Below, piece after piece: positions 1-64,000 of a stretch of DNA of 64,000 nt; position 1 is the first letter of the stretch, and every line of letters begins with the position of its first letter. The translations under genes were made by a program, and so were the position numbers. This stretch comes from Acorus gramineus (taxonomy: Eukaryota; Streptophyta; Magnoliopsida; Acorales; Acoraceae). Where the stretch lies: NCBI GenBank assembly GCA_030737835.1, contig CM060848.1, forward strand, positions 10,424,509 through 10,488,508, written 5' to 3'. Below the pieces are notes generated by a model that worked only from the letters and a program-made list of their open reading frames with translations, was not told the origin of the DNA and did not search any database.

Positions 1-428
1 GCATCGAGAGTGACATTATACCTATGAATTGGTTGTACAGTTCGATTCATAGGTTGTGTAGTTTGATTCATAAGCGGTATGGTTCTATACTGACCGGACT
101 AATGAAAGTCAGTCCTGATTGAATCAAAGACTCCATTTGGATTAAATCAAAGTGACTGCTCATTGTAGTAAAAAAATATATTTAAATTGAATCTAATTCA
201 ACCACAGCAATTGCCTAGGTTCAGTTTTTCAAACTTAGATATACTTAACATAATGGTCAATAATTATCACTATATGATGTGTATAATGATGGTTTTCAAC
301 CATCATCGTACATAATATGACACCACATATAATAACATATATATAAATGTTGTCAAATGTATTAGAAACAGTTTATAGCTTATGATGATGGTTATAAACC
401 ATCACAATAACATATTTTTCTTGTAGTG
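1..428. mobile_element. CACTA (En/Spm-like) transposon end, cut by the window edge
   Basis: Read on the minus strand, the segment starting at 428 begins CACTACAAGAAAAATATG, the usual CACTA terminus. It is followed by subterminal palindromic motifs of the form GATGGTT-n-AACCATC, around 287-305 and 384-404. The other end would lie to the left, outside the window. No transposase is visible. The call rests on the terminus and the subterminal repeats; the family assignment is established knowledge, and the inner extent is inferred. Confidence 0.65.
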
Positions 429-1599
429 CTAGTAGATTAGCTTGCAGGCCATCAGTCTTCCAGAGGAAAAACAATCTTGTATCCTGAAAATATCTTGCAT
501 GAGCTTCAATCAACAATTGAGGAGGATAGGCTTATGAAGGGTTAAAAATGGGTTTTCCTCATTTGTGAATGGAAAATGTAGACTCAGACACATTCACCAA
601 CTAAACTCAAACTTTATATGTTTTCATTTTTTTTAAATAGTAAAAAATCATTTAATGAGGTATATGCTTTGATAAAAAAAAATGTATGTTGCTTTATATC
701 GAGTTGAATAAGCCTATTTTTAGTAAGTATAAGAAAATATTTAATAAGATATATACAACATATAACGAGGAATATGCTTACTGGATTTCTCACATAATAT
801 ATAGAACTGTGTTTTTGACCGAGAAAAAAAACTAGGTGTAACAGCACTCTTTGTAAATAGGTGCGGTTGAGGTTCACATTGTGCATTAATTCTTTCCCAA
901 TTCAGGGGAGGTTGATGATCATTGTCTATTCTTCTACCATTTCAAGTCTGGTGTGTGTTACAGGGGACAATCAGTTCATGGACAACTCGTCTTAGTTATG
1001 TTAATCAGGATTAGCAAATTGGGGTGGTATATTTTGCCTATCCCCTGTTTTTGGTTCAGTATATTCGGGGGTGGTGCATGGTATTTTGTTGCCTAACCCC
1101 ATGTTTTTTTAATAAAAAAAACTGTTTTATGAAGCTCTTCTTTCCTTGCTATGTTTGTAATTCGAATTCAATAATAAAATCAATAATAAAATTGGATAGC
1201 AAATATTTATCTTTAGTTAAAAAAAAAAATCATGTGTTTTGAAACTCTTCTTTCCTTGCTTTGTTTTACGTAAACAGCTCTGAATTTGTGCAAAGACCGA
1301 ATTATGAAAATAGAAACTCTTGATTTCATAAAGATAATTATGAAAATATTTATCTTTATAATATTTGATACACACTGGTTTTTTTTATTGTTTCTTTTAT
1401 AGACACGTACCATATCAATAACATAATATTTGAATTCGCTAAACATAATTATATAGTATATTAGTTTACTCTCTTATAAAAGAAAAAAAAATATTAATAC
1501 ATGCGTTCCACTCTTAAGGGTAGGGATGGCTTTGACATGTCATTGGGAAGGGTTAAATAAACCCCTTTTTATTGTTTTTTCTGGGGTTGGATTTTCATC
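429..1599. other. AT-rich intergenic DNA, no gene seen
   Basis: No coding region is supported; the open frames are short and AT-driven. It holds copy A of a dispersed repeat (640-860). It also holds a local duplication: a 25-base motif around CTCTTCTTTCCTTGCT occurs near 1134 and 1238. Confidence 0.5.
640..860 (+). repeat. Dispersed repeat, copy A (partner at 63420-63635)
   Basis: The segment is clearly related, in the same orientation, to 63420-63635. Shared stretches include a run around TATGCTTTGATAAAAAAAA, one around AAGAAAATATTTAA, and the ending around GTGTAA-AGCA. Divergence is substantial (by eye about 75-80% identity). No terminal inverted repeats were found, so the class is unknown. 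Confidence 0.55.
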
Positions 1600-2040
1600 T
1601 TAAAAAAAAAAAAAATGAAGAAAAGAGGGGAGGGGGAGCTGGAAAGGTGGCTGAGATGGGTGGACGGCGGCTGGGGTTGACGGAGGCGAGTGGAGGACGT
1701 AGCGACGACGAGGAATGACACAGTGGAGGAAGAAAGAAAGAGAAAGAGAGAGGGGAAGGGCGACAGTTGCGGAGTGGGCCACAGTCGCGTGCAACGGCGG
1801 TGGAGGGGGGCGGGCGGAGAGGTTGGGGAGAGAGAGACAAAGAAAGAGAAGGGGGCGAGAGAGACGTGGGAGAGTTGTCGGCCGTCATCCTCCTCTCCCT
1901 GTCACCCGTCAGCATTGCCAACTACGCCTATCACCACCCTCCAGACCCCGTCTCTCTCTCTCTCTCTTTCTTACCACAACACCCCCCCCCCCCTCCATTT
2001 TAGAACCCCACCCCTCTTTTTATCCTTTTTTATGATGGGA
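1600..2040. repeat. Low-complexity block: purine-rich, then CT-rich with poly-C
   Basis: The plus strand is GA-rich from about 1600 to 1880 and CT/C-rich from about 1885 to 2030, including a (TC)n run and about 13 consecutive C near 1981. Several frames are open on both strands only because of this composition; the translations are repetitive (E/R/K or P/S) and match nothing I recognise. A similar CA/CT-rich block lies at 61757-62135. Confidence 0.5.
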
Positions 2041-2060
2041 TTCCAGTAAAGAGAGGTGAC

Positions 2061-2205
2061 TTTAATTACCAGCTATTTCATTAATTAGTTATATATATAT
2101 ATATTGATAGGTAATATATAAAGACATGAAAAAAATACTCATATATATATTAATTACCAGCTATTTCATTAATTAGTTATATATATATATATTAATTACC
2201 AGCTT
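2061..2205 (+). repeat. Short tandem duplication with (AT)n
   Basis: A block starting TAATTACCAGCTATTTCA and running into (TA)n occurs at 2062-2104 and again at 2151-2193. A third partial start (TAATTACCAGC) follows at about 2194. Confidence 0.7.
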
Positions 2206-2654
2206 TTTTTTCTGTATTTATATAATTTTTTTTTTTTTTTTTTTAAAGAGAATGGTAGACATCCGCACTTACATCCACCCTTAAATATATAAAGACATGT
2301 TCAAAATATTCAAACAATAACATTTTTTATATCTTCTTCTCTATTTATAAAAAGAAGGGAGCACAACATTAAACACTAAGGACAAGAAGTCTACTTACCT
2401 GGCTTTTAACGTATTTCCTTTTCACCTCTCTTTCTCTCCTCGTTTTCTGAACACCATTGGGAGACAGTGTGCAGTGAAGTGCGTGTTATAGAAAAGAGAG
2501 AAGGGAATCAACTATCTTGTCAAGGTTGTCAAATCTTCAAAATGAACTAGTGAGAGAAAAAATAAATTAAAATTAAAAAAACATTCAAAAGAAAAAATCC
2601 AACACCCCTCCCCCTCCGAATACCTCCCCCTCCAAGAAGACGGTTTAAAATTCG

Positions 2655-3075
2655 TGTAATCTTTTTATTTTTTTTTAAGTTTTTAAAAATCATATATGTA
2701 AATTTAAATAATTTTATGAGTTAAATTTTTATTAACAGATGATGATTATTCTATGAATATCTTATTTGATTAATCACGATTAAAAATACAGTATACTTAA
2801 AACCCTCTAAAATTTAAAAAAAATGCAAAAAAAATTATATAAATGATAACAAATGAATTATAAAATCTCATTCATATGAATAAAATTTTCATTTATATAA
2901 ATTTTTTTATATTTTTAATAAACATTGTTGGAGGTTTTGAGTATGCTATGTTTACAGACATGGTTAATCAGACATAATATTCACATAATAATTATAATAT
3001 GTTAATAAAAACTTAACTCAGTGAGCTATTTAGATTTATATAAGTGTTTTCAAAAGATTTAATGGATTTAAAAAA
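2655..3075. repeat. Fold-back (large imperfect palindrome), MITE-like
   Basis: The left arm (about 2655-2850) and the reverse complement of the right arm (about 2885-3075) align along most of their length. Shared landmarks are TTTTTATTAACA, TGATTAA, the ACAGTATACT/CATAGCATACT segment and the inner TTATATAAATGA. The loop is about 35 bases around 2850-2885. No clear target duplication or class-defining terminus was found, so this could be a MITE or an inverted duplication. No open frame lies inside. Confidence 0.6.
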
Positions 3076-3754
3076 ATCAAAAAATTATATAAATTTTAAA
3101 CAACTTACGTGGGGTTATATATAGATTTTTGATGCAGTCAGTCCATGATTGATTTTCTAAAATTAAAGGAATATATATATATAGATATATTTGGTGCAGT
3201 CAGTCCAAGATTGCTTCGCATCAGTGAAGACTCGCTGTGGAAAGGTGAAAACCCCAAGAACAAAACAAAACTAAAAATGCAGACAAGCAAACAGAGAGCC
3301 ACTGCAGAGCTTCAGCAGTGCCTCGCACGTGGGGGGAGAAAAAAAAAATCTCTCTTGCATAGATGAGAGAAATACACTGTTTTTAATTGTTTTAAAGGGT
3401 GGCACTGTGCATGTCACAGTGATCCATGAATGATTGGCATGCATTACTGTTTTTTGGGGGTGAAAAAACAAAACCTGGATATCTTTTGATAAGAGACACG
3501 AGGGGTGTACCCATATGATATGGGATCCGGTGGCCCGTAGGCTGGTATGTGTTCAAAATCTCATGACGTGTCAATCTGTTATTGAAGATTCATAAAATTT
3601 GATTGGATCTAATATTAATTAGATCTTATCCCTAATAATGGGGGCTATAGAGTTGGTGGTTGGTACATGACATCTCCCCAATACATGTGTTTATGCGTTT
3701 ATGAAAATACTATATGCAGCGATGCATATTTTTTCATTTATTTTAGATAAATTT
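3076..3754. other. Intergenic DNA, no gene seen
   Basis: A short local duplication is present: TGCAGTCAGTCCA-GATTG occurs near 3133 and 3195. The remainder shows no supported gene. Open frames at 3145-3574 are short and overlap each other on both strands. Confidence 0.4.
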
Positions 3755-4130
3755 GTATTTATTCTCCCTAAAAAAATATCTATTCGGTGTTATAACCCGC
3801 TTAACAAACTAATTACACATGTACCCATAGAAACTTTGACTGTTTTGCATATATGCCCTTCCGTTTATCACCGCTAATTTTTTTGACCTAACCACGGTTA
3901 TCTATATCTAACAATTCCCTGTGAAAAGTTCCTTGTACAGTTAGAAAAATTTGCATGTATATCCCTAATAAAACCTTATTTGGTGTTATACCGTGCTTAA
4001 AAAGGTAATCGCACATATCCCTCTAAAAAATTGATCTGTGTGCATGTACGACCTCTGTCATTGTTAATCTATTTCACCTAACCACGATTACCTATCTAAT
4101 CATTCACTATGAAAAGTTCTTTATACCCCT
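3755..4130 (+). repeat. Degenerate tandem repeat, unit about 196 bp, two copies
   Basis: Landmarks recur about 196 bases apart: TATTCGGTGTTATA at 3781 against TATTTGGTGTTATA at 3977. The ACCTAACCACGGTTA/ACCTAACCACGATTA and TGAAAAGTTC segments follow in the same order. Copies are diverged, so the duplication is old. No coding content. Confidence 0.6.
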
Positions 4131-4229
4131 ACGACATCCGTCTGTAAAATCCATAAAAACAAAAACGCCTCCTCTCACATCCTCTCATCCCCAAATTTTT
4201 ATTTTAACATATAGTCAATATAAAATAAA

Positions 4230-5130
4230 ATTTTCAAGAGTCCATCCTGCTTGCAATAAGTACAAATGGGCCTCTTTCGGCAAGAGCTGGTGGAAGAAGC
4301 AAGAGGAGTAGTAGCTGTCAAGACATCCTCGTAGGTGGAAGATGGAGTAGACTTGCGCGAAGTAATAGTGCGAGGATGAGTCTATTCGGCAACAATCTCA
4401 ATGATAGCGGATTGTAATCGTGGCAGCGGATCTCGATGAATAAGTTGACCAGCCAAAGCGGAAAACTCTAGACAAAGAGCCATCAGGTACTGAAACAACT
4501 CACGATGATCACAAAATGCTTCTTGCTCAACAGGAGTGGCCATCAATCCAGGCTCAAGTTCACAAAGCTCCCTGAAGTTTGCTCTCATTGGGCCATATAG
4601 ATCCTGACCCTCGATAGATCACATTGAGTAGCCATATGTGTCTCGATTAGAAGATGATATTCACGGGCACCACTTTTCTCCACAAAGAGATCGCGAAAAT
4701 GAGTCCACGGCGCTGCTGATGACAGGAAACCACTAAGATCGGCGTGAATAGAGCGATCAACAAAGTTGACCAAGTAGAAGAAAACACGTCGGTCTCGCCT
4801 GTGCCAAGCTACATATGTCAAATCCATGGAAGAAGGTTGCACAGAATAGCCATCAAGATGACCAACAAAATCACAATGATCAAGAGCGCTCTGCACCGTA
4901 ACGAGCCAGGATGACCAATCTTCTGTGGAACTGAGAGAAAAATCCATCGAGTTTGAAAATATGCCCTGAAGATTCTCAAAGCACACCACCTAAGAGAGAG
5001 CAACCGCCTAAGAGAGAGCAGTCGCCTGAGAGAGATCGGCCGTCTTCAGGGGCTGTGGCAGAGTAGGGTTGCCGTGGGTTTCTGATATTATGCATAACTA
5101 GTCGGATGAGGATCAGAACTAGATGAGGAT
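4230..5130 (-). mobile_element. Ty1/copia gag fossil, same family as the element at 37.6-43.2 kb
   Basis: Minus-strand translations match the N-terminal gag region of the copia element at 37595-43244 over most of its length, from just before its gag start to the zinc-knuckle area. Shared stretches include SGAREY-LLI and FVEKSGAREY. There are no LTRs, protease, integrase or reverse transcriptase. It is a truncated, decayed copy with several breaks, older than the relative at 37.6 kb, and it adjoins the gypsy fossil to its right in the same orientation. Confidence 0.8.
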
Positions 5131-8100
5131 AGTTCTGGACTCATGCTCCGCAGAAGCGCGCCTCTCCCCAGACAGATACAACTTCTCCATGATATGGGAA
5201 GTGAAGGAACTGGTGTCGGGTGGATGAGAAAACTTTGATGCTGCCAAGCCACGTCCTTCCGGCGATCAGGGGATGGGGTGACTGGATGTCCATCACCATG
5301 CAATTGACCATGGTAGACATTGGACTGATTTTAAGCGGGAGCGTGACTAGCCCACATATGTCTTTTCGCGTGTTGTCAAATGCATAGACGAATTCGTTCG
5401 ATGGTTCTAACTTGGGGACTTTACCTTCAAGCTAACTGCAGGCGGAGTAAGTCATAATGTTGGTTTCCGCTCCTGTATCGATAAGGATATGCTTGAATTC
5501 CCTCCCATCGAGGCTTATGGTGATCATGAGGGGTGCGAAGTGTGCTCCGATTTTGTCGACCTCAAGGGGGAGGAAGTCGATTAGATTGGGCTCCATGTGG
5601 TTGCTCACTGAATTCCTTGTCCCAACTGATCCTTCAGAGAGGTATCTGTTATTGTAGGGGGATCCGGGTGGGCTATCGCCTTCTGATTCGGTACCTGGGT
5701 GTGTTGTGTAACACCCAGTTATCTTTGTTCTCGTACTTGAGGAGTGCCTCACCCCATATGGTCAATATATGACCCATAAAAGGTAAGTGGAGGCATTGAT
5801 GTCACAGGGAGTGGATAGCCTTGATGCTATTGAGCCATGGTCGTCTCAACATTAGTGGATACCTTGTGTCTATGTGAGCTACGAAGCACTCCACTTTGCA
5901 GATCAGGGTACCGACGACCAATTCAAATATTCTGGGACTGTAAACGGTCTTCCCAGAATGGTTAAATGCTTGTGTGGTGGAGTCTATTGGCTGGACAAAG
6001 GGGCGACCTCGCTTGAGCATTTGGTGATAAGTGGGGCAAGTGATGATGTTCATCCCTGACCTGGGTCGACAAAATGTTGTTCAAGGGTATCCTCTGGAGT
6101 CGTCCTCAGACATGGAGGGGGCACACTCGCAGTCGCGGATTAGGGAGGTCTTTATCGGTGAAGGATATGATCATTGGACTGTAGGGGCCGTCAACCGAGT
6201 CAGTGCTTTTGGAAGACCCGTTGTCGTCTGGATGGAGATCATCTGAAGTGCATCCCCTTCCTCTGGTCCTTCACTTGCCCCTTTAGGAACCTCTTCAAAT
6301 GATTCCTCCTCTTCTTCTTCGGGCTGGAGCTCTCCTAGGTCGCTTTCATTTGAGTCTATGTTGATCATGTTAATGATGGTCGGGGCCTCTTCTTATTCCT
6401 CATCATAGAGTATGGCGAGGTAGTGATCGTTCATATTTAAATTGGAGGGCTCCTCCTCCCTTTCTTCTTCTAACTCCTCGGATGAGCTACTGTCGGTTGA
6501 GCTGTCCGAGCTGCTTGGTCCGGGGGAAGAGCGTCCTCCTCTCTTGACTGCATTGTCAACATGGATTCGGTACGGGGGAAGAGCGTCCTCCTCTCTTGAC
6601 TGCATTGTCAACATGGATTCTGGAGGTTGAAGCTTGATTGTGGTCTTGCATGGGGTTAGAAAATATGCCAAGTGGCTTTGTAGTTTGATGAGGGGGGTTG
6701 CCCCGGCTTAGATGACCCTTGATCATGGCTTAGTCAAGGCGCTTGTCATCATTCAAATCATAAACAAAGTCCCAAAAAACCATGCATTGTTCTATGGTGT
6801 GGCCATGTTGTTGATGATATTAATGGTAACGTGTAGTGCAAGCCACTGGGAGTGAAGGCCTGACCATGGGGACAGAGGTATTATTGGTTTCCATTAAAGT
6901 CTTGAAGATGTTTGCTAAGGTTTCTGGGAGTGGTGGATTGCAGTCTCTCCTGCCCAACCACCTCAGACCATAGGACGACGGAGGGGAGACCTCGTTGTAA
7001 GGGCTCTATATGGGCTGCCTGGCAGTTGGATTTTATGCTCTTGGGAGAGCAGAGTAGGCAAGGGCATTTCGAGTTTGGCCCTGGTTTTTGTTTATGGGGT
7101 TTTGGATTGAGGGATTTTGGATTATGGGGTTTTGTCGTGTCGGCACGAGGGCGGGCACTGGTTGAGGAGTAAAATTATAAGAAGCTTGCTAAGGCGACAC
7201 ATATCCGGATGGACCAGGTGTATTATGTCTCGGAGCTGGTCCTCGATCATGGACTCGCGCTCCATTTGGGTAGAGTGCCAAAACTTGTTGTGTGATCCCC
7301 GTGGGGCTTTGCGCCTTTCGTGGTGATTGTCCAACCCTATGGCTGATAGGTGGGGATGAGGGTGGGATTGCACAACGAGTGATCCTGTTGTGGCAGTCGA
7401 TCAAGAGCTGGTAGGTGGTGCAATCTCCGTATGAAAGACTCGTGCAGAGTTTCGGGTTTAGATTCTGTAACATCATGTCAAATCTCTTAGACACTCCGTT
7501 AACTACATACCAGTCTTGTGGACCACAGTGCGCCACCGCGGACACATACTGCTCGAATTCCTCTCTGGGCCTCATCTTTTCAATTATGAGGTCAGATATG
7601 GAGCGGGTTCTAACTTGCTGGTAGCTGTAGCGACCTAAAAATATCTCGCTTACAGCTGAGAAGTTTGACAGGTGGTCTATAGGTAGTGTGGAGAACCATT
7701 GCAGTGCCTCTCCTTCTAGTTACTTCTAGAATAGGAAAACTATGAGGGGTTGGTTGTCCAGGAAGGGCCGGGAGTCTAGGCAAAATGCGGTCAGGCGGAC
7801 ATTGAGGTCCCCACGACCGTTATACCAATGGAATTTTGATATTTTAAATCCCTCCGGTAGGCTGACTGATGGAATCTGTCGTAAATTATGTAGAGATATG
7901 TGTTTGGGAGCAGTGGGGCCAGTCTCAGAGATGATCCTCCGGATGGTTTCATCCAACATTTCTACCCCAGATGAGTGGTTCAGTGGTCCTGGATTGGATA
8001 TGGCTTGGTAGGTACCTAAGGTAGAAATGGTCAGGAATATTGGATTCATGGGAAAAATTGGATTACCGGGGGAAGGCGGAGTAAATGAAAATGCGGGGGA

Positions 8101-8940
8101 AGAAAACGGACTTGGATTAAACGAGAAGCTAGGTGTTGATGGGGTAATGAGGGCGAGATAAACCTTGGGTGTCTTGACAAGGGTTTCCTGTTTCAAGGTC
8201 TTGGCTTGGTGAAGGTCGACCAAGGCGTTTAACATGTCCTCTACCAATTGGTATCCTAAGGTGGCCATCCTTTCCTCTAGGAGGCCAAGGATCTGTCTGG
8301 TTTGGTTCCCCTGGTGTACTTCTTCCTCTTTGGTGTCATCAGGGGTATGGTTCTCCATGGGCTAGATGTGGAATAAAATGGAATAATTTGGGGTGTGAAT
8401 GGGTGAAAGTTTAAAGTAGTAAAATAAAACAGTAAAGAGGTGCCCAACTAGCCTCACCATCACCAAGGCCACCCTCATCCTCATCAAATACCTCACCCAA
8501 GATACGGGCCATCTCCTCGCTAATGAAAGCCCCCTCACCCCCAATTTCACCTCTCATACCACCCGTGGCTGACCCTCCGGCCTCCAAAACCACCTCTTTG
8601 GCCACTACCGGTCGATCCCCACGCTTCCTCTTACGTGTGTAACCAATCAAACCACTCTCAACCCCCGGGCAGCCCCCAAAAGCGTGCCCCAGGCCTCACC
8701 CGCGCCCACAATGGCGTTTTCGCCATTTGGGTCACCTCCTCCGCGACCCTCCTCTCCGACCCATCGCTCTCCGATGAGCCAGACCCCGAGACAGCCCCTC
8801 TCTGCTCTCGGGAAGACCGGAGACGCTTCATCATCGAAGCCGTCCTCTTCCCCTTCGTCATCTCCTCCGATTTCGCGAAAAGAAAATCCCCGAAGGAAAC
8901 TAGGGCTTTGAAATCAAGAAGAAAGGAATGATCTAGGGCG
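5131..8940 (-). mobile_element. Ty3/gypsy fossil: gag and protease remnants
   Basis: Read on the minus strand, a gag region (about 7190-8360) carries the gypsy-gag signature LPEGFKISKF-YNGRGDLN and RLTAFCLDSRPFLDNQPLIV. It is followed by an acidic Ser/Glu-rich linker (about 6170-6670) and retropepsin-like segments (about 5430-6055) with the DTGAETNI active-site motif. Sequence upstream of gag (about 8360-8940) looks like leader. No reverse transcriptase or integrase was recognised. The copy is old and heavily broken (many breaks). It has no LTR of its own that I can pair; the LTR-like block at 9675-10931 reads on the other strand. Confidence 0.75.
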
Positions 8941-9058
8941 AATCAAAGTCAAGAAAAACCAAGTTTTTCAGTTTCAAATGGAGAAGAAGAAGTGTTGGAG
9001 GGAGAAGAACCGTTTTTGAAACATGCGGGACAGAGAGGGTCCTTTTCGACCAAGTCGG

Positions 9059-10512
9059 CCGGCGGCTACTCGCGAGTAACCACCCCCTGCCCAACGGCTA
9101 AGGACAACTAGCCGCCCCCTACCAGCTTCTCAAACACAATTATTTACAAGTTTTCTAAAAACAAACAGCCATGTATTGGTTTATTTCCAAGTTTTACTCG
9201 ATCAAACACAACTTTCTCAAAGTCACAAATTCCAATACTGTTCAGTTCAAATTTCTTCAGTTCTGATTCTTTTCTAGAATCTTTGTCTTTCGAATGATCC
9301 AATTCACCAAATCAAACACACCTTTTCTTTTTTCCTATGGGCGATATCCCCTCTTTGTTGAGCTACCCAAGCACGGGTGTGGTAGGCACAAGGAAACTGA
9401 CGCTGGGCTGCTCCGTGCACGATGGCTAAGAACCCCGACCGAGGGTTGGATCACTCGCTTCTTTACTTTTACACACTCTCCCACCTGGATCACTCCTTAG
9501 ATAACCATTCTAGTCAAAATCCAGCCTCTGATGACCTAAATTACCTCCCTGAATGGTATTTGTCCATGTGTCCTAAACTTCTTGAAGGTTGGCCGGCCAA
9601 AAAAGGGTCTCTTTCCTTATCATTGATCAAAGTCTTTCTGTTCCACACAAAGACTCCGTCCGATGAGGGACAATTGTAAATACCCTAATTTTGACCGTCC
9701 AAAGAAAAGAAATTTACTTCAAGTAATATTGGAAACAACCACATTTGGACATTCAAATAGAAAACTCCCTCAGAAACCGAAACCGAAAACCCTAAGTCCA
9801 ACACTTAGAAATATCTAAGAGCGTGGACAGGGGCGGCTACTTGAGAGTGGCCGCCCCATACCAGGCGGCTAGTTTCAACTAGCCACCCCCCTGACCGACC
9901 CCAAACCGCCTTCCTAGATGGGACATAAAGCAAGCATGATTGCGGCAGATCGTCCCTTCTAGCAACCCCATCTTAGCCGGTTCATCCTTAGTAACCGACC
10001 CAAGCCACCGCTTGTTAGAGATGGGACATATGGTAGGTTATGATGGAGGCGGCTACTTGAGAGTTATCGCCCCTCACTAGGCGGCTAAATACCATTAGCC
10101 GCCCCTCACCTGGACACTGTCAGAGAACAAAGATCTAAGGGGAGGTCAAATCAAGCACCTTATTACCCATTTTGATCTATTGTCTAGTGGACATTCCCAT
10201 ACCCCGTTTTTACTATAAATAGGGAGGCAACCAACATCATCAACAGAATCAGTACACATTCAAATACCCATCAATAACCCCCAACCACCCACATTCCCAA
10301 CCATCAAGCCACACCACCACCTCAATCCCTTGAGAGAAAAGTGAGAGAGAAACTCATTTCCTACACCAAATCACTCTCGAAATCCACTCTCCAAAACCCA
10401 GGTTAAACCTAGCTTAACCTCTGCCAGGTTCTGCCCAAATTGAACCAGACACCAGGCGACTACCCACAACTAGCCGCCCCCCACCAGGCGGCTAAAACCA
10501 ACTAGCTGGCCC
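9059..10512. repeat. GC-rich palindromic module, four dispersed copies
   Basis: A module of the form GGCGGCTA-n-GCC(G)CCCC-n-GGCGGCTA-n-TAGCCGCCCC recurs at about 9059-9120, 9833-9890, 10048-10105 and 10458-10512. Spacers are AT-richer and differ between copies. Each half can pair with the other, so every copy could form a small cruciform or RNA hairpin. Three copies lie inside the LTR-like block 9675-10931 and one lies before it. Confidence 0.6.
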
Positions 10513-10931
10513 TTCCTTAGCTCACCTCAAGTCCCAATTTTCCTTTAGTCAGGTTCCCAAAGCAGACAAGGATCCTTGTCTTCACCTCTGTGTACCACAT
10601 ATCCGTGTCTCAGAGCGGAGACCCCATAAACTCCCCACGAAGGCGGTCAAATTCCCCCTAACTTTTCCTACTTTTTGAGAAAAGCAGGTGGCGATCACAA
10701 CAACCCCTGAATCCTCCTAATGACCCGTCGGTCGCCTCAGCCAGGAACGAAAACCCCCCACCACCCCTTCCGAGAGACGATCTGATCGAGCCCGCCAAGG
10801 CGCAGCTCTCTGGATCCGAGCCTCTGAAGAACTCCCGCACACGCACCACAGACCACTAGAGGAGCCGAAGAGGAAGGAAGAGAGGGCCCCTACCTTTCAT
10901 TCCTTTTTCCTTCCGAAATCCGATACCGACA
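9675..10931 (+). mobile_element. LTR-like block, probable solo or detached gypsy LTR
   Basis: The block starts TGTAAATACCCTAATTTTGA and ends CCGATACCGACA, a TG...CA pair. A TATA box (ACTATAAATAGGG) lies near 10210, about 540 bases in, as expected for U3. The purine-rich GATGAGGGA just before it could be a polypurine tract. No matching second copy and no target duplication were found in the window. Its sense strand is plus, opposite to the gypsy remnants on its left, so they may be separate insertions. Confidence 0.45.
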
Positions 10932-13790
10932 GGGGCGGCACCTCACAAGGTAGCTCCGACACTGGGTAGCATCAACGCACGATGACTCTGGGGTGATACA
11001 CTCCACACTCACGGGAAATCACATTGATCAATGTGTACCATACTCTATAACTAGCTACTTGGAATCCATCAGAATTCCCAACAGGTGCATCACGAGGACG
11101 CGGGGGAAACAACTTCTTATCCACACTTACTAATATCAATTATGACCTTAAAAACTGATCATACACACATCTATCATCAATAAAAGGGTTATTAAGTTAT
11201 TATTACGAACATGAGATAATTAAGTACCCACCAATCTTGTAAACATGGTGTAAAGGACAAGTAGAGGCAAGAGTTATAACTAACTCAAAAGAGCATATCA
11301 ACAAGTAGGTGCAAATGATCCCTAAAATGTGGTATTTAATCCTACATAACACATCCATCATCATATACTAGCAATAGAGTCTAAATAGGTTCTCTATAGT
11401 ACCATTACATTGCTTAAAATATGCTAGAGTGCCTAACACGCATGCTATATATTATTTTTATTGCATGGGTCGGACCACTTATTCAAGGAAACTATTGCAT
11501 CTCATAGATTAGATCACAACATATAAAAGGGGACTAAGACATGCTTGGTAAATTTCAAAGGACCTACACTAATAGCATGAACAATAACTACCGATGCATA
11601 TCAATTTTTAGAGGGTGCGAATCATACACCTATACCGTAAGCATGCAATTCGTGACTAATCGCGTGCACGTACGCTCATCTCCCCTTATTCATATGAGTA
11701 TAAATCCTCCATGTGCAACAATAACAATTATATAACTATGTGTCAACTTTTACACTACTAGTGAATTGGTCAAACCACTCACTGATACTTGGATCGTCGC
11801 GCGTCCGCTCTACAAGATCTGCAAGACACAACACAATATATATAAACAACTTGACAAACACAACTCAAATAAATGAATCATAAAGATGACTCCTAGCGCA
11901 GGACAGTGCACGGGATGGGGCGGGCAGCACGCGACACACTCCCACAGCAACACAATCACATGAACCAAAAATGCCATAACTTCTAAACCCTACAACTAAT
12001 GGTGCTCAAATCAAACATGAAGCTTCCTGACACATATATAAGCCTACTGCATGAAGACACCAACTCTTAATATTGCATAAAACATGTAAAATTTACTTAT
12101 TGAAACAATCATGCAAAAACTGCTACACCTACAATAATTACCCCTAATTATTTGATCTACACAGCATTAAATACTCATCCAAAAATTTGAAATAAAACAC
12201 ACATGTCCCCTAACATGTTGGGATCATAATCCATGTGGACATTATAATCTAATTTAACCTCTACATGCTCGAAAAAAAATATTTCCAGACACTGGTCGAT
12301 TCCCATGGGAATCTGGACAGTCCATGCAATTCAGGTTATAACTTACAACACAGATAATATTATGACACCAAATTTCATATATAGCATCTAAACACATGGA
12401 AGATCAAATCATATGAGGACACAATCCTCATAATATGTTTTTAGGTACTAGTTTCATAAGGATCTTTACAACACATAAATTTGCCTTACTATGACACAAA
12501 ACCCCCAACAACAAGAAATGGGGAAAAACACATATAACAGCACTTGAGCATCCTTGTTGACCACCCAAAGCACTAGACAAAAACATTCACACTTCATTGA
12601 AGCATAACCACAAACATAAACATTGCATGCCCATGATAACATTCAAGAACACAAGGAAGATCATACAAGGAGGGAAAGAAAACTCAACAAGAGAGGGGGA
12701 AAGAAAAGGAGGTGTGGGGGCTCACAAGCGCGCGCACACACACACATTTCATCATCCAACACACCAAATCTTCCAATCCTCCACCTCTTCACATCCTTAG
12801 CTAGTCTTTCTTTCCTTCTTTGTATTTCTCTTCTTCTCTCCTCTTCTCCAAATCAATAACCAAAACCCATAACTCTCTTCAAGCTCTGCTCCTCCTCTCT
12901 TTCTCCTCTTCTCTCCTTCTCATCTCTTTTATTTTTCTGTTCTCGACCTGCTGCTGGTGACCCAGCAAACCCCCCCCCCCCCTTTAAGTCCATGGAAAGG
13001 TATTGAGAGGAAGGAGAAGTGACAATCATGCCCCTGACTTAAAATTCTGGACAACCTTTAGTAAAACAGTCATAACTTCCACAATCTAGCTCCGAATTAT
13101 GCAATTCAAAATCTATTGGAAAGCCAAGAAGCTTATCTACACATTTCATGTTTATGCCAAGATCCAATAACCCCTCCAACTATTCCAAAATGTGAGCTCA
13201 ACATCAACCAGGGCTACTGCCAGATTTTTCTCATCCCCAGGGTATAATGGAAAAAATACTCTTAACTTTTGCTACATGAATCCAGATGATCTAATTCTAC
13301 TTTTGTATGAAAGCTAACTCAAAACTGAATATCCCATGATAAAATCAGATTTAAACTATTTCATCTTGGATATTAACAAAATTAAATCCGAATACTAATC
13401 GGAACTACATAATTTTAAAATGACGTCAGAATGCGATCAAAATCTACAAGTAGGCCAATGCCAGTACCTGGAGAATAAATATGCAGTCAAATTTTTTATT
13501 TGAGTGCTCCAACTTTTTAAAATAAATAAAACACGATATTTGACCTTTAAAAAATGACACAGTCTTAACAATATGTTATTCGTGCATTTATATTATGATA
13601 ATTATGCATGATTGTGTTATTGTAAATATTGTATCAAATTGCATCTCTTATTGAATAAAATTGTATGATTTAGTTCCTTCATCATGTCATTTAAAATAGC
13701 ATGAATTATGCTATTCATGTTTCAAGAATTAATATAATACATTTTCTAATGCTTATGTTTTTGAAATAATATTTGGATTAAATATGTGAG
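10932..13790. other. Intergenic DNA, no gene seen
   Basis: AT-rich with a CT-rich patch at about 12780-12940 and a poly-C run near 12970. No frame encodes a recognisable domain. Scattered phrases resemble untranslated parts of plant LTR elements, but I could not find paired termini, so no element is called. Confidence 0.35.
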
Positions 13791-13794
13791 CGCA

Positions 13795-14055
13795 CTGTCA
13801 AATCAAATGTCACCACCTCTTATAAATTACATGTCAAATCAACTATCATTATTTTTTCACCTTTTATAAATCTTTATCAATATTTTATTCACATTTTATC
13901 CAAACAACAAAACTTTTATTTTTACGTTTACCAACGAGAATAATTCAAAACACAACCAAACACAAAATCACTTTATCCTTATTTATACTCACTTATGCGG
14001 AAATAAATGTATACCCAAGAATAAATCATATTCCCGTTCCAAACGAGGACTTTGG
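13795..14055 (+). repeat. R1 repeat family, copy 1
   Basis: Shares an ordered series of landmarks with 14225-14480, 14946-15371 and (inverted) 17440-17680: CACTGTCAAATCAA, ATGTCAAATCAA, TTTTATCCAAACAACAAAA, AACGAGAATAA and ACACAACCAAACA. It ends near TTCCAAACGAGGAC. Non-coding. Probably a MITE-like family. Confidence 0.65.
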
Positions 14056-14224
14056 GTGGAATAACCTAGGATAATTTTAATTCGAGGGGTTGGTTGAAAT
14101 CCATATACCACTTTATAACAGTTTATTCTACATAAGATATCCCAGGTTATACCAGGCAAACAAATGGGTTAAAACCCCTTTTCCAGTCAATACCAGGTTA
14201 TCCGGGGGCTTATTCCCGTTCTAA

Positions 14225-14480
14225 ACATGGGCTAAAGAATATGTAGGGTCACTGTCAAATCAACTGTCATCACCTTTTATAAATCACATATCAAATCAAC
14301 AATCATCATTTTTTCATCTTTAATAAATCATTATCCACACTTTATTCATATTTTATCCAAACAACAAAAAATTTATTATGATGTTTCTTAATAAGAATAA
14401 TTTAAAACATAATCAAATATAAAATTATTTATTTCATTGTTATATCTACTTATGTTGATATAACGTCATATTTTAAAATA
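14225..14480 (+). repeat. R1 repeat family, copy 2
   Basis: Direct-orientation relative of copy 1, starting at GGGTCACTGTCAAATCAACT. It keeps the ATCCAAACAACAAAA and AATAAGAATAATTTAAAACATAA landmarks. More decayed towards its right end. Confidence 0.6.
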
Positions 14481-14576
14481 AATTTTATTATGTATTCAAC
14501 CATGGGTAGAAGAACAAACAAAGGTTTTTGACTTGGAATTTCCCTTCGTCGTATAGACACGAGAGCTTAGGGAGAT

Positions 14577-14664
14577 TATCACAATCCATAGGACACTATT
14601 GTCGTTATAGGAATAGGATATCACAATCCATAGGACACTATTGTCGTTATAGGAATAGGATATC
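14577..14664 (+). repeat. Perfect 42-bp tandem duplication
   Basis: The unit TATCACAATCCATAGGACAC...ATAGGAATAGGA occurs twice back to back (14577 and 14619) without mismatch, followed by a partial third start. It is recent or polymorphic. Confidence 0.85.
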
Positions 14665-14945
14665 ACATGTCAGTGGCTGATTTTAATTCGACGTCCCATG
14701 AACCGTCTCCGGGTTGATGAAAATCAAACTTAATTAACACTGGTTTGACATGTTGACAAATGATGGGTTAAAAGGATATATAAATGAAGTAATAAGTAGT
14801 TGAAAAATAGTTTATTATGATTTTTGAGAATAAAAAAAATATTAATTAATTTCTGCGTATGGCTTCAGATCGAATGACATGACATCTATCATGCTTTTAT
14901 ACTCAAACAGTTGTAAATTATCACATTTGATTAATCATGAACTTA

Positions 14946-15371
14946 AGGTCCGTCGGACGGGGGAATAAATGTAAAAAAATTGTTTCGGTGGATAGTACAA
15001 AGAAGCATAGTTATGTAAAATTAAATAAGAATAAACCGGTATATACATTTTAAATCTCCCATAAAATTGTGTTATTCATCCAATGATATAAAGGGACTCA
15101 CTTATCAAATCACATGTCATCGTATTAAGTCATCCGTCATCATCTCTTATACATCAATGACGTTCACATGTCAAATCAATTTTTTATACCTTATTCACAT
15201 TTTATTCTTCATCAATCAAACACTTCAACCTTTATTATTAAATTTCCCAACGAGAATAACTGAAAACATAACCAAACAAAAAAATTACTTATTACATTGA
15301 TAAAATCAATAATTCTAGGAATAGATATATATAAACCACAGATAACTTATGTCTCTATTCAAACGGGACCT
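14946..15371 (+). repeat. R1 repeat family, copy 3, with candidate MITE ends
   Basis: This copy has both candidate termini. The left end begins AGGTCCGTCGGACGG, and the right end, reverse-complemented, begins AGGTCCCGTTTGAATAG. The left flank is TTA and the right flank TAG, so the exact target duplication (TA or TTA) is unclear. Inside are the R1 landmarks ACATGTCAAATCAA, CCCAACGAGAATAA and CATAACCAAACA. No coding capacity. Confidence 0.55.
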
Positions 15372-16771
15372 TAGGAATCTTCTAAGATGATATATATATT
15401 ATATTATATATACAGAGATTCGATATGATGCGAATGAGCGGACAAGTACAATATGGATACCAATTTATATAGCCATTTCAAAAGATATTCGAATATGACA
15501 TAATTATCACATATTTATAAAATTACAAAAGCTTGCATTAAATATTAATCAAATTCAATTATCATACTAGATTAATCATAATCTTATAAATTAAATAACC
15601 ATTGCGCTCTCGTTCTGTGATCTTTGAATGAGAAGGGAAACCTTTCAATGAGGAGAAACATTGAAGTCTCGATTTAAAATCAATTTTTCAAATGCACCAT
15701 TCTCATACGTCTCTAGCAAATCATTTGGTAAGCCATACTGGTGTCCATATGTATATGTCGATTATCTAAAACAAAATATGGATCAATTAAAATCTGAAGA
15801 GAATCATATTCGAATATTATATTCAATTCGTATCCAAAAAAATTGGGATCAGATACAAATATTAACATATTCCGTCCATGAGAGTTCAACTATTATTAAT
15901 TTAAAATATAAACCTAACCGGGTTGAAACAGGTCATATTTGAAAGGTTGGCATTGAACAGGTTTGATAAGGGAACACCTTCTCAGAGAGGAGATGTAACC
16001 TTATGATAAGAAAGATAATCTCGCCACTCCAATCGGATCAACCCGATTAAATGTAGAGGATAAGAGGACACTCGCCACCTCCAACATATCGTCGATCAAA
16101 GAAGATAATTAGAGAAATTTTTGCCAATTTCAACTTGCTCATAAGGTGTTCACAAGAAGAAAGATAAGAGAAGAAGTAAGTACTCAAGAGTAGTCAATCT
16201 TAGGCTAACTTTGTAGAAACAATTTTTAATTCAACTTGAACTCATTCAACCTTGAGAGTTTATATAAGCCAAAGGGAGGGAACAAGCCTCATAAAGATCA
16301 ACAATATCTATGTTGACTTGTCCCATTCTCATAACTTGGGAACAAAAAGTGCATATTCCAAAACTTTGGAATAGCCCAAAATAAATTACAAATCTTTGAC
16401 CACAAATTACAAGACTTTGTTCCAATTCCAAAACATAGAAATGGAACAATATAACTTACAAGACATTAATTACTTTTGAAAACATAAAACACAATCAACA
16501 AGAGCTTGAAGATGCCAATATCAACAACCAAAGTGGTTAAGTTAATAACCACACTTTCTTCAGAACTAATTTGGTGGGATTGGAATTAAAAGGGGGCCGG
16601 GGTAGATGCTCCTGCATCAAGGTTGGACCCAAAAGGTGAAAAATAATGATCAGGCTGTTTTATATGCCAGACAAACATATATTGTGGGTCGGACCGGCCT
16701 CAAAAATCTAGATGACCAAACTTTGGAGAAACAAGTCAGGCCAGCTTGACCGGAAATAAGCCAGACTGATT
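15372..16771. other. Intergenic DNA, no gene seen
   Basis: AT-rich to about 16500. A 93-codon open frame at 15661-15942 has no recognisable domain or neighbouring splice or promoter signals. Nothing else is supported. Confidence 0.35.
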
Positions 16772-16779
16772 ACTGAAAG

Positions 16780-17285
16780 TAGGGGTGGTAAATGAGCCGA
16801 ACAAGCCGAGCTTTGACCTGCTCAGGCTCAGCTCGTTTAGTATCAGGCTTGGCTCAAGCTCGGCTTGGAACCGAGCTTCATTTTGTGTTCAAGCTCAGCT
16901 CGTTGGGCTCGTGAAAAGCTCGGTTGAAGCTTGGCTCAGCTTGTTTGTTAAACAAGTCAAACCGAAGCTCGAATCAAGGCTCGGCTCAGGCTCATTTGGC
17001 AAAAAAAAAAAAAAACCTTGTTTAGCATTTGAGAAGTCACATTTCACAAATCACAATACCTTATACATGTGAAAGTAACATAAGCTCGGGCTCGGGCTCC
17101 GGCTCGTTCCCCTTTTTCTGTTAAGTAAACGAGCTCGGGCTCGGCTCGGGGTCGACTCGTTTACAAACCAAGCTTTAAAAATTGTTCAAGCTCGGCTCGT
17201 TTGTCTAATCGAACGAGCCTGAATGAGCTTTAACCGAGTCGAGCCCGAGCTGAGTCCGAGCCGCTCGGCTTATTTATCAGCCCTA
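16780..17285. mobile_element. hAT-type MITE, 506 bp, with 8-bp target duplication
   Basis: The element starts TAGGGGTGGTAAATGAGCC and its right end, reverse-complemented, starts TAGGGCTGATAAATAAGCC, so it has hAT-style terminal inverted repeats. It is flanked on both sides by ACTGAAAG (16772-16779 and 17286-17293), a perfect 8-bp target site duplication. The interior is built from many copies of AGCTCGGCTCG-type motifs in both orientations and would fold on itself. No transposase; it is non-autonomous. Confidence 0.9.
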
Positions 17286-17439
17286 ACTGAAAGGAACCAT
17301 CTAAATTACTTTTTTGAATAAAAATTAAAACAAATCGTCAGTTCTGATATTAATTTTATGTGAAAAGCAATAAAAGTTTGATTAAGAGCAATGATGTGGC
17401 ATCTTAGGGTGTCAAAAAGCAATTCCGGTGTCTATAACT

Positions 17440-17680
17440 ATTCTAAAAATAGATAATTATACCAGTGAAATAAATAATTTTATGTTTGGTTATGTTTTTT
17501 GTTATTCTTGTTGTGAAACGTAAAAATAAAGTTTTTATTGTTGAGTAAGTTGTAAATTAAATGTGAATAAGAATTTATAAAAGTGAAAAAATGATTTGAC
17601 CTATGAGTCCTCATGATTTATAAGAGATGATAATAGTTGATTTGACCGTTATGCCAATTTATAATAGTAGAATTGATTGA
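17440..17680 (-). repeat. R1 repeat family, copy 4 (inverted)
   Basis: Reverse-complement relative of the copies at 13.8-15.4 kb. TTTGGTTATGTTTT, ATTCTTGTTGTGAAACG, AAATGTGAATAA and GTTGATTTGACC correspond to R1 landmarks in reverse order. Confidence 0.6.
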
Positions 17681-18910
17681 GTGATATAACTCAATTTCAG
17701 GAGAGACTTAAAATACAAATATCAGCTTATTCCCACTTATTCTAGCATAGTTAAAATATAAAAATAAAAACATGAGCAAAGTTGGTTCCATAAGTTCCCT
17801 TTAACAAAAAGATATGTATGTTATTTTATTGGGTTAATTGCTCATCAAATGCTCTTTCGAGCAACAGCCCTATTTTTTTCTACCCTTGGAATTTTTTTTT
17901 TTTAACCCTTGCAGTCTGGTCCCATATTTTCTAGTTTATAGTCACTTCAACTAGTTGCAGAAACTTTGTATATATTTACAGATATATTATTATGTATATA
18001 TGAACTTGTCTTTTTTTCCGGCTATCATGCAACCTAAGGAGGATGATCGACTAGCTAATTCTCATGACCCACTATATGCGCATATGCAAAGATGAAATTA
18101 GTAGTGAAGCGCAAATGCAAAGATGAAATTAGTAGTGAAGCGGATAAGTTCTTTTCTTGTCCTCAACAATTATTTGCATTGGCACTTGGTGATTTTGGAC
18201 TTTGTAGAGGAGTACTTCATGTTATGCAACTTGTTACCTCATGCTCGTTATAAGAAACATATGTTTGATTAGATAACATAGATCAAAAACGGTTGATATA
18301 ACTATTTTAATGATACTTTGATAATGTATCTATAACTATTTTGTGTAGATTGAATGCACTTACAGATGATAATGACAACACTTACAATTCATGAATATGT
18401 AGTATCTATAATGATTTTGTACTTAACCATCTTTACGTGCATTGAACACTATCTGTAAATAACTATTAAATATCTATAATTATATATGTGTATAATTTTT
18501 GTATGTATCAAATAAATAAAAAAAAGGGGACAACTAACACTGTATGGGTAAATAATAAAAAAAGAAGTCCAGAGTATAGAAGAAAAAGAAAAAAAAAGGA
18601 CAACTAACACTGTACGGGTAAATAATAAAAAAAGAAGTCCAGAGGATAGAAAAAAAAAAAAAAATTGGGCTTGGTCAAAGTATTTGAACAATTTTCATTA
18701 TTTAGTTTGACCAAACAGCTCACCACCACCCATGCACGAGTAGATTCCCTCCTACTTTCCACCATCTTCCACGTTCTTTTTTTTCTTTCACCCCGTTAAG
18801 TACGGATAAATCAATCCGCAATGAGCACATTATTGAAACGATCAACCATTTAGATTTGAATTTCAACCGAGTCATTATTGCAAGTGGAACTTCTGCACTA
18901 CAGTCCCATC
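17681..18910. other. Intergenic DNA upstream of the glucosidase gene
   Basis: AT-rich. A small repeat of GCAAAGATGAAATTAGTAGT occurs near 18087 and 18118. No gene is seen. The last few hundred bases would form the upstream region of the gene at 18987. Confidence 0.4.
18528..18665 (+). repeat. 70-bp tandem duplication
   Basis: The unit beginning GGACAACTAACACTGTA occurs at 18528 and 18598. The copies differ by few substitutions (for example TATGGG against TACGGG) and by A-run length. Confidence 0.8.
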
Positions 18911-18919
18911 AACAATTGC

Positions 18920-18927
18920 TATAAATA
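18920..18927 (+). promoter_or_regulatory. TATA box of the glucan 1,3-beta-glucosidase gene
   Basis: TATAAATA lies 67 bases before the start codon. This implies transcription starting near 18950 and a short 5' leader of about 35-40 bases. Confidence 0.6.
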
Positions 18928-18986
18928 AATGAACACACAACTTTCATAAATCCCACAAAAACTTCACCAATAATATTAAAGAAAAC

Positions 18987-21745
18987 ATGAGAAACAAAGC
19001 TTTCTTCAAGAGGTTCACACTGGCTCTCTCCATCTTCTCATGCATCTTCTCCCTCTCAACTGCTGCAAATGAACCACCCAATCCTAAGGTCAAGGCCGTG
19101 AACCTTGGAGGCTGGCTTGTCACTGAAGGGTGGATCACACCGTCTTTGTTTGATGGGATCCCCAACAAAGATCTCTTGGTGTGTTCTCTGACATCTCTTT
19201 TTTTACAATCTATATATAAGCATATTGTCATTCCTAAAATAAACAACATATGATCAATTGTTATTAGGACGGAACACAAGTCCAATTCAGGTCTGTTAGG
19301 CAAAACAAATACATCGCCGCAGAGAACGGCGGAGGAACAACTATAGTTGCTAACCGGCCGAATCCGTCCGGGTGGGAGACTTTCAAGGTGATCTTCGAGT
19401 CCAAATTTTTCTTATGTATGTTTATCCTTCTGAGAGGAATTCCATTAATTTCTATATGTACTATATACCTATGTAGTTGTGGAGGGTAAGCGACAAACTC
19501 TTCCAGTTCCGAGTGTTCAATGGACAGTTCATAGGACTCCGAGGAACCGACGTGGTAGCAATTTCAAACACGCCTGATGACTCGAATACGTTCCGAATTG
19601 TTCGAAAGGACGATGAACTGAATAGGGTCCGAATCAAAGCACCAAATGGGTCATATTTACAGGTATTGTGAGTACGTGGTTCTTATTCTCTTCATGTATG
19701 CATGTCTTATTTAATTTAATTAGTTCTAGCAGCAGTAATTGTTGATTAATTATAAAACAACTGCTATTGTGTAGGCTAGGACAGAGGCGTTGGTGACGGC
19801 AGATTTTCAAGGCAGAACTACCTGGGGAGACGATGACCCGTCGGTATTTGTCATGAGAATCGTCGGTACCATGCAAGGAGAATTTCAGGTCACCAATGGT
19901 TATGGACCACAACAAGCTGCAACTATTATGAGAGTAAGAGTTCAGGACACATAAATTTAGATTAATAGTGTACCTGTTTTTAGAAATAAAAAAAAAAATA
20001 ATGTTAGGGATGTATACCTTTTGCAATCTTCAACATTTTTGAATGACCCCCAAAAAAAAAAAACTAATTTCCTAATGTATACATTAATCTAATGAATTGA
20101 AATACTTCTTACTACTTCAATGAAATTTTTTTAACCTAGTTTATATTAGCCTCAAGTATATATAGGAGAAAGTTAATAGATATATAGTATCTTAACTCAT
20201 AATGGTTCAATGGCATGCAGCAACACTGGGCATCATACATTACTGAAAATGATTTCCAGTTCATATCTTCCAACGGTCTAAATGCGGTGAGAATTCCGGT
20301 CGGCTGGTGGATTGCAAGTGATCCCTCCCCGCCGTGGCCTTATGTTGGTGGATCCTTGGCAGCTCTCGACAACGCTTTCACTTGGGCAGAGTAAGCACTC
20401 GTTACTTAGAAATTTGTTAGGACAGTTATAATTAATCGAAATCCTTTTCAGACATCATCCCAAACTTTTTGAGAGAAGAAAAAACAAATTTCGTTTAAAA
20501 AAAGTAAATCTAAAGCATCTACCAAATAGATGTTCCTTGAAAAGCTAACTTTAAATACTTTAAGCAAAGAAAAATGTTCAGAAAATTGTGTGGAGCATTT
20601 TTGTGGATAGGATGCACATATTTTAATTTTTTAAAAATAATAAACGACCTCTTATTTGAGGTATATACTTTTATGAAAATTATATAACTTCATGATCTAT
20701 TACATGGATCCATTAGATTGAAGTCACAAAAAAAAATGTTAATGAGACATACCCCTCGTGTTGGGAGGCATATAGACTGTCCGCGTGACTTTTTCAACGC
20801 AACATGCGTGAAAACAAGTGCTCTTTAGGTAGAAATATACTTTTTCAAATTAACGCAACCTTATTTATTATTAATCAAATGTATGATCAATCAGGAGATA
20901 CGGCGTTAAGGTCATCATGGATCTGCACGCAGCCCCTGGATCTCAAAATGGAAACGACCACAGCGGTTCAAGAGACGGATCTCAAGATTGGGGAAACTCC
21001 GACCAAAACATACAACAGACGGTCAATGTTATCGATTTCCTCGCATCCAGGTTAGATCGAAAACTCCCCTTCAACCCATATCAATTAATTATCACCCTAA
21101 ATTGGAAACCACTCTTCGCAGGTACGCCAATCGTCAAGGCCTGCTAGCCGTGGAACTCATCAATGAACCACTCGCACCGGGAGTCAAGCTTGACAGCCTT
21201 ATCAAGTTCTATGGAGACGGATACAACGCGGTGCGAAGGCACACGCAGAGTGCGTACGTGATAATGTCCAACCGACTAGGCCCCGCCGACCCCAAAGAAC
21301 TTTTCCCTTTGGCCAGCAACCTCAGACGCACCGTCATCGACGTGCACTACTACAACCTCTACACGAGTGAGTTCAACAACATGGACGTGCAGCAGAACAT
21401 AGATTACATATATAACACGCGAGCCACTCAGTTGGGCTACATCACCACCTCCGACAGCCCCCTAACCTTTGTGGGTAAGCACAGACAGGGCAGATTATGA
21501 AGTTAAAGGTCTGAATTGCCTTCAAAATTCATGTGTGGATGATCTGATATGATGCAGGAGAGTGGGTTGCGGAGTGGAATTTGAATGGGGAGAGTGATGA
21601 TGATTACAGGAGGTTTGCTAACGCGCAGCTGGAAGTTTACGGGAGGGCGTCTTTCGGTTGGGCGTATTGGTCTATCAAGAACAAGAACAACCACCACTGG
21701 AGCATGAAATGGATGATCAACCATGGCATCATCAAGCTTAATTAG
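18987..21745 (+). CDS. Glucan 1,3-beta-glucosidase (GH5, exo-1,3-beta-glucanase-like) with fascin-like domain
   Basis: A secreted glycoside hydrolase of family GH5, predicted to release glucose from beta-1,3-glucans in the apoplast or cell wall. Eight exons with GT-AG introns: 18987-19178, 19268-19387, 19477-19662, 19775-19933, 20221-20390, 20895-21050, 21122-21474 and 21558-21745. Together they encode 507 residues in one frame. Residues 1 to about 26 are a signal peptide. A fascin-like beta-trefoil region follows (about 65-220, beginning GTQVQFRSV). The GH5 barrel starts near GLNAVRIPVGWW. The acid/base Glu is E343 in ELINEPLAPG, and the nucleophile is E447 in TFVGEW. The substrate-site motifs DLHAAPGSQNG and IDVHYYN are present. 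Length, both catalytic Glu and the terminal HHWSMKWMI segment match the plant family, so the gene looks whole. The exact substrate is inferred from the family. Confidence 0.93.
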
Positions 21746-22289
21746 ATTTCTAGCTAATAACTATATATGTACTGCCTGAAATTCACAATGAATAATGTGA
21801 TGTCAATCTTAGATATACACCTACGAAAAAAAGGATATGTGGAAGAATAAATGGGTAGGAGAGAGTTCATGAATTGTTTAGTTTGTTGGACACATATTCT
21901 AAGATAGTATTATGGAAATCTAGATGAACTTGTTACGGATTCTAGATCTTGTGATGCAATCAATCATAATTGAATCAAACAAATAAATCGAAAGAAGGAT
22001 ACAAAATTTACGTGGTTCAATAAATCTTGCCTATGTCCACGGAGCACACTAAAATTAATTCCCTAACACTAAAAAGTTTTTACAATGGTCGCGTCGAAAA
22101 TAAAAAATCCCTAGAGCCTAATGAAAAATATGAGATGACAATTTATACTAACATCTCATTAAGGACAAAAAATGTCAATACACAAAATTTTGCGCACATC
22201 TTCAGGCTCTATAATATAACAAAACTATGAGAAACGGATGAAATATTAGTTATTTAGTAGTGTAATTTCTTCCGGTGGGTGAAAACGTG
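21746..22289 (+). other. 3' region of the glucosidase gene and intergenic DNA
   Basis: The 3' untranslated region probably starts at 21746. AATGAATAATG (about 21788) and AATAAATGGG (about 21847) are possible poly(A) signals. No further gene is seen before the copia LTR remnant. Confidence 0.4.
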
Positions 22290-22606
22290 TGCTAATGGGG
22301 CCCAAATTCCAATAAACAGTGAACAAAGGGAAGATCGTATCATTCAAAAGATAGATCAAAACATCTTAGGCGATAAGATCACATTATTATTCAGTTGGTT
22401 ACACAAGAAATTATCTGGAGTTCTAGATAAGACCAAAAATTGTAGTTATTGTAACTTACATTCAGTTCTGTAATTGCTTTATATAACCACTTCAAATCAG
22501 ATTATAAAATTGTACTCTCATCACATCCTCAAAGTGTGAGAGAGACTTATCCAATATTTGATTCTATCCATATTCTTTTAAGTTGTTATATGGTATCAGA
22601 GTTTTA
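22290..22606 (+). mobile_element. Copia fossil, left part: LTR end and primer site
   Basis: An LTR-like stretch with a TATA-like TTTATATAACC (about 22474) runs into the initiator-tRNA-Met primer site TGGTATCAGAG (22591-22601). It is followed within a few bases by the insertion point of the Harbinger element. The matching leader and gag start resume at 44524, so this is the left part of one copia element split by a 21.9-kb insertion. The LTR's outer boundary is approximate. It is the oldest layer of the nest; the remainder is decayed. Confidence 0.65.
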
Positions 22607-22856
22607 GGTTGCGTTTGGTTCGGCTGAATATCAGCACTTATTTAGCTGAATGCGTTTTTTACAGCACTTATTCGTTACGTGGGTGTTTGGTTCACACACC
22701 TTTTAAGTACTGATAACTTTTCACTTTCAGTAAAAAAGACTACAAATATTCAGCACGAGGAATGTCACTTATTTTTCCGCACTCGGCTTCCACATAATTA
22801 CCGTCGACATGAAAAGACCACTTTACCCCCTCATAACAATAGCTATTTACGCAGGG

Positions 22857-23182
22857 TATTTAAGCAGATTTTTGGGCACCCTCTCTCTCCTCACCCTTCT
22901 CTCAGCACCGACTGCGAGACCACCCAAAACCCTAGCTTCATCACTGGATCTTCGCCACCGCCGGTGTAGACCTGATCAAATGCCTCTTCGCCCGTCGACC
23001 GAGGTCCTCACGAAACCCTACCTAACCGTCGCTGACCTCCACCAGATCGACCAGTCCGACATCCACAGCAGATCCACCACGATCCCAGGACATTATATCT
23101 CCACCGGATCTCCTCACCCAATCGTGCTCTTACCACCATCCGACCACCGCCTCTCCGGATCTCCTCGTCGGCCATCAACGAG
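22857..23182 (+). other. Putative promoter and non-coding first exon of the outer Harbinger element
   Basis: A TATA-like GTATTTAAGC (about 22855) is followed by a CT-rich, GC-rich stretch (about 22880-23182) ending at a good donor, ACGAG/GTAATA. A (TC)n microsatellite sits at 23195-23224, just inside the intron. The inner Harbinger element has the same arrangement at its promoter end: TATA, then a GC-rich exon ending GAG/GTA. The role is inferred from this parallel. A 68-residue open frame here (22981-23186) has no known domain. Confidence 0.4.
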
Positions 23183-23192
23183 GTAATATTTC

Positions 23193-23224
<32 letters not shown>

Positions 23225-24250
23225 CCATTTTTGTTGAGCAATGTATAGTGTAGCCTGAGTATGTAGACATATGGATTCTTTAGCATTTGCAATGTGTCAC
23301 ATGTGTTTTTTCCTCTGTGACTGGATATTTTTTTGAAGTTATTAGATTTTTTTTTTGCTGGTTTTGGTGAGTGTTGAAGTAGTTGTTATGATGAAGTAAA
23401 AAAAATTTGGTTGAATTTGTAAGAAAGTTATGCCTAGAATGACATCTTTAATGGGTTTTTTGTTTGCTTGATTTGTTTCTTTACTGATTTCCTGATGTTG
23501 CAATTTATGGTGTATGTTTAAATGTATTTCTAAGTGCAGTGGGTTCTGCATATATTACTAGAGATTGAAGACAGGGAGAGGAGATTATATAATGTTAGAG
23601 ATATCACCAGTTAGTCAGCACAACATATCAATTAAATTGCTAGACTTTGGTGCTATTTTTCAATGAATGCTGCATGAATTTCATCATGAACGAGGAAATC
23701 AGAACTTACATGTAGAAACCTATGATAGCTCACTATTTCACATTGTCAAATTCAGTATTAGAATGATCCATCAAATTAATTATGAATGAAACAGAGCAAT
23801 CTCTTTTAATCACTAGCCTGATTTTATCTGCATTTTATTGCTTGCTGACATGCACTTCAATATGCTTTTATATGTGGGGTTTTTCATTTTCTCCTTGCTT
23901 TACCATTTATGCTTAATCCATTATTAGAAAGATGCTACTCCTACCTGCAGTCAACATGATCATAGATTTGGTGATTTGTTTATTTAGTCATGTTCTTGTC
24001 TATGGAAATCTGAAGATGATATTGTCTGACTGAAACATGTCTCAGACATTCTGCCCTCCTTTTCCAGCCAGTTCTAACTCTTTATGATTTTGCACTAATT
24101 TATGAGTTATGAAGAGATGGGAGGAGTGTTTTCTTTTTATAATTTTTTCATGGTGACATATAAACTGATTGGGTTCATTCCTTCTTCCCCCTTTCAACCT
24201 TTTGTTATCTTGGCGATGCAATTTTTTTTTTGTTCGTGTTGGAACTCACA

Positions 24251-24322
24251 GTTTCAAGTTTCTCATTTTGAGGTTCCAATGATTTGAGTTTCAAGTGTCT
24301 CATTTTGAGGTTCCAATGATTT
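24251..24322 (+). repeat. 37-bp tandem duplication
   Basis: GTTTCAAG-T-TCTCATTTTGAG and the following GTTCCAATGATTT occur at 24251 and 24288 with one difference. Confidence 0.75.
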
Positions 24323-24730
24323 AAAATTTACGTAGCTTGAAGAATGTCGTGTTAATAAGGAAGAGGAGTATTGTGTTGATATTCATTGTTATTGGACTTA
24401 TTTTTTGAAGGGATCTCCTAACAAGAGGAAAACAAGCTTTTAAAACAAAAGGAAAAAAATTTCGTGGATCCACTGAACTTGAAAAAAAAAATTCTTTCAA
24501 AATCAGGTTATTTAGAAACAGGGACGTCTAGCAAGCCAATGAACAAACGATGGTTTGTGAGAATGATCCGGAATCAAAAGTCAAGGAGTTACATGACAAA
24601 AATTTTAAAGTGGAAGAAAAGATTTCAACTAACTCTTCATTATACTTTTTCCTTATATAAGATGAGTTTATTGATCCCCTTAATTTTTAAGCCTGAGATA
24701 TATTTTATTTTATTTTATTAGTGACATTTT

Positions 24731-25155
24731 TATTAGGACTACACCATGTTGCATACGGTGATATCATGACCTAAAGATTAGTTCCATTTTGTTATAATTG
24801 ATTTTCCAGTTTGCTAAATATCTTGTAAGAGGATCAAAGAAGCTAACATGCTCAAATGATGAGCACATGACATATCAGGTGGATGCATGGGATCATGGCT
24901 TGGTGACCCTTGTTCTAAGGTATTTTAAAGCAAACTGTTAATGAGCCTTCTAGGATTGATATCCAACTGGTTAGATATCCAACTGATTGATATTCCACAG
25001 AAGAGAGAAGGAAAATTAGGACCACACCATGTTCCGTAAGGTTAAATTAATTGCACAGATTGACATAAGATAAGTTACAATTACTCTAATTAAATTTCCA
25101 GTTTGGCAAATATCTTGTCAAGGATTATAGAAGCTAACTTGCTGAAATGATAATG
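24731..25155 (+). repeat. Diverged direct duplication of about 140 bp
   Basis: The segment 24731-24865 and the segment 25015-25155 share the ordered landmarks ATTAGGAC-ACACCATGTT, TTTCCAGTTTG-AAATATCTTGT and GAAGCTAAC-TGCT-AAATGAT. Both lie in the non-coding body of the outer Harbinger element. Confidence 0.55.
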
Positions 25156-25368
25156 TTTTTTTTTCTTGGATAGCTACTGCTTTACATGTTTGCTAACAGC
25201 CATGAAGGCAATGTTTTTTCATATGATGCTTTTTTTTTCGATAGCTACTCTCTTCTGCCTACAATCGTTTGATTCTTTAATCAGTCTCTTCTTCACATGA
25301 CCAATGTGAAGATGAAATTGTATGTGGAGTGAGTTAGCTGGCTTTCATGCATCAGCTGACAAGGTATT

Positions 25369-25735
25369 TGTTAGAATGTAAGCTAAGACTTTGACTATGT
25401 TTTGTTGGGTAGCTTGACTATATTTTTTTTGTAGTAAAGTTAGATAGTCAAGTATAATGGCTGATGTGATGTGTATTTACTTGCTATCCACATATTTTTT
25501 GTAAACTAAAAAAAGGTGAATATACATAAGAAGTAAAAAAAAAAAAACAGGGGAGAGGGGTGTAGATGTTCACCATAAAAAAAAGGGGACAGAGGCTCTC
25601 TTTCGTGTGTGTGTTTGTTTGAATGCTATTTCATCTTCTTTTGAGTGATTTCAGCAGGTTTTTTGGTGGTGAGTCTTGTTGAAGCTCACATATTTCCATC
25701 TTAAAGAAGGTGGTGGGGCTGAGTTTCAGCCATCA
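25369..25735 (+). repeat. 5' LTR of the young copia element
   Basis: 367 bp, TGTTAG...CATCA, nearly identical to 29797-30160. Ends three bases before the primer site. Confidence 0.93.
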
Positions 25736-28700
25736 AAGTGGTATCAGAGCTCGGTTCACTCAAAAGAAAGATGAGCAGTTTGGTGCAACCACAGATTCGA
25801 TTGTTCTCAGGTAAGAACTTTGAAAACTGGTGCATAAAAATGAAGGCTTTGTTTGGCTCACAAGATTTGCATGAGATTGTAGAAAAAGGGTTTGTAGATG
25901 TTGTAGGCCCAACAGCTTATGCTGCTCTTTCTCAAAATTAAAAGGATGTGTTGAAGGAGAGTATAAAGAAAGATCAGAAGGCTTTGGTTCTCGTACACCA
26001 AGCTGTGGATGATGCTATCTTTGACAGAATCTCAACAGCAAACACCTCCAAAGAAGCCTGGAAAATGTTAGAAGATATTTTTAAAGGTGAAGAAAGTTAG
26101 ATTGCATATGTTGCGCAGTGAGTTTGAAAAGCTCAACATGGCTGAAACTGAAAATATTTCTGAGTTCATCAATCGTGTTACGATGATTGTGAACCAATTA
26201 CGTGCTAATGGGGACAAGATTGAAGAAGTGAGAGTTGTTGAAAAGGTTCTCATAAGCTTGCCTAGAAAGTTTAAGCACATTGTTGTTGCCATTGAAGAGT
26301 CAAAGGACTTGTCAGAGTTGTCACTCAATTCCTTATCAGGCTCTTTGCAGAGTCATGAGCTGAGGATGAATCAAAGGGGTTTTGCTCCCATGGAGGAAGC
26401 CCTTAGAACCCAGCTGAATATTGGTGGACATGGAGGAAGAAGAGGTTCTCCAAGAGGCCGAGGAAACTATGGCAGAAGGGGTTTTCAAGAAAAAGTTGGG
26501 CAAGGACCAAGTTCTAGCAGACCTCCATTTATAAGAGGCAGAGGAAGATTCAGAGGAAGAAGAACGAGACCAGGTAAGTCTCATGTGCAATGCCATTACT
26601 GTAACAAGTATGGACATTACAAGTTTGAGTGCTTCAAGAAGAAGGCTGATGATGAAAAGAAGAATGAAGAAAGCTTTGTGCTTGAAAATTCACAAGAGAA
26701 TGAAGATGAAGTTACTTTGTTGCTTGTCTCAACCTCTCCTCAAAACAAGACCTCCACAATGTGGTACTTGGATAGTGGCTGTAGTAATCACATGTGTGGA
26801 GAGAGGGAGCTGATGTCAAACTTCGATGATTCCGTGAAGACCCAAGTGAAGATTGGTGATGACAAAAATCTTTATGTATCAGGCAAAGGTGATGTGCACT
26901 TCCAAACTAAAGAAGGTAAACATGGTTGCATCTCCAATGTCTTTTATGTTCCTCAGCTCAAGTATAACTTGCTAAGTGTGGGTTAGCTGTTACGAATGGG
27001 TCACCAATTGTTATTTAACAATTTTACTTGTAAAATCAAAGATGAAAGGGGAAGGCTTCTTGCCAATGTGAAGATGACAACAAACAATATGTTCTCTTTA
27101 CAAGTAAAAAATGAAATGGCATGCTTTAGTTAGTTCAGCTGTTAAAAATTCAGCATGGTTGTGGCATCAAAGATATTGTCATTTGAGCTTCAACAGCTTG
27201 CAAATGTTAGCAAAAAGGAATATGGTTCATGGACTGCCTTAGATAGAATAGCAAAATAGAATTTGTGAAGGTTGTTTGCTTGGTAGTCAGCACAGAGATC
27301 CTTTTCCAGTGAATAAAGCTTGGAGAGCTACAATGCCACTTCAACTCATTCACTCAAATGTGTGTGGCCCCATGGAGGTTTCATCGATAGGAGGGAATCG
27401 TTATTTCCTCTCCTTTATTGATGATTTCAGCAGAAAACTTTGGGTTTACTGCATAAAAGAAAAGTCTCAAGTGTTTAAAATGTTCAAAAGATTCAAGGCT
27501 CTTGTTGAGAAGCAGAGTGAGTGCTGCATAAAAACATTGAGGACAGATCGAGGTGGTGAGTTCATGTCACAGGAGTTCAGCAAATTTCTTGTAGATCATT
27601 GCATTCGGCGTCAGCTTACTTCTAGCTATACTCCACAACAAAATGGAGTGGCCGAGAGAATGAACCGAACCATTGTCGAGTCTGTCGAAGCATGTTGAAA
27701 TCCAAGAAGTTGCCAAAGTCATTTTGGGCTGAGGCTGTATCATGTGCTTGTTACTTGATTAATAGATCACCTACTAAAAGCCTAGTTGCAAAAACACCTG
27801 AAGAGGCATGGAGTGGTAATAAACCAAGTGTGGCCCATCTCAAAGTGTTTGGTAGCATTGCTTATGTGCATGTACCAAGTGAAAGAAGAAGAAAACTTGA
27901 TGCAAAATCTGAAAAATGCATATTTGTTGGGTATAGTGAATACTCAAAAGCCTACAAATTGTACAATCCAATTACAAAAAAAGGTTGTTACAAGTAGGGA
28001 TGTAAAGTTTGATGAAAATCAGTTTTGGGACTGGTTAGATGGGAAGAAAAAAGTGTCAGTTGTTGTTGATAATGAAGAGGAGTTTGAAGAAAGGCATGAA
28101 GAAGAAGAAGCTGAACATGAAAGTTCTCAAAAAAGCTCTCAACCTCCATCAACAGATGATCAAAGTAGCCTAAGTTTAGGTGGAAAGATGAGGAGTTTAG
28201 AAGACATCTACAATGAAACAGAGAATCAAGCCCAAGTTGGTGAACTTGAACTTTTTTCTCTATTTGTTGATGTTGAGCCACTTTCATTTGAAGATGCCAT
28301 GAAAGATGAGAGGTGGGTGCAAGCAATGAAAGAAGAAATTCAGTCCATTGAAAGGAACAAGACATAGGAGTTGTGTGATTTGCCCAAAGAACATGAACCC
28401 ATTGGTGTTAAATGGGTATACAAGAAGAAATTGAATGTTGAAGGGAAGGTTTGCCGCTACAAAGCAAGGGTTGTTGCAAAAGGCATTGATTTCCATGAAG
28501 TGTTTGCTCCGGTTCCTCGGTTAGGCACCATTAGAGTTATCTTATCATTAGCTGCCCAAAACAAGTGAAAGGTGTACCAAATGGATGTCAAATCAGCTTT
28601 TCTAAATGGTGATCCGAAGGAGAAGATATATATTGAGCAGCCCCCTGGTTATGTGAAGAAAGGAAAGGAACACAAAGTTTACCGGCTGAAAAAAACACTA

Positions 28701-29796
28701 TATGGCTTGAAACAAGCTCCAAGAGCATGGTATAGCAAAATTAGTACATATTTCAAGATGGCTAGATTTGTGAAATGTCCTTATGAGCATACTTTGTACA
28801 TAAAAACAAACAAGGAAGATGATGTACTCATAGTGTGCTTGTATGTTGATGATCTAGTCTTCACAGGAAGTAATATAAGCATGTTTGAAACATTTAGAAA
28901 GGAGATGATGCAAGAATTTGAAATGAGTGACTTGGGGCTGATGCATTATTTTGTTGGCATAGAGGTTTGTCAAAGTGAAGATGGCATTTTCATTTATCAA
29001 ATAAAGTATGCTAAAGAAATTCTGAAGCGCTTCAAGGTGGAACACTACAAGCCGGTATGTACTCCAATGTTGCAAGGTTTAAAACTCAGCAAATCTGAAG
29101 AAGAAGAGGGTGTCAATCAGACACTTTATCGTCAGCCTATTGGAAGCTTAAGGTACTTAACTGCAACAAGGCCAGATATTGTGTATTCAATTGGAATTTT
29201 GAGCAAATTTATGGAAGAGTCATTGGAAGGAAGGAAAAAGGGTGCTGAGATACATTAAAGGTACATTGAACCATGTCATTCACTATTATAAAGTAAAAGA
29301 TCCAAATCTAATTGGATACACAGATAGTGATTGGGGTGGAAGTGTTGAAGATAGCAAAAGTACTTCTGGGTACACATTCAATATTGGATCTGGTGCAATC
29401 TCATGGTCATCAAAGAAGCAATCCATTGTTGCTAGATCAACTGCTGAAGCTGAATATGTAGCAGCATCTCATGCAGCTTGTCAAGCAGTTTGGTTGAGAG
29501 GCATATTAAAATTTCTACATCATTCAGTTGATGGAGCAAGCACTATATTTTGTGATAACAAATCAGCAATTACACTCACCAAAGACCCTGTTTTTCATGA
29601 AAGAAGTAAGCATATCAAGATCCAATATCATTTTATCAGAGATCTAGTCGAAGAAGGTGAGATTCAGATTCAGTTTTGTTCATCTGAACAACAAGCAGCT
29701 GATATGTTTACCAAGCCCATGGGAGGTATGCTGTTTGAAAGAATGAAAAGAATGAATGGTATACAAACCATAGATAAAGTCTAGCTTAAGGGGAAG

Positions 29797-30160
29797 TGTT
29801 AGAATGTAAGCTAAGACTTTGACTATGTTTTGTTGGGTAGCTTGACTATATTTTTTTTGTAGTAAAGTTAGATAGTCAAGTATAATGGCTGATGTGATGT
29901 GTATTTACTTGCTATCCACATATTTTTTGTAAACTAAAAAAAGGTGAATATACATAAGAAGAAAAAAAAAAGGGGGGAGAGGGGTGTAGATGTTCACCAT
30001 AAAAAAAAAAGGGACAGAGGCTCTCTTTCGTGTGTGTGTTTGTTTGAATGCTATTTCATCTTCTTTTGAGTGATTTCAGCAGGTTTTTTGGTGGTGAGTC
30101 TTGTTGAAGATCACATATTTCCATCTTAAAGAAGGTGGTGGGGCTGAATTTCAGCCATCA
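29797..30160 (+). repeat. 3' LTR of the young copia element
   Basis: 364 bp. Directly preceded by the polypurine tract and followed by the GTATT target duplication. Confidence 0.93.
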
Positions 30161-32106
30161 GTATTGAAGTTGGATTTTTTCTCTCTTTCAGTTCTTTAGT
30201 ATCTGGCTACTTGAAATTGCTCTTTACTCTGAACTCTTGACTGCACTTCCCTTTATATAGGACGAAAATTTTCTCCTTAATTTTATGTCTGAATATATTT
30301 CATGTTAGTGGCATTTTCTCATTATGATCATATGGCATTAAATTTTAATCTTTAAATGCTTTGTTATTAGACTCAGTAGATTGAATTGCTAATGATCCTG
30401 CAAAATTCAATAGCATATCCGTTATAATATTCTCTTTATTTCACCTGCACATATTCAGTTTTCTATCCTTCAAACAACTATTTCCATATATTTGCCAAAA
30501 TTTTCTTAGTGGCAAATTGGTGCAATTATTCTGGAAGGGATACTACATATTTTTGCAGCCCCAATTTGAAATGTTCATAGTGGTCTCACTCAAAAACAAG
30601 CCACATTGGTTCAATTATTCTCCATGTACCACTCTTTTTTCCTTTGAATATTTTTATTCAGTTTGATCATGTAAAATGGCTATTTGAAATGTGTTACATC
30701 TAATATTATATATTGGAATTAGGACTGTTCATATATGCCTTTATTTTTTTTTATTATCTATTAACCATAAGCTTTCACAACAGTTTGATTTTGAATCCCT
30801 TTTTCTGTACTGCAGCCAATGTTTAGTTCCATCAATAGACAGTGTGTTAAATGCAAACAAATTAACTTCTACTCTTTTTTATACACAATGTTTTAGCAAG
30901 GCATAAACATAACTACTTTGGTGGTCAATAGTCATTAATCAGTTGATAATGGAGATTTCTATCTAGGAAACTGATCGATGTAGACACTTTATGATGAGTG
31001 ACACAGATGGAGACTTCATGCAAGTTCAAAATAAAAGCACTAAAAGGTCCAGCTATACAACCATCAACAATCTAATGCATATGCATAAATTGAAATTCTT
31101 CTTCTGGTGGCAGTTGACATGACGATCGTTGAATTTATGGAGTGTCGATTGCACACTTATAGAATTTTGCTTGGTAAGTTCAAAGGGTCGAGTCGTGCAT
31201 ATATTTATGTCTGATTTTTCCATCTGCCTTGTTCCGCATTTAATACTTCAGAGTTATCCTAAGTGCTTAATATAAAAAAAAAGTACATAACAAAAAAAAT
31301 TTATAAGGCTTCTCTAGAATGTTAACACGCTCTTGTCATTTTTTAACTTCTAGATTAAGGGGCCGTTTGGTTCAGCGGAAAGCTGATTTTAAGTCCTGAT
31401 TTATAAGTGCAGATTGTATAAGTTCTGATAAGTTTTAATCAGTTCAGAAGAAAAACTGTTTGGTTCAGCGGAAATTATAAGCACTTATTGCAATAAGTGT
31501 GTTTGGTTCAGTACTGAAGAGTAGAGCTTATGACAAGGGTGTTTTGGTCCATTTAATAAGTGCTGAATGTAATTTGATGTTTGGTTGAAAACTTGATTAT
31601 TTGCTTATTTTTTCTATTTATTAAAAAAAAAAAATTTATTAAATGTCTATGTAATAAATTATTAGATACTACAGTTTCATTACTTATTAGAACCTGATAC
31701 AAGCTTATATAGATTTACAAAAAAATAACTCAAGACATAATGACTTTTCATGATGTGGTAAATATGCAATCTATATTTACCAATTTTTTTATATCATAAC
31801 AATCACATACCTGTAAAATTTTTTATACAACTCTCACCTAGAACCTGATACAAAGTGACATATCCTGTCATGCTACACATTATAAATACAAGAGAATAAT
31901 ATTAACACTTTATGATTCAAAAATAAAAACCTGCAGATCTTCAAATTCCTCGAAACCAAGAAAAGGTAATACTCATGCTACATATGTTTTTCATACTACA
32001 ACAGATAGCCACATGAGTATGTTACAACATTCTCAAATAAAAGACAAAGTCCAAGATCAGTAAATATTTACATTACATCTCTGGTTTCATAATCCAACTT
32101 CTACAG

Positions 32107-32316
32107 TCATTTGATGGCCAAGAGTACAAGCAAAAAAAATATCACAAACACCATCAATATGATACATATGCATGAACAACATCCAAAGATGAGTATCCCT
32201 ATGGGGCGTTGAACTGCGACGGCCTTCTCAACCTTCTCCTGAGCTGGCACCTGGTAAGTCTCGGGTCCGTGCGCCCGACGCACTTCATCAACCCACACAA
32301 AACAATTTGGGTGTTC
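32107..32316 (-). pseudogene. Captured 3' exon: GRF-zinc-finger-like tail with C-terminal membrane anchor
   Basis: A 69-residue exon begins after a good acceptor (TGTAATCAG at 32317-32325, read on minus) with EHPNCFVWVDEV. This resembles the last Cys and the F-W-V-D-E end of GRF-type zinc fingers in plant proteins. A short polar linker (PAQEKVEKAV) follows, then a strongly hydrophobic segment of about 25 residues (GILIFGCCSCICIILMVF onwards), ending LLAIK. In GRF-type plant proteins a C-terminal membrane helix is common. The upstream exon with the other zinc ligands is not visible between 32317 and 32790, so this looks like a captured, incomplete gene piece. It could also be an exon joined to something upstream by alternative splicing. 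Confidence 0.4.
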
Positions 32317-32790
32317 CTGATTACATGAATGACAACAAAATAAATCACACGTTAAATGACACAAGGAGATCACTTTGTTGTTTATAAAGTCTAATAACAT
32401 CATTGTTACTAGAATCCATAAATGTAAAATGACACTACCAATAGGCAAAATAAACTACCAATCCATCAATTTTTATACAAAATACTAGTGTATACCGATC
32501 TCCGAACAAATTGCATACATAAACCCAAACAAACACAAACATCAACATTAATATAGCAACATACAACCTAACAAACACATGTTTCCACACATTCATAATA
32601 CATAAACCCTTCTAACAAACATGAAAGCATCCACAGAACATTGTTCTTAAACATAAGACTTCATAAAGCTACCCTACATACTAAATAATTAAACATACAT
32701 AGACTGTGTTCATAAAACAAAACAAACATAAATATTACGGACATTGTTCAGAAAAAAACAACATTCATGGGATTGTTCAATCTGGAGACT

Positions 32791-33765
32791 CTAATCTTTG
32801 ACAGAAGCCCGCACCAACATAGCCCTGGACTCTGGATCCGTCTCAAGCATCCAAAGCTCTCGATTCTCAGGAATGTTGATGTACCTCAGTGCGTTTATGT
32901 AGAGCGAGGTACCGGGCACAAACCCCGGGGTCTGTCGGAGGGATTCGTAACAGGTGGCAACGGTGGGTACTGAACATCCAAAAGGTGCTTGACTAGTAGC
33001 GGACGTGACAATCTTATCTAGCACCCCATCAAGCTTCTCCACAAAGGTATCAGAACTGTTCCTCCTACGTCTACTGGGACATGGCCGTTTGCGTCGTATG
33101 TTAGACATACGATCATCGTAGTTTGCCTCAGTCTGGACATGATGAAGGTTGGGATCTTCCGGCCCTTCAGGACCCGATGGTGGAGTTTGGTCTTCGGGAT
33201 TCGGTGTTGGGTTCTGGGACGTGGATGGCCAGGTGTGTAAATCATCAAGAAGGTGGTCATCATCAGTAGAATTAAATCTGTGCTCCCCCGTGGCCGTGAC
33301 CCCCCCAAACAATTGTTCCATCTCATCGGCATGAAGAAGGGGTTTGTATCGAAACTGTTTAGCATCAGGATAAGCCTGTATTTAAAATAATTGAGGGGTT
33401 AATCAAATATATCTGATGCTTTAGAAATTATAAACAATGAAATAGATTACCGTAATATGCTCATCCCATCTCTCCTGATCCATCTGGACAGTTTGGCCAG
33501 GAGCAACCTCTCCTATGCCAGTCAGGGAAATCAATCTCTTCCATGTATTCCATTGTTTCCTCAACATGTCCCAATAGTTTTTGAATTGTTTCTGTTCATA
33601 ATTCACCAAGTTCCTTTGATTAAATTCTTCTCTGACCTTCTTCCATGCTGATGTTTTCAGGTTTGATCCTGGCCGACCCCCTAATCTTACTTGTTCTAAG
33701 CATAGATCAATGAAAATTTTTTTCATCTCTGGACTCCAGGTAGCCCTCCCACGACTGCCTTCCAT
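32791..33765 (-). CDS. Myb/SANT-like (trihelix-type) DNA-binding protein of PIF/Harbinger
   Basis: Two exons, 33765-33451 and 33375-32791 (minus strand), with a 75-bp GT-AG intron between codons, encode 299 residues. Residues about 7-76 form a Myb/SANT-like domain with conserved Trp10, Trp41, Trp65, Trp72 and Trp75 (ATWSPEMKKIF, NYWDMLRKQW). The middle is Pro/Ser/acidic-rich and followed by a basic nuclear-localisation-type stretch (RRKRPCPSRRRR). The C-terminus has the conserved ENRELWMLETDPESRAMLV block. In PIF/Harbinger elements such a protein binds the transposon ends and helps bring the transposase to the nucleus. The frame is intact. An acceptor just before the ATG (about 33769) and the donor at 35100 suggest a spliced non-coding first exon with a long intron. 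A domesticated role cannot be excluded, but the element's ends are intact, so a transposon gene is the simpler reading. Confidence 0.85.
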
Positions 33766-35308
33766 TATCTACCAACAACAATGAGGGAAGAAACTTGTCA
33801 TACAATTTTGATTTAAATAAGACCAGATGGGTTTTGGATTGTGGAGTGGTGTGAATATCAGATGGATTTGACGAATCAGTTCTTGATGGTGCTATTAAGC
33901 TAATTGGTTTTTTTTTTTATCTGTTCATTGCATCTCGTTGGATGCACATGTACAAATATTAGTGTGAGTATAACACTCGACAATAATAATAAAACATCCA
34001 TGCACCTAATGAGACAAGTTTTTGATATATTAGTTCCCCAAAGTTCATTCAATTCAACCAGTTAGGCATTCTTAGTAACATGAGAGAGCACCAAAGAAGA
34101 ATGTTTTTAGGCCAAAACAGAGGAGTGTGTGTATATGTGTGTATATTTTTCCTTAGAAAAAAACAGATGATGGTGATGCTGCATACAGGTGACAACCATC
34201 TCAAGACCCTAATCATTACCAAATTGTGATTAATCTAATCTTAACAACCCCCCCTCCCTCCCCCAATTTTTGCTAATAACTCCCCACTTAGGGTTTCATG
34301 TTTACATGAATTCGACAAAGCTCTTACTTGGGTGTAAAAGAAATCAATCTACATGTGTACTCCACTGAATTTCATAGCATGTTTTATATATACACGTATA
34401 TATAAACATATATTATAATCATGTGACGTTAAGATCTTCTCTTCGTGCAAGTTATTGTTCATGTAAAGCTTTAATAACAACTTCTGCCCAATAATGCAGA
34501 ACATTTTTTTTAAAAAAAAGCATTAAAGTAGCTTCAATGTTGGAACACCACAAAAACATTGGAAGGATCTTTAGTTTTGATGGAACAGCCTATAGAATAC
34601 ATAGATCCTACAAACAATATTGCTTCATTAGCTGTATAACATATATGTGGAGAACTTCTTCATGTTTATTTATATTAAACCAATTTTTTTAAACACAGTT
34701 TCAATGTTGAATGGATGGAAAGATATGTGGTTTTGAGGAAGAGCCTATACAGCACAAACATATTAAGGTCTTAAACAAATTAACTAAAAACTGCACAAAC
34801 TTCATCAATCCTACACAGCATGGACACAACTAATAAGCAAAACCTGTAAAAATTAATCACAATCCTTATCTAAAAGGGGTCATCAGTGTGCAAAATTTGA
34901 CAAACATGAACAACATTTTTTCACAACATTGGAACGATGGGTTTAGGCCAAAACTGCACAGATTAAACACAATCCTACAAAGCATGGACACCACTAATAA
35001 GTAAAACCTGTAATTCACTGGAATGAGGACTAGAACCCCTAAAAATCAGTTCAGAAGGTTTTTTTTCCAATATAGGGTTCACAGTACAAAAAAGTATACC
35101 TCGGATCGGTCTCTGATTCGATGGGTATGGCCTGATGCGGCGAGGGGTGGTTCCTGAAGGGACGATGATGGCCTGACGCGGCGGATCCCGGGTTGTAGAA
35201 CTTGATCTGTCGTGGAGAATGGAAGAGGAGAGCTGATCGATTTGCTGTGCTGCTCGATCTGCCGAAGATGAGAGGTCGATGATGGTCGGAGGAGCAGATG
35301 AGAACACC

Positions 35309-35493
35309 GTGACGGGGCGGAGCAGATTCTCGGACCTCCGTGACGGGGCGGAGCAGATCCTCGGACGGAGCTGATGGGGCGGAAATATTTCACGGACCGA
35401 GGCGACGGGGCGGAGCAGATCTTCGGACGAAGGTGCCGGGGCGGAGCAGATTCCCCGTCGGAGGTGACGCGGCGGAGCACATTCTCGGACGTG
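35309..35493 (+). repeat. GC-rich minisatellite, unit about 31-33 bp, six copies
   Basis: Units of the form GTGACGGGGCGGAGCAGATT-CTCGGAC recur six times with substitutions. They lie in the first exon or promoter-proximal part of the inner Harbinger element, downstream (minus strand) of a TATA-like TATATAAACC near 35575. The repeat makes several frames open; none looks like a real protein. Confidence 0.8.
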
Positions 35494-36082
35494 GATGGAA
35501 GAAATCGTGGATTTTAGGGTTATGTTTGGTTGAAAATGTTATGTTTGAGGAGAGAGAGAATGAAAGTTTGGTTTATATATGTGTGGTAATATGTGGTATT
35601 TAGTGGGGGCATTTATGTCTTTTGGCTTGACAGAAACGCTGAAGACGGATGGAAAAGTGTCGGACGAGGGACTTAATAAAATCAGACGTAAAACCTGATT
35701 AAGAGCTTATATTCAGTATTTTTTTTATCCCCAACCAAACACACTTAACCTCAAAAAATACTTATTTTCAGCTTTCAGCTGAATAAGCACTGAAAACAAT
35801 TTGAACCAAACGGCCCCTAAGTATTCATCAACTTTGTCTATTACTATTTAATTTACATGTCGGATAGCTATATATAAAAATGATAAATTGGAAATGTTCG
35901 CCGACTGATGGATCTAGGAGTGAACTTTGTGGGAGTTGTTATGGGTGCTTAATGATGGGGCTCTGTTTTTATGATTGTTTATTGAGTGAACTTATGACTT
36001 GTATTCCTTTAACATCATTTTTTAGGATACCATGATAAGTTTTAAATATATATATTTGATTTACGATATCTTTTTTTTGCAG

Positions 36083-36193
36083 GTTCTTTACTCTTTTGCG
36101 TGTGAGTGTATAAAGGCATCACTTGGCAAATGCAAAAGGAAGAAAACGAAAATCAAGGCATGGTTGGACGAATTTTACACGTTAGTTAGTTAG
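36083..36193 (+). other. Possible terminal exon inside the outer Harbinger element
   Basis: A T-rich acceptor (CTTTTTTTTGCAG ending 36082) is followed by a 36-codon open stretch rich in Lys (GKCKRKKTKIKAWLDEF) ending in a stop at 36193, then AT-rich DNA. The shape suggests a last exon of a captured or decayed gene. I do not recognise the peptide, and it may be chance. Confidence 0.2.
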
Positions 36194-36469
36194 TTAAACT
36201 TTGTATGTATAGAAAGGATGAACATTTATCCAAGTGAGAGTATTATTTTGTTAAAGTTTTTCTTATTGTTAATGTATGATTTGATTTATAAAATTTGTTT
36301 TATGAAATTGCGTCGAATTTGTGATCGAATGGGTTGAATGAGAATAAATATTCAAATTCATGTCGAATTTAGTTGAATGATTTGATTTCTTAAATTTTTT
36401 TGGAGAAATAGATTTTGATAATAAAAAAAAGCTGGAGGATCAGATTCTACAGGTTTTATGAAAATTATC

Positions 36470-36825
36470 TTGACGGATCCTGTCCGTCGCTAAAAGATCA
36501 ATGGTGACAAAGTTTACACTTAAAATAGTATACGTGATGGACCATATATGTCGCTAATAGAAATAGTGACGGAATTTATCCGTCGCTACTGGATATTAGT
36601 CCGTCACTAATTGTAGCAACCACGATGGACTAAGTCCGTCGTTAGATAAAGTAACCGCGACGGACTAAGTCCGTTGCTAAATATAGCAACCACGACGGCC
36701 TTAGTCCGTCACAGACCTTTTCCTAACACCCTTAACGTCAACGGCCTTGCGACGGCTCATGTCCGTCGCAGAAAATCTACAGCGACGGACGTAGGCTGTC
36801 GGGAAAGGTCAAATTTCTTGTTGTG
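36470..36825. mobile_element. CACTA transposon end with subterminal repeats
   Basis: Read on minus from 36825, the terminus is CACAACAAGAAATTTGACC, a CACTA-type end. It is followed by many copies of the subterminal motif GACGGAC(T/A)-GTCCGTC(G)C across 36475-36800. The opposite terminus was not found nearby, so this is a fragment or solo end. It sits in the outer Harbinger element between the inner Harbinger and the second copia element. Confidence 0.7.
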
Positions 36826-37135
36826 TTTAGATGATTTACAGAGACCTGCCAATCATGTGATTTTCTATTGTGCATGAAGTAGATTTTTCATTTTCTTGTT
36901 TAGACTTGAAGTTTAACATCACCAGGGACTACATTTTAATAGATCATCACCTAGAGCAGTCATGCATGTCATGGAAACCTAATTTTGAATCATTCACAAG
37001 GTGGTGTCTCTTTGGACTTGAACTAATGACTCTTTTAAGTTAGCTCGAATCCTTTACACTCCTCCATTGCTCATGTGTTAATCTATGTGATTGAAAATTT
37101 TTCTTATTATATTACAAACTGCAATTTTTTTACTT

Positions 37136-37330
37136 TTTATTAACTTTAACCATTCTACGATACAATAGTTTTACCATAACTCGCATTTGGTTCACAGCTT
37201 TGTATAGGTGATCTTATTCAATTTTAACTATTCTACGATACAATAGTTTTTATTAACTTTAACCATTCTACGATACAATAGTTTTACCATAACTCGCATT
37301 TGGTTCACAGCTTTGTATAGGTGATCTTAT
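37136..37330 (+). repeat. Tandem duplication, period about 113 bp
   Basis: The segment TTTATTAACTTTAACCATTC...GTATAGGTGATCTTAT occurs at 37136-37216 and 37249-37330, almost identical. A partial copy of its centre lies between them. Confidence 0.8.
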
Positions 37331-37594
37331 GCCAACTACAAAAGGAGAGTTTACTCTGCATGGCTAGATCCATGGAATGTGTTTTTGTATGGTTTAGTTC
37401 CTTTATGGGAGTTGTTTTATATCTGACGATGTTTGATTAAAATGGATGTGCTTAAACAGTTTGTGATGTTGTATCCTTCTTAATGATGTTTCAAATGCGT
37501 TTATAGTGAAGATCAGGTCTGAATCAAACAAGTTTTGATGTTGTAAACAAGTGTTTTTTATGTCATTTGTCATATAAATGAGACTATTTGTGTT

Positions 37595-37728
37595 TGTTAG
37601 ATTATATGTGTTATCTTATAATGTGTGTATTGTATTACACGTGTAACTCCTAGACATTTGTATATATAAGGGGATTAATCCCTAAGTGGAATATAGGGAT
37701 TCCATTATTTTATTCTCTGTTTCTAACA
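37595..37728 (+). repeat. 5' LTR of the older copia element
   Basis: 134 bp, TGTTAGATTATATG...TTTCTAACA. Contains TATATAAGGGG as a TATA-like site. Confidence 0.9.
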
Positions 37729-37779
37729 TGGTATCAGAGCTATAAATTAAAAAACCCTAGTTTTTTATTTTTTTGGAAT

Positions 37780-37960
37780 CCTTCACCGTCGCCGTCGTGC
37801 CCTTGCCGTCGCCGTCGCTGTCGTGCCCTTGCCGTCGCCGTCGTGCCCTTGCCGTCGCCGTCGCCGTCGTGCCCTTGCCGTCGCCGTCGCCGTCGTGCCC
37901 CTGCCGTCTCCGTTGCCGTCGCCGTCGTGCCCCTGCCGCTGCCGTCACCGCCGCTGCCGG
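37780..37960 (+). repeat. (CCGTCG)n-type minisatellite in the copia leader
   Basis: GCCGTCGCCGTCGTGCCCTT-like units of about 18-27 bp repeat across the leader and grade into a Pro/Ala-type GC-rich stretch to about 38480. This composition opens long frames on both strands that are not genes. Confidence 0.75.
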
Positions 37961-40900
37961 CGCCGCCCTGCCGCTGCTCGCCCAGCCCTGCCGCGCCCAG
38001 ACCTGCCCTGCCCGGCGCCCAGCCCTGCCGCGCGCCCATCCCTGCCGCGCCGCGCCATGCCGCGCACTCCCTGCCGCGCGGTTGCATCTGCCCAGATTTC
38101 CCGGGATCTGTCGCGCTGATCCTGCCCAGATTTCCCAGGATCTGCTGGGACAGCTCCTGCCAGCCTGTCTCGAGCTGTCCGACCCGGCATCCGACTCGGG
38201 CGCTCCCAGCATCCGACCCAGATCTGCGAACCCGGCCCAGCAACCCGGATCCGCGAACCCAGATCCGCGAACCCGGCCCAGCATCCGACCCGGATCCGCG
38301 AACCCGGCCTGGGACGCGACCCGAATCCGCCCTCCGGCCGCCCTCTGCCGCCTCCGGCCGCCCTCCGCCGCCGCCGGCCGCTCTCTGCCACCGGCTCCTC
38401 CGGTCGCCGTCGTGCTCCTCCGGCCGCCCTCTGTCGCCTCCGGCCGCCCTCCACCGCCTCCAGCACCGCCTTGAGACTTCAAAATCACTAAATCGGTCAT
38501 AACTTCCTCTCCGGAAGTCCAATTAAGGTGATTCAGGAGTCCATTTTGCTCGATTTTTTGTGCTCTACGTCCTCGTCTGCTTCTGATCCTCATCCGAGTG
38601 GTTCTGCACAATGTCAGAAATCAACGACGACCCTACTCTTCCGTTACCAACTTCGAAGGTTTCTGATCTCTCTCAGGCTGCTACTCTCTCTCAAATGGCA
38701 TGTTTTGAGAATTTTCGGGACAATCTTCCGAACTCGACCGATTTTCCTCTTAGTTCTGTCGAAGATTGGTCACCCTGGCACATTACGGTACGGAGCGCTC
38801 TCGATCGTTGTCATCTTGTCGGTTATATTGATGGTTCTATTGTGCAACCGTCTGATCAAGACCCGACATATATCACCTGGCGCACACGGGACAGACGCGT
38901 ATTCTCCTATTTGATCAACTCTGTTGATCGTTCGATCCGTGCAGATCTCACTGGTTTTCCGTTGTCTGCCGCACTATGGACTCATCTTTGTGACCGCTTT
39001 GTAGAGAAAAGCGGTGCTCGTGAATATCAACTTCTGATCGACACTCAGACTGCTACTCAAGGTGATCTATCTGCCCAGACTCTATATGGCCGCATGAGGG
39101 CGAACTTCAGGGAGCTTCGTGCGCTTGAGCCTGGACCGATGGCCACTCCCGCTGAGCGAGAAGTTTTTCGTGATCGTCGTGAGTTGTATCAGTATCTGAT
39201 GGCTCTTCGTCCAGAGTTCTCTGCATTGGCCGGTCAACTCATACATCGGGATCCACTTCCTCGACTGGAATCCACCGTCACTGAGGTTGTTGCTGAGGAG
39301 ACTCGTCTTCGCACCATTGCATTGCGCCAGTCCACTCCATCTTCCACTTATGAGGGTGTCTTGGCAGCTACTCCTCCTACGACACTCACCGGCTCCTCTC
39401 GAAAGAATACATTGTATGCTCACTGCAAGAGGACTGGACATCCGATCGCCGACTGTTGGAAGCTTCATCCTGAAAAGCGCTTTGCACCAAAAGGAAGAGG
39501 ACAGCGTCGCCCCACTGCTCCCTATACTTCTGTTGCTGTTGCCACTGACGCTCCGTCTTCATACACAGATCAGCTTGGGCGTATCCGAGAGAGCCTCGAT
39601 CAACTGATCATACAGCAACCTCCTCCTGGTTCTTCTACTCCCTCTGCTTTCTCTACTACTTTGGGTACTCCTGTTCATTGGATTTTTTATTCAGGTGCTT
39701 CACATCACATGACACCGGACAGTTCTGTCCTCACTGCATGCTCACCGGCACCTTCACACCTGCCCACGATTCATACTGCAGATGGCTCCCCTTTAGTCAT
39801 CACGCAGTGTGGATCGATCACTACCACCTCTGACCCTACAGGACGCATTTCATTACCATTTGTTTTACATGCCCCTGACCTTTGCATGAATCTTATATCT
39901 ATTAGCCGATTGTGTGATTCTGGTCTCACTGTTACCTTTACCACCTCTGGTTGTCTTGTGCAGGATCCACGATCAGGGCAGAGGATTGGCGTTGGACGTA
40001 GGATTGGCGGACTTTATTACGTGGAGTATCTTCGTCTTCCCGTTCCTGATCCATCTGTCTTCTGTGGTAGCGTCACTTCTGATGTCGATTTGTGGCATCG
40101 AAGGTTAGGTCATGTGTCTGAGTCTCGTCTCAAAGAACTATTTCAATCTGGTGTCTTAGGTCGTATTTCTTTTTCTCCACTTTCTGTTTGCGAGGGCTGT
40201 AAATTAGCCAAACCTGTGGCTACTCCTTTTAGTCCTAGTAATAATCAGTCCTCTAGTCCATTTGAGCTTGTTCATTCTGACATTTGGGGCCCATCTCATG
40301 TAACCTCAAAGAGTGGTTTTTATTATATTAGTTTTATTGATGATTACTCTCGTTTTACTTGGATTTATTTATTGCGTCAACGTTCTGAGGTTCCCAAAAT
40401 TTATGAGATTTTTACCAATATGATTTATACCCAATTTCAAGCTCGTATCAAAACTTTTAGGTCTGATTGTGCTCGAGAATACATCTCTTCTACGATGCGT
40501 TCTCTTCTTCATTCTCATGGCACCCTTTTTCAGTAATCATGCCCCTACACTCATGAGCAAAATGGGGTTGCTGAACGTAAACATCGTCATATTCTTGAGA
40601 CGACTCGTGCTCTCTTACTTTCCTCTTCAGTCCCCAGTATGTTCTGGGCTGAAGGTGCTCTTCTCTGTGTCCATCTTATCAATATCACCCCCTCCTCTGT
40701 CCTCTCCGGTATGACTCCTCATGAGCGTCTTTATTCTTCTCACCCTGATTATAGCAGACTTCGCACATTTGGATGTACGTGTTTTGTGCTTCTCCCTCCT
40801 CATCAACGCACTAAGTTGGCCGCTCGGTCAGTAAAGTGTGTATTCTTGGGGATTAGCTTCGAACACAAGGTTATCGCTGCTATGATCCTGTTGGAGATCG

Positions 40901-43110
40901 ATTTTGGATCGCTCGTCATGTGTCCTTTGTCGAGGATGTTCCCTATTTTTCTTCTTCACCCACTCCGTCCTCTCCTCCTATTCAGGTCTCTCCTATTACG
41001 TCTCTTCCTTTTCCTGGCCTACCTGTTGCACTAGAGTCTGTTCCTACCCCTGCGTCTCAACCTGACAATCCTGCAGATAACCCACCCTCTCCTCCCAGTG
41101 TGTCACCTATTGTCCCTACTGAAGATACTTCCACTGGTCCTCCGACTCCCACGCCTGACGCGCCTCCTCCTGTCGTGGATCCTCATCTTTTGCCTCGTTA
41201 TCCTCACCGTGCACGTCACCCCCCTTCCTGCTTCAGTTACGACTTGGGGCCACCAGACCAGTTTGGTTTTGCATCTGTCAATACCTACTCTCCACAATTT
41301 CAGGCCTATCTCACAGCTATACATGTCCACCGTGAGCCCCGATCTTATCACGAGGCAGTCGAGTACCCTGAGTGGCAGCAGGCCATGGCTGAGGAGTTTG
41401 AGGCGTTTGAGCAGACACAGACCTGGGATGTTGTTCCCCTTCTGGATGGTGTTACCCCTATCAACTGCAAGTGGATTTTCAAGATCAAGCATTGCCCTGA
41501 TGGTTCCATTGAACGACATAAGGCTCGTCTTGTTGCTAGAGGTTTCACACAGGTGTATGGTATTGACTATGAGGAGACCTTCGCTCCTGTTGCTCAGATG
41601 ACTATTGTTCGCACCCTTCTCACCGTTGCTGCTGTTCGTCGCTGGCCTCTCTTTCAGATGGACGTGAAGAATTCTTTTCTTCATGGTGATTTATCTGAGG
41701 TTGTTTATATGCTACCACCTCCAGGTCTCAGCACTCCTCCTGATGGTTCCATTGAACGCCATAAGGCTCGTCTTGTTGCTAGAGGTTTCACTCAGGAGTA
41801 TGGTATTGACTATGAGGAGACCTTTGCTCCTGTTGCTCAGATGACTACTGTTCGCACCCTTCTCGCCGTTGCTGCTGTTCGTCGCTGGCCTCTCTTTCAG
41901 ATGGACGTGAAGAATTCTTTTCTTCATGGTGATTTATCTGAGGTTGTTTATATGCAACCACCTCCAGGTCTCAGCACTCCTCAGCATGTTTGTCGTCTTC
42001 GGCGGGCTATATACGGACTGAAACAAGCTCCTCGTGCCTGGTTTGAGCGTTTTCGCAGTGTTATTCTGACAGCTGGTTTTGTTGAGAGCCACCAGGACCA
42101 CTCTATGTTTGTGCGATCCTCATCGCAGGGGAGGGTAATCCTTCTTCTGTATGTTGACGACATGATTATAACTGGCGATGACTCCGCTGGTATTACTCGG
42201 GTCAAGAATCACCTCAGTCGACAGTTTCAGATGAAAGATCTTGGTACTCTTCGCTACTTCCTTGGTCTCAAAATTGCACAGAGTGATCGTGGGATTCTGC
42301 TTTCTCAACAGAAGTATACAGCTGACATTTTAGAGCGTGCTGCCCTCTCCGATACCCGCAGTGCGGATACTCCTCTTGAGCTTAATGTGAAGCTTCGTCC
42401 TACGGATGGTGAGCTCCTCTCAGATCCCACTCGATACAAACAGATCGTGGGTCAGCTTGTGTATCTCTGCATCACTAGATCTGACATTGCTCATGCCGTC
42501 AGTATTGTTAGTCAGTTTGTCTCGGCTCCTCGATCAGTGCATTATGGTGCTCTTATGCGAATTCTTAGATATTTGCGTGGTACTATCACTAGATCGATCT
42601 ATCTGTCATCCTCTTCGACTCTGGTTCTCGAGGCTTACACTGATGCTGATTGGGCTGGAGACCCGACGACTAGATGCTCCACCACTGGTTTCTGCATATT
42701 TCTCGGAGATTCTATCATCTCTTGGCGCAGCAAGAAACAGGAGGTTGTTTCTCTTTCCAGCACTGAGGCTGAATATCGAGCCATGGCTATCACCACCAAG
42801 GAGATTGTTCATCTCAGACGTCTCTTGGTGGATCTAGGAGTTACTATGACTGGTCCTACTCCTCTTCACTGTGATAACCGGTCTGCTATTCAGATTGCTA
42901 GCAATCCGGTCTTTCATGAGAGGACCAAACACATTGAGATCGATTGTCACTTCGTTCGTCAGCACTTTCTTACAGAGACATTATCGCTTCCGCATATCTC
43001 CTCTGCTGAGCAGCTTGCTGATTTCTTTACGAAGTCACATCCAGTTCCTCGATTTCAGTTTCTTCTTCGCAAACTCACTTTGTATGATCCACCGTGAGTT
43101 TGATGAGGGC

Positions 43111-43244
43111 TGTTAGATTATATATGTTATCTTATAATGTGTGTACTGTATTACACGTGTAACTCCTAGATATTTGTATATATAAAGGGACTAACCCCTA
43201 AGTGGAATATGGAGATTCCACTATTTTATTCTCTGTTTCTAACA
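43111..43244 (+). repeat. 3' LTR of the older copia element
   Basis: 134 bp, about 8-9 differences from the 5' LTR. Preceded by purine-rich GATGAGGGC and followed by GTGTT. Confidence 0.9.
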
Positions 43245-44523
43245 GTGTTATATATATTTTTAAATGTTGAATCGATATGTTGTGTGGTTCACTGAAGATT
43301 TCAAATGCTATGAGAGGTTCTAAAAAAATTATGGAGTATTGTTTGAATGAAGTTCGGGATGTTATGAGGTGGTTAGAAACAGGTTTTTGAAAAATGTTGA
43401 CATGAAACGATTTATGTGTGAGATTCACAATGAATTTACAACAAAAATAAATAGTTATGGCTGCCAATACACCTGACTGGTTACAATTTTTAACAGTTTC
43501 CCTTCTAATTGAACATGTAACTATTTTGGTATATGCTATTTGAGGCTCAAATCTTTTTTATGATTCAGTTTTTATATAACATGTTTATATGACACTCCCC
43601 AACTATTTTGTACATACAATCATTTTCAATGTATCCACCAATACGTGCCTTGCACGTGCCCCTAACTAGTTATGTTCTAAACGGGAGATTTATTATGAAG
43701 ATAAGCAATTCAAAAGGAGTTTTCTTATGACAGGAGTTTACTATTCCTGCCAGATATCTATTTCACTTGATCTTAATTGAAGATTTACTATTCTAAGGAA
43801 GAAATCCATAGAGAACAACAGCGGAAATATTGACACCCAAATAAGAGAAATAAGATTTCACCGAAAAAAAACAAAGAGAGAGAAATAAGAACATTTCCTT
43901 GTTGTGACATCTGTCTTCAGATGTGCAGATAATATGCATATATGTATAAGAAGGCCATTATAGCAAGCATCGGGTTTGTTATATACTTATATGCTCTGGC
44001 AAAGGTTTGATTTTCATTTTTTAAATTTAATCAAACTGATTGATTTACATAGAGATATAATTCAGTTCAAGGTTGCTTTCTGTGGGGACTTACATAGATG
44101 ATCTAGTTATGTTTTGAAGAGATTTCAAAATACAAGTGGTGTGCCTGAATTGTAGAATGAAATGATTTACAGCTATATGAATACTATTAAGTTCAAGTAT
44201 GTGAGATATTTACTCTCTAAAGTGGGACATATATTTCAGAGAACAAATCCATACTTTTTAAATAGTTCAAAAATAAGCATTTTTTTAAATATTCAACCAA
44301 ACATCAAAATAACATTCAAGTACTTATTAAATAACCAAAATACCCTTCTAATAAGCACTACTGTTAAATGGTGAACCAAAAACTTATCTGAATAAGTGTT
44401 TATATTTTTTGCTGAACCAAACAGTTTTTATCATCTGAACTGCATAAAACAATCAATACTTAAATAATCATCATTGAATAATTCAACATTTAAATTCAGC
44501 ATTCAGCCAAACCAAACGCAACT

Positions 44524-44775
44524 TTAGATTCACATCAAAAAAAAAAATGAATTCTTCCCAAACAAACTCTTCCTCTTCCATAGGAAATATAGTATCCACT
44601 TCACCCATTCCTTCTCCTATCTCTACTAACTTCAATTATCCTATTCCAGTCCGTCTTGACCTAAACAATTTATTCAATTTGCAGAATTTCATAAACTTTT
44701 GTAGACATTCACGTATGGACTTTCAGACTTTTACAGACTTTCATTTCAGACATCATTTTATCCTACCCTAAAATA
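44524..44775 (+). mobile_element. Copia fossil, right part: leader and gag start
   Basis: Immediately after the outer Harbinger element, a short leader is followed by a gag-like N-terminus (from 44547) ending in PIPVRLDLNN, the segment preceding the copia gag core in many plant elements. Similarity fades beyond about 44700. It continues the copia LTR and primer site at 22290-22606. Old, decayed, no pol parts seen. Confidence 0.55.
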
Positions 44776-45304
44776 AGAAAAAATGAGTACTCTTCCTATT
44801 TTTTGGTGAAACTAAGCATACATCCTGGTTTATCCATGAACTCCAGTGCTATTGTATTTTTTTGCTTTCAACATTTTATTAAAATTATGACTAATAGTTC
44901 ATGTAGACTGGTCAAAAGTTTTACGAGTTTGGTAGTATCGAGAACTTTGTCTGATTATTAGTAGAAAAATAATAAGCATCTTTTCGACACAATCAAGAAT
45001 CTCTATTATGGTGTGAAAATTGATGTTTACAATGTAAATTGTTGTTTATAAACTATGAATTGGTATTCATTGTGTGAGTGAATATGGCTGTAGGGATTCT
45101 AAGCTGTAGGGATTCTAAGTATTTGGAGAAACTTTGAACAGAATTAAAACCGGCAGAATTAGAAATAAATGAAGACAAACACGTGGAGTCAGTTTAAAAA
45201 AAAGAAGAAGACAGTTTCTTGTGAAATTATCAAGAGTGCATGGCTCCACTCATGTTTGTTAAAAAGAGAGAGGCATCTATGTTCCATGTTAAAAAAATGT
45301 TGAT

Positions 45305-45376
45305 AAGCGGACCCGTCAACCTAGACCCAATCCAGACAGACCTAAAATCAATGAACTCGATCCATTGATAGGCCTA
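45305..45376. mobile_element. hAT-type element fragment (right end)
   Basis: The right end, reverse-complemented, reads TAGGCCTATCAATGG, identical to the start of the element at 63799. The inner sequence has the GGACCCG/GACCC-type composition of that family. The left end is missing. Confidence 0.5.
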
Positions 45377-45662
45377 ATATCAATGCTACGTATGCATAGA
45401 CATTTGAATCAGATAAGCTTTATAAAGATTGGGCAAGGAATTCATTGATCAGTAAAGTTATATATCAAAATTGAGTTTTGTAAAGAAGAAGATATTTACC
45501 ATACTAGAGTTAAAATCAATGAGAATCCCACCTCATTAGGTGGGATTTTGAAACAAGTATATTTTTTCATTTCTATTTCCAAATTCACAAAAGTATGACA
45601 TATGAAAATCTTCACAAATCCTTGTTAAAATCGATTAAACACATGACATTTTATTCCCGACC

Positions 45663-45822
45663 AGGAGTCTTAATAAAATAACGCTTGATTTTTTATCCAG
45701 AAATTAATGTCTCAATCGAATAACATTTGATTTTTTGTCCAATAATGAAAGTCTCATTCAAACAACGCTTGATTTTTTTGTTCAAGAATTGAAGTTTCAA
45801 TCGAATAAAACTTAACTTTTTG
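45663..45822 (+). repeat. Degenerate 42-bp tandem repeat, about four copies
   Basis: CTTGATTTTTTATCCAG, TTTGATTTTTTGTCCAA, CTTGATTTTTTTGTTCAAG and CTTAACTTTTTG start successive units near 45684, 45726, 45768 and 45811. A CAATCGAATAA or CATTCAAACAA segment lies in each. Confidence 0.7.
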
Positions 45823-46565
45823 TAAATGTTTTAACATTCTAGACACGGACAAGAGACAAAGAAACCAAGCCATTGACATCTTTCACATCAATTGCAAAAG
45901 AAGCCAGTTTTCCGGATCAAAGGTAAGAAATCTTGCAAATTATTTACTTCACCCTAGTAAATACCACGGTCAACTTCAAAGAACAACCGCAACAAACCAC
46001 TGTGATCATGAAAGTCGGACATGAAAATAGGTTATGCCCTGATTTCACTGTTTGTCTGATCCAACATAACAAAAAAAGGCTGTTTGCTAACTCATAGTCC
46101 AGAAGAAAGGAGCAAGCCTTAGTGGTAATTGGTAAAAACAGTATGATTCTTCTATAAGCAATCAAATCCATACACATGGCCCTCCGCCAACTTTTTTTTC
46201 TCACAGCAATGTATCTTCAGCAAGTTTGTAGGAGCCAGCATCAAGTAATTTCTCATTGCACAGTTTATAATTTCATCATATTTGCTAATACAAGTATCAT
46301 ACTGTAAAGCAATGTATCTATATTTCAAATGTCTTATTCCACCACATTTCCACAAGGATTACCCAATCCCCAGTTAAGCAATGGGAAAATTAAGAGTTTG
46401 TATATAGTGGAAAATAAATTCATACACAAATTGGCATTTCCTATGAAACATGCTTAGAAAAATTCTATTTACTTGTCCAGAACATAGGGAACACATTGAA
46501 ATTATGCAGGAAAATGTATGGGGAATGTAGAGGGAAAAACTCACATCCCCTCAAAGGGCGACACA

Positions 46566-47204
46566 TGTCGGAGGGTAAACATATGCAAGCCACCGCACCC
46601 AATGACTGATGACCCGATAAGAGAAGAGTAAACTAGTAGTGATTAGACACTCCTGAATAGGTGAAGCTCGATCAGATTAGTCTTCTAGCAAGGTGACTCA
46701 GATCTGGTCAGAACGGCCTTACATCTCGAGCGTGAATGTCATGTCGCGTCCCAAACAGAATCCTGAAACCCAATCAGACCAAGACCACGAGCGGGACCTC
46801 TGAAACGATCAAACGCCCGCTGAGTCGGTAACTATCAGGCTGTCATTAAGATTTATTATCTGTGTAACATAGATAATCAAGAGCATGATTAACAGCAATA
46901 AAGCTTGACAGTTTCCATAAAACTCGCCCACTACGGCCATTAAAGGGGACAACAGTTGCGAAAGCTCAAGAGCTAACTGAACCTATAAAAAAGGGAAAGG
47001 TACGTGTGACGAGTTAAATGGAGAAAAAATATCTTTGAATTCCCCTATTACCTAAAGCATCAAAGTCCCCTTGGCCGGCACTACACCGGTGTTCCCTTTT
47101 CCTTTCTGTGAGTGTAGGTTCCATATTCGGTCGGGTATACACCCGATAAGGAGACTCCACCCGCTTATATTGATTGGAGGGGGAATTTACCTCTTCAGGG
47201 AACA
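46566..47204 (+). mobile_element. Probable solo Ty3/gypsy LTR
   Basis: The segment has gypsy-LTR character: it starts TGTCGGAGGGTAAACA, has a TATA box (CCTATAAAAAAGGG, about 46981), then the GGCCGGCACTACACCGGTG segment common in plant gypsy R/U5 regions, and ends near GGGAACA. GC content is above that of the surroundings. No clear 5-bp duplication was found, so the ends are approximate. No internal region lies nearby. Confidence 0.45.
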
Positions 47205-48765
47205 TGAGAGAAAGCAGCAAGAAATTGACAAGAGACTCTGAACTAGAACTTCACCACCGCTTCCAAATTGATTCATTAGCATTTTGCTCATGCCAAAGAA
47301 AGAATTTCATGCCCACCATTTTCATTTGTCTCTTATTCCAACATTGATGCCCCCTGATGACTATGATTTCAATGCTATAATATTTTTTAAGCACTCCTAA
47401 AATCCAACAATTTGTATGTATATGGATCAGCTACACAACCATTTAAATAAAAGAATCCCTTCTTGTAATTATATGCAACCTTTCAAGCAAACTAAAATAT
47501 CTGTGATCAAAATTCCAAAACTTTTGGATAGTTTTCCAGATCATTATTTTGGATTTGAACCACAATGAACCCCACAACAGTAACTTAGGTCAGACACCAT
47601 AGACCTCAATACACCAATGGACTTATACTGAACCAATCATCAATAAGAATCCAATTCAAAGCAAACATTCCTGAAGGCTTCCCTACAACTTACAATATTG
47701 AATGACTTCAGTAGTGTAATAGTATTATATATCTTGAGGATGATACTTCTCAATTAATCATCCCACAAAAGAAAAGTTTTTTGAAGAAATCCCACAAAAA
47801 ATATTAAAATTTGAAGAAATCTCACAAAGAATATTAGGTTGTCACAATAGTACATGTATATTTCAGAACAAAGCATTCTATCCGTGACAAAAACAGACAT
47901 AAGAATTAAAAGCATTTTATGTCTTTTCTTGCTTGTAGAGGGTAGATTTCTTATCTACATCTACCCTCTTGGAGGTTTCCAAATTTAATAAAACATCAGT
48001 AAAAAAAAAGGTGATAGGCTCATCAAGAAAATCAAGAGGGTGGCAAGAAATTGGACTGTTTAAAAGCGTACTACAGCTCACTATTGATTGACTCTCTTGA
48101 ATCCAGGACATAATTGGAATCACGTTTTTAGAAATCAAACCTGCCAAGGGCATCTCAATCTTTTATTCAAAAATATGGGAAAGATGAAGCTGATATTGGA
48201 CAAGCTGTCTGCATTGCAATGATAACTTAAGTCAAGGATTGGTTTCCCAAAACAAGATGTGAACATCCCAACGGTGCTCCATCAATGAATACATATCACT
48301 CCAAGTGGTCCTTTAACCATCAACATAATTCACCATTAAATTTTATATATCAAATAATGAGCACAGCTTAATGGGTCCAAATCAACATCAATTACTATCC
48401 CATATTAAATTAAAATCCCTTTCATTCACTGCTAAATCTAAATTCTTCATGCAAATTTCCTTCTTTCAAATCTTCTAATCTATCCAAAGAATTGGCAATA
48501 TTCACTATCTCTGACTTCATTTAACATTAGCCAGCTTAGTAAATGCATAGATACAGACAAGGATGCAACCATGTCCATTTCTTGTGAGCCTTTTGAACTC
48601 AAATCTTCTTCACCATAATGAAACTCATCAATGATGAGCCAAGGATTTTTAACTTGCTAGTATTGCGAGTAAAACCAAAAACTTTGTCTTGAATGTTTCC
48701 ATGCATTAAAAATATTTAAGTTTTCCACACATATATCTAGAAACCTACTCATACTAGACAGCCAT
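47205..48765. other. AT-rich intergenic DNA, no gene seen
   Basis: No supported gene, RNA or element. It is the host DNA to the left of the duplicated 418-bp segment. Confidence 0.4.
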
Positions 48766-49183
48766 CTTATACTTGTAATGTAGGATATTCTTCTTTCTTT
48801 GTTGAAGCCATGTAAAACGATCACAACATTCTAGACTAGAAGAAATCCCTAGGTCCTCCGAACTCCCAATAAAACAAACATGAATTCTGTCCAGAAATTA
48901 AGAGAACCAAAATATTTTTGAGAATCCAATGGCCAACAATTTTAAAGCAATCCTCCTGTTTCTCACTAAAACGGCATCCAATAATTCCCCAGGTCAAACA
49001 ATTTCAAAATGCATATGTCCGCTTATAACCACAAAATATGACGAAAAAGAGCACAACTCAGCTGATGCCAATGTTAAAATCATATGACTATTTCATTTTA
49101 TATTATTTGGTGAGAGGTGGTGGCTTGCTACTTATTTTGAGCCAAAGATGGTGCCCACCAATTCTGTGAAAATTGGAGGACTA
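48766..49183 (+). repeat. 418-bp flanking direct duplication, left copy
   Basis: Identical to 57172-57589 except for two substitutions seen by eye (near 48857-48880). It ends exactly at the gypsy LTR start (GGAGGACTA then TGTTGG). It is non-coding host DNA rather than part of the element. Confidence 0.92.
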
Positions 49184-50347
49184 TGTTGGTGGCTTTGATT
49201 GTCGTTAAAATCTCGTCTTTGCCAACAAAAATATAAAACCCTTACCTAGGTAGAAAGTGGTAGCAAGGGGTCGAATCCACAGGGAGGCTATTGAAGCAAA
49301 CGAATAAAAGTAAAAATTATCAATATTTGGCAAAAAGGTTTAAAAACAAATTATTTAAAAAGCTTAGGTTGAAGTCAATGTATAAAAAAAGACCACCAAG
49401 GATTGGAAATCCACCCCACGAATATCGTGATAATTCTTTCTTTTGCATTCAATGAAAACAGAATATTTCAAAAGCAGTTCACTTCTACTCGATTTAAAAA
49501 TAGGGTTTATAAAGCATCAACCGTATCCCATCTAAGTAGAACGACGGAAGATCTAAAAATACCCATAATCAAAAGAAATCTGAGTTGAAGAAACTATATA
49601 AACATGAAGAACAAATCAGAAAACATCAATGCACAAAGAAAATAATCAATCACTCAATCTCATGGGGTGGAATCCTCTCCTTGATGGAAGGATTTTCTAG
49701 CCTACCATGGTTGATGAAATTCTAGAATAAAAATAAAAATATTCCATAAAATAATAATGCACTTTATTGAAAACACAAGAGAATCTGTCTCTAATACTAA
49801 AGAAATAAAAACAAAAACAACAAAAACTGAAAATAAATTCCTTCTGGCTGAATGCAGAGATCTCTCCTTGGCTGAATGCCCTTTTTATAGGGGTTTTGAG
49901 GGTTGAATTAGTTGTAAATGCTGATTTGCTTGAGTTGTTAATGCTGATTTGCAAAATATGTTGGAGATATAATTGCAAAATCTGTTAGAGATCTTGTTGA
50001 TTTGTTGGAGATGTCAAAGCTGATTTGATTGAAGATTTTATTGATTTGGTAGATCATTTTTAGAAGTTTTGATGAAGCTTTGAATGCTAATTCCTTCTCC
50101 AATTTATAACCTGCCAAATTTAAATACTGCCAAATTTAGATTTCTGAATTTTAAAATATGGCTCTATATGAAAAATATGATAATGCATATTAATTGTATA
50201 AATATTGTCAATTTGTGCAAAATATGCTTTGAATATAAAGAATAGAAACTTCCCTAATATGCATGTATATATGAATAATTACATAGGGAAATGTTCCAAA
50301 ACAACTCTTAAAAGCATATAAAAATATGTTCTTTTGAATATCTAACA
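49184..50347 (-). repeat. 3' LTR of the Athila-like element
   Basis: 1164 bp, TGTTGGTGGC...ATATCTAACA on plus. The polypurine tract lies directly inside it. Confidence 0.92.
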
Positions 50348-53300
50348 AATACCCCCAAACCGCCTTTTTGCTAGTCCTCGAGCAAAACTAAAAAAAAATC
50401 CTAACTCACTTTCGCAGGAATCGCGGTTACACTTAGCATGTGCAACAAGCCTTTAAACCCCTAGGTCACCCTAGTGGACGAGTTGTGTCTCGTGAGGGTT
50501 TGCAGCGAATATACCCACAAAATTCTTTTTTTTTTTTTTTTTGAAAACAATGACATCTTCGGGAGCTTTATAAAAATCTACTAAAGTTGAGAACTCTATA
50601 CACATGTTAGAAGTTTTCACTCATAATCAAGTCCTGAAGTGTGTGTGTGCATAGCCAACAAAGATGTAGCTTTCTTTTTCCCAGTAAAACTTAATTTTGA
50701 TTACCTTAAGAATGGATTTCGCCTTGACTTCAAAAACTCACTGGATATTACACTCAACAAGGAAATCACTCAGAAGTGGGCTTATTTCTCTCAACTTATA
50801 TGTGACAAGGAATCAAAATTCAAATCATCCACATATAAAATTTATAGAAGGACGGACCATATCAAAGAAAAATAAAAATTTAATTTGATCTCAGGAACGG
50901 AATATCATCGACTCAAGAACATTGGATTAAACACCGTAAGTCCTCTTCATCTATTCTCCACATTTTAACCACATTACATTTAGGATCAAGTAGGTCTTTT
51001 CAATAGGTTGTAATGGGGCTAGGGTTATTATTGATAACTGGACAATGCTTTGAGAATTTGTATACTTTTTGATGAATATCGAGTATTTCTTTTTTTTTTT
51101 TTTTTTTTTTTTTCTTTTCACTGTTTTTTTTTTTTCTTAAAAATCATGATAGTAATAACCCTTCCATGAAATTTCATAGTAATTGATTGATCTTTCTTTT
51201 TCTTTTTCTTTCCTCATTCCCAAAGCAAAATTTAAGGTTACACTCATTGAGTGGAGTGTAGGTTAAAAAAAATAGGTTGAACAAAGAAAGGCTTATATGG
51301 CTCAAGGGGTTTGACTAGTGGATAAGTGTAAGAATAGGTTGGTTGAACATGATAGATGGGTTAACAAAGATGGCCTAAATCATTTCCTAAGTTTCACATG
51401 GTTATTATATGCCTTGAAAAGATTTCAGAGGAGTTTCTAGTGTAGTAATCCAATTTTTATGGTGTTCATGAGTCTTTGATCAAAACAAGAATAAAGAGAT
51501 CAAGCAAACGACATTTAAGCGAAAACAAGAAAAATTTGAGTTAACTTGTAACTCAGAATTATGTAAAGACACTCCAAGAATAGAATGGCTCAAATCTCTC
51601 CTAGGTTAAGTCTCCGCTAATGATTCATCCAGTTCTCTCCCTTAAATTTCACTTTTCCATTTAGGCTACATACATGTGGCTATAAGTGCTGAAAATTTTT
51701 CCAAGACTTGAAATTTGCGAAAAACATTTTAGACACATGATAGAATTAACAACTAAAGTGAAAATTAATCTGGCAAGCCAAAGGTATCCCAATGATTGAA
51801 GTTTTCTCAAAATTTTTTTTTTTTTTTTTTTTTTTTAAATTTCACATCAAAATTTGTTGATTATACCCCCAAACCTAAATCTAACATTGTCCTCAATGTG
51901 AATGACAACTACAAAATGATGCATGTGATGCAATAGAAATAAATAAAGAAGGTAGAGACTGCATACCTTATTTGATGTGAATTCTTATAATTTATCCTGT
52001 GACAAAATAGCTCAGTGAATCCGCATAGAAACATAGAAATGACAAATATGTACTCAAATTCAAAGCATAATAATTGAAAAATGTCCTAACCCTGAACCTA
52101 AAAATCTCATAGATGTACAAAGTGATCAATCCTGATACACAGGATCTTCCAAAAGTGTCTCCTCAACTTCTGGGCTCAGATACTCAAGATATGGTTTCAA
52201 ACGATGTCCATTGACTTGGAAAGTACTACCATCCTTGGCATTATGGATTTCAATCGCCCCATGTGGATGAACTTTCTCAACTGTGTATGGGCCAGTCCAG
52301 CGAGATTTCAATTTCCCAGGAAATAAATGAAGTCTAGAATTGTACAAAAGGACCTTCTGACCGGGAAAAATTCCTTACGAAGGATAATCTTATCATGCAT
52401 GGTCTTCATGCGGTCCTTGTACCTTGCGGCACAGTTATATGCATCATTCCTAATCTCTTCTAACTCATCGAGTTGTAGTTTCCTATGTTCTTTTGCCTTG
52501 TCGCGATCAAAATTGAGGCGTTTCATTACCCAATATGCTTTGTATTCTAATTTGACAGGTAAATGGTAGGCCTTGCCATAAATAGGGACTTGGTCAATGA
52601 AGGGTACAGGAAAATGATCCTTAAACTCTAACTGGGGTGAATTGACACTAGATGACACCAGCAAAGATTCAGAAATGGGCAATGATTCAAACTGAGTGGC
52701 CCATTTGCTAGTATCCATGAATAGAGCGGAATCTAAAAGTGCATTTGCTTCCCTAATTGAACCTTCTTTATCAAAATCTTTGCTGAATGGGTCAGAATAA
52801 CTCGACTCTTCCAAAGAGTTGTTGATCATATCATCAATCATGCAAACTTCCTCAAGATCATCAATTTCAGTTGATTGGTTACTACTATGGAAAACATTGA
52901 GTTGGACAGTCATGTTTCCGAAGGCTAGAGTCATTATACCATTCCGACATCTAATAACAGCATCTGATGTGGCTAAAAATGGTCTGCCTAGGATCACAGG
53001 GATATGGCTGCCTGGGTTTTTCACTGGTTCAGTTTCTAAGACTACAAAATCCACAGGATAATAGAATTCTTTCACCTTGACAATCACATCCTCCACAATT
53101 CCCTTTGGATATTTCACAGTTCTATCTGCTAATGAAAGGGTAATGTCTGTGGGTTTTAACTCCCCCAAACCTAACTCCTTGTACACAGAATAGGGTAGCA
53201 AATTCACACTGGCTCCTAAATCTAGGAGGGCTCTTTGGATGATAGTCTCTCCTACTTTGATCGCAATTGTGGGGCAACCAGGGTCCTTATATTTAGGGGC

Positions 53301-55989
53301 AATTTGCTGTTGAATGAAAGATGAGGCTTGTGCAGCCATCACAGCGTGCCTAGGAACACTGGTTCTCCTTTTCACCGTGGTGAGATCTTTCAGGAATTTT
53401 GTATAGGAGGGAATCTGTTTGATGGCATCTAAGAAAGGTATATTGATCTGAACATTTTTGAATACTTCCATGATATCATCAAAATGAGAACTTTTCTTGG
53501 GTTCTTGCAATCTAAGAGGATAAGGAGCTTTGGGTTTGTAGACATCTACTGGCTTTGGTGCTATTTCCTGGGTTTCATTTCCCTTCTCTTGGGTCTCCTG
53601 ACCTTCTTCCTGGTCAGCAGTCTTATGGACCGCGATTTCTTCACTTTTTTCCTTGGGGAGTTGGACCTTTTTGTCCACTCGCCTGCCATATGTTAAGGTG
53701 GTAATGGCCTGGACTTCATGGGATGAGTTTTCATTAGAGTTAACCTGATATTGCCCTATTGGGCCTTGACTCTGTTGCCTACTAGGATTAGGCACTGGCT
53801 GACTAGGTAATTCACCCTTCTTCCTATCTACTAGAGAACTGGCTATTTGGCTTAGACTAACTTCAAGTTTTGCAATTGCTTGTGCATGGATTTGATTAGT
53901 CTGGGTTTGTGACAAATTGGTTTGCTGCTGCTGATGGATGAATTCTTGTTGTTGCTTCATCATGTTAGCCATCATGGCTTCCAGATGTGAGGGTTGTTGA
54001 GGAGTGGGAGCAACATAAGGAGGAGGAGGTGGAACCAAAGGTTGGTTCAACTGAGGAGCTTGTGACGGGCTTGGCCTAGAAAAATTTCTTTGATACCCTG
54101 GTGGACCACCTTGATATTGGATAGGTTCATTCTGCCTATAAGAGAAGTTTGGATGAAACCTATTATCAGGATGGTATACTGGGCCAAAAGAATTGGGAGT
54201 GGGCTTTTTGAAGGCATTATATGAATTAATCGAATTTGCCTGCTCAGCCTTGATGGTGGGCAAACTAGGGCAACACTCCACTAGATGCTCTGAACTATCA
54301 CAAATGAGACATATGTTGTGTGGCTCATGTTCCACATTCATTATGGGGTTGAATCTCTTTGTGAGTTCAGGTTTGTTGTTATTGCAAAAGTATCGAACTT
54401 CTTGCTCAATTTGTTCACCCCATCCACTAAGTTGGTCATGACATATTTAAGATCTGGATCTGCTTTTATTTCATAAATACCTGACTTTCTAGATCCTCTA
54501 TCATCAACTTCATTGTCATAGCTACTCCAATTCTGGGCATTCTCAGCTAAATCTACAAGGAACTCATAGGCTTCATCAGGGGTCTGATCCATGAACTTAC
54601 CCTTGTGCATGGACTCAATCATGTTCCTATGTGTGTGAGGTAGTCCCTTATAGAAAAAGTGAACTAGTTGGGCTTTGTCAAGCCCATGGTGTGGGCATTT
54701 GATTAACAAATCATGAAATTTTTCCCAAATTTGAGAAAATTCATCTTCAGCTCTCCCCCTAAAAGTTCTAATGGCATCTTTGATTTTCTCAGTTTTTGCC
54801 ATAGGATAAAATTTTGTCATGAATTTTTTAGAGAGTTGTTCCCATGTTGAAATTGAATTGGTGGAGAGGGAATACAGCCATGCAGCTGCATGATCTTCCA
54901 AAGTCATGGGGAACAACCTCAATTTGACACCTTCCTCATCTAGGTTCTGATTTTTGAATGTTTGACAAATTGTCAAGAATTTGTTTAGATGGATATAGGG
55001 TTGCTCACTCTCGAACCCATGGAATTTGGGAAGCATATTGATGGTTGCCGGCCGAATTTCAAATTGGATTGCAGTGGTGGCCGGCAGCACTATGCAAGTT
55101 GGTGGATTGGAAGATGCAGGAGCATATAGCTCATTCAGGGTTTTGGCACGTTCACCCATTGTGAAGAGTGATGAATGGTTAAGGACTCGCCTATGTTGAT
55201 GAAAGGTTCTCTCAATCTCAGGGTCTAAAGGTTTTAACTCTCCCCTAATGGATCTTCTACCGTGCATGCACCAGAAACAAAAAAAATTTGAACCTCTCCT
55301 AGATTAGACAGCTCCTAACAGGTTTGAAGAGTACACCTAAGCCTCCAATTCAATCCTATGAAACGTTGACCAGGTCAGCCTCCAGGTAGTGGTGGGGTCA
55401 CAATGGTCCCGCTTAAGTACCACCCTCCTAGAACACAATGTGTCTCCCTTAGAGGGACAAAGCTTTCCTAGACATCAACATGATCAAAGAGCATAATTGG
55501 TGGAACTTTTGGTGGTCTTTGCCTTAATGAGCTCAAGAATCCTAAAGCCAATGTCTAATTGATTTTATTTTAATTGGCTTGGGATAATCATGCAATGTAG
55601 TGATTTTTGGGCCAAGGACGATTGATGAAATACCGACCTTATCTTTTTTTCTTTTTTTTTTAATGAATTTTGCCCTTAAGTTGATTTATGCAAATGAATA
55701 CGCTAAATGCACAACAAACATTAAAACAAGAGCTTTTGTCAATGGAGAACTTACCTACGGAGTATGTTCACTCCGGAAATCCAAAAATTTGAAGTGGAAT
55801 TAGATCAATGAGTCTTGAGCTTTATGTTCCTCATCCTTCTCTCTTCTTCCTGCAAACCAAATAAAAGAAAAATAATTTTTTTTTTATATAATTTTTTTTT
55901 TTTTTTTTTTTAAGAAAAGAAAAAAAAAAATTTTGATACCTTCAACCTTCACCGTTACTTACCTTGCCTCCCCGGCAACGGCGCCAATT

Positions 55990-57171
55990 TGTTGGTGGCT
56001 TTGATTGTCGTTAAAATCTCGTCTTTGCCAACAAAAATATAAAACCCTTACCTAGGTAGAAAGTAGTAGCAAGGGGTCGAATCCACAGGGAGGCTATTGA
56101 AGCAAACGAATAAAAGTAAAAGATTATCAATATTTGGCAAAAAGATTTAAAAACAAATTATTTGAAAAGCTTAGGTTGAAGTCAATGTATAAAAAAAAAG
56201 ACCACCAAGGATTGGAAATCCACCCCACGAATATCGTGATAATTCTTTCTTTTGCATTCAATGAAAACAGAATATTTCAAAAGCAATTCACTTCTACTTG
56301 ATTTAAAAATAGGGTTTATAAAGCATCAACCGTATCCCATCTAAGTAGAACGACGGAAGATCTAAAAATACCCATAATCAAAAGAAATCTGAGTTGAAGA
56401 AACTATATAAACATGAAGAACAAATCAGAAAACATCAATGACAAAGAAAATAATCAATCACTCAATCTCATGGGGTGGAATCCTCTCCTTGATGGAAGGA
56501 TTTTCTAGCCTACCATGGTTGATAAAATTCTAGAATAAAAATAAAAATATTCTATAAAATAATAATGCACTTTATTGAAAACACAAGAGAATCTGTCTCT
56601 AATACTAAAGAAATAAAAACAAAAACTAAAAATAGAAAAGAAATAACAAAAACTGAAAATAAATTCCTTCTGGCTGAATGCCGAGATCTCTCCTTGGCTG
56701 AATGCCCTTTTTATAGGGGTTTTGAGGGTTGAATTAGTTGTAAATACTGATTTGTTTGAGTTGTTAATGCTGATTTGCAAAATATGTTGGAGATATAATT
56801 GCAAAATCTGTTAGAGATCTTGTTGATTTGTTGGAGATGTCAAAGCTGATTTGATTGAAGATTTTATTGATTTGGTGGATTATTTTTAGAAGTTTTGATG
56901 AAGCTTTGAATGCTAATTCCTTCTCCAATTTATAACCTGCCAAATTTAAATACTGTCAAATGTAGATTTCTGAATTTTAAAATATGACTCTATATGAAAA
57001 ATATGATAATGCATATTAATTGTATAAATATTGTCAATTTGTGCAAAATATGCTTTGAATATAAAGAATAGAAACTTCCCTAATATGCATGTATATATGA
57101 ATAATTACATAGGGAAATGTTCCAAAACAACTCTTAAAAGCATATAAAAATATGTTCTTTTGAATATCTAA
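55990..57171 (-). repeat. 5' LTR of the Athila-like element
   Basis: Starts three bases from the tRNA-Asp primer site. Its outer edge joins the right 418-bp copy. The last base or bases of the LTR appear to be shared with or replaced at that junction. Confidence 0.9.
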
Positions 57172-57589
57172 CTTATACTTGTAATGTAGGATATTCTTCT
57201 TTCTTTGTTGAAGCCATGTAAAACGATCACAACATTCTAGACTAGAAGAAATCCCTAGGTCCTCCAAACTCCCAATAAAACACACATGAATTCTGTCCAG
57301 AAATTAAGAGAACCAAAATATTTTTGAGAATCCAATGGCCAACAATTTTAAAGCAATCCTCCTGTTTCTCACTAAAACGGCATCCAATAATTCCCCAGGT
57401 CAAACAATTTCAAAATGCATATGTCCGCTTATAACCACAAAATATGACGAAAAAGAGCACAACTCAGCTGATGCCAATGTTAAAATCATATGACTATTTC
57501 ATTTTATATTATTTGGTGAGAGGTGGTGGCTTGCTACTTATTTTGAGCCAAAGATGGTGCCCACCAATTCTGTGAAAATTGGAGGACTA
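57172..57589 (+). repeat. 418-bp flanking direct duplication, right copy
   Basis: Starts CTTATACTTGTAATG directly after the LTR and ends GGAGGACTA before CATGG, which is the host sequence continuing to the right. Confidence 0.92.
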
Positions 57590-59147
57590 CATGGTATAAA
57601 AAGAAAGGAAATAGAAAATAAGGAAATTAAAACTAACGGAGAGGGTAATAAGAAGGATTGGACCACTCCTGAACAACAATAGAAAAATATCATTCCACCA
57701 CATTACATCCTTCTGTGATGATGATCTGCTTTTCAACCCTTCAAAGATGGTTACACCAGTACCACGCAAGCAAACTAAGAAGAACCAAGTGTTCTCAATA
57801 TACAACCGTTTAGTGGAAAGCTTTTCATTCCTAGTATTCCACTTAGCCCACTACAATGTTTGGGTGGCCTGTCACTTATCTGGCAGATTGACAGCTAATC
57901 CAGCTACTCAACCAGAGACTCCCCTTGCTTGAACTTCATTACATCTACCAGATTCATGCTACAAAGTAATGCACATTAATTCCAATGAAAGTAATAGATT
58001 TTGGTTCTCATTGACTTCATAGATTATGGATATTATTCCTATTCCATATGATCCTCATAACCACTAGGTCAATAGATTACGTCAATTCTGTACAATAAAT
58101 ACCCCCAAATCATTGTAGAAAAATATGTCTTCTCCTTTTATCTCATATAAGTTAACTAATAGTTGCGAACCGAACTTTAAGAAAGTCAGCTAGCACCCCC
58201 CTCTCCGTAAAAGATGACCGAGGATCAAAACCTGGGGCCACACACACACATATATATATATATATACAAAAGGATACTGCATAGTTTTACAAAAGGATGA
58301 CATCTATTTTTTTTTTTTAACAGAAGCATACTGCAGGAAGAGTAGCAGGACTCAGGAGTGGCCATACAAAACCATGCCCTCAGCAAAACTCCGATTCACA
58401 TCTTTCAAGACAGAAATTATTTCATACACACTTCTTGGATCAATAAACCACTAACATGACTGAAACAAACAGAATCCCCTTTATCTTTAAGAATAAACAA
58501 AAAAACCGCGCAAAGGAAAACATGCTCTTAGCTTAAGTTTTCATCATTCAGATGGAAACTTTAATAAATTTCTAAATAAATAGAAAGAATCAGAAATTAA
58601 TTCAGTTCAAGCATTCTAATTTTCAGCTGTTACAGATACATGTTGGGCATGGGTAGCAAAAACAAAATAAAAGGAATTCTTGCAACTGTCAACGAAGGTT
58701 AAAGTGATAAGAGATTTCATTTTAACGTTCTGGAATAATAATTGCTGAACTCCATGACAGGAATCAACAATTATTTAACTTCATTCGAACAATCAAAGGA
58801 AGAATATAAGACATACGCCACAATTCATCATCACAACAAGACAAGCAACAAGCAGGGTCCTAACACATAATCAGAACAAATGAAACATTGAAATTCCACT
58901 TCCTTGGAAAATAATCCACATGACACAACAATAGCAGAAATAACAACAGCAACAAAAATATGAGAAGCTGAAACTATATCCATGCAAGAAGTGTGTTGAC
59001 TTGTACAGCTAATCCTAAAACGAACAGAAGATACAGAGCACATCCATCACCAGAAAAATACTCACATCATATATTCTGTATTCCTCCTCTGCAGGAAAGT
59101 CCAGGCTTTTAATTTACAACAGTAAACAGTCATGACTGTCCAAACAA
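57590..59147. other. Intergenic DNA and 3' side of the hyccin gene
   Basis: No further gene is supported. A (CA)n(TA)n microsatellite lies at about 58240-58266. The hyccin transcript's 3' untranslated region should lie just left of 59148. Confidence 0.4.
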
Positions 59148-60214
59148 TCATTTCGATGCCAGGAGGACATCCGGCTTCCTCTGCTTGCTCAGCGTATTGG
59201 GGTTCGAAGACACATTAGCCAAAATAATGGCAGATGCCGATCTAGCCTTCCGGTCAAGCTGAATAAGGCTGCGTGCAGCCAAGATCGCCTGGGGCATCAG
59301 ATCATGCAATGCACGTGCATACATGCATCGAACCGCTGCAGAAGCCGCGTCCCTGACCTCCCGGTGGTTCAATGGCGCGAGAAGGCAGTGCCCAAGGATC
59401 CTCAACACAGGCTGCATCAGCTCCCATGGGAAAGGAATCCGAGACCCAGACCCGATTCCGCACTTCTCCTCGCAAACGCTCAATTTGCCCATCTCTTTGG
59501 ATACAAAACCGACCTCATCATCGTCCTCGCCAAGATCCGTCTGGCAGGGGCAGTTCTGCCCAGTCCAAGCTGAGGCGAACTCGCAGAGGTCGAGCTTTGA
59601 CGTCGCAGGCATGAGAGAGATTTGTCTTGTAGAAGCAGTCAAGCGCGACCGCGACAACGCAGGCGCGCTTGGTGGATTTGACGCCGATCTGTGGCTCGAG
59701 CGGTGGTGAGAGAACCCCGATCGACGGCTTCCATTCGTTCATGGACGGCGAACGCGAAGATTTCGAAGAGGGAGGGGAGTGGTAGAGAGAGGGGTAGGAG
59801 AGGTCGGGCACGGAAACCAACACGGGCTTCCCCGAGCGAGACCGGGCCTCGGCGTTGTAGAAGGCGAGGAGCACGGATTCGAACCCGGCGAGGGAGGGGG
59901 AGGCGGCGGCGGAGAGGACGCGAGAGAGGTAGAGGCCGGAGATGAGGGGGACGAAGGAGAGGACGACGAGACGGAGGTCGGCGTCGGTGGAGAGGTAGGT
60001 TTCGTAGATCCACTGGCAGAGGGCGTCGTCGCCGGAGCCGGAGGAGGGGGGGGCGGAGGGCGGAGGAGATGGCGGAGGGGTTTCCGAGGACGGAGCGAGC
60101 GGGGCAGTCGGAATCGGCGAGGGGGGCGATGGCATCGTCGCCGAAGGGGACGATGGAGGAGAGGGAGTGGATGCGGGAGCGGACGCGGGAGACGGCCTCC
60201 CACCATGACTGCAT
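59148..60214 (-). CDS. Hyccin-family protein (PI4-kinase alpha complex subunit), with two apparent frame changes
   Basis: An intronless coding region of 1067 bases, corresponding to about 354 residues. Family landmarks in order are MQSWWEAVSRVRSRI at the N-terminus, LVVLSFVPLISGLYLSRVL, GKPVLVSVPDLSYPSLYH, KSTKRACVVAVALDC, ASAWTGQNCPC, IPFPWELMQPVLRILGHC and LIQLDRKAR. Hyccin, with a TTC7-like partner and EFR3-like anchors, holds PI4-kinase alpha at the plasma membrane to make PI4P; this role is known from animals and Arabidopsis. The reading frame changes twice. One change is at an eight-G run (60046-60053). The other is near 59620-59640, beside an A/CT-rich stretch. Each is one extra base; without both, the frame closes to exactly 355 codons. 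So either these are consensus errors at short repeats, or the gene is a very recent pseudogene. The coding region is strongly GC-rich at its 5' end. Confidence 0.85.
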
Positions 60215-60384
60215 TGGATTTGTGGCGCGGTTGATAGGATTTGGGAGGTTGGCGGTGGTGATGGTGGTGGTGGTTGGGGGTGATGGATCAGCGGAGGAGG
60301 GGGAGGCGATGCCGTTGATTTGGGACTCCGTCCCTTGTTCGCCTGTGCGAGCGGGTTCCGTGTTTTGGAACCGTTTTTTTATAT

Positions 60385-61467
60385 GGGGGCGGTTATAACC
60401 ACCCCACGAATATTATTCCAGGCACCCGCACCCCCATTTATTTAAATAAATAAAATTAATTTGTTATATTGTATCTCATATTTAACTCACCCTACAAGTT
60501 CAACATAACCGATATTTTTTGTGTTTAAATGGTACAACATGAATCATGTGGATCAGGAACCAGAAACTTTATTCGACATAGATAATGTTTTCTGTATTTA
60601 TAGTAGTTTGACATGGATCATATCGATCGAGAACACGGTGGACCAGAGACAAACAAAATTTTGGTTGATTATCGACATCACATCGCATATCGTGTATGCA
60701 ATATTAGAATGACAATGTACATATGATGTAATAAAAAAAATTCATTCTGCTTTAATATGCCATATTATATGGTAACTTATATTCATTTGAGAGTAGTGCG
60801 ATTGTTCTTTGCAGTGACGCCAACTGATAAAAACATTGGAGGGCTGAAATGTATTTGATGAATTATTGACCTCCATGAACAAAATCAAGCAAAGTGGTTT
60901 GTGGCCATTGGTTGTAATATATTAACAATACATATCTCCATTTTATTTTCTAGATTCATGAAATAAATATGTTGGTAATTGGATCATAAATATTATAATT
61001 CAATAAAATTTGATTACATCAATTGTTTTAACACTTTATCATAAAAGTAAGTCTAGCTCGTTTATGTAGAGTCGACCTAGTATCAATTTGTCGACAGTAA
61101 CTACATCGATCGCATATCAAAAATTGAAACACAACCTTCTGGTACATGTCAAAGCAACTTAAACACAGAAGACATCATCAACATCGAACAAAAACGGAAT
61201 AAGGTTTCTAGTTCCAATCGACATGATCCATGTCGAATTATCTTAAGCACAGAAGATATCGTCTATATCGAACTAGAACTAGAACAGAACTAAGATTTCT
61301 AGTTCTCAATCGACATGATCCATATTGAACCACCTTAAACATAAAAGACATCATCTATGTCGAACTCGTGAGGTGGGTTAGATATGAGATACAATGTAAC
61401 AAATCAATATTTTATTTGAATAAGCATGGTGGGTAAAATAACTCGTCAGTGGCTATAACCGCCCCCC
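60385..61467. mobile_element. Mutator-like (long-TIR) non-autonomous element, 1.08 kb
   Basis: The first about 190 bases (from GGGGGCGGTTATAACC) and the reverse complement of the last about 190 (from GGGGGGCGGTTATAGCC) align along most of their length. Shared landmarks are TTGTTA-ATTGTATCTCATAT, TAAC-CACC and ACATGAATCATG/ATATGGATCATG. The flanks are both T-runs ending in AT (TTTTTTTATAT and TTTTTTATT), compatible with a roughly 9-bp duplication. The interior is AT-rich without a transposase. It sits about 170 bp upstream of the hyccin start codon. Confidence 0.7.
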
Positions 61468-62340
61468 TTTTTTATTGGGAACATATAATCCCACTAACCA
61501 TTTTTCGTCTCTGTTATCCTATTAAACTTGTTGCTTACCTTTTCTAAAATCCTAACCCAGCCACGTAGATATAAATTTTGGATTTTTTGCATATATAACC
61601 CATGTTTGCATAATTACCCCTCTTATATTATAAGAATTGCAGGGGTATTTATACAATAGTGGAAATAAGAGGGGTAATTCCATATATATACGGGTTTTAA
61701 TAAAGGTATATATATAGAAAAAAAAAACCATAATTTTCTCAATTTCCAATCCCACCACACTTATATTCTTTCTTCTCTCCTCTCCCTCCCATCCAACCCC
61801 CTCCTCATCTCTACTACACACCACTATTGTAACCACCACCACCGCACACCACCACATCATCACCAAACCACCACCCCCATCATCTTGACAACCAGCACTG
61901 CAACCACAAGTCCACCAACACATTGGTCACCACCATGGGTACCGCGGACACCTCAACAGACACCTCTGCAACCTCTGCTCATGTTATCCCCCCCCCTCCC
62001 TTTCCTACCCCCACCTTCTTTCTCTCTCTCCCCGACCGGCCCCTCCTTAACATTCCCTCCCCTCCACAGCCTTCTCACCATTATCCCCCTCCACCTGCCC
62101 ACCTTTGGTCTCTCGCCATTTCCCTCCTTATGGCATTTTCTCTTCCCCCTGCCCCTCTTTTGGCATTGTTATTTTTACCGTCACATTGCCTGTATAAAAG
62201 ATTGGGAAATAGAGAGTGGTGGGATTTATGACTTTTTAAATAAAAAGAAAAAAATGGATTTTGGGTTTTTTAAGGTAGTGGGCTCAAAATATTGGGTGGT
62301 GGGGATAGTTGCTCATTTGTTATTTGAATCATTTCAATTT
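61468..62340. other. Low-complexity CA/CT-rich DNA, no gene seen
   Basis: CA-, CCA- and CT-rich between about 61757 and 62135, which opens overlapping Pro/Thr/Ser frames on plus. None resembles a known protein. It may be the 5' end of a decayed element. Confidence 0.4.
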
Positions 62341-63345
62341 TGACACTTAAAAATAAAATGTTAGAAATAATTTGCAGCCTCATGTGGAGCTATACATTTT
62401 TCAGCATTTTTTGAAGACATTTCATGTAATGAAATATGTATGTTCTTAAAAATAAATTACTATATACTTGAATGAATTGTATGTAACTATTTATAAAATG
62501 TAAAACTATTACATGGGTCAACAAAACTTGTATCTTGTAATAATAATGGGACTACATGTGAAACTACAAATAAAGAGATGATATGCAACAACGATCTAGC
62601 AATGAATACATGACATATTAAAAAAAGAGGAACATGTCCAGAGCCTCCATGATGCAGATATCATAGTCATAAGTTTCATGGACGGACAAGATCAAATGGA
62701 CTAGAAAAGAAAAAAAAAATATTGATCGTTTGAGAGCACCATAACTTCAAATGGCTATAACTTTCAAACTGTAGATCAGAATTGAGCAATCTACATGTCC
62801 ACGTGTTCGTATTGATGAACCCTATAGGAGTAGTTGCTATGCCACTACGGTACATTTTGAAGCGATATGAGATCATCTTGGGGGTCAAATTGACGGTTAA
62901 AAGTTTTTTTTTACTATTTTTAGTAGGTTTTGAGTTTGTTATAATTTCTTTCCTTGTTTTAGGATTTATATTTGGATTTGAATTTGAATATTAGTTAGAA
63001 TCTGATCATGATTTATTTGTGATTTTAGAGATTTGTTGATATCCTAGTTTATTAAGATTCTCTCCTCTATAAGTAGCCTTTGTAATCACATGATTAAATT
63101 AGATTTGATTTATAGAAATTTATTTATTTTCTTCATTTTGTTATTCTTAGTGAATATCGATTTCGTTGAGTCCCATCATCTCGTATTTCTTGCGAGAAAT
63201 CAACAAATTGTTGAAGTCCATCGTCTTGACATTCTTCGTATAGAATCAATAACGTCGTTGGAGCCTACAGATCTTGCATCCTTGATTGGATCAGCAGAAA
63301 AGCATAACCCTACGCTGCATCACCCCACCTAAAGCCCGTAAGCAC
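62341..63345 (+). other. Possible LTR remnant
   Basis: The stretch 62900-63340 has LTR-like layout: T/A-rich U3-type sequence, CTCTATAAGTAGCCTTTGTAA (about 63063), then a leader-like region ending near CCCCACC. No second copy, primer site or domains were found. The rest is AT-rich without a supported gene. Confidence 0.25.
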
Positions 63346-63419
63346 CATCCTTTTTGGAAAATATTAGACTCAGTCATTTTTACAGTCTAAAACTCAGACC
63401 ATACATGTTATCATTTTAT

Positions 63420-63635
63420 TAAAAAATAGTAAACACCATCTAATAATTTATATGTTTTGATAAAAAAAAGTGTATATTGCTCCATTTTGAATTAAATAAA
63501 CTTATTTTTAGAAAGTGTAAGAAAATATTTAACGAGATATATACATCATCTAATAATATATATGCTTCACTGGATATCTAACAAGGTATATAGGACTGTA
63601 TTTTGTTCTATAAAAAAATTGAGTGTAATAGCATC
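63420..63635 (+). repeat. Dispersed repeat, copy B (partner at 640-860)
   Basis: Same orientation and landmark order as copy A: TATGTTTTGATAAAAAAAA, TTATTTTTAGAAAGTGTAAG and AGAAAATATTTAACGAGATA, then a shared ending at GAGTGTAATAGCA. Confidence 0.55.
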
Positions 63636-63798
63636 CCCATCCTTTTTCAGCCCCAATTTCGGTCTCACATACATCGTTAACTTATATATTCATATTAACG
63701 CGATACCTCATTAGAATTTTTTCAGGAAGGATTCATTTGATTCAATGAAATATTTATATCATTTTTACACACCCCTCTAATAAAACAAGAGCATTGAT

Positions 63799-64000
63799 TA
63801 GGCCTATCAATGGGTCACGAGTCGACCTAAACCCGATTTGAAGGACCCGACAATTAAAACAAGTCGGGTTTGGGTCCACCTTGACCCGATCCTATGGACC
63901 CGAGACCCGATTGACCCAACACTATGGTGATTTTTTTTATTTATGATCCACCCCAACATCCAACCCAACACACCCATGATCCAATCTAATATTTACAACT
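63799..64000. mobile_element. hAT-type MITE-like element, left end, cut by the window edge
   Basis: Starts TAGGCCTATCAATGGGTC and continues with many GACCCGA/GGGTC motifs typical of plant hAT-derived repeats. The same terminus, inverted, ends the fragment at 45376. The right end lies outside the window. Confidence 0.5.

Follow-up and report, generated by a model that had tools for sequence, protein, structure and literature searches.

The 64,000-bp stretch of Acorus gramineus DNA analysed here (the window) contains a pol-less Ty3/gypsy LTR retrotransposon, inserted between two copies of a 418-bp segment of host DNA. Because the element is in minus-strand orientation, its left LTR (49184–50347, minus strand) is the 3′ LTR and its right LTR (55990–57172, minus strand) the 5′ LTR. 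The outer end of the left LTR is an exact processed U5 end, reading TG on the plus strand with no extra bases; the outer U3 end of the right LTR, where the aberrant junction lies, does not have the final A of CTAACA, the usual end in the family. A tract that is C-rich on the plus strand (50348–50359) adjoins the 3′ LTR and is the polypurine tract of the minus-strand element. The primer-binding site (55969–55986, minus strand) is separated from the 5′ LTR by 3 bp. Both are found in the same context at other LTRs of the family, left and right respectively.

Stop-to-stop frames of at least 80 aa were listed, 11 in all. A minus-strand frame at 54341–55303 carries Retrotrans_gag (E-value 2.6e-18) and Ty3_capsid (5e-07) domains, and a Pfam scan placed an aspartic protease domain (Asp_protease_2, 8.4e-06) in a second minus-strand frame at 52308–54446, the end of which has no Pfam match but looks like an integrase tail. 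The three internal minus-strand frames that were scanned gave no match to reverse transcriptase or integrase domains, and we therefore term this copy non-autonomous. The assignment to Ty3/gypsy reflects the gag and protease domains of that superfamily, together with two LTRs with TG..CA ends (the outer U3 end being 1 base short), a primer-binding site and a polypurine tract.

In a self-comparison, the plus-strand segments 48766–49183 and 57172–57589 are the same host DNA, with two mismatches (48860/57266 and 48877/57283) and no gaps in 418 columns. The last base of the left copy directly abuts the left LTR at 49184. The right copy begins at the right LTR end, the C at 57172 being assignable to either, and reads straight into host CATGGTATAAAA. 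The first-pass annotation had reported the same 418 bp on both sides with two differences, each copy exactly abutting an LTR, and our comparison bears this out, with a 1-base ambiguity at the right junction. A search of the 398.6-Mb genome placed the 418-bp segment only at these two positions (both of two candidates) and the 600 bp upstream of the left copy at one; as far as these searches show, the segment is therefore not a dispersed repeat. Additional short tandem duplications are present in the window near the element.

A heterozygous insertion might be mis-joined during assembly, so that occupied and empty haplotypes are spliced and the 418 bp are left twice. We consider such an error very improbable, because there is no reason for a mis-join to coincide, to within 1 bp, with the end of an LTR, the window contains no Ns, the two copies differ at two positions, and neither a third copy nor a leftover allele was found in the assembly.

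As a family control we used 31 other distinct insertions in which both junctions could be read. A 5-bp duplication flanks 28 of them (23 exact, five with a single mismatch); of the remaining three, one has 7 bp, one has none and one is ambiguous, with a 22-bp flank repeat and an altered U3 end. No duplication near 418 bp in size occurs in the flanks read of these 31 insertions. Some elements of the family have a middle LTR, indicating that its copies recombine. At the element described here a 5-bp duplication is absent: the left flank ends in GACTA and the right flank starts with TTATA or CTTAT. The earlier view that this was not a normal 5-bp event thus holds. The same flanks contradict a history in which the element was inserted between the two copies of a pre-existing 418-bp tandem duplication. 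Short tandem duplications nearby might have favoured such a history, but a normal insertion leaves an identical 5 bp on both sides.

At the U5 end, host DNA runs directly into the TG of the LTR, and the 3 bp found between LTR and primer-binding site are absent. The integrase target inferred from this junction is GACTA (49179–49183), the last 5 bp of the left 418-bp copy, which in its context reads G-GACTA-C and fits the insertion preference of the family (G at −1 in 12/25 sites, C at +1 in 19/25, both in 9/25 against a background of 3.8%). In a test of target preference on these 25 sites, devised after the data were seen, the left target scored at the 98th background percentile, and the site to which the U3 end is joined at the 83rd or the 20th, depending on register. 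Given its exact processing and its target, the left end resembles the outcome of normal integrase action, and only one end of the insertion looks aberrant.

At that other end, the U3 terminus lacks its terminal A and is joined to DNA 418 bp upstream with 1 bp in common. CTAACA is present in 39 of 41 other right-end observations of the family, duplicated loci included, and in both of two read later. The suspicion that the right LTR was slightly short was correct, the deficit being one base, although the missing A could be a later 1-bp deletion. End-joining had also been favoured from this junction, which does look like the product of repair of that type. A 1-bp overlap is what chance would give and says little about the joining pathway.

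We explain the structure by one-ended, aberrant integration, in which integrase joined one end of the element and host repair the other, and put the probability of this reading at roughly 70%. Because the copy lacks polymerase genes, the integrase would have been provided in trans. After processing the U5 end, this integrase would have linked it to the bottom strand beside GACTA, as in a normal event, whereas the U3 end would have failed to join 5 nt away on the opposite strand. Host repair would then have attached the U3 DNA end, shortened by 1 nt, to the top strand at a site 418 nt upstream, with 1 base in common, and filling in or copying of these 418 nt would leave one copy on each side of the element. 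The simplest route would be a nick in the second strand 418 nt away, after which the 5′ overhangs would have been filled in and the ends sealed by end-joining; the template might equally have been an unoccupied sister chromatid or homologue. We infer that the left end was joined by integrase, that one and the same event produced both junctions, and that repair took a route of this kind.

One-ended integration has precedents in experiments with retroviruses. When integrase was inhibited or weakened (HIV), or one viral end was defective (ASLV), the resulting proviruses are reported to have one normal end and another that is aberrant and often truncated; host DNA at the aberrant end may be duplicated, deleted or inverted, and in the HIV set the host duplications usually far exceeded 5 bp, being ‘hundreds or thousands of bp long’ (PMC5041404). 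The element described here has the same features, namely an exact processed U5 end, a truncated other end and a large host duplication (418 bp), the action of the enzyme being presumed. In contrast to the experimental vectors, it records a natural and old event in a pol-less, plant-type LTR retrotransposon. It also differs from them in having an overlap of only 1 bp and a trim of only 1 nt; short homology at the aberrant join is usual in the ASLV/HIV type, but not constant. Aberrant proviruses numbered 0/99 and 0/85 in unperturbed wild-type HIV infections (PMC5041404). The event is therefore rare, so that other rare events compete with it, and our sample is a single clear event.

One such competitor is a break with nicks far apart at which retrotransposon DNA was captured, host end-joining sealing both ends in the absence of integrase. 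Capture of retrotransposon sequences at breaks has been documented (PMC4516963), and the window contains other tandem duplications. We nevertheless give this explanation little credence, because a U5 end exactly at the processed CA and a target that fits the integrase preference would both have to be coincidences.

A second competitor starts from a normal insertion at GACTA. The junction at the U3 end would have broken later, and 413 bp would have been copied leftwards from an unoccupied homologue or sister chromatid, the right-hand chromosome end copying by synthesis-dependent strand annealing before rejoining the LTR end. The locus can indeed be read as GACTA on both sides (49179–49183 and 57585–57589) with a 413-bp copied insert beside the right LTR. 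The human genome is reported to contain 824 closely linked duplications made by repair, up to 619 bp in length (PMC2671141); as in the duplications by capture of proximal DNA described there, hundreds of base pairs of nearby DNA are copied at a break, but here the break coincides with the end of a retroelement. We regard this history as unlikely, since a random later break must land within 1 bp of the LTR end. If the break was the integration junction itself, the coincidence is gone, and this explanation merges with one-ended integration.

The two LTRs differ by 15 substitutions in 1162 aligned columns (1.29%), 13 of the 15 being transitions, with internal gaps of 1, 2, 18 and 1 bp; the figure of about 1.3% given in the first-pass annotation was accurate. 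It had also been proposed that the duplication and the insertion were of similar age. The divergences of flanks and LTRs do not differ significantly (Fisher p 0.27; two or fewer flank changes at the LTR rate, Poisson p 0.095), but as an argument for similar age this is weak, and the comparison is uninformative. In 13 of the 15 LTR differences the right LTR has the rare state and in one the left LTR; the remaining difference is unclear. Control copies with 5-bp duplications are equally lopsided (C4, 1:14, and C70, 3:14, both with exact duplications; C5:27450827, 1:12, with one mismatch), and LTR divergence is therefore a poor clock here. For the same reason we did not accept the lopsided LTRs as support for a chimera formed from an old copy and a young one.

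These data bear on unequal crossover between two insertions of the family, in the same orientation and at the left and right edges of the 418 bp on different homologues, which would give the order X-418-element-418-Y. Known processes would thereby produce the exact structure, and family copies do recombine, as the middle-LTR elements indicate. In a star-like, weakly supported tree in which bootstrap values had not settled, the two LTRs of the element are not sisters, and their 13 to 1 imbalance of rare states might also point this way. This imbalance is not diagnostic, however, given the control copies, and among 50 other LTR rows the one nearest to the right LTR is, by a narrow margin, the left LTR of the same element. 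Rare states number 0 in the 1.5 kb adjoining the left LTR and 3 in the 1.5 kb adjoining the right LTR, so that no switch is seen in the two inner ends examined. Unequal crossover further requires two independent insertions 418 bp apart, and predicts both an intact CTAACA at the right end, which is absent, and a normal target, C-TTATA-C, that fits the family preference less well. We therefore judge it improbable.

Only one other right end in the family, that of C10:20403 (at C10:20395436-20405858), lacks the terminal A. Its flanks have 22 bp in common; the left repeat directly adjoins the LTR and the right one lies 7 bp from it. Two readings can be given: a normal GGCGT duplication, with the terminal A changed to C and a target that was already a 23-bp tandem repeat, or another one-ended event, with 7 bp of filler. 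Of the 64,000 bases of the window, 529 lie in exact tandem repeats of this kind, so that the first reading requires two uncommon facts. A diverged paralogue (C4:4266130-4266640) fits a one-copy model (alignment score 166) and a two-copy model (165.5) about equally. C10:20403 is a possible second, smaller one-ended case.

The element shares its LTRs, primer-binding site, gag, protease and left-end structure with the other Ty3/gypsy copies of its family, and differs from them in its 418 bp of duplicated host DNA instead of 5 bp and in its U3 end, 1 base short. L1-type elements make large target duplications by target-primed reverse transcription. Our element resembles them in the long direct host repeats around the insert, but the mechanism is a different one, and it has LTRs and integrase-type ends. 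A duplication of 9 bp has been termed unusually long (PMC10462705). Among the titles and starts of abstracts listed in our search of the non-subscription literature, none concerned a host duplication of more than 100 bp at a plant LTR retrotransposon. Little seems to have been written about one-ended integration of natural elements of this type.

Programs for annotation and dating look for a duplication of 4–6 bp, and tend to discard copies such as this one or to misplace their edges. We can speculate that one-ended insertion is commoner with pol-less elements using borrowed integrase than with autonomous elements, and that natural bursts of LTR retrotransposons thereby create a class of host duplications of tens to hundreds of base pairs, split by an element and discarded by annotation based on 5 bp, with C10:20403 as a second member; we consider this unlikely. 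Our element, a natural insertion clean at one end and trimmed at the other, suggests that the one-ended integration so far mapped in retroviral vectors also takes place in a germ line, where it can duplicate regulatory or coding DNA. Such events can be searched for by their combination of a clean U5 terminus, a shortened U3 terminus and flanking duplications much longer than 5 bp, and their rate could thus be measured across many genomes.

Self-comparison of the window bore out the 418-bp direct repeat claimed in the first-pass annotation. The host copies at 48766–49183 and 57172–57589 differ by two mismatches and no gaps, and abut the LTRs directly, at 49184 and 57172. At the right junction a single C is common to the LTR end, CTAAC, and the 418-bp copy, in agreement with the earlier description of one or two shared bases at most and a slightly short right LTR. 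In a whole-genome search, the only two candidates for the 418-bp segment were the window copies themselves, and the 600 bp upstream had one genomic place. The repeat represents host DNA that was duplicated locally, on either side of an insertion. A minus-strand frame with a Hyccin domain (59521–60378) lies ∼2 kb from the right copy.

The inserted Ty3/gypsy element is on the minus strand, because its primer-binding site is internal to the right LTR (55990–57172) and its polypurine tract internal to the left LTR (49184–50347). Of 11 stop-to-stop frames of at least 80 aa listed, the three internal minus-strand ones were scanned for domains; the scan found gag and aspartic protease but neither reverse transcriptase nor integrase, and its integrase was therefore presumably supplied from elsewhere. 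The family sharing its LTRs is numerous, with 279, 68 and 64 first-look candidates for the LTR, gag and protease-region queries respectively, 40 of each being scored. The protease region (53000–53900) is near-identical among many copies, 16 others reaching at least 1608 bits against the window's 1626, including two that equal the window's own score over 901 bases; gag (54341–55303) is mostly 97–98% identical in copies common to the gag and protease lists. A second structural form, in which the match to the query 51900–52900 covers its first 681 bases and no more, was seen in 11 of 40 scored candidates. The elements at C5:15923385–15945421 and C32:58525–74800 (contig:position) have more than two LTRs, a middle one having internal sequence on both sides, and that on C32 is complex; both keep exact 5-bp duplications at their outer bounds.

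As a control, outer junctions were read from loci and end pieces, and both were read at 31 other distinct family insertions, with the LTR edge placed allowing for changed end bases in three (C5:27450827, C70 and C80:631). The 5-bp duplication was exact at 23 and had one mismatch at five. The remaining three were a solo LTR with 7 bp (C2:31869053), the ambiguous C10:20403, and C7:14243060–14252176, which has intact LTR ends and neither a 5-bp duplication nor a long flank repeat. Copies with the same flanks as counted ones (C5:12857, C80:886 and C52:4319) were omitted, as were C1:12281 (left edge off the LTR start), C56:2973 (left edge unread) and copies with one end only. A flush flank duplication of hundreds of bp was found at none of the 31 in the 277–1500 bp searched on the left and 491–1500 bp on the right, a search that would miss offsets longer than these flanks. 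Non-flush similarities occurred at C4 (339 columns, 78%), C1:13228 (75, 87%) and C32 (73, 81%). A solo LTR at C69:130911–134383 and a two-LTR copy at C52:4317506–4329232 have identical bases beside their LTR ends, and are probably one duplicated locus before and after LTR–LTR recombination. Within the window, a copia element (25369–30160; LTRs ∼97% identical) has a normal 5-bp duplication, GTATT. An open copia reverse-transcriptase frame (40857–43094), whose RVT_2 match is split into two stretches, contains a tandem duplication at 41496–41982 (243-bp offset, 97% identical).

At the left (U5) end of the window copy, the LTR begins exactly at TG beside host DNA. Because TG is directly at the host DNA and the 3 bp lying between LTR and primer-binding site are absent, this end appears to have been processed as by integrase. 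The right (U3) end lacks the terminal A of the family's CTAACA. Of 41 right ends observed at other copies, counting duplicated loci, 39 read CTAACA, as did both of two read later; the two exceptions among the 41 are C5:27456676, with A for C and the final A kept, and C10:20403. Among 25 family sites with a 5-bp duplication there is a preference for G-NNNNN-C (G before in 12, C after in 19, and both in 9, the last as against a background of 3.8% in the window's first 24 kb). Scored against background, the left target of the window copy, G-GACTA-C, falls in the 98th percentile, and the U3-joined site in the 83rd in the TTATA register or the 20th in the CTTAT register. This comparison, devised after the pattern was seen and based on few sites, gives moderate support to GACTA, rather than the U3-joined site, as the integrase's choice.

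Unequal crossover between two same-orientation family insertions at the edges of the 418 bp would explain LTRs that are unpaired and lopsided. Those of the window copy are not paired in a weakly supported LTR tree, and their 15 differences comprise 13 rare states on the right, one on the left and one unclear (1/14, p 0.0018). However, of the 50 other rows compared, the one closest to the right LTR is the left LTR of the same copy. Copies with normal 5-bp duplications are equally lopsided (left:right, C4 1:14 and C70 3:14), as is C5:27450827 (1:12), which has a one-mismatch duplication, and the opposite imbalance also occurs (C2:18531382, 25:6). In this LTR sample, which is biased towards copies resembling the window's left LTR, ratios within single copies are often very unequal (1:13, 1:14, 3:14, 25:6, 29:6); balanced pairs also exist (a three-LTR copy on C5, 3:3; C64, 6:8). 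Gene conversion or uneven mutation are candidate causes; for the former, Jedlicka and co-workers report potential cases in 25% of plant LTR pairs (PMC7251063), so that it could be one cause. Since the two LTRs of a copy are often so unequal, LTR divergence is a poor clock in this family. Since control copies are lopsided too, it supports no argument about age or crossover, and the case made earlier, from LTR and flank divergence, for insertion and duplication being of similar age is weak.

In normal integration the two strand joins lie 5 nt apart, that of the second strand being the upstream one. At the window copy the normal polarity of joining would have been kept, with a strand-to-strand distance of 418 nt, so that fill-in of the 5′ overhang over 418 nt would leave one host copy on each side. 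Varadarajan and co-workers describe retroviral events in which integrase joins one end only, giving one normal end and another that is often truncated, with host duplications that could span hundreds or thousands of bp (PMC5041404), the same kind of outcome as in the window copy. They favour priming by the free 3′ end, with homologous recombination as the next step. Nicking of the second strand, fill-in and end-joining would be an alternative route, at least as simple given the 1-bp overlap. Both routes yield the same product, and the sequence does not separate them. In unperturbed infections, Varadarajan and co-workers found 0 of 99 and 0 of 85 proviruses to be aberrant. One clear case among 32 distinct family insertions, window copy included, gives no rate, because that copy is not a random draw.

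C10:20403 (C10:20394985–20406458) has the sole right end among the 41 without the terminal A, which makes it a lead worth pursuing. Its right LTR ends in CTAACC, and the 22 bp ending its left flank are found once more on the right side, 7 bp past the LTR end. It may be a normal insertion into a pre-existing 23-bp tandem repeat, with GGCGT duplicated and the terminal base altered; alternatively, it may be another one-ended event that duplicated 22 bp and left a short filler. Comparison with a diverged paralogous stretch decided for neither reading; the right flank is also present at C62:2172595. No plant case of one-ended LTR-retrotransposon integration was among the matches listed in the literature searches. 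As a kind, integration in which integrase joins one element end and host repair the other is already known from retroviral vectors. The window copy is probably a real, natural example of it in an LTR retrotransposon, and C10:20403 may be a smaller companion within the same family.
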